From the NCBI GenBank assembly GCA_017940955.1, contig JAGAXP010000096.1, positions 1-19,875 of the forward strand: a stretch of DNA of 19,875 nt. Reading direction: 5' to 3'. This DNA is from Oribacterium sp. (GTDB lineage Bacteria; Bacillota_A; Clostridia; Lachnospirales; Lachnospiraceae). Positions within the stretch are counted from its first letter, which is position 1, and every line of letters begins with the position of its first letter. Both the position numbers and the translations under genes were made by a program. The notes under the pieces were generated by a model, which was not told the origin of the DNA, made no database searches, and was given only the letters and a program-made list of their open reading frames with translations. Shown piece by piece: positions 1 through 19,875 of this stretch.

Positions 1-1
1 A

Positions 2-85
2 GAAACCACCTGTGGGTACCTCCGGTATCTCTGAATGTAGAAGTTTGGTTGCTAATACATTACAGAAACACAGGTGGTTTTTCAA
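2..85. other. Long-loop hairpin with T tail; possible insertion-element right end
   Basis: Positions 3-14 (AAACCACCTGTG) are the exact reverse complement of 69-80 (CACAGGTGGTTT). They enclose a 54-base loop, and a short T run follows the right arm. Inside the loop, TACC and GGTA can form a small second stem. The four bases at 82-85 are TCAA, which is the right-end cleavage tetranucleotide known for IS608 of the IS200/IS605 family. The first gene downstream is missing its 5' part, so an inserted element end is a reasonable reading. The alternative is the intrinsic terminator of an upstream gene. No transposase coding sequence is visible, so neither choice is secure. Confidence 0.35.
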
Positions 86-113
86 TTGTTAAAAAATGGT
101 TTTAAGGTATGAT
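86..113 (+). promoter_or_regulatory. Candidate sigma-A promoter before the gene block
   Basis: TTGTTA at 86-91 and TATGAT at 108-113 are separated by 16 bases and resemble -35 and -10 boxes. Transcription would begin around 120, inside the first open frame. This would suit an outward promoter at an element end driving the intact genes downstream, but it argues against the ATG at 109 being a real start. Support is from consensus only. Confidence 0.3.
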
Positions 114-1257
114 TTTTACCCACCATCATACCCGAAGCCTCGTTTTTTTTCTGGATAAAAAGGCATCCCTTTTCTTTGGAGATAAGTCAGGCGTCCATGT
201 TCTGGAATCACTTTCTGAGTTTTACGCCGGGTATCGTGAAATGATCACGAAGTCTGTATATTACATAACATCCGAGAGGGATTTCAAGTTTGATAGTGAC
301 ATGTATATAGAGAAGCATTATCAATCGCTCCATATGATGGAGGGGCTTTTCTGGAGGACAAAGACAAAGCGTCTCGGAAATAAGAATCAGGACAAACATT
401 TCTGTCTGATCACAAATCCCATTGGGATGCAGGGGCTGGTGGACGTTGTGAAATTCACGCTGTTCAGAGCCATGATGCTGAAGAAGAAAAATATGGATTA
501 CATCCCCGTTGTGGCCCTTGATAAAGCAGGTGACAACAACCAGTTTAACGGCGGAAACGGAGAAGATGTATGGATGACCTTTTTTGAACAGCTCTCCCCC
601 TATACAGCTCAGGAGGTCAGGGAGAGTGCGGATGTTCTCGTATTGGGAGACCAACAGTTGATGTTTAATCCTTATCTTTTGGAGGAGTTTTACTACGAGG
701 ACTGGTCCATTATGTTCCGTGATTTTCTCAGATTTAATCCAAGGGTACTGGAGCATATCCGGAAAATGAAGGAAGAATTCCTTCCCGACAATCCGGGGAA
801 AGTACTTGGCGTGATAGGCAGAGGCACAGATTATAATTCGAGTCAGACTGCGGGGTTCCTGGGAAAGCCTCTGACAGGAGAGGAGCTGGAGAAAGAGGTG
901 GTTTCTCTTGTTGAAAAGCATGGATTTGACCATGTATTTCTTGCAACCGAGGATCAGTCGGTATTTGATGTTTTTATGAAGAGCGAGCTTATGGATAAGA
1001 TATTTTTCATCCCTCAGGAGAGGATTGATTACAGCGATTTGCAATTCCATGACAAGTACCTAGTGGATATCTACCGTGAGAAAAAAAGTGATGGGTACCG
1101 GAATACTATGAGGTATCTCGGAATCCTGGATATACTGGCACATGACTGTACGGCGATGGTGGCGACAGTGGATTGTGGAGCATACCATTTTGCGTTGGCA
1201 TTAAATGGTCACAGCTATGAATTTGCAAAAGCATACGCAACAACAAAACAGAGCTGA
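109..1257 (+). CDS. N-terminally truncated fucosyltransferase-like paralog (copy 1, probably broken)
   Basis: This 382-residue frame matches the three following paralogs (486-511 residues) from about residue 11 to its end but lacks their first ~110 residues. Family motifs remain: N-P-I-G-M-Q-G-L near 103-110, N-Q-F-N-G-G-N-G at 144-151, G-R-G-T-D-Y at 237-242, L-A-T-E-D at 278-282 and V-D-C-G-A at 354-358. The GRGTDY, LATED and late Cys-Gly block is arranged as in the GT23/O-fucosyltransferase superfamily, where an Arg-x-x-Asp element binds the nucleotide sugar. The ATG at 109 has only AAGG two bases upstream, a poor ribosome site. Just inside the frame, a T8 run (142-149) looks one T short: adding one T joins the codons P-E-A-S-F-F-F to L-D-K, matching P-D-K-F-L-F-F-L-D-K of copy 3. 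It is probably a decaying gene, although the catalytic half is intact. Translation starts 12 bp before copy 2. Confidence 0.55.
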   Translation: MIFTHHHTRSLVFFLDKKASLFFGDKSGVHVLESLSEFYAGYREMITKSVYYITSERDFKFDSDMYIEKHYQSLHMMEGLFWRTKTKRLGNKNQDKHFCLITNPIGMQGLVDVVKFTLFRAMMLKKKNMDYIPVVALDKAGDNNQFNGGNGEDVWMTFFEQLSPYTAQEVRESADVLVLGDQQLMFNPYLLEEFYYEDWSIMFRDFLRFNPRVLEHIRKMKEEFLPDNPGKVLGVIGRGTDYNSSQTAGFLGKPLTGEELEKEVVSLVEKHGFDHVFLATEDQSVFDVFMKSELMDKIFFIPQERIDYSDLQFHDKYLVDIYREKKSDGYRNTMRYLGILDILAHDCTAMVATVDCGAYHFALALNGHSYEFAKAYATTKQS

Positions 1258-1269
1258 CGGGGGAAGGAT

Positions 1270-2769
1270 ATGGTAAGAATAAAAGACGAACCCGGAAACC
1301 AAAGGATTGCCGATATCCGTCTTGCAATGAGCGGGAAAGTGTTTGAAGAGGCCAGAGATTTATTTTATGAAGACGAAGGACTTCAGGATAAACTGATTCC
1401 TGTTTTCCGTACAGGTGAGGAAGAACCACTGATGTATCTCCGATTTCAGAGCAATCTGTCGGAGGACTTTGACGGGGAAATGCGAAAACGTCTTCCTGTT
1501 TATGTAAGTGAATTCAGGAAATATGATGAAAGTGATCCCTGTATAGACCTTTCATTTCTGAAACGTGGAGAGATATATGTTTTCGATGAGATAGATGAGT
1601 ATTCGTATCTCTGTGCGAAGCTCATAGGAAAATATCTTCCGGAAGTCTATGTGTTTTTTACGGACAGCAGTGCAGGACTTTTCCTTGAAGAAACCGGACA
1701 TCGTCACATCATAGAAGGTATTTCGGATTTCTACCGTAAGTACGGATATCTGGTATCCAAATCCATAATCCATGTAATATCCAAATCCCTTGGAATGGAT
1801 CCTGACGACCCGGAGCAGTTTCTGAAGAAAAAGTATTCTTCGCTTGAACTTATGACAAGCTTATTCTGGCAGACAGAGTCCGAAAGCTTCGGTACGGAAA
1901 ATCCTGATAAGACCTTCTGCCTTATCCAAAATCCTCTGGGGATGGAAGGACTTGCCGATATGCTGAGGTTCGCTGTTTACCGCGCTGAGGCGGCGGTGAT
2001 GAATACACCGGAGTTTATCCCTGTTATCGATCTCTCTGTGATAGGGGACGATAACCAGTTTAACGGTGGTAACGGAGAGAATGTCTGGACCATGTTTTTC
2101 AGACAAATATCTGCTGTGCCGCCGGAAGAGGTTTACAAAAGCAAAAGAGTGATTCTTATGAGGGATAATCTGAGATCCTTAAATCCATGGATTCAGGAGC
2201 AGATTTTTTTTGCGGACGATAAGGCTCTGTTTTCAAAATGGGTACGTTTCTCTGATGCGACAGAGGAGTATGTCACAAATCTTTATGCTGATATCATACC
2301 TGAAGATTCGAAGCGGATCCTTGGAGTGATAGGCAGAGGATCTGATTACAATATGAATGCCATGGAGGGTATTTTAAACCGTCCGTCAGGACCCGGGGCT
2401 CTGCTTTCGTATGTGGAAAAGATCTTCAGAGAAGGATGCTATGACCGGATCTTTTTAGCCACTGAGGATGAGAATGTTTTTCGATGCTTTATGGATAGCA
2501 AGCTTAAAAATCACATCTCCTCAGTACCGCAGCCCAGAGTAAGCATAAGTCCGGATGACAACAGGTTCCTCGTGGATATATACAAGGAGGAAAACAGGGA
2601 CGGATACCGTGATAATCTTCGGTATCTGGGAATCATCCATATTCTGTCAAAGTGTACATCTTTGATTTCCAGTACAAACTGCGGTGCATATCGTCTGGCT
2701 CTTGGATTTAATGGAGGAAAGTACGAGAGTACTGAGGTTTACGATTTAAATGCTGCGAATCATCAGTGA
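1270..2769 (+). CDS. Fucosyltransferase-superfamily-like protein (copy 2)
   Basis: Full-length member of the tandem family, 499 residues, soluble, with no signal peptide or membrane segment. The N-terminal domain (about 1-200) has the shared element F-L-K-R-G-E-I-Y-V-F-D-E-I-D-E-Y-S-Y near 96-113. The C-terminal domain carries G-M-E-G-L-A-D at 224-230, N-Q-F-N-G-G-N-G at 262-269, G-R-G-S-D-Y at 355-360, L-A-T-E-D at 396-400 and S-T-N-C-G-A at 468-473. The last three blocks fit the GT-B fold of GT23/GT65/GT68-type fucosyltransferases (an Arg-x-x-Asp region, a Thr-Asp/Glu-Asp region and a small-residue loop), so transfer of fucose or another deoxysugar from a nucleotide donor in the cytoplasm is my inference. 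The family is certain only from the four-way similarity. The GGGGGAAGG stretch just before the ATG serves as the ribosome site. Confidence 0.65.
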   Translation: MVRIKDEPGNQRIADIRLAMSGKVFEEARDLFYEDEGLQDKLIPVFRTGEEEPLMYLRFQSNLSEDFDGEMRKRLPVYVSEFRKYDESDPCIDLSFLKRGEIYVFDEIDEYSYLCAKLIGKYLPEVYVFFTDSSAGLFLEETGHRHIIEGISDFYRKYGYLVSKSIIHVISKSLGMDPDDPEQFLKKKYSSLELMTSLFWQTESESFGTENPDKTFCLIQNPLGMEGLADMLRFAVYRAEAAVMNTPEFIPVIDLSVIGDDNQFNGGNGENVWTMFFRQISAVPPEEVYKSKRVILMRDNLRSLNPWIQEQIFFADDKALFSKWVRFSDATEEYVTNLYADIIPEDSKRILGVIGRGSDYNMNAMEGILNRPSGPGALLSYVEKIFREGCYDRIFLATEDENVFRCFMDSKLKNHISSVPQPRVSISPDDNRFLVDIYKEENRDGYRDNLRYLGIIHILSKCTSLISSTNCGAYRLALGFNGGKYESTEVYDLNAANHQ

Positions 2770-2817
2770 GCGGCATATACCTTTGATATTCTAATAATTA
2801 TTACGGAGGTTTTGCTT

Positions 2818-4278
2818 ATGATCTTAGTCGATTCCAAAATTCATGAAATGGGAACCAGGAGAACGCGACTGAAGCATTCGCCGGATGTATTTCTTAAGGC
2901 CCGGGATATGTATAAACAGTATTCAGAGATCCGAAGTGAGTGGATTTCCGTGACAGACGAGAACGGTAAACATCTTTACTATCTTCATTGGCGAAAAAAC
3001 GGAGATATTCAGTATATCAATGAAACTTTGCCGGCTGATGCGATGTGGGACTATGATCCAATGGACGTGGATCTGGACCTGACACTTTTGATGAGGGCAG
3101 ATGTATTCCTTTTTGAACAGTTGGATGAATACACTTATACAATTGCAACGATAATCCGAAGAGAACTGCCGGATAAATTTCTTTTCTTCCTGGATAAAAA
3201 TGCTTCTTTTTTCTTTGAAGAAGGTGACTGCCTGCATATAATCAATTCCATTGCAGAGTTTTATAACCGTTTTTACTATTTTGCCAAGAAAAGCCTCATG
3301 TATATCTCATCACAGCCGCTGGTGGTGCTGAATATGAACGCTGATGATACCTTCAGTAAAAGATATAACGCAATGAAGGTTATGGAAAGTATCTTCTGGA
3401 AAACCGAGAGGCTTTCCTTCGGAGAGCTGCATCCGGAAAAAACCTTTTACCTGATACGTAACCCGGTAAGCTTTGAAGGTTTGGGAGATGTGATACGATA
3501 TGTGGCAAACCGTATCGCGATGGTAAAAAAGAAACGTGGTAATATTATGCCTGTTGTGGATATCGGGACCTGGGGAGACGGGAACCAGTTTGATAAAAAT
3601 GGCGGAAATATCTGGACAATGTTTTTCAGGCAGCCATCGAGGGTTCCGTTGGAGGAGGTTTACCAGAGCAAAAATGTCCTCTTGGCAAAGATGCAGCAAT
3701 TCGTACTGAATCCATATGTCAGGGAAGAGCTTGTTTTTATGGACTGGAAGGTATTCATGAAGTATGTGAGTTTTAAGCCTGAAGTATTGGATCGTCTTCA
3801 GAAAGGCTACGGAGAGATATTCCGGGAAGTTGCGGGAGAAAGGATCCTTGGCGTCGTAGGGAGAGGCTCAGACTATACTTCCAGCAAGGTCGCCGGTGTG
3901 GTGAGGAAGCCTGTTGCACCGGAGGAATTTCTGGATAATATACGATCCCAGATGAAGGAAAAGGATTTTGATAAGTTGTTTCTCGCAACGGAGGATCAGG
4001 GCATCTTTGATCTTTTTATGGAAAGCGACTTGAAGGATAAGATACTGTCGGTTCCCCAAAAACGGATTGACTATAATGACGAACGGAATAAGGACAAGCT
4101 TCTGTCTGACATCTATGCCGAGATTGAATGGGATGGTTATGAAAATACTATGGATTATCTTCTGGTACTGTTCTGTCTTTCCAAGTGCAATGCTCTTGTT
4201 TCGACAACAAATTGCGGTGCATTTAACTGTGCGGTTGGTTTGAATGGCGGAAAATATGAGTACGCGTTTTACTATTGA
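2818..4278 (+). CDS. Fucosyltransferase-superfamily-like protein (copy 3)
   Basis: 486 residues. I start it at ATG 2818 because GGAGG at 2805-2809 sits 8 bases upstream; the in-frame TTG at 2812 is too close to that site. The N-terminal domain includes L-M-R-A-D-V-F-L-F-E-Q-L-D-E-Y-T-Y (about 91-107), and P-D-K-F-L-F-F-L-D-K follows near 118-127. The putative catalytic domain has G-N-Q-F-D-K-N-G-G at about 255-263, R-G-S-D-Y at 349-353, L-A-T-E-D at 389-393 and T-T-N-C-G-A at 463-468. It departs from its sisters at the NQF motif (Asp in place of Asn, with a shorter glycine stretch) and ends soon after the last motif, without the tail of copies 2 and 4. It may therefore use a different donor or acceptor. 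It lies 48 bp after copy 2 and 18 bp before copy 4. Confidence 0.65.
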   Translation: MILVDSKIHEMGTRRTRLKHSPDVFLKARDMYKQYSEIRSEWISVTDENGKHLYYLHWRKNGDIQYINETLPADAMWDYDPMDVDLDLTLLMRADVFLFEQLDEYTYTIATIIRRELPDKFLFFLDKNASFFFEEGDCLHIINSIAEFYNRFYYFAKKSLMYISSQPLVVLNMNADDTFSKRYNAMKVMESIFWKTERLSFGELHPEKTFYLIRNPVSFEGLGDVIRYVANRIAMVKKKRGNIMPVVDIGTWGDGNQFDKNGGNIWTMFFRQPSRVPLEEVYQSKNVLLAKMQQFVLNPYVREELVFMDWKVFMKYVSFKPEVLDRLQKGYGEIFREVAGERILGVVGRGSDYTSSKVAGVVRKPVAPEEFLDNIRSQMKEKDFDKLFLATEDQGIFDLFMESDLKDKILSVPQKRIDYNDERNKDKLLSDIYAEIEWDGYENTMDYLLVLFCLSKCNALVSTTNCGAFNCAVGLNGGKYEYAFYY

Positions 4279-4296
4279 TAAAAAGGGGAAATAAAG

Positions 4297-5832
4297 ATGA
4301 TCAGGATAAAGGATGTAAACAGCGGGAACCTTCATCCCGGAAAAATCTATCAGCTTAGGCATGACAGGGAAGAAGTCATCGAACTTGCAAGGGATATATT
4401 TCATGATAATCCTGAGGCACGTTGCGAGGATATTCCGGTAATGAACAGGGATACTGAGGAGGTCATGTATTATCTTTCGTGGCAGACCAATATGTCGAAG
4501 GATGTAGATGAAAAAATGCTCCAAATGTTTAACCCGTCCATTAATGAGCTTTGGGATTACGATTACAATGATGACAGGATGGATTTTGATATTCTGGAAA
4601 GAGCAGACGTTTTCCTCTTTAATGAGCTGGAGGAATACAGTTATGCCATCACAAAGATTATCCAGACATATTTTCCGGATAAGTATGTTTTTTTCAAGGA
4701 CAAGAGGGCACTGTGGTTTTTTGATGAGAGTGATCATTTGAAAACAATTGAGAATGACTCTGAATTATATAACCACTATTCATTCTGCCTGGAAAAGCCG
4801 ATCATGACGGTAAAGTCGGATGTTTTGCAATTTGCTCCGGAAACAAGAGATCCCATGAATCTGATTAATAAAAAGTATGTTTCTTCCGAAATCATGGTGG
4901 GACTTTACTGGCTTACAGATATGATGCACTTCGGAGACAAGAATCCGGACAAGACTTTCTTTCTCATCAAGAGCAGGCTTGGAATGATGGGACTGGCAGA
5001 CCTCATAAAATGGACCCTCTATCGTGCGAAGATAGCGGTAGACCATAGGAAAGGCAAAATCATTCCTGTGGTAGATCTTTCTGTGAAGGATGACGGGAAT
5101 CAGTTTAACGGAGGAGACGGAACCAATGCCTGGACCATGTTTTTTGAACAGATCACAGATATTCCGCTTGAAGAAGTATACCAAAGCGCCAATGTGGTAA
5201 GGGGAGCGGAGCAGCTCTTTATGTTAAATCCCTATATCAAGGAGGAAAGCCTGTTTTCCGATCACTGTACTCTCTTTCGAAGGTTTCTGCGTCTGAATGA
5301 AAAGGCGAAGAATATGTCAGATGAACTTTATGAAAAGGTGATTCCAAAGGACGCAAAACGAATTCTCGGAGTTGTGGGCAGGGGAACGGATTACAACCAG
5401 TCCTTCATTACTACTGTGCTGAACCAGCCTTCCGGACCGGCAGCCTTCCTTTCCAGAGTCACACAGGTATTTAAGGAGGGAAACTATGACTGTATATTCC
5501 TTGCGACAGAGGACGCCAATGTGTTCAGGATATTTACAGAAAGCCCTCTGAAGGATCGTATCGTCTATGTGGATCAGGATCGTGTGGATTATAACGCAAA
5601 TGAAAATAATGATAAATTTCTGATTGATATTTACGAAAATCAGAAAAAAGACAAGTATATGACCAATCTCAGATACCTGAGTATCATTACCATTCTTTCC
5701 AAATGTACATCGCTGATCGCAAGTACGGACTGCGGCGCCTTTATCACGGCGGTTGGCTTGAATGACCACAAATATGAATATGTTGAGGTCTTTATGAAAG
5801 CAGACGAAAAGATCAAAGGAGACAATAAATAA
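4297..5832 (+). CDS. Fucosyltransferase-superfamily-like protein (copy 4)
   Basis: The longest copy, 511 residues, beginning M-I-R-I-K-D like copy 2 (M-V-R-I-K-D), which suggests these two are the closest pair. AAGGGGAAA precedes the ATG. Shared N-terminal element: L-E-R-A-D-V-F-L-F-N-E-L-E-E-Y-S-Y near 100-116. Putative catalytic motifs: N-P-D-K-T-F-F-L-I at 216-224, G-N-Q-F-N-G-G-D-G at 267-275, G-R-G-T-D-Y at 361-366, L-A-T-E-D at 402-406 and S-T-D-C-G-A at 476-481. A short lysine-rich tail ends the protein. The next gene begins one base after its stop and its ribosome site (AAAGGAG, 5815-5821) lies inside this coding sequence, so the two are likely translationally coupled. Glycosyl transfer is inferred from fold-level motifs; donor and acceptor are unknown. 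Confidence 0.65.
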   Translation: MIRIKDVNSGNLHPGKIYQLRHDREEVIELARDIFHDNPEARCEDIPVMNRDTEEVMYYLSWQTNMSKDVDEKMLQMFNPSINELWDYDYNDDRMDFDILERADVFLFNELEEYSYAITKIIQTYFPDKYVFFKDKRALWFFDESDHLKTIENDSELYNHYSFCLEKPIMTVKSDVLQFAPETRDPMNLINKKYVSSEIMVGLYWLTDMMHFGDKNPDKTFFLIKSRLGMMGLADLIKWTLYRAKIAVDHRKGKIIPVVDLSVKDDGNQFNGGDGTNAWTMFFEQITDIPLEEVYQSANVVRGAEQLFMLNPYIKEESLFSDHCTLFRRFLRLNEKAKNMSDELYEKVIPKDAKRILGVVGRGTDYNQSFITTVLNQPSGPAAFLSRVTQVFKEGNYDCIFLATEDANVFRIFTESPLKDRIVYVDQDRVDYNANENNDKFLIDIYENQKKDKYMTNLRYLSIITILSKCTSLIASTDCGAFITAVGLNDHKYEYVEVFMKADEKIKGDNK

Positions 5833-5833
5833 T

Positions 5834-6943
5834 ATGAGTACTGGAGATAGCGGAAGTAAAAGACTGGTAACGCTTGATATCGCAAAAGGAATAATGATCC
5901 TTATGGTTATCCTGATTCATGTCTTTTTGTTCAACGAAAAGCTGATTGAAGCAATGTCCATCATTTTGGGAAACATTCTTTTGCCTTTGTTCTTCTGGGC
6001 AAGTGGTTACACCTACCGGACAGGCAGAGGTTTTCGTGCAAATGTCAAAAAACGAATACCCTACCTTTTGAAGGTGTATTTTTTCTATTCCTTCGGAATC
6101 CTTTTGGTGGGAAGTGCTTTATTTCTTGCATTGGGAATTCCTGTCAGGGATATCAGAAATCAGATTCTGACCCATTTTCTCGGTGAGCCGCTTCTGAATC
6201 TGATAGTTCCGGAGCTTATCAATACCGGGTGGTTGTGGTCTATGGTGGCTCCTCTGTGGTTCCTGATCCAGATGATGCTCGGAAGTATTATATTATACGC
6301 AATTGCCGAAAAAGCCCTTGAGAATAATTCGAATTTCATTCTCATATCGGCGTTTCTCATTGCAACAGGAACCTGCCTCACAGCATTTGTTCCACAGCTT
6401 CCTTTTAATCTCCAGTCCACTCCGGTGATCGCTTTCTTCATGCTGTCGGGAGCGTTTTCGGGACAGCACAGGTGGCTGCATAAATATGAGGAATGGAGTA
6501 TCGGAAGACTGATAGCTTCAGTGGTTCTTTTTTCTGTTTTGCAGCTTTCGGTTGCCGATGTCTACCATGGGGGAAATGCTCTCTCAAAGGGCTACTTTAC
6601 CACTGATGAAGCTACAAGGGTTATTTCAATTTATGCCACACTCCTTAGTTTTGTTTTTGGAATGATGGCTTTTCTGGGATTTTCTGTTTTGGTGGGCAAA
6701 ATAAAAGGTGTCAGTGCCGTATTCAGCTGGATAGGAAGAAATTCCCTTTCCTTCTACATCATTCATATGCCGGTTGCTTTGCTTTTGGCTTTTTTTACTG
6801 CAAGTATCCCCGGGCAGCGGTCAAGTGAAGAGCTTCTCATCATCTATATCGGACTCTACTTTATTACCGTTTTGATCTGCGCATTATGGGGAGCTATGGA
6901 AAACAAGATCAAGTCGATATTGACGGAGAAGAAAAGACCTTAA
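5834..6943 (+). CDS. Membrane O-acyltransferase, acyltransferase-3 family (fucose 4-O-acetylase/NolL-like)
   Basis: An integral membrane protein of 369 residues with about ten hydrophobic segments. It opens with L-D-I-A-K-G-I-M-I-L-M-V-I-L-I-H (14-29). The Asp-x-Ala-Lys-Gly...His form is typical of the acyltransferase-3 branch that includes fucose 4-O-acetylases such as rhizobial NolL; OafA-type members usually have Asp-Gly-x-Arg. F-W-A-S-G-Y near 54-59 and I-G-R-N-S-L-S-F-Y-I-I-H-M-P near the C terminus are also family hallmarks. Members move acetyl or other short acyl groups from acyl-CoA across the membrane onto sugar hydroxyls. Its position directly after the glycosyltransferase-like genes (1-bp gap) and before the exporter suggests it decorates the glycan they make. 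The family call is firm; the substrate is inferred. Confidence 0.8.
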   Translation: MSTGDSGSKRLVTLDIAKGIMILMVILIHVFLFNEKLIEAMSIILGNILLPLFFWASGYTYRTGRGFRANVKKRIPYLLKVYFFYSFGILLVGSALFLALGIPVRDIRNQILTHFLGEPLLNLIVPELINTGWLWSMVAPLWFLIQMMLGSIILYAIAEKALENNSNFILISAFLIATGTCLTAFVPQLPFNLQSTPVIAFFMLSGAFSGQHRWLHKYEEWSIGRLIASVVLFSVLQLSVADVYHGGNALSKGYFTTDEATRVISIYATLLSFVFGMMAFLGFSVLVGKIKGVSAVFSWIGRNSLSFYIIHMPVALLLAFFTASIPGQRSSEELLIIYIGLYFITVLICALWGAMENKIKSILTEKKRP

Positions 6944-6960
6944 ATTTGGGGAGTTTTGTT

Positions 6961-8718
6961 ATGACAAAAATGTTAGGGCTGATGACGAAAAGAGATAAGG
7001 AATTCCTGGGACTTTCACTGATTTTTTCCGTTATCCAGGTATGGCTGAACCTCAGAATTCCGAAAATCATGGGGGGGATAACAACGCTTCTCAGTAACGG
7101 AAATGCAGATCATTCTTCTGTGATTTCGGCGGGACTTTCCATGCTTTTTTATGCTGCATTAAGTCTTATGGCCTCTTCTTTTGTTGTTTTTCTCTCTGCC
7201 AGGATAAGCTGCTCTTTGGGAAGAAAACTCAGGAATGAGCTTTTCCATAAGATCATGTCCTTTTCTCAGGAGGAAACAGCAGCTTTTGGGTCGTCCAGTC
7301 TGATTACCCGCTGCACAGGAGATGTGGTGATGATCGAACAGATAGTTTCCGCAGGGGTGCAGATTATTTTTTACGCACCTGCAATTGCCGTTTTTGCCAT
7401 AATCATGATGTCCGGTACAAACCTGATCTGGACAGTGGTAACTCTTGTGCTTCTTATGTCCATGACGATGCTGATGTATTTTCTTCTACACCTAACAAGG
7501 GACACTATCATAAACTTACAGAAAAAAACTGATACCTTAAACCGCGTAAATCGGGAGCATATAGAAGGTCTCAAGATTATTCATGCTTTTAATGCCTATG
7601 AATATCAGCGGAAGAGAAGCCTTGATGCAATAGAAGACCTTAATGAGTCAGTATTTTCATTAAGCCGGATAACCTCGGCGCTGTTGCCTCTGGGAAACGG
7701 AATAGGGAATCTTCTTGGGATACTCATTTACACCATAGGAGCTTATGTTATTCAGGCTGCAGCAGTAACTGAGAGAGTGGGACTGTTTTCTGACATGGTG
7801 GTTTTTTCTTCATTTGCCGCCCTTGCAACCATGGCCATCATGCAAATTGTTATGGTTTATATCGTCTTTATGAGAGGCATGGCATCTCAGATGAGAATAA
7901 TCGAGGTGCTGGATAAAGAAGTAAGGATAAAAGACTCTTCTGATGAAAAGTGTCCGCTAAAGACAGGTACCATTGAGTTTAAAAATGTTTCTTTCCGTTA
8001 TCCCGGAGCCGCCGCCGATACGCTTAAAAACATTACATTTAAAATCAACAAGGGGGAAACGGTGGCTCTTATCGGGGCTACAGGCTGCGGAAAAACTTCC
8101 ATTATGAATCTTATCCCGAGAATGTACGATGTTTCGGATGGCGAAGTTCTTGTTGACGGTGTCGATGTCCGGGATTATAAGCTGGCTGAGCTTCGGAGCA
8201 GAATTGGTTATGTGCCTCAGAAAAGCATATTGTTTTCAGGGACAATAGCACAAAATATTGATTTTGCCGAAGGAATCGGATTTCAAAGGACTCTTTCCCA
8301 TATCAGGGAAGCTGCCAGAGTCGGGCAGGCTGACAGTTTTATAGAAAAACGAGAGGGACAGTACTATGCCAGGGTGGAGCAGGGAGGCTCCAATTTCTCG
8401 GGAGGTCAGAGGCAGAGACTTAATATATCCAGAGCGATCTCAAGAGATCCTGAGATATATCTTTTTGATGATTCCTTTTCCGCACTCGATTTTGAAACTG
8501 ACAGACGTTTAAGAAAAGCCCTGAGAGAGTCATCGCAAAATGCCACAGTGCTTATGGTGGCGCAGAGGATACAGACCATTAAAAATGCCGACAGGATACT
8601 TGTGTTGGACAAGGGAATGATAGTCGGTGAGGGAAGACATGAGGAACTTCTTTCATCCTGCCGGGTATATAAAGAAATTGCCATGTCCCAGTTACCGAGG
8701 GAGGTGGGGACAAAATGA
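6961..8718 (+). CDS. ABC exporter half-transporter, degenerate-site subunit
   Basis: A 585-residue fused exporter subunit with a six-helix transmembrane domain (about 1-310) followed by a nucleotide-binding domain. I chose ATG 6961, with GGGGAG at 6948-6953, over an upstream in-frame start at 6886 that would overlap the acyltransferase gene. Walker A is G-A-T-G-C-G-K-T at 372-379, the signature is S-G-G-Q at 480-483 and Walker B ends in D503-D504. The usual catalytic Glu is Asp504, and the switch His is Gln535 (V-A-Q-R-I-Q-T-I), so this subunit's own ATP site should be hydrolytically weak. Its intact SGGQ would complete the active site of the partner. This is the arrangement of heterodimeric exporters such as TM287/288 and BmrCD. 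The 4-bp ATGA overlap with the next gene supports a pair made in equal amounts. The likely cargo is the product of the surrounding enzymes. Confidence 0.9.
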   Translation: MTKMLGLMTKRDKEFLGLSLIFSVIQVWLNLRIPKIMGGITTLLSNGNADHSSVISAGLSMLFYAALSLMASSFVVFLSARISCSLGRKLRNELFHKIMSFSQEETAAFGSSSLITRCTGDVVMIEQIVSAGVQIIFYAPAIAVFAIIMMSGTNLIWTVVTLVLLMSMTMLMYFLLHLTRDTIINLQKKTDTLNRVNREHIEGLKIIHAFNAYEYQRKRSLDAIEDLNESVFSLSRITSALLPLGNGIGNLLGILIYTIGAYVIQAAAVTERVGLFSDMVVFSSFAALATMAIMQIVMVYIVFMRGMASQMRIIEVLDKEVRIKDSSDEKCPLKTGTIEFKNVSFRYPGAAADTLKNITFKINKGETVALIGATGCGKTSIMNLIPRMYDVSDGEVLVDGVDVRDYKLAELRSRIGYVPQKSILFSGTIAQNIDFAEGIGFQRTLSHIREAARVGQADSFIEKREGQYYARVEQGGSNFSGGQRQRLNISRAISRDPEIYLFDDSFSALDFETDRRLRKALRESSQNATVLMVAQRIQTIKNADRILVLDKGMIVGEGRHEELLSSCRVYKEIAMSQLPREVGTK

Positions 8719-10463
8719 AAAATCTGATCAGTTACCTAAAAGAATACAGACTTTATATGGCTGTCGCGCTTACGGCTGCTGTGGTCGCTTCTGTTCTTTC
8801 CGCGCTGCTTCCCTCGCTGGCCGGGAGCATTACGGAAAAGATTCAGGTGGGTCTCACATTGGAACCGGATATGACCGGAATCATCAATACTACATGGATC
8901 GCTGTTTCTTTCATAGCTGTGATCGCGATTTTTGGTTATGCCCAGGGGATACTGATGTCCATGGTATCTCTTCGGCTGACTAAAAGACTTCGCATGGAGC
9001 TTGGCAACAAGCTTGACCGTGTACCACAGTCCATATTTGACGGAGGCTTGAGCGGAGACATCATAAGCCGCCTGACCAATGATATGGAACTTTTGTCTGA
9101 TGCACTTTCGGGACAGCTGGTGAATATCATTTCAAACACTGTGCTGCTTGTAGGGTGTCTCGTTATGATGTTTGTCACAAATCCCATTCTTGCGCTGACA
9201 GTTGTTATCTCCACCTTAATCGGGCTTTTTGCGGCTGCCTATTTTGCCGGAATGGGTCAGGAGGTTTATGCAAAACGTCAGACGGAGCTTGGACTTCTTA
9301 ACGGAATGATCGAAGAAAACCTCACCGGACATCTTGTGATCAAGGCGTTTAACTGTGAAGAGAGCGTCTGCGAGACCCTGGAAGAACAGGCAGACAGTCT
9401 TTACGAAGCTGGCTGGCGTTCTTCATTTATCTCGGGATTGATGGCTCCGATGGTTCTCTTCTGCGGAAACTTAAGCTATGTGATGGTCTGTATAACAGGA
9501 GCACTGCTCATGGTGAGCAGCTTTGGGAATACCGATTTCCCTTGCATTATAGCCTTTATTATGTATGCCAAGATGTTTTCGACACCTCTGGCACAGATGG
9601 CTGCTTCGGTTTCATCTCTTCAGCAGGGTCTTGCCGGGGCTGATCGTATTTTTGAGTTTCTTGGTGAGGAAGAGATGGAAATGCCTGTTGAAGAGGAGAC
9701 ATCATCCGACCGGGAAAAAGAGTTTAAGCCGGTCAGAGGAGAGGTGATCTTTTCGCATGTATGCTTCGGATATACAAAGGATGAGCCGGTTATACGTGAT
9801 TTTTCAAGAAGGGTTTCTCCCGGTAAAAAGATCGCCATCGTGGGACCTACAGGAGCAGGTAAAAGTACCCTCATTAACCTTTTGATGCGTTACTATGAGC
9901 TCACTCATGGACATATCACCATAGATGGCGAAGATATAACATCTGTCAGCAGAAGAGAGCTTCACGAAAAGCTTGCAATAGTACCACAGGATTCCTGGGT
10001 GTTTGAGGGAACCGTCCGTGAAAATATCATCTATTCCAAAGAAAATGTTTCGGAAAAGACATTCACGGATATACTTGAAAAGTGTGGTTTGACAGAGTTT
10101 GTTTCCACATTACCCGATGGAGCTGATATGGTGCTTTCTGAAAATACTACCATATCTGCAGGACAGAAGCAGCTGATCAATATCGCAAGGGCTATGATTA
10201 AAAATGCCCCCATACTTATCCTGGATGAGGCTACTTCCTCCGTGGATACCAGAAGCGAGGTACTTATTCAGGAGGCGCTTGATGCCCTTACCTGTGGTCG
10301 GACCAGTTTTGTGATCGCTCATCGCCTTAGCACGATTCAAAATGCTGATGAGATATATGTTCTGAAGGACGGAGATATCGTAGAAACAGGAACCCATGAA
10401 GAACTGCTTGACAGAGACGGGGTTTATGCGGCGTTGTACCGCGCACAGTTTGACAGCGAATGA
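8715..10463 (+). CDS. ABC exporter half-transporter, catalytic-site subunit
   Basis: 582 residues: six transmembrane helices (about 1-300), then a nucleotide-binding domain. Walker A is G-P-T-G-A-G-K-S-T at 377-385, Walker B ends in D504-E505 with the catalytic Glu, and the switch His is H536 in I-A-H-R-L-S-T-I. The signature is S-A-G-Q (481-484) instead of SGGQ. The defects are complementary to those of the upstream subunit: this protein supplies the good Walker A/B, Glu and His, and the partner supplies the good signature. One competent and one degenerate ATP site are therefore expected in the heterodimer. The start ATG overlaps the previous stop as ATGA. After its stop, 126 bp separate it from the next gene, with no strong T-tailed hairpin, so readthrough is possible. 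Confidence 0.92.
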   Translation: MKNLISYLKEYRLYMAVALTAAVVASVLSALLPSLAGSITEKIQVGLTLEPDMTGIINTTWIAVSFIAVIAIFGYAQGILMSMVSLRLTKRLRMELGNKLDRVPQSIFDGGLSGDIISRLTNDMELLSDALSGQLVNIISNTVLLVGCLVMMFVTNPILALTVVISTLIGLFAAAYFAGMGQEVYAKRQTELGLLNGMIEENLTGHLVIKAFNCEESVCETLEEQADSLYEAGWRSSFISGLMAPMVLFCGNLSYVMVCITGALLMVSSFGNTDFPCIIAFIMYAKMFSTPLAQMAASVSSLQQGLAGADRIFEFLGEEEMEMPVEEETSSDREKEFKPVRGEVIFSHVCFGYTKDEPVIRDFSRRVSPGKKIAIVGPTGAGKSTLINLLMRYYELTHGHITIDGEDITSVSRRELHEKLAIVPQDSWVFEGTVRENIIYSKENVSEKTFTDILEKCGLTEFVSTLPDGADMVLSENTTISAGQKQLINIARAMIKNAPILILDEATSSVDTRSEVLIQEALDALTCGRTSFVIAHRLSTIQNADEIYVLKDGDIVETGTHEELLDRDGVYAALYRAQFDSE

Positions 10464-10502
10464 ATATAAGATTATATTGAACTACCGGGTGGCAGGTGCT
10501 TT

Positions 10503-10530
10503 TTGGTTTGTTCAAGGTATCTTTTACAAT
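10503..10530 (+). promoter_or_regulatory. Weak candidate promoter before the acyltransferase pair
   Basis: TTGGTT at 10503-10508 and TACAAT at 10525-10530 are 16 bases apart in the 126-bp gap between the exporter and the first condensation-fold gene. The -10 box is good and the -35 box poor. It would allow separate expression of the acyltransferase pair. Confidence 0.25.
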
Positions 10531-10589
10531 ATGACCAAAGCTGCAAATAAGGAATAGAATGGGTGAGACTATACAATACGAGGTATTTT

Positions 10590-11921
10590 ATGGAAAAGAA
10601 AATGATAAAGCCATCTATGAATGATCTGAAAACAGATGACCGGAATGTGGTTTTTCCTATTTATGCCGGTTTGTTTGCACGCTGTTCCTACCCAGTATCA
10701 AAAGCATTTTTTATGTCCTTCAGGTTTGAGCTGGATCGTGAAGCAGACGAAGCATCACTGAAAAAAGCCTGGGATGAGACAACAAAGGTTTATCCATACC
10801 TTACCTATGCGGTTGTTGTACGGAACGGAAAATATGAGATGGCAAAAAATCCGCTGCCTTTTGTAATCTGTGAAACAGAAGAGGTCCTTGAGCCTTTCGG
10901 AAAGACCGGTAATTTCCATACCACAACCATATGCTATAAAGGAAAAACACTTCATTTTTATATTGATCATGTACCCTTTGACGGAACCGGAGTCCGGTTT
11001 TTAATGGAGACGTTTTTCTATTACTATTATTGTTTTTCTGATGGGATAGATTATCCTGTACCGGAGGGCATACTCACTAAAAAAGACATTCCCATAGAAG
11101 GACTTTGTGAAGATGCATACCTTGATACAAGAGTGAAGCCCATAGACATAAATCCGGAGAAGGCATTTGCAGATGAAAAAACCTTTTTGATGCCGGAAAG
11201 CACTGACCGGGTTCTTTTTGTTCCGGCAGAAAATTGCGCATGTTTTTGCATATCAGTGCCAAAGAAAGATATGATGGATTATGCCAAAAGTGTATCGGGG
11301 ACTCCCATGTCGCTGATATCTGTGCTTATTGCCTGTGCAATTCAGTCTGTACACCCGGACAATAAGCTTCCTGTCAAGATTTCTACGCCTGTAAGCATAC
11401 GAAAAGTTATGGGGAATGAACATTCTCTGCTTCACCAGATTGTTCACATGAAATATATGTTTGATCCGGACAGTCTGATGGAAGAGGGTGGAGAAGGAAA
11501 ACTCATAAGGGATTACCGCGCGTTTCTAAAGGACTTTACGTCAGAGGACAATATTATAACCATGTGCGGTGTATACAGCGGAATCATTCAAGGAATGATG
11601 AAGCTTATGGAAAAGGGAGATACTGAAGAAACCATAATAAAGCTTCGGGAAAACGGTGAGGCAGCCATTGCTGTAAGTTATATCGGTCAGCTTAAAACAG
11701 GGGAGTATGGAAACAGGTTTAGGATGACTGTATTTCGTACCATGCGTGAAAATGGCATTATGGTGCAGGCTGTCGAAATAGGAGGAGTATTTTATCTCTG
11801 CTGGTATCAGGGATTTCTAAGTGACTGTTATGTAAAGGTGTTGACGAAGCTTTTTAAGAAGCTTGGAATGAAAAACGCTGTACTTGAACGTATACCCGAT
11901 CAGACTGTGAGAAGTTTGTGA
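10590..11921 (+). CDS. Stand-alone condensation/BAHD-fold acyltransferase (copy 1)
   Basis: 443 residues from ATG 10590, which has GAGGT five bases upstream. A GTG at 10563 in the same frame would add nine residues and cannot be excluded. The protein has the CoA-dependent acyltransferase / NRPS condensation fold pattern: H-V-P-F-D-G at 127-132 gives the catalytic HxxxDG with His127, and P-V-S-I-R-K-V-M-G near 267-275 resembles the conserved region of the second lobe. A late G-E-Y-G-N-R-F (about 371-377) precedes a final strand with W-Y-Q-G-F. There is no adenylation or carrier-protein domain, and none is encoded nearby, so it resembles PapA-type, alcohol acetyltransferase or BAHD enzymes that acylate an alcohol or amine more than it resembles an NRPS module. 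In this context it may attach an acyl chain to the glycan or lipid product. The substrate is unknown. Confidence 0.7.
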   Translation: MEKKMIKPSMNDLKTDDRNVVFPIYAGLFARCSYPVSKAFFMSFRFELDREADEASLKKAWDETTKVYPYLTYAVVVRNGKYEMAKNPLPFVICETEEVLEPFGKTGNFHTTTICYKGKTLHFYIDHVPFDGTGVRFLMETFFYYYYCFSDGIDYPVPEGILTKKDIPIEGLCEDAYLDTRVKPIDINPEKAFADEKTFLMPESTDRVLFVPAENCACFCISVPKKDMMDYAKSVSGTPMSLISVLIACAIQSVHPDNKLPVKISTPVSIRKVMGNEHSLLHQIVHMKYMFDPDSLMEEGGEGKLIRDYRAFLKDFTSEDNIITMCGVYSGIIQGMMKLMEKGDTEETIIKLRENGEAAIAVSYIGQLKTGEYGNRFRMTVFRTMRENGIMVQAVEIGGVFYLCWYQGFLSDCYVKVLTKLFKKLGMKNAVLERIPDQTVRSL

Positions 11922-11970
11922 GTAGGGAATTGCGGCCTGAAAAACAGCTTTAACAGATGAGCCGGATAGA

Positions 11971-11987
11971 TTGACATCTGTGTGTCA
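11971..11987. promoter_or_regulatory. TTGACA box overlapping a small inverted repeat
   Basis: In the 111-bp gap before the second acyltransferase gene, a consensus TTGACA (11971-11976) overlaps a 5-bp inverted repeat, TGACA-6-TGTCA (11972-11987). No good -10 box follows at 16-18 bases. It could be a promoter with an operator, or chance. Confidence 0.15.
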
Positions 11988-12032
11988 GAAATTAACGGCT
12001 AAACCACACGCATACAGATGAGGAGAAATAGT

Positions 12033-13424
12033 ATGATTAAAAATGAAAGTTCAGGGATCGATGTCGGGGCGCAAGTCCCTGGCTTCTCGGACAATTCCTT
12101 AAATAAAGACAGAATAAAGACAACACGAGATCTTGAAACAGCATTATACGATGATGCCGGAACCGAGGGCTGGAAAGAAATACGTCCGGTAACGGCAGGA
12201 ATGTTTGCAAGAGCTGCATATCCCACAGATAAGATATATTATATGACCTATAGGTTCGACCTGAAGGAATGTATCGATGCTTCTGCGCTCAAACAGGCGT
12301 GGGAAAAAACGATCAAGGTATATCCATATGTCACCTATGCAACAGTGGTACGCCGCAATATGCTGGTATTCACGGAAAATCCTCTGCCCTTTGTATTCGG
12401 GGAAACGGGTGAAGTGATCGAGCCTTCAACTCCGGAAGCCAATTTCCATACGGTGACTATATGCTATCTTGACAATATACTCCGGATTTATGTAGATCAT
12501 GTTCCTTACGACGGAACCGGCTTCATGCATGTACTTGAGACATTTTTTTATCATTATTACAGCATTACAGATGAACGGGAATATCCTGTGCCGGAAGGTG
12601 TCCATACGGAAGCAGAAGGTGCTGTTCCCGGACAGGATACAGATGCTTATCTTGAGCTTCCTCCTATGGATCCGACAGAATTAATGACCACTTTTAGGGA
12701 AATACAGGTGTTTGAGACACCGGAAAGTCCCAGAGATTGCCTCTTCGTGCCGGAGGCTGACTGCAGGGAATTTTGCATCAGCATACCTTCCGCAGGATTC
12801 ATGGACTATTCGAAATCGGTAAAGGGCAGTCCTATGTCAGTACTGTATGTATGCTTTGCGAAGGCATTGCAAAGAATACATCCGGAGAATAAAGCTCCCT
12901 TTAGCTTCATGGTTCCCGTAAGCATTCGTAAGGTTATGGGGAATACTGATTCACTTTTGCATCAGGTTGTACATTTTAATTACAGCTTTAATGTCTTAGA
13001 ACTGTCGGAAAAAACAGATGAAGAATTAAATACAGAATTTCGTGCTGCGCTTTCTGACTATTCCCGGGAAAAGAACATAAAGAAGGCTGCTGGTGTATAT
13101 CGTTCAATATGTGAGGGAAATACGAAGGCATATATTGACGGCACATTGAATAAGATCATTATGGATCAGCGAAAAAATCCGAAAGTCGGTGCCGGAGTCA
13201 GCTATCTCGGAACTATGCGTACAGGAGACTACGGAAGCCGCATCCGCATGACCGCTTTCCATACAATGCCGGACAGGGGTATAACGCTTCAGGTTACGGA
13301 AGTAGGAGGATATTTCTATATCGACTGGTATCAGGGATTTCATTCGGAAGACTATGTACTGGCCATGCGGGATATCCTTGCTGAGAAGGGGATTTGCGGG
13401 ATAAAGGTTGAAGGAGCGGAATGA
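12033..13424 (+). CDS. Stand-alone condensation/BAHD-fold acyltransferase (copy 2)
   Basis: 463 residues from ATG 12033, chosen because AGGAG (12021-12025) lies seven bases upstream; an ATG at 12018 precedes that site. It is a clear paralog of the preceding gene, with collinear matches such as T-A-G-M-F-A-R-A-A-Y-P (54-64), K-V-Y-P-Y-V-T-Y-A (95-103) and P-V-S-I-R-K-V-M-G. The catalytic HxxxDG is H-V-P-Y-D-G at 156-161. It has ~30 extra polar N-terminal residues and a longer acidic linker after the first lobe. Both copies keep the catalytic His, so two distinct acyl transfers, or a working heteromer, are more likely than one enzyme plus a dead relative. No signal peptide is seen, so it should act in the cytoplasm. 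It is the last gene of the accessory block; what follows looks unrelated. Confidence 0.7.
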   Translation: MIKNESSGIDVGAQVPGFSDNSLNKDRIKTTRDLETALYDDAGTEGWKEIRPVTAGMFARAAYPTDKIYYMTYRFDLKECIDASALKQAWEKTIKVYPYVTYATVVRRNMLVFTENPLPFVFGETGEVIEPSTPEANFHTVTICYLDNILRIYVDHVPYDGTGFMHVLETFFYHYYSITDEREYPVPEGVHTEAEGAVPGQDTDAYLELPPMDPTELMTTFREIQVFETPESPRDCLFVPEADCREFCISIPSAGFMDYSKSVKGSPMSVLYVCFAKALQRIHPENKAPFSFMVPVSIRKVMGNTDSLLHQVVHFNYSFNVLELSEKTDEELNTEFRAALSDYSREKNIKKAAGVYRSICEGNTKAYIDGTLNKIIMDQRKNPKVGAGVSYLGTMRTGDYGSRIRMTAFHTMPDRGITLQVTEVGGYFYIDWYQGFHSEDYVLAMRDILAEKGICGIKVEGAE

Positions 13425-13499
13425 ATCGGAATAGGATCAAAGTATGAATAAAACAGCGTTAATACATGAGATGAGTCTGAATACAGAACAGAGGAATAT

Positions 13500-14822
13500 A
13501 TGGAATCAACAACCAGAGAAATAACAGTAGATGAATTTGAAACCTGGCCAAAGGAGAGCTATACCCTTATAGATGTTCGGGAGGAACAGGATTTTCTGAC
13601 AGGAAAAATGCCGGATGCCATGAGGGTGGATCTTGTGAACATAGCAGATCAGAATCATACCATTCCTAAGGACAAAAAGGTTGTTCTTTACTGCAAGTAT
13701 GGCGAGCTTTCCCTGGCAGCTGCTGATAACCTTGCGGATCAGGGGTATGAAGCCTACAGCCTGCAGGGCGGCTACGGAAAATGGGTACTTCACCAGATAC
13801 AGAGAGACATTGATTCAGATAAGAGAAGAGAAGACATAGAAAAGTCTCTCCGAAAGAAGTTCAAGAGAAACATTTACGGCATGTTTGTAAAAGCTATCTG
13901 TGATTACAACCTTGTGGAAGAGGGAGACAAGATCGCTGTCTGCATTTCCGGCGGCAAGGATTCGATGCTTATGGCTAAGCTTTTTCAGGAGCTTAAGCGT
14001 CATAACAAGCTTCCTTTTGAGGTTGTGTACCTTTGCATGGATCCCGGCTACAACGAGGCGAACCGTAAGATTATAGAGAGAAATGCTGAGCTAATGGGCA
14101 TTCCTCTCACTATTTTTGAAACAAACATATTTGATTCGGTTTACAACATTCCAAAGTCACCCTGCTACGTCTGTGCCCGCATGAGAAGGGGATATCTTTA
14201 TAAAGAAGCCCGGAAGCTGGGCTGCAACAAGATAGCTCTCGGACATCACTTTGATGACGTGATTGAAACCATTCTTATGGGAATGCTTTATGCCGGGCAG
14301 TATGAGGCCATGATGCCGAAGCTTCACTCCACCAACTTCCCGGGGATGGAGCTCATCAGGCCTTTATACCTCGTGCATGAGGCGGAAATAAAGCATTGGC
14401 GGGACTACAATCACCTTAACTTTATACAGTGTGCCTGCCATTTCACAGCCACCTGCTCCACCTGTCATACCGACGGACAGACCAGCTCAAAGCGGCTTGA
14501 AACCAAGCATCTCATAGAAAAACTTAAGGAGACTAATCCGTACGTTGAACGAAACATCTTCAGCGCCATGGAGAACATAAGTCTGAACAAGATCCTTGGC
14601 TTCAAGCGTCAGCATGTGAAGCACAGCTTCCTTGAGTGGTATGATAATGAAAACGACCTGAAGATCGGAGTTCTCACTGAAGACGAGATTCATCTGGAGG
14701 ATGAGAAGCGAAAGGCTCAGGAGCTTCAGAAGGAGAAGGCCCGCATTGATTCCATGCCGAAATCCGAACAGGCCAGAAAGAACGCGGAAGAGAACAGGAA
14801 AAACGCTAACTTCCGAAAGTGA
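13500..14822 (+). CDS. Rhodanese-TtcA-like PP-loop sulfurtransferase fusion
   Basis: A 440-residue two-domain protein. Residues 1-100 form a rhodanese domain (L-I-D-V-R-E near 23-28, active-site Cys65 in L-Y-C-K-Y-G), which carries sulfur as a persulfide. Residues ~115-390 form a PP-loop ATPase of the TtcA/TilS group with S-G-G-K-D-S at 150-155, the P-C-Y-V-C motif (C222, C225) and a Cys-rich block with C311, C313, C319 and C322. TtcA proteins bind an iron-sulfur cluster through such cysteines and make 2-thiocytidine in tRNA. Fusion to a rhodanese domain suggests the sulfur donor is built in. The last ~50 residues are a charged Lys/Glu-rich tail, possibly helical. GAGG lies about five bases before the ATG. 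The exact tRNA or other substrate is not determined by the motifs; a role in the biosynthetic block upstream is not suggested. Confidence 0.8.
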   Translation: MESTTREITVDEFETWPKESYTLIDVREEQDFLTGKMPDAMRVDLVNIADQNHTIPKDKKVVLYCKYGELSLAAADNLADQGYEAYSLQGGYGKWVLHQIQRDIDSDKRREDIEKSLRKKFKRNIYGMFVKAICDYNLVEEGDKIAVCISGGKDSMLMAKLFQELKRHNKLPFEVVYLCMDPGYNEANRKIIERNAELMGIPLTIFETNIFDSVYNIPKSPCYVCARMRRGYLYKEARKLGCNKIALGHHFDDVIETILMGMLYAGQYEAMMPKLHSTNFPGMELIRPLYLVHEAEIKHWRDYNHLNFIQCACHFTATCSTCHTDGQTSSKRLETKHLIEKLKETNPYVERNIFSAMENISLNKILGFKRQHVKHSFLEWYDNENDLKIGVLTEDEIHLEDEKRKAQELQKEKARIDSMPKSEQARKNAEENRKNANFRK

Positions 14823-14839
14823 AATCTTATCCAACGGTA

Positions 14840-14887
14840 AATCCACCGGGGACGGTTCTCGCTGGCGAGAACCGTCCCCGGTGGATT
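14840..14887. repeat. REP-like palindrome, copy A
   Basis: Two 23-base arms (14840-14862 and 14865-14887) are perfect reverse complements around a 2-base centre. The core GGGGACGGTTCTC and its complement GAGAACCGTCCCC recur in copy B, 1.1 kb downstream. The palindrome lies between the TtcA-like and radical SAM genes. It has no T run, so it is better read as a REP-type dispersed repeat than as an intrinsic terminator, although the transcript would form a strong hairpin. Confidence 0.8.
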
Positions 14888-14982
14888 ACTTAGTATCATG
14901 AACAGTCGATACAACGGATAATAAATCGTGTCCGGATAATACCGGTATAGAATCTTGCGGACAAATAAAGTGGTCATAGAAA

Positions 14983-15933
14983 ATGAATAAACCTGTTATT
15001 ACAAAAGAAAAAGAACTAAGAGATATTCATTCAACTCACCCGATGTTGGAGCACTGCGAACTCTGCCCGAGAAAGTGCGGAGCGGAAAGAAACACCGGAA
15101 AAACCGGTGTCTGCGGAGTTTCATCAGATATATATGTTGCAAGAGCGGCACTTCATTTCTGGGAGGAGCCTTGCATCTCAGGAACCAAAGGCTCAGGCAC
15201 GATATTCTTTTCGGGCTGTACGCTTAAATGCGTCTTCTGCCAGAACTATGAGCTGAGCCATGGTGAGAACGGCAAAAGAGTAAGCATTGGTCGCCTTTCG
15301 GAAATCTTTCTGGAGCTTGAAGAAAAAGGCGCCAACAACATTAACCTGGTAACTCCGGATCATTACATTCCGGAAATCAGGGAAGCCATGATTTCCGCAA
15401 GAGATCAGGGACTTAAAATCCCTTACGTGATAAACTGCTCCGGTTACGAGACAAAAGAGCTTATCAATATGCTGGACGGTCTCGCCGATATTTACCTTGA
15501 CGATTTCAAGTATATGGACTCTGAAAAAGCAAAGAAGTATTCCGGCGCCGGGGATTATCCCGAAAGAGCGAAAGAAAGCCTTGCCGAGATGGTGAGACAG
15601 TGCCCGGAACCGGCATTTGACGATAGCGGCATCATGCAAAAAGGCGTAATAGTCCGACACCTCCTGATGCCCGGAATGGTAAAAAACGGAAAGGCTGTAG
15701 TGGACTATGTTTACGACACCTACGGTGACAATGTTTACCTTAGCCTCATGCACCAGTTCACTCCCTTCGAACGCCTGGAAAAATATCCCGAGATAAACAG
15801 AAAAGTAACCCACCGTGAATATGAACGTCTCATAAATTATGCCATGGAAAAAGGCGTGACCCGCGCCTTCATACAGGATGGAAGCGTTGCAAAGGATAGC
15901 TTCATCCCTGACTGGAACGGGGAAGGAGTGTGA
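14983..15933 (+). CDS. Radical SAM protein, PflX / PFL-activase-like (COG1313 type)
   Basis: 316 residues. An N-terminal Cys cluster, C-E-L-C-P-R-K-C (25-32) with C44, precedes the radical SAM motif C79-x3-C83-x2-C86 in S-G-C-T-L-K-C-V-F-C. The Cys86 region runs straight into Q-N-Y-E, and N-L-V-T-P-D-H-Y-I-P follows, as in the PflX-like proteins often labelled pyruvate formate-lyase activating enzyme homologs. The CX3CX2C cysteines ligate the 4Fe-4S cluster that cleaves S-adenosylmethionine; the upstream cysteines could hold a second cluster or zinc. The protein lacks a neighbouring glycyl-radical enzyme, so its target is unknown. No clear Shine-Dalgarno precedes the ATG (only GTGG ~10 bases upstream), so the start is less sure than the family. 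The gene is bracketed by two REP-like palindromes. Confidence 0.82.
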   Translation: MNKPVITKEKELRDIHSTHPMLEHCELCPRKCGAERNTGKTGVCGVSSDIYVARAALHFWEEPCISGTKGSGTIFFSGCTLKCVFCQNYELSHGENGKRVSIGRLSEIFLELEEKGANNINLVTPDHYIPEIREAMISARDQGLKIPYVINCSGYETKELINMLDGLADIYLDDFKYMDSEKAKKYSGAGDYPERAKESLAEMVRQCPEPAFDDSGIMQKGVIVRHLLMPGMVKNGKAVVDYVYDTYGDNVYLSLMHQFTPFERLEKYPEINRKVTHREYERLINYAMEKGVTRAFIQDGSVAKDSFIPDWNGEGV

Positions 15934-15944
15934 CAGATATGCCG

Positions 15945-15996
15945 TAAAACCACAGGGGACGGTTCTCACCGGCGGGAACCGTCCCCGGCGGTTTTA
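15945..15996. repeat. REP-like palindrome, copy B
   Basis: Imperfect palindrome centred at about 15970, with the core GGGGACGGTTCTC opposite GGGAACCGTCCCC. Outer arms TAAAACC and GGTTTTA pair with two mismatches between them and the core. The core is shared with copy A, while the flanking bases and loop differ. It starts 12 bases after the radical SAM stop and runs into T-rich sequence (GGTTTTAG, then GGGTTTT), so it may also end that transcript. Confidence 0.75.
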
Positions 15997-16079
15997 GCTG
16001 GGTTTTAATGACCTTCGATTCCGGCTATTATGGTTCGACTATACCGATGCATATTGTCATACAATCTTGCGATAAGCTC

Positions 16080-16108
16080 TTGAAATTGCCGACAAAGTGA
16101 TTTAGAAT
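16080..16108 (+). promoter_or_regulatory. Candidate sigma-A promoter of the isomerase gene
   Basis: TTGAAA at 16080-16085 and TAGAAT at 16103-16108 are separated by 17 bases, the preferred spacing. They lie about 48 bases before the isomerase start, within the 222-bp intergenic region that also holds REP-like copy B. Confidence 0.5.
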
Positions 16109-16155
16109 GATTTTTAGTAAAACGGTTAACTTTTATGCAATTAAGGAGAAATATA

Positions 16156-16797
16156 ATGAGAATCGCGTTAATCAATGAGAACTCTCAGGCAGGAAAAAAT
16201 GCCATGATCTACAGCTCTCTCAAGAAAGTAGCAGACGAGAAGGGCTACACAGTAGACAACTATGGTATGTACAGTGCTGAAGACGAAGCACAGCTCACCT
16301 ATGTTCAGAACGGAATCCTTGCAGCTGTACTTCTCAACAGCGGTGCGGCAGATTTTGTCGTAACAGGCTGCGGAACAGGCGAGGGTGCAATGCTTGCACT
16401 TAACTCATTCCCGGGCGTTATCTGCGGACATGTAGAGGATCCTCTGGATGCATTTACATTCGCACAGATCAACGATGGTAATGCTGTTGCCCTTCCTTTC
16501 GCACTTAAGTTCGGCTGGGGCGGAGACCTGAACCTCGTTTACATTTTTGAGAAGCTCTTCTCACAGCCCTTCGGAGGCGGATACCCACCAGAGAGACGTG
16601 AGCCCGAGCAGAGAAACAAGAAGATCCTTGACGAAGTTCGCAGGCACACCCTGAGACAGGACCTCGTAGAAGTTTTGAAGGAACTCGATCCTGAGCTTGT
16701 AAAGGGAGCATTCCAGGGTGAGAAATTCAAGGAACTCTTCTTCGCAAACTGCAAGGATGAGAAAATCGCAGACTATATCAAAACACTTGTGAACTGA
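16156..16797 (+). CDS. RpiB/LacA/LacB-family sugar-phosphate isomerase, long variant
   Basis: 213 residues from ATG 16156, with AAGGAG at 16143-16148 seven bases upstream; a start at 16135 would put this site inside the coding region. Residues 1-~140 follow the RpiB fold. The conserved C-G-T-G loop is C72-G-T-G (T-G-C-G-T-G-E-G), placing the catalytic Cys at 72, and I-N-D-G-N-A-V-A-L (105-113) matches the H-N-D-x-N-V-L-A-L stretch of RpiB. Two usual histidines are replaced: the Asp-His after the first strand reads Asn-Glu-Asn, and the His of HNDxN is Ile105. A ~70-residue C-terminal extension, rich in charged residues, makes it longer than the ~150-residue RpiB. It is probably an isomerase of a different sugar phosphate than ribose 5-phosphate. 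It has its own promoter and appears monocistronic. Confidence 0.75.
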   Translation: MRIALINENSQAGKNAMIYSSLKKVADEKGYTVDNYGMYSAEDEAQLTYVQNGILAAVLLNSGAADFVVTGCGTGEGAMLALNSFPGVICGHVEDPLDAFTFAQINDGNAVALPFALKFGWGGDLNLVYIFEKLFSQPFGGGYPPERREPEQRNKKILDEVRRHTLRQDLVEVLKELDPELVKGAFQGEKFKELFFANCKDEKIADYIKTLVN

Positions 16798-16830
16798 GTT
16801 CAAAAAATATCTCAGCTTTACGAAAGAGCA

Positions 16831-17137
16831 GGTCAGAGCCGGAGGGCATCCATTTAAAGCCGTTAAGCTGAGTCGAGAAAAACCAAAATCGGACCCCTTA
16901 GAACTACTTGGATTCCATTTTCCTTAGCACCCTCGCCAAGTCAGATTTTTCATAAAGAAAATATCTGACATTGCTGCCCAAGATTTTTTAATCTTGGGAG
17001 CCGCGCGGCTTTGAGCGGTTCAAAAGAATCCGTCAGGATTCTTTCTTTACCGAGGGCCTAGTGGTTCTTAGGGGTCCGATTTTAGTTTTTTCCGACGAAG
17101 CGCCTCGGCTTTAAATGGATGCCCTCCGGCTCTAACC
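16831..17137. repeat. 307-bp long inverted-repeat element with internal hairpins (MITE-like or structured RNA)
   Basis: The 486-bp gap 16798-17283 has no credible gene and holds this element. Arms 16831-16911 and 17057-17137 align without gaps at about 68 of 81 positions, including a perfect 28-base block (16835-16862 with 17106-17133) and a perfect 14-base block (16885-16898 with 17070-17083). Between the arms lie three hairpins (16941-16968; 16977-16984 with 16991-16998; 17023-17031 with 17036-17044, loop GTCA) and a 12-base palindrome at 16999-17010. Folded, it would be a long stem closing a multibranch loop. Terminal inverted repeats and size suit a non-autonomous transposable element; the nested hairpins also suit a structured RNA. 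I saw no clear target-site duplication. Confidence 0.75.
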
Positions 17138-17180
17138 GAACCATTTGATTAAGTGAAATATATTTGTAAGTCCTGCTTCA

Positions 17181-17209
17181 TTGCATAGGTCTGTTCAGAC
17201 TTGTATAAT
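17181..17209 (+). promoter_or_regulatory. Candidate sigma-A promoter of the penicillin-binding protein gene
   Basis: TTGCAT at 17181-17186 and a perfect TATAAT at 17204-17209 are 17 bases apart. The predicted start near 17216 leaves a leader of about 68 bases, containing a small TTTAC/GTAAA hairpin. The promoter lies outside the inverted-repeat element. Confidence 0.6.
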
Positions 17210-17283
17210 TAAATTGTTTTACTTTGCGTAAAGCAGACAGATATACATATTTAAGATGCTCAGGCATTTCAGGCAGGAAATAA

Positions 17284-19875
17284 ATGACAAATTACACCAG
17301 ATACAATATAGATAAAACACTGGACGCGCTGGATGATACCAAAGGTAAGATAGGAAACCGTATCACTCACTTTTTTCAGATGAGCCTCCTTATCGGAGCA
17401 GTATTCGGCAGTATCATAGCCGCAGCCTTCGGCTTTGGTATGTTCAGAGGCGTTCTGGATTCTGCACCGGATCTTAAGACCATTCATGTGGGCCCCACAG
17501 CCTATGCCTCCAAGGTTTATGACACGGAGGGCAATGTTACCGCAACCCTTGTACAGGAGGGTTCGAACCGTGAAAGAGTAAAGTATGAGCAGCTTCCTCA
17601 GGATCTGATCAATGCTTTCGTTGCCATAGAGGATGAGCGTTTCTGGGAACATAACGGAATAGACATTAAATCCATACTCCGTGCCGTAAGAGGTGTTGTT
17701 TCCGACGATTCCTCAGCCGGCGGAGGTTCAACCATTACCCAGCAGCTTATCAAGAATAATGTTTTCGGCGGCGGTCTCAATGAGGGTGCCTTTGAAAAGT
17801 ATGTCCGTAAGTTCCAGGAGCAGTATCTGGCCCTCGAGCTTGAGAATCAGCCTAACATGACGAAGGAAGAGCTTAAGCAAAGCATTATCACCGAGTACCT
17901 GAACACCATAAACCTTGGTGCCAACACACTCGGAGTCAAGGTTGCTGCAAGACGTTACTTCAATAAAGAGGTTAATACTCTGACACTTTCCGAATGTGCC
18001 GTTATAGCCGCCATCACCAAGAATCCTTCGGGCCTTAACCCCATCACGCATCCAAAAGCTAATGCCGCAAGACGCGCCCAGGTCCTCTCAAACATGCTTG
18101 AGCAGGGCTATATTACAGAGGCACAGTATAATGAGGCAAAGGCGGATGATGTTTATGCCCGCATAAAGGACGTAGATACGCAGAAATCCGCACAGGTAGA
18201 GGAACCCTATTCATATTTTGTTGATGAGCTTACAGAGCAGGTTGTTCAGGAGCTGCAGGACAGACTTGGCTACACAAAGGAAGAGGCCACAGATCTTCTG
18301 TATTCCGGAGGACTGAGCATTTATTCCACTCAGGATCCGAGGCTTCAGAAGATAGTTGATGAGGAGGTCAATGATCCCGAAAACTATGATACCGCAAAGT
18401 ATTCCATCACCTGGCGATACACTGTAAAACATGAAGACGGTACGATAGTCAACTATTCGGAAAGAGACCTACTTCATTATATAAAAGAAGTAAGAGGCAT
18501 TTCCTTCAATGGCCTGTTTAAGTCTGAGGAGTCCGCAAAGAATTACATAAGTGAATATAAGGCAGAGCTTCTGACGGATACGGATGTAGAGCTTGGCGAA
18601 CGCTTTTTCACAACACTGGAGCCACAGGTGTCTTTTGTGCTGATGGATCCGCACACAGGTCAGGTGAAGGCTGTAAACGGAGGACGCGGAGAAAAGCTGT
18701 TCTCATTGTCACTTAACAGAGCCACCAACACCCTGAGACAGCCGGGATCCACCTTCAAGGTTATCTCCAGCTTTGCTCCGGCCATAGATCTTTACGGTGC
18801 CACACTCGCCACAAGTTTCTATGACGGTGAGTATACATTGGGCACAAAGACCTTCAAAAACTGGTACAGCAAGGGATTTCTGGGTTATCAGACCATAAGG
18901 GACGGAATCATTTACTCCCTGAATATCGTTGCGGTACGCTGCCTCATGGAGCAGCTGGACCCTCATAAGGGACGTCAGTATGCTGAGAGTCTGGGAATCA
19001 CCTCTCTCGTTGACGAGGATGAGAATCCGGCACTTGCTCTTGGTGGTATCACAAACGGTGTAACAAACCTCGAACTGACCCAGGCTTATGCGACCATAGC
19101 AAACGGAGGAAAGTTCAACAAAGCGAAGTTTTTCACCAGGATCATAGATCAGAACGGTAATGTCATCATCGATACAACTCTGGATGAACCGGTACAGGCT
19201 ATGAAAGCCACTACGGCCTTCCTTCTGACAGATGCCATGAGTCAGTCAATGCTTCCGAACAGAGCATTTTCAGGATCCATAAATGTAAACTCTACCTCTA
19301 CAAGAGCTCATTTTGACGGAATGAGTCTTGCAGGAAAATCCGGTACCACCACAAAGGATGTGGACATCTGGTTTGTTGGATTCTCACCTTATTTTATAGG
19401 TGGTGTCTGGGGAGGCTGTGACGAAAACCAGCCCCTCATTGACAATGCAAGCGGTGAGTACAACGGAGGCTCAGGTTTCCACAAAGACATCTGGCGAAAG
19501 ATCATGGAGAGAGTTCATGAAGGACTGCCGGATATCGGTTTCGAGCAGCCGGATGGCATCGTTCAGGAAAAGGTATGCCGTAAGTCAGGCATGCTTCCTT
19601 CCCGGGGCTGTTACAATGATTTCCGCGGCAGTGCCGTGATAACAGAGTACTTTGCCGAAGGCACAGTGCCAAAGGATAATTGCGAGCTTCATTCCAGAGG
19701 AGGCAGCATTAAGATTCCTGATGATGAGGATCGCGGTACTGATGATGGTTACGGCGGAAGATCCAGTACACCTACCCCTCAGCTGCCGATCATGTTTGAA
19801 ATTCCGGTAACTGTGGAAACACAGGCTGAGACCAGAGAGTTTGGACCGAGCGGTGGACCAAGTGGTGGTTCAGGC
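17284..19875 (+). CDS. Class A penicillin-binding protein (bifunctional transglycosylase/transpeptidase), 3' end cut by window
   Basis: 864 codons are present with no stop before the right edge. The start ATG 17284 follows CAGGAAATAA, a modest ribosome site. A short cytoplasmic N terminus leads to one membrane anchor (about 32-53). The GT51 transglycosylase domain shows E-D-E-R-F-W-E-H-N-G (116-125, catalytic Glu116) and G-G-S-T-I-T-Q-Q (147-154). An inserted linker of ~80 residues (about 360-440) precedes the transpeptidase domain, with active-site S489-T-F-K, S545-L-N and K685-S-G-T. The enzyme polymerises lipid II glycan strands and cross-links stem peptides outside the membrane; it is the probable beta-lactam target. 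After the transpeptidase come two Cys pairs' worth of residues (C765, C776, C800) and a low-complexity Gly/Ser/Pro/Thr tail that the window cuts. Such flexible tails are common in Gram-positive PBP1 proteins. Confidence 0.93.
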   Translation, partial: MTNYTRYNIDKTLDALDDTKGKIGNRITHFFQMSLLIGAVFGSIIAAAFGFGMFRGVLDSAPDLKTIHVGPTAYASKVYDTEGNVTATLVQEGSNRERVKYEQLPQDLINAFVAIEDERFWEHNGIDIKSILRAVRGVVSDDSSAGGGSTITQQLIKNNVFGGGLNEGAFEKYVRKFQEQYLALELENQPNMTKEELKQSIITEYLNTINLGANTLGVKVAARRYFNKEVNTLTLSECAVIAAITKNPSGLNPITHPKANAARRAQVLSNMLEQGYITEAQYNEAKADDVYARIKDVDTQKSAQVEEPYSYFVDELTEQVVQELQDRLGYTKEEATDLLYSGGLSIYSTQDPRLQKIVDEEVNDPENYDTAKYSITWRYTVKHEDGTIVNYSERDLLHYIKEVRGISFNGLFKSEESAKNYISEYKAELLTDTDVELGERFFTTLEPQVSFVLMDPHTGQVKAVNGGRGEKLFSLSLNRATNTLRQPGSTFKVISSFAPAIDLYGATLATSFYDGEYTLGTKTFKNWYSKGFLGYQTIRDGIIYSLNIVAVRCLMEQLDPHKGRQYAESLGITSLVDEDENPALALGGITNGVTNLELTQAYATIANGGKFNKAKFFTRIIDQNGNVIIDTTLDEPVQAMKATTAFLLTDAMSQSMLPNRAFSGSINVNSTSTRAHFDGMSLAGKSGTTTKDVDIWFVGFSPYFIGGVWGGCDENQPLIDNASGEYNGGSGFHKDIWRKIMERVHEGLPDIGFEQPDGIVQEKVCRKSGMLPSRGCYNDFRGSAVITEYFAEGTVPKDNCELHSRGGSIKIPDDEDRGTDDGYGGRSSTPTPQLPIMFEIPVTVETQAETREFGPSGGPSGGSG

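Follow-up and report, generated by a model that had tools for sequence, protein, structure and literature searches.

A run of nine genes in a 19,875-nt stretch of DNA from the anaerobic gut-type bacterium Oribacterium sp. (contig JAGAXP010000096.1; hereafter the window) is probably an operon for the biosynthesis and export of an acylated glycoconjugate, either an oligosaccharide or a small molecule bearing several sugars. The computed basis of this reading consists of the folds of a glycosyltransferase (GT4) and a condensation-fold acyltransferase (CD2), the motifs, the four separate clades of the glycosyltransferases (GT1 to GT4), the fusion of GT and condensation-fold (CD) parts in relatives, and the recurring combination with ABC transporter pairs. 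From it we infer catalytic activity, donors, acceptors, the order of the steps and that the ABC pair carries the product of the operon. GT2 to GT4, and GT1 if it is still active, would be GT-B enzymes that each add or decorate one sugar. CD1 and CD2 would act in the cytoplasm and acylate the sugar chain or its aglycone, with acyl-CoA or a carrier protein encoded elsewhere as the donor. AT3 would add a further acyl group by O-acylation, probably at or across the membrane, and ABC1 and ABC2 would export the product. Neither a sugar-nucleotide gene nor an acyl carrier was seen in the window.

ORF calling confirmed the layout given in the initial annotation, nine closely spaced genes on the forward strand (109-13424), with distances from GT1 through CD2 of 12, 42, 18, 1, -58, -4, 99 and 96 nt. 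The -58 nt, an overlap of AT3 and ABC1, is probably an artefact of start choice because the nearest ABC1 relatives align only from about residue 22-30 and ABC1 has additional Met codons at positions 26 and 29. Credible Pfam matches among the nine proteins were obtained for AT3 and the ABC domains only, leaving GT1 to GT4, CD1 and CD2 without one; NCBIfam recognised, among the matches listed, the ABC proteins only and these below its cut-offs. Rfam and tRNA scans of the window gave no result. Downstream follow a rhodanese and PP-loop gene, a radical-SAM gene, an RpiB-like gene and a gene for a transglycosylase/transpeptidase penicillin-binding protein, all of which look like ordinary cell genes. 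The first of these (13500-14822) fuses a rhodanese domain to a PP-loop (TtcA-like) domain, and its best homologs in four genomes of the genus of genome G001, in which 4/4 genomes are GT-positive, are shorter and lack the rhodanese part. CD2 had no match in a plasmid collection. GT4 had one weak match among phages (25.8% identity, E 2e-11): in a 5.3-kb 'Bacteriophage sp.' record without annotation (MT838417.1, from human faeces), positions 78-794 encode a relative of the GT catalytic part. For these two genes there was no sign of plasmid or phage origin in these comparisons.

Table 1. Features of the locus and their positions in the window.
Feature	Position	Strand	Evidence
Probable ISL3-family insertion sequence (IS) end, truncating GT1; strong stem-loop at nt 2-81	1..141		DNA match, fold, start of GT1 homology
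GT1, fucosyltransferase-fold paralog (by homology to GT4), most likely 5'-truncated by the IS	109..1257	+	ORF; 60% to P0016; motifs
GT2, fucosyltransferase-fold paralog (by homology to GT4)	1270..2769	+	ORF; 99% to P0012
GT3, fucosyltransferase-fold paralog (by homology to GT4)	2812..4278	+	ORF; ortholog L001:7049-8590
GT4, fucosyltransferase-fold paralog with an extra N-terminal region of ~210 residues	4297..5832	+	
AT3, membrane O-acyltransferase	5834..6943	+	PF01757, E 2.1e-24; motifs
ABC1, exporter half-transporter, degenerate nucleotide-binding domain (NBD)	6886..8718	+	PF00664 and PF00005; motifs
ABC2, exporter half-transporter, canonical Walker B and H-loop, variant signature	8715..10463	+	PF00664 and PF00005; motifs
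CD1, stand-alone condensation/PapA-type acyltransferase (by homology to CD2)	10563..11921	+	45% to CD2; motif; clade with P0150
CD2, stand-alone condensation/PapA-fold acyltransferase, inside a clade with GT-CD fusion proteins	12018..13424	+	

The four GT paralogs share 39-45% identity in all six pairs. Structures were predicted for GT4 and CD2, and the GT4 model has a fucosyltransferase-type (GT23-type) GT-B fold. The structure prediction that had been proposed as a check thus places the paralogs in a glycosyltransferase fold, and their assignment as glycosyltransferases is borne out by this model for GT4 and by homology to GT4 for GT1 to GT3. The motif RG[ST]D is found in GT1 to GT4, in 64/66 aligned rows and in 80 of the 84 GT ORFs of loci L001-L078, TE[DE] is found in 65/66 rows, and 18 columns of the alignment are invariant; GT1 has the two motifs as GRGTDY and FLATED. 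The nucleotide-sugar motif of NodZ and FUT8 is HxRR(T)D, with a double arginine. The paralogs carry RG[ST]D instead, so that both the histidine and the second arginine of NodZ/FUT8 are missing. No Pfam NodZ or FUT8 model matched GT1 to GT4 at E <= 1, the FUT8 model matched four of ten GT relatives below its cut-off, and the NodZ model gave no match in G001, where the control models were also silent. GT4 and a GT profile gave no result against PDB sequences. GT4 shares its GT-B fold with the GT23 enzymes NodZ and FUT8, and with POFUT1/2 and plant FUT1, but the paralogs differ from NodZ/FUT8 in their motif and in having no Pfam assignment, and GT4 differs in its extra N-terminal region. We propose that GT1 to GT4 belong to an unnamed sister family of the FUT8/NodZ/POFUT fucosyltransferases.

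In the tree, each of the four paralogs falls in a separate supported clade together with relatives from other loci, which rules out a simple recent tandem duplication. After P0012, the next relatives of GT2 (P0007, P0009, P0010 and P0014) stand at 48-53% identity, and GT3 is 61% identical to its ortholog with a clade support of 100. The family, with at least these four separate clades, awaits annotation. P0050 represents a second type of fusion, of a GT to an APH-type kinase domain, and an 800-aa GT protein (L010:9089-11491) has an N-terminal part of about 300 residues that carries no assignment.

The left edge of the locus is disturbed. Nucleotides 1-141 of the window are 77% identical over 141 nt to DNA of the Butyrivibrio fibrisolvens plasmid pNP243 that adjoins an annotated ISL3 transposase and overlaps its start by 9 nt, and the stem-loop in this stretch folds with -37.1 kcal/mol (z -6.35). 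GT1 has 382 residues compared with about 495 in its kin, and about 115 N-terminal residues are missing relative to its orthologs: homology to P0016 and P0011 begins at GT1 residue 11 (nt 139), which corresponds to their residue 125, and the identity to P0016 given in Table 1 holds from there on. Because the plasmid match stops at nt 141, the homology of GT1 starts at nt 139 and the stem-loop lies here, an ISL3-type element most likely interrupts GT1 in its 5' part and supplies the ATG at 109. Of the four paralogous genes described in the initial annotation, GT2 to GT4 hold as such and GT1 does not hold as a whole gene, its N-terminus being cut at the IS. A weak promoter-like site at 86-113 lies inside the IS end; such sites were no commoner than in shuffled sequence.

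The predicted structure of CD2 is a two-lobed, chloramphenicol-acetyltransferase-like condensation/PapA fold. This model supports the previous description of two condensation-fold acyltransferases, for CD1 by way of its homology to CD2. The fold is that of PapA5 and of NRPS condensation domains (BAHD/alcohol acyltransferase superfamily), but CD1 and CD2 are stand-alone proteins, and some relatives are fused behind a GT. Condensation domains carry the motif in the form HHxxxDG; HxxxDG is kept in both proteins (DHVPFDGTG in CD1, DHVPYDGTG in CD2), with D in place of the first H. The condensation-domain model PF00668 did not match CD1 or CD2 at E <= 1, whereas it does match the C domains of L004, L005 and L007, and a CD profile found chance-level matches only among PDB sequences.

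We found 54 homologs of CD2. All 13 of the aligned long ones (620-801 residues) have the GT motif ahead of the CD part in one polypeptide, and genomic copies of such GT-CD fusions, of 785-890 residues, occur in G004, G006, G062, G145, G203 and G389. In the CD tree, CD2, together with the stand-alone P0122, adjoins the fusion of G062 inside the fusion-containing clade, and CD1 lies further out. This position of CD2 suggests that it was split from a fused GT-CD ancestor. The fused GTs form another subfamily of the same GT family, with 22-30% identity to GT1 to GT4 in mostly partial alignments and 34-37% to the GTs of L120 and L180. An ABC pair lay on the stretch in one of the six fusion regions fetched (L111). 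Among relatives of G001, a CD search at E <= 1e-20 was positive in 0/61; at E <= 1e-3 there were matches in G001 and G005. In each of four loci (L118, L120, L127 and L131) two condensation-fold proteins are encoded, of which the motif search found HxxxDG in one and not in the other, which suggests a pair of an active and an inactive protein. In Coriobacteriia, another phylum, a GT gene and a condensation-fold gene are direct neighbours and form a pair (L019, L021, L028).

Besides its Pfam domain, AT3 has the motifs K18-x10-H29 and RxxR-like. A review (PMC9558356) links the K/R-x10-H and RxxR-like motifs of acyltransferase-3 proteins to acyl-CoA binding, and the role of NolL is also covered there. 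The earlier label 'NolL-type' is correct as to the acyltransferase-3 family and says nothing beyond PF01757. The AT3 proteins of L156 and L005 showed no significant kinship to that of the window beyond this Pfam family. ABC1 and ABC2 are fused TMD-NBD half-transporters. The NBD of ABC1 is degenerate (Walker B FDDS; Q in the H-loop, VAQR), and in that of ABC2 both Walker B (LDEA) and the H-loop (AHR) are canonical, the signature (ISAGQ) being a variant. Asymmetric heterodimeric exporters usually pair one degenerate with one canonical NBD site. ABC1/ABC2 follow the same pattern, in agreement with the heterodimeric ABC exporter of the initial annotation.

The families recur together beyond the window. 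Our 397 genomes are a sample of a larger family with three to four candidates scored per genome, so the tallies are lower bounds: a GT was found in 44, a CD in 16 and both in 11 (hypergeometric 2.6e-8, kinship among genomes ignored). When four genomes with fusions are set aside, as well as G007 with its broken CD copy, the figures are 6/11 against 39/392 (2e-4, kinship again ignored). Among 34 loci with a full-length-type GT (L001-L034 less L018, plus L038), a condensation domain lies in the same operon in 10, an APH-type kinase in 13 and one or the other in 17; the distant GT loci (L035-L078 less L038 and L066) had either in 0/42. L018 and L066 were left out of these operon counts since no GT ORF was called in them. 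Around stand-alone CDs, 21 regions contained a GT in two cases (L120, L127) and an ABC pair in three (L118, L120, L127), and the 20 best stretches with ABC1 relatives contained a GT in none and a CD beside the pair in two (L156 and L148, the latter a 3.9-kb contig). The families thus recombine freely; the exact gene set of the window was not met in any locus fetched. The linkage suggested at the outset holds in that the families recur together and are even fused elsewhere, and fails in that the ABC and CD families also live apart, with no GT in the 20 best ABC1 stretches and in 19/21 stand-alone CD regions.

The array most like the window, L001, has a MATE gene in place of the ABC genes and no CD on its stretch. 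An ABC pair, an ATP-grasp ligase, a GT and CDs lie on one stretch in G005 (L127), G316 (L131) and G406 (L180), with an APH-type kinase called in L127 and L131; the GT frame of L131 (470 aa) is known from the genome search only and not from ORF calling. The same gene types are present in G001 on two short contigs (L118, L181), and the same set was found outside its genus in G089 (L120). L156 (G316) contains an ABC pair, an AT3, two GT2 enzymes, a Branch-family enzyme, a carboxylesterase and two condensation-fold proteins, the first with HxxxDA rather than HxxxDG, the second with HSLGDG and a match of E 5.4e-32 to a broader profile built without it. With GTs, an AT3, an ABC pair and two CDs, L156 has the same set as the window although its glycosyltransferases are unrelated, and no other locus gives such clear independent support for a logic of sugar, acyl group and export. 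Together with L178 and L179 of the same genome it represents a parallel acyl-glycan cluster. As a possible sign of shared genomic position we looked at the rhodanese/PP-loop gene, which in G316 is some 7 kb away from the L156/L178 cluster. The G316 version lacks the rhodanese part, the radical-SAM gene of the window found no match in the genus of G001 in a search without a positive control, and we do not claim synteny.

We weighed the glycoconjugate operon against other readings of the same genes. The locus might be a trimmed NRPS-type cluster for a glycosylated or acylated peptide-like product, with adenylation (A) and carrier genes beyond the IS or elsewhere and with CD1 and CD2 forming amide or ester bonds to an aminoacyl thioester. 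Relatives of the GTs do have A-PCP-C proteins in their neighbourhood in L004-L009 (L004, L006, L008 and L009 also encode a SpoIIE or HATPase protein), a second cluster of G005 (L147/L007) has the order ABC-ABC-CD-C-(A-T-C)-(A-T-C)-APH-GT, and G406 encodes a C-A-PCP protein with the CD type of the window on a stretch with a GT, an ATP-grasp ligase and an ABC pair; moreover, the window is cut at the IS, and genes further upstream lie outside it. We nevertheless regard this reading as unlikely: Pfam detects neither A nor PCP domains among the nine proteins, CD1 and CD2 belong to a clade holding GT-CD fusions, the six fusion regions gave no adenylation-domain match, and four GTs plus an AT3 suit a sugar-rich product. 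The lack of NRPS genes recorded in the initial annotation accordingly applies to the nine proteins and does not extend to related loci, which include NRPS-bearing clusters.

More improbable still is a role of the GTs and CDs in modifying a surface polymer of the cell itself (teichoic acid or capsule), in which case ABC1/ABC2 would be a multidrug exporter that is unrelated to them and lies in between by chance. Similar ABC pairs are common in the family (ABC1 matches at E <= 1e-110 in 201/397 genomes) and mostly stand apart from CDs and GTs, a GT relative in L003 shares its run of genes with a fucosyltransferase recognised by Pfam (PF07429) and an FkbM methyltransferase, distant GTs (L035-L037) lie in long co-directional runs, and the fusion genes have varied neighbours. 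Chance placement of the exporter is, however, countered by the ABC pairs directly beside a condensation-fold gene in L118, L120, L147, L148 and L156 and on the same stretch as one in L127, L131 and L180; the best ABC1 match among the 397 genomes is that of L148 (G178). That the paralogs are inactive carbohydrate-binding or regulatory relatives which merely keep the GT fold would fit their lack of a credible Pfam family and the change of the fucosyltransferase HxRR to RG[ST]D, yet the near-complete conservation of RG[ST]D and TE[DE], the invariant columns and the fusion of GTs to acyltransferases with a mostly intact HxxxDG make this highly improbable.

The proposed glycoconjugate operon seems to combine known enzyme folds and known pathway logic in an undescribed combination that includes an unnamed GT family. 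In the Nod-factor system NodZ and NolL serve decoration and NodIJ serves export, NodI being a separate ATPase and NodJ a separate permease. The window shares NodZ-fold enzymes, one AT3, one exporter and an acyl-transfer step with it, but has four GT paralogs, condensation-fold acyltransferases and fused half-transporters, and no NodA, NodB or NodC was recognised among the nine proteins. The Nod-factor logic seen previously is thus a fair analogy; it breaks down as a close parallel because the type of transporter, the core genes and the NodZ motif do not fit. Mycobacterial acylated oligosaccharides (LOS, acyltrehaloses) are made by GTs and Pap acyltransferases. They resemble the predicted product in that GTs and PapA-fold acyltransferases lead to an acylated sugar, and differ in their MmpL instead of ABC export, in their polyketide synthase, of which the window has none, and in their unrelated GT family. 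In our search of the open-access literature, no paper among those listed appears to concern GT-condensation fusions or this gene set.

More tentatively, and short of an even chance in our estimate, a fucosyltransferase-fold GT and a condensation-fold acyltransferase, as a pair or as one polypeptide, may form an undescribed unit whose two activities act in turn on one acceptor, first by glycosylation and then by acylation or aminoacylation. Its incorporation into assembly lines of the NRPS, ATP-grasp or glycan type in related bacteria would have produced a family of acyl-glycoconjugates that are exported by Lachnospiraceae of gut and rumen and by Coriobacteria. Fucosyltransferase-type GTs and NRPS-type condensation domains are usually studied apart; here they are adjacent, and in relatives fused. 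If they act together, they would make up a pathway to acylated glycans in bacteria of gut and rumen, about whose exported molecules little is known, and the fused GT-CD genes offer a single testable enzyme for this pathway.

Parts of partner-switching systems (STAS, SpoIIE phosphatase, HATPase_c_2) were found scattered over biosynthetic operons in L004, L006, L007 and L108 and, by similarity markers, in L008, L009, L118, L120, L127 and L131. We know of no described system in which such parts are spread over biosynthetic operons in this way. Some are fused to enzymes or transporters, as STAS-APH, methyltransferase-STAS and MatE-HATPase proteins.
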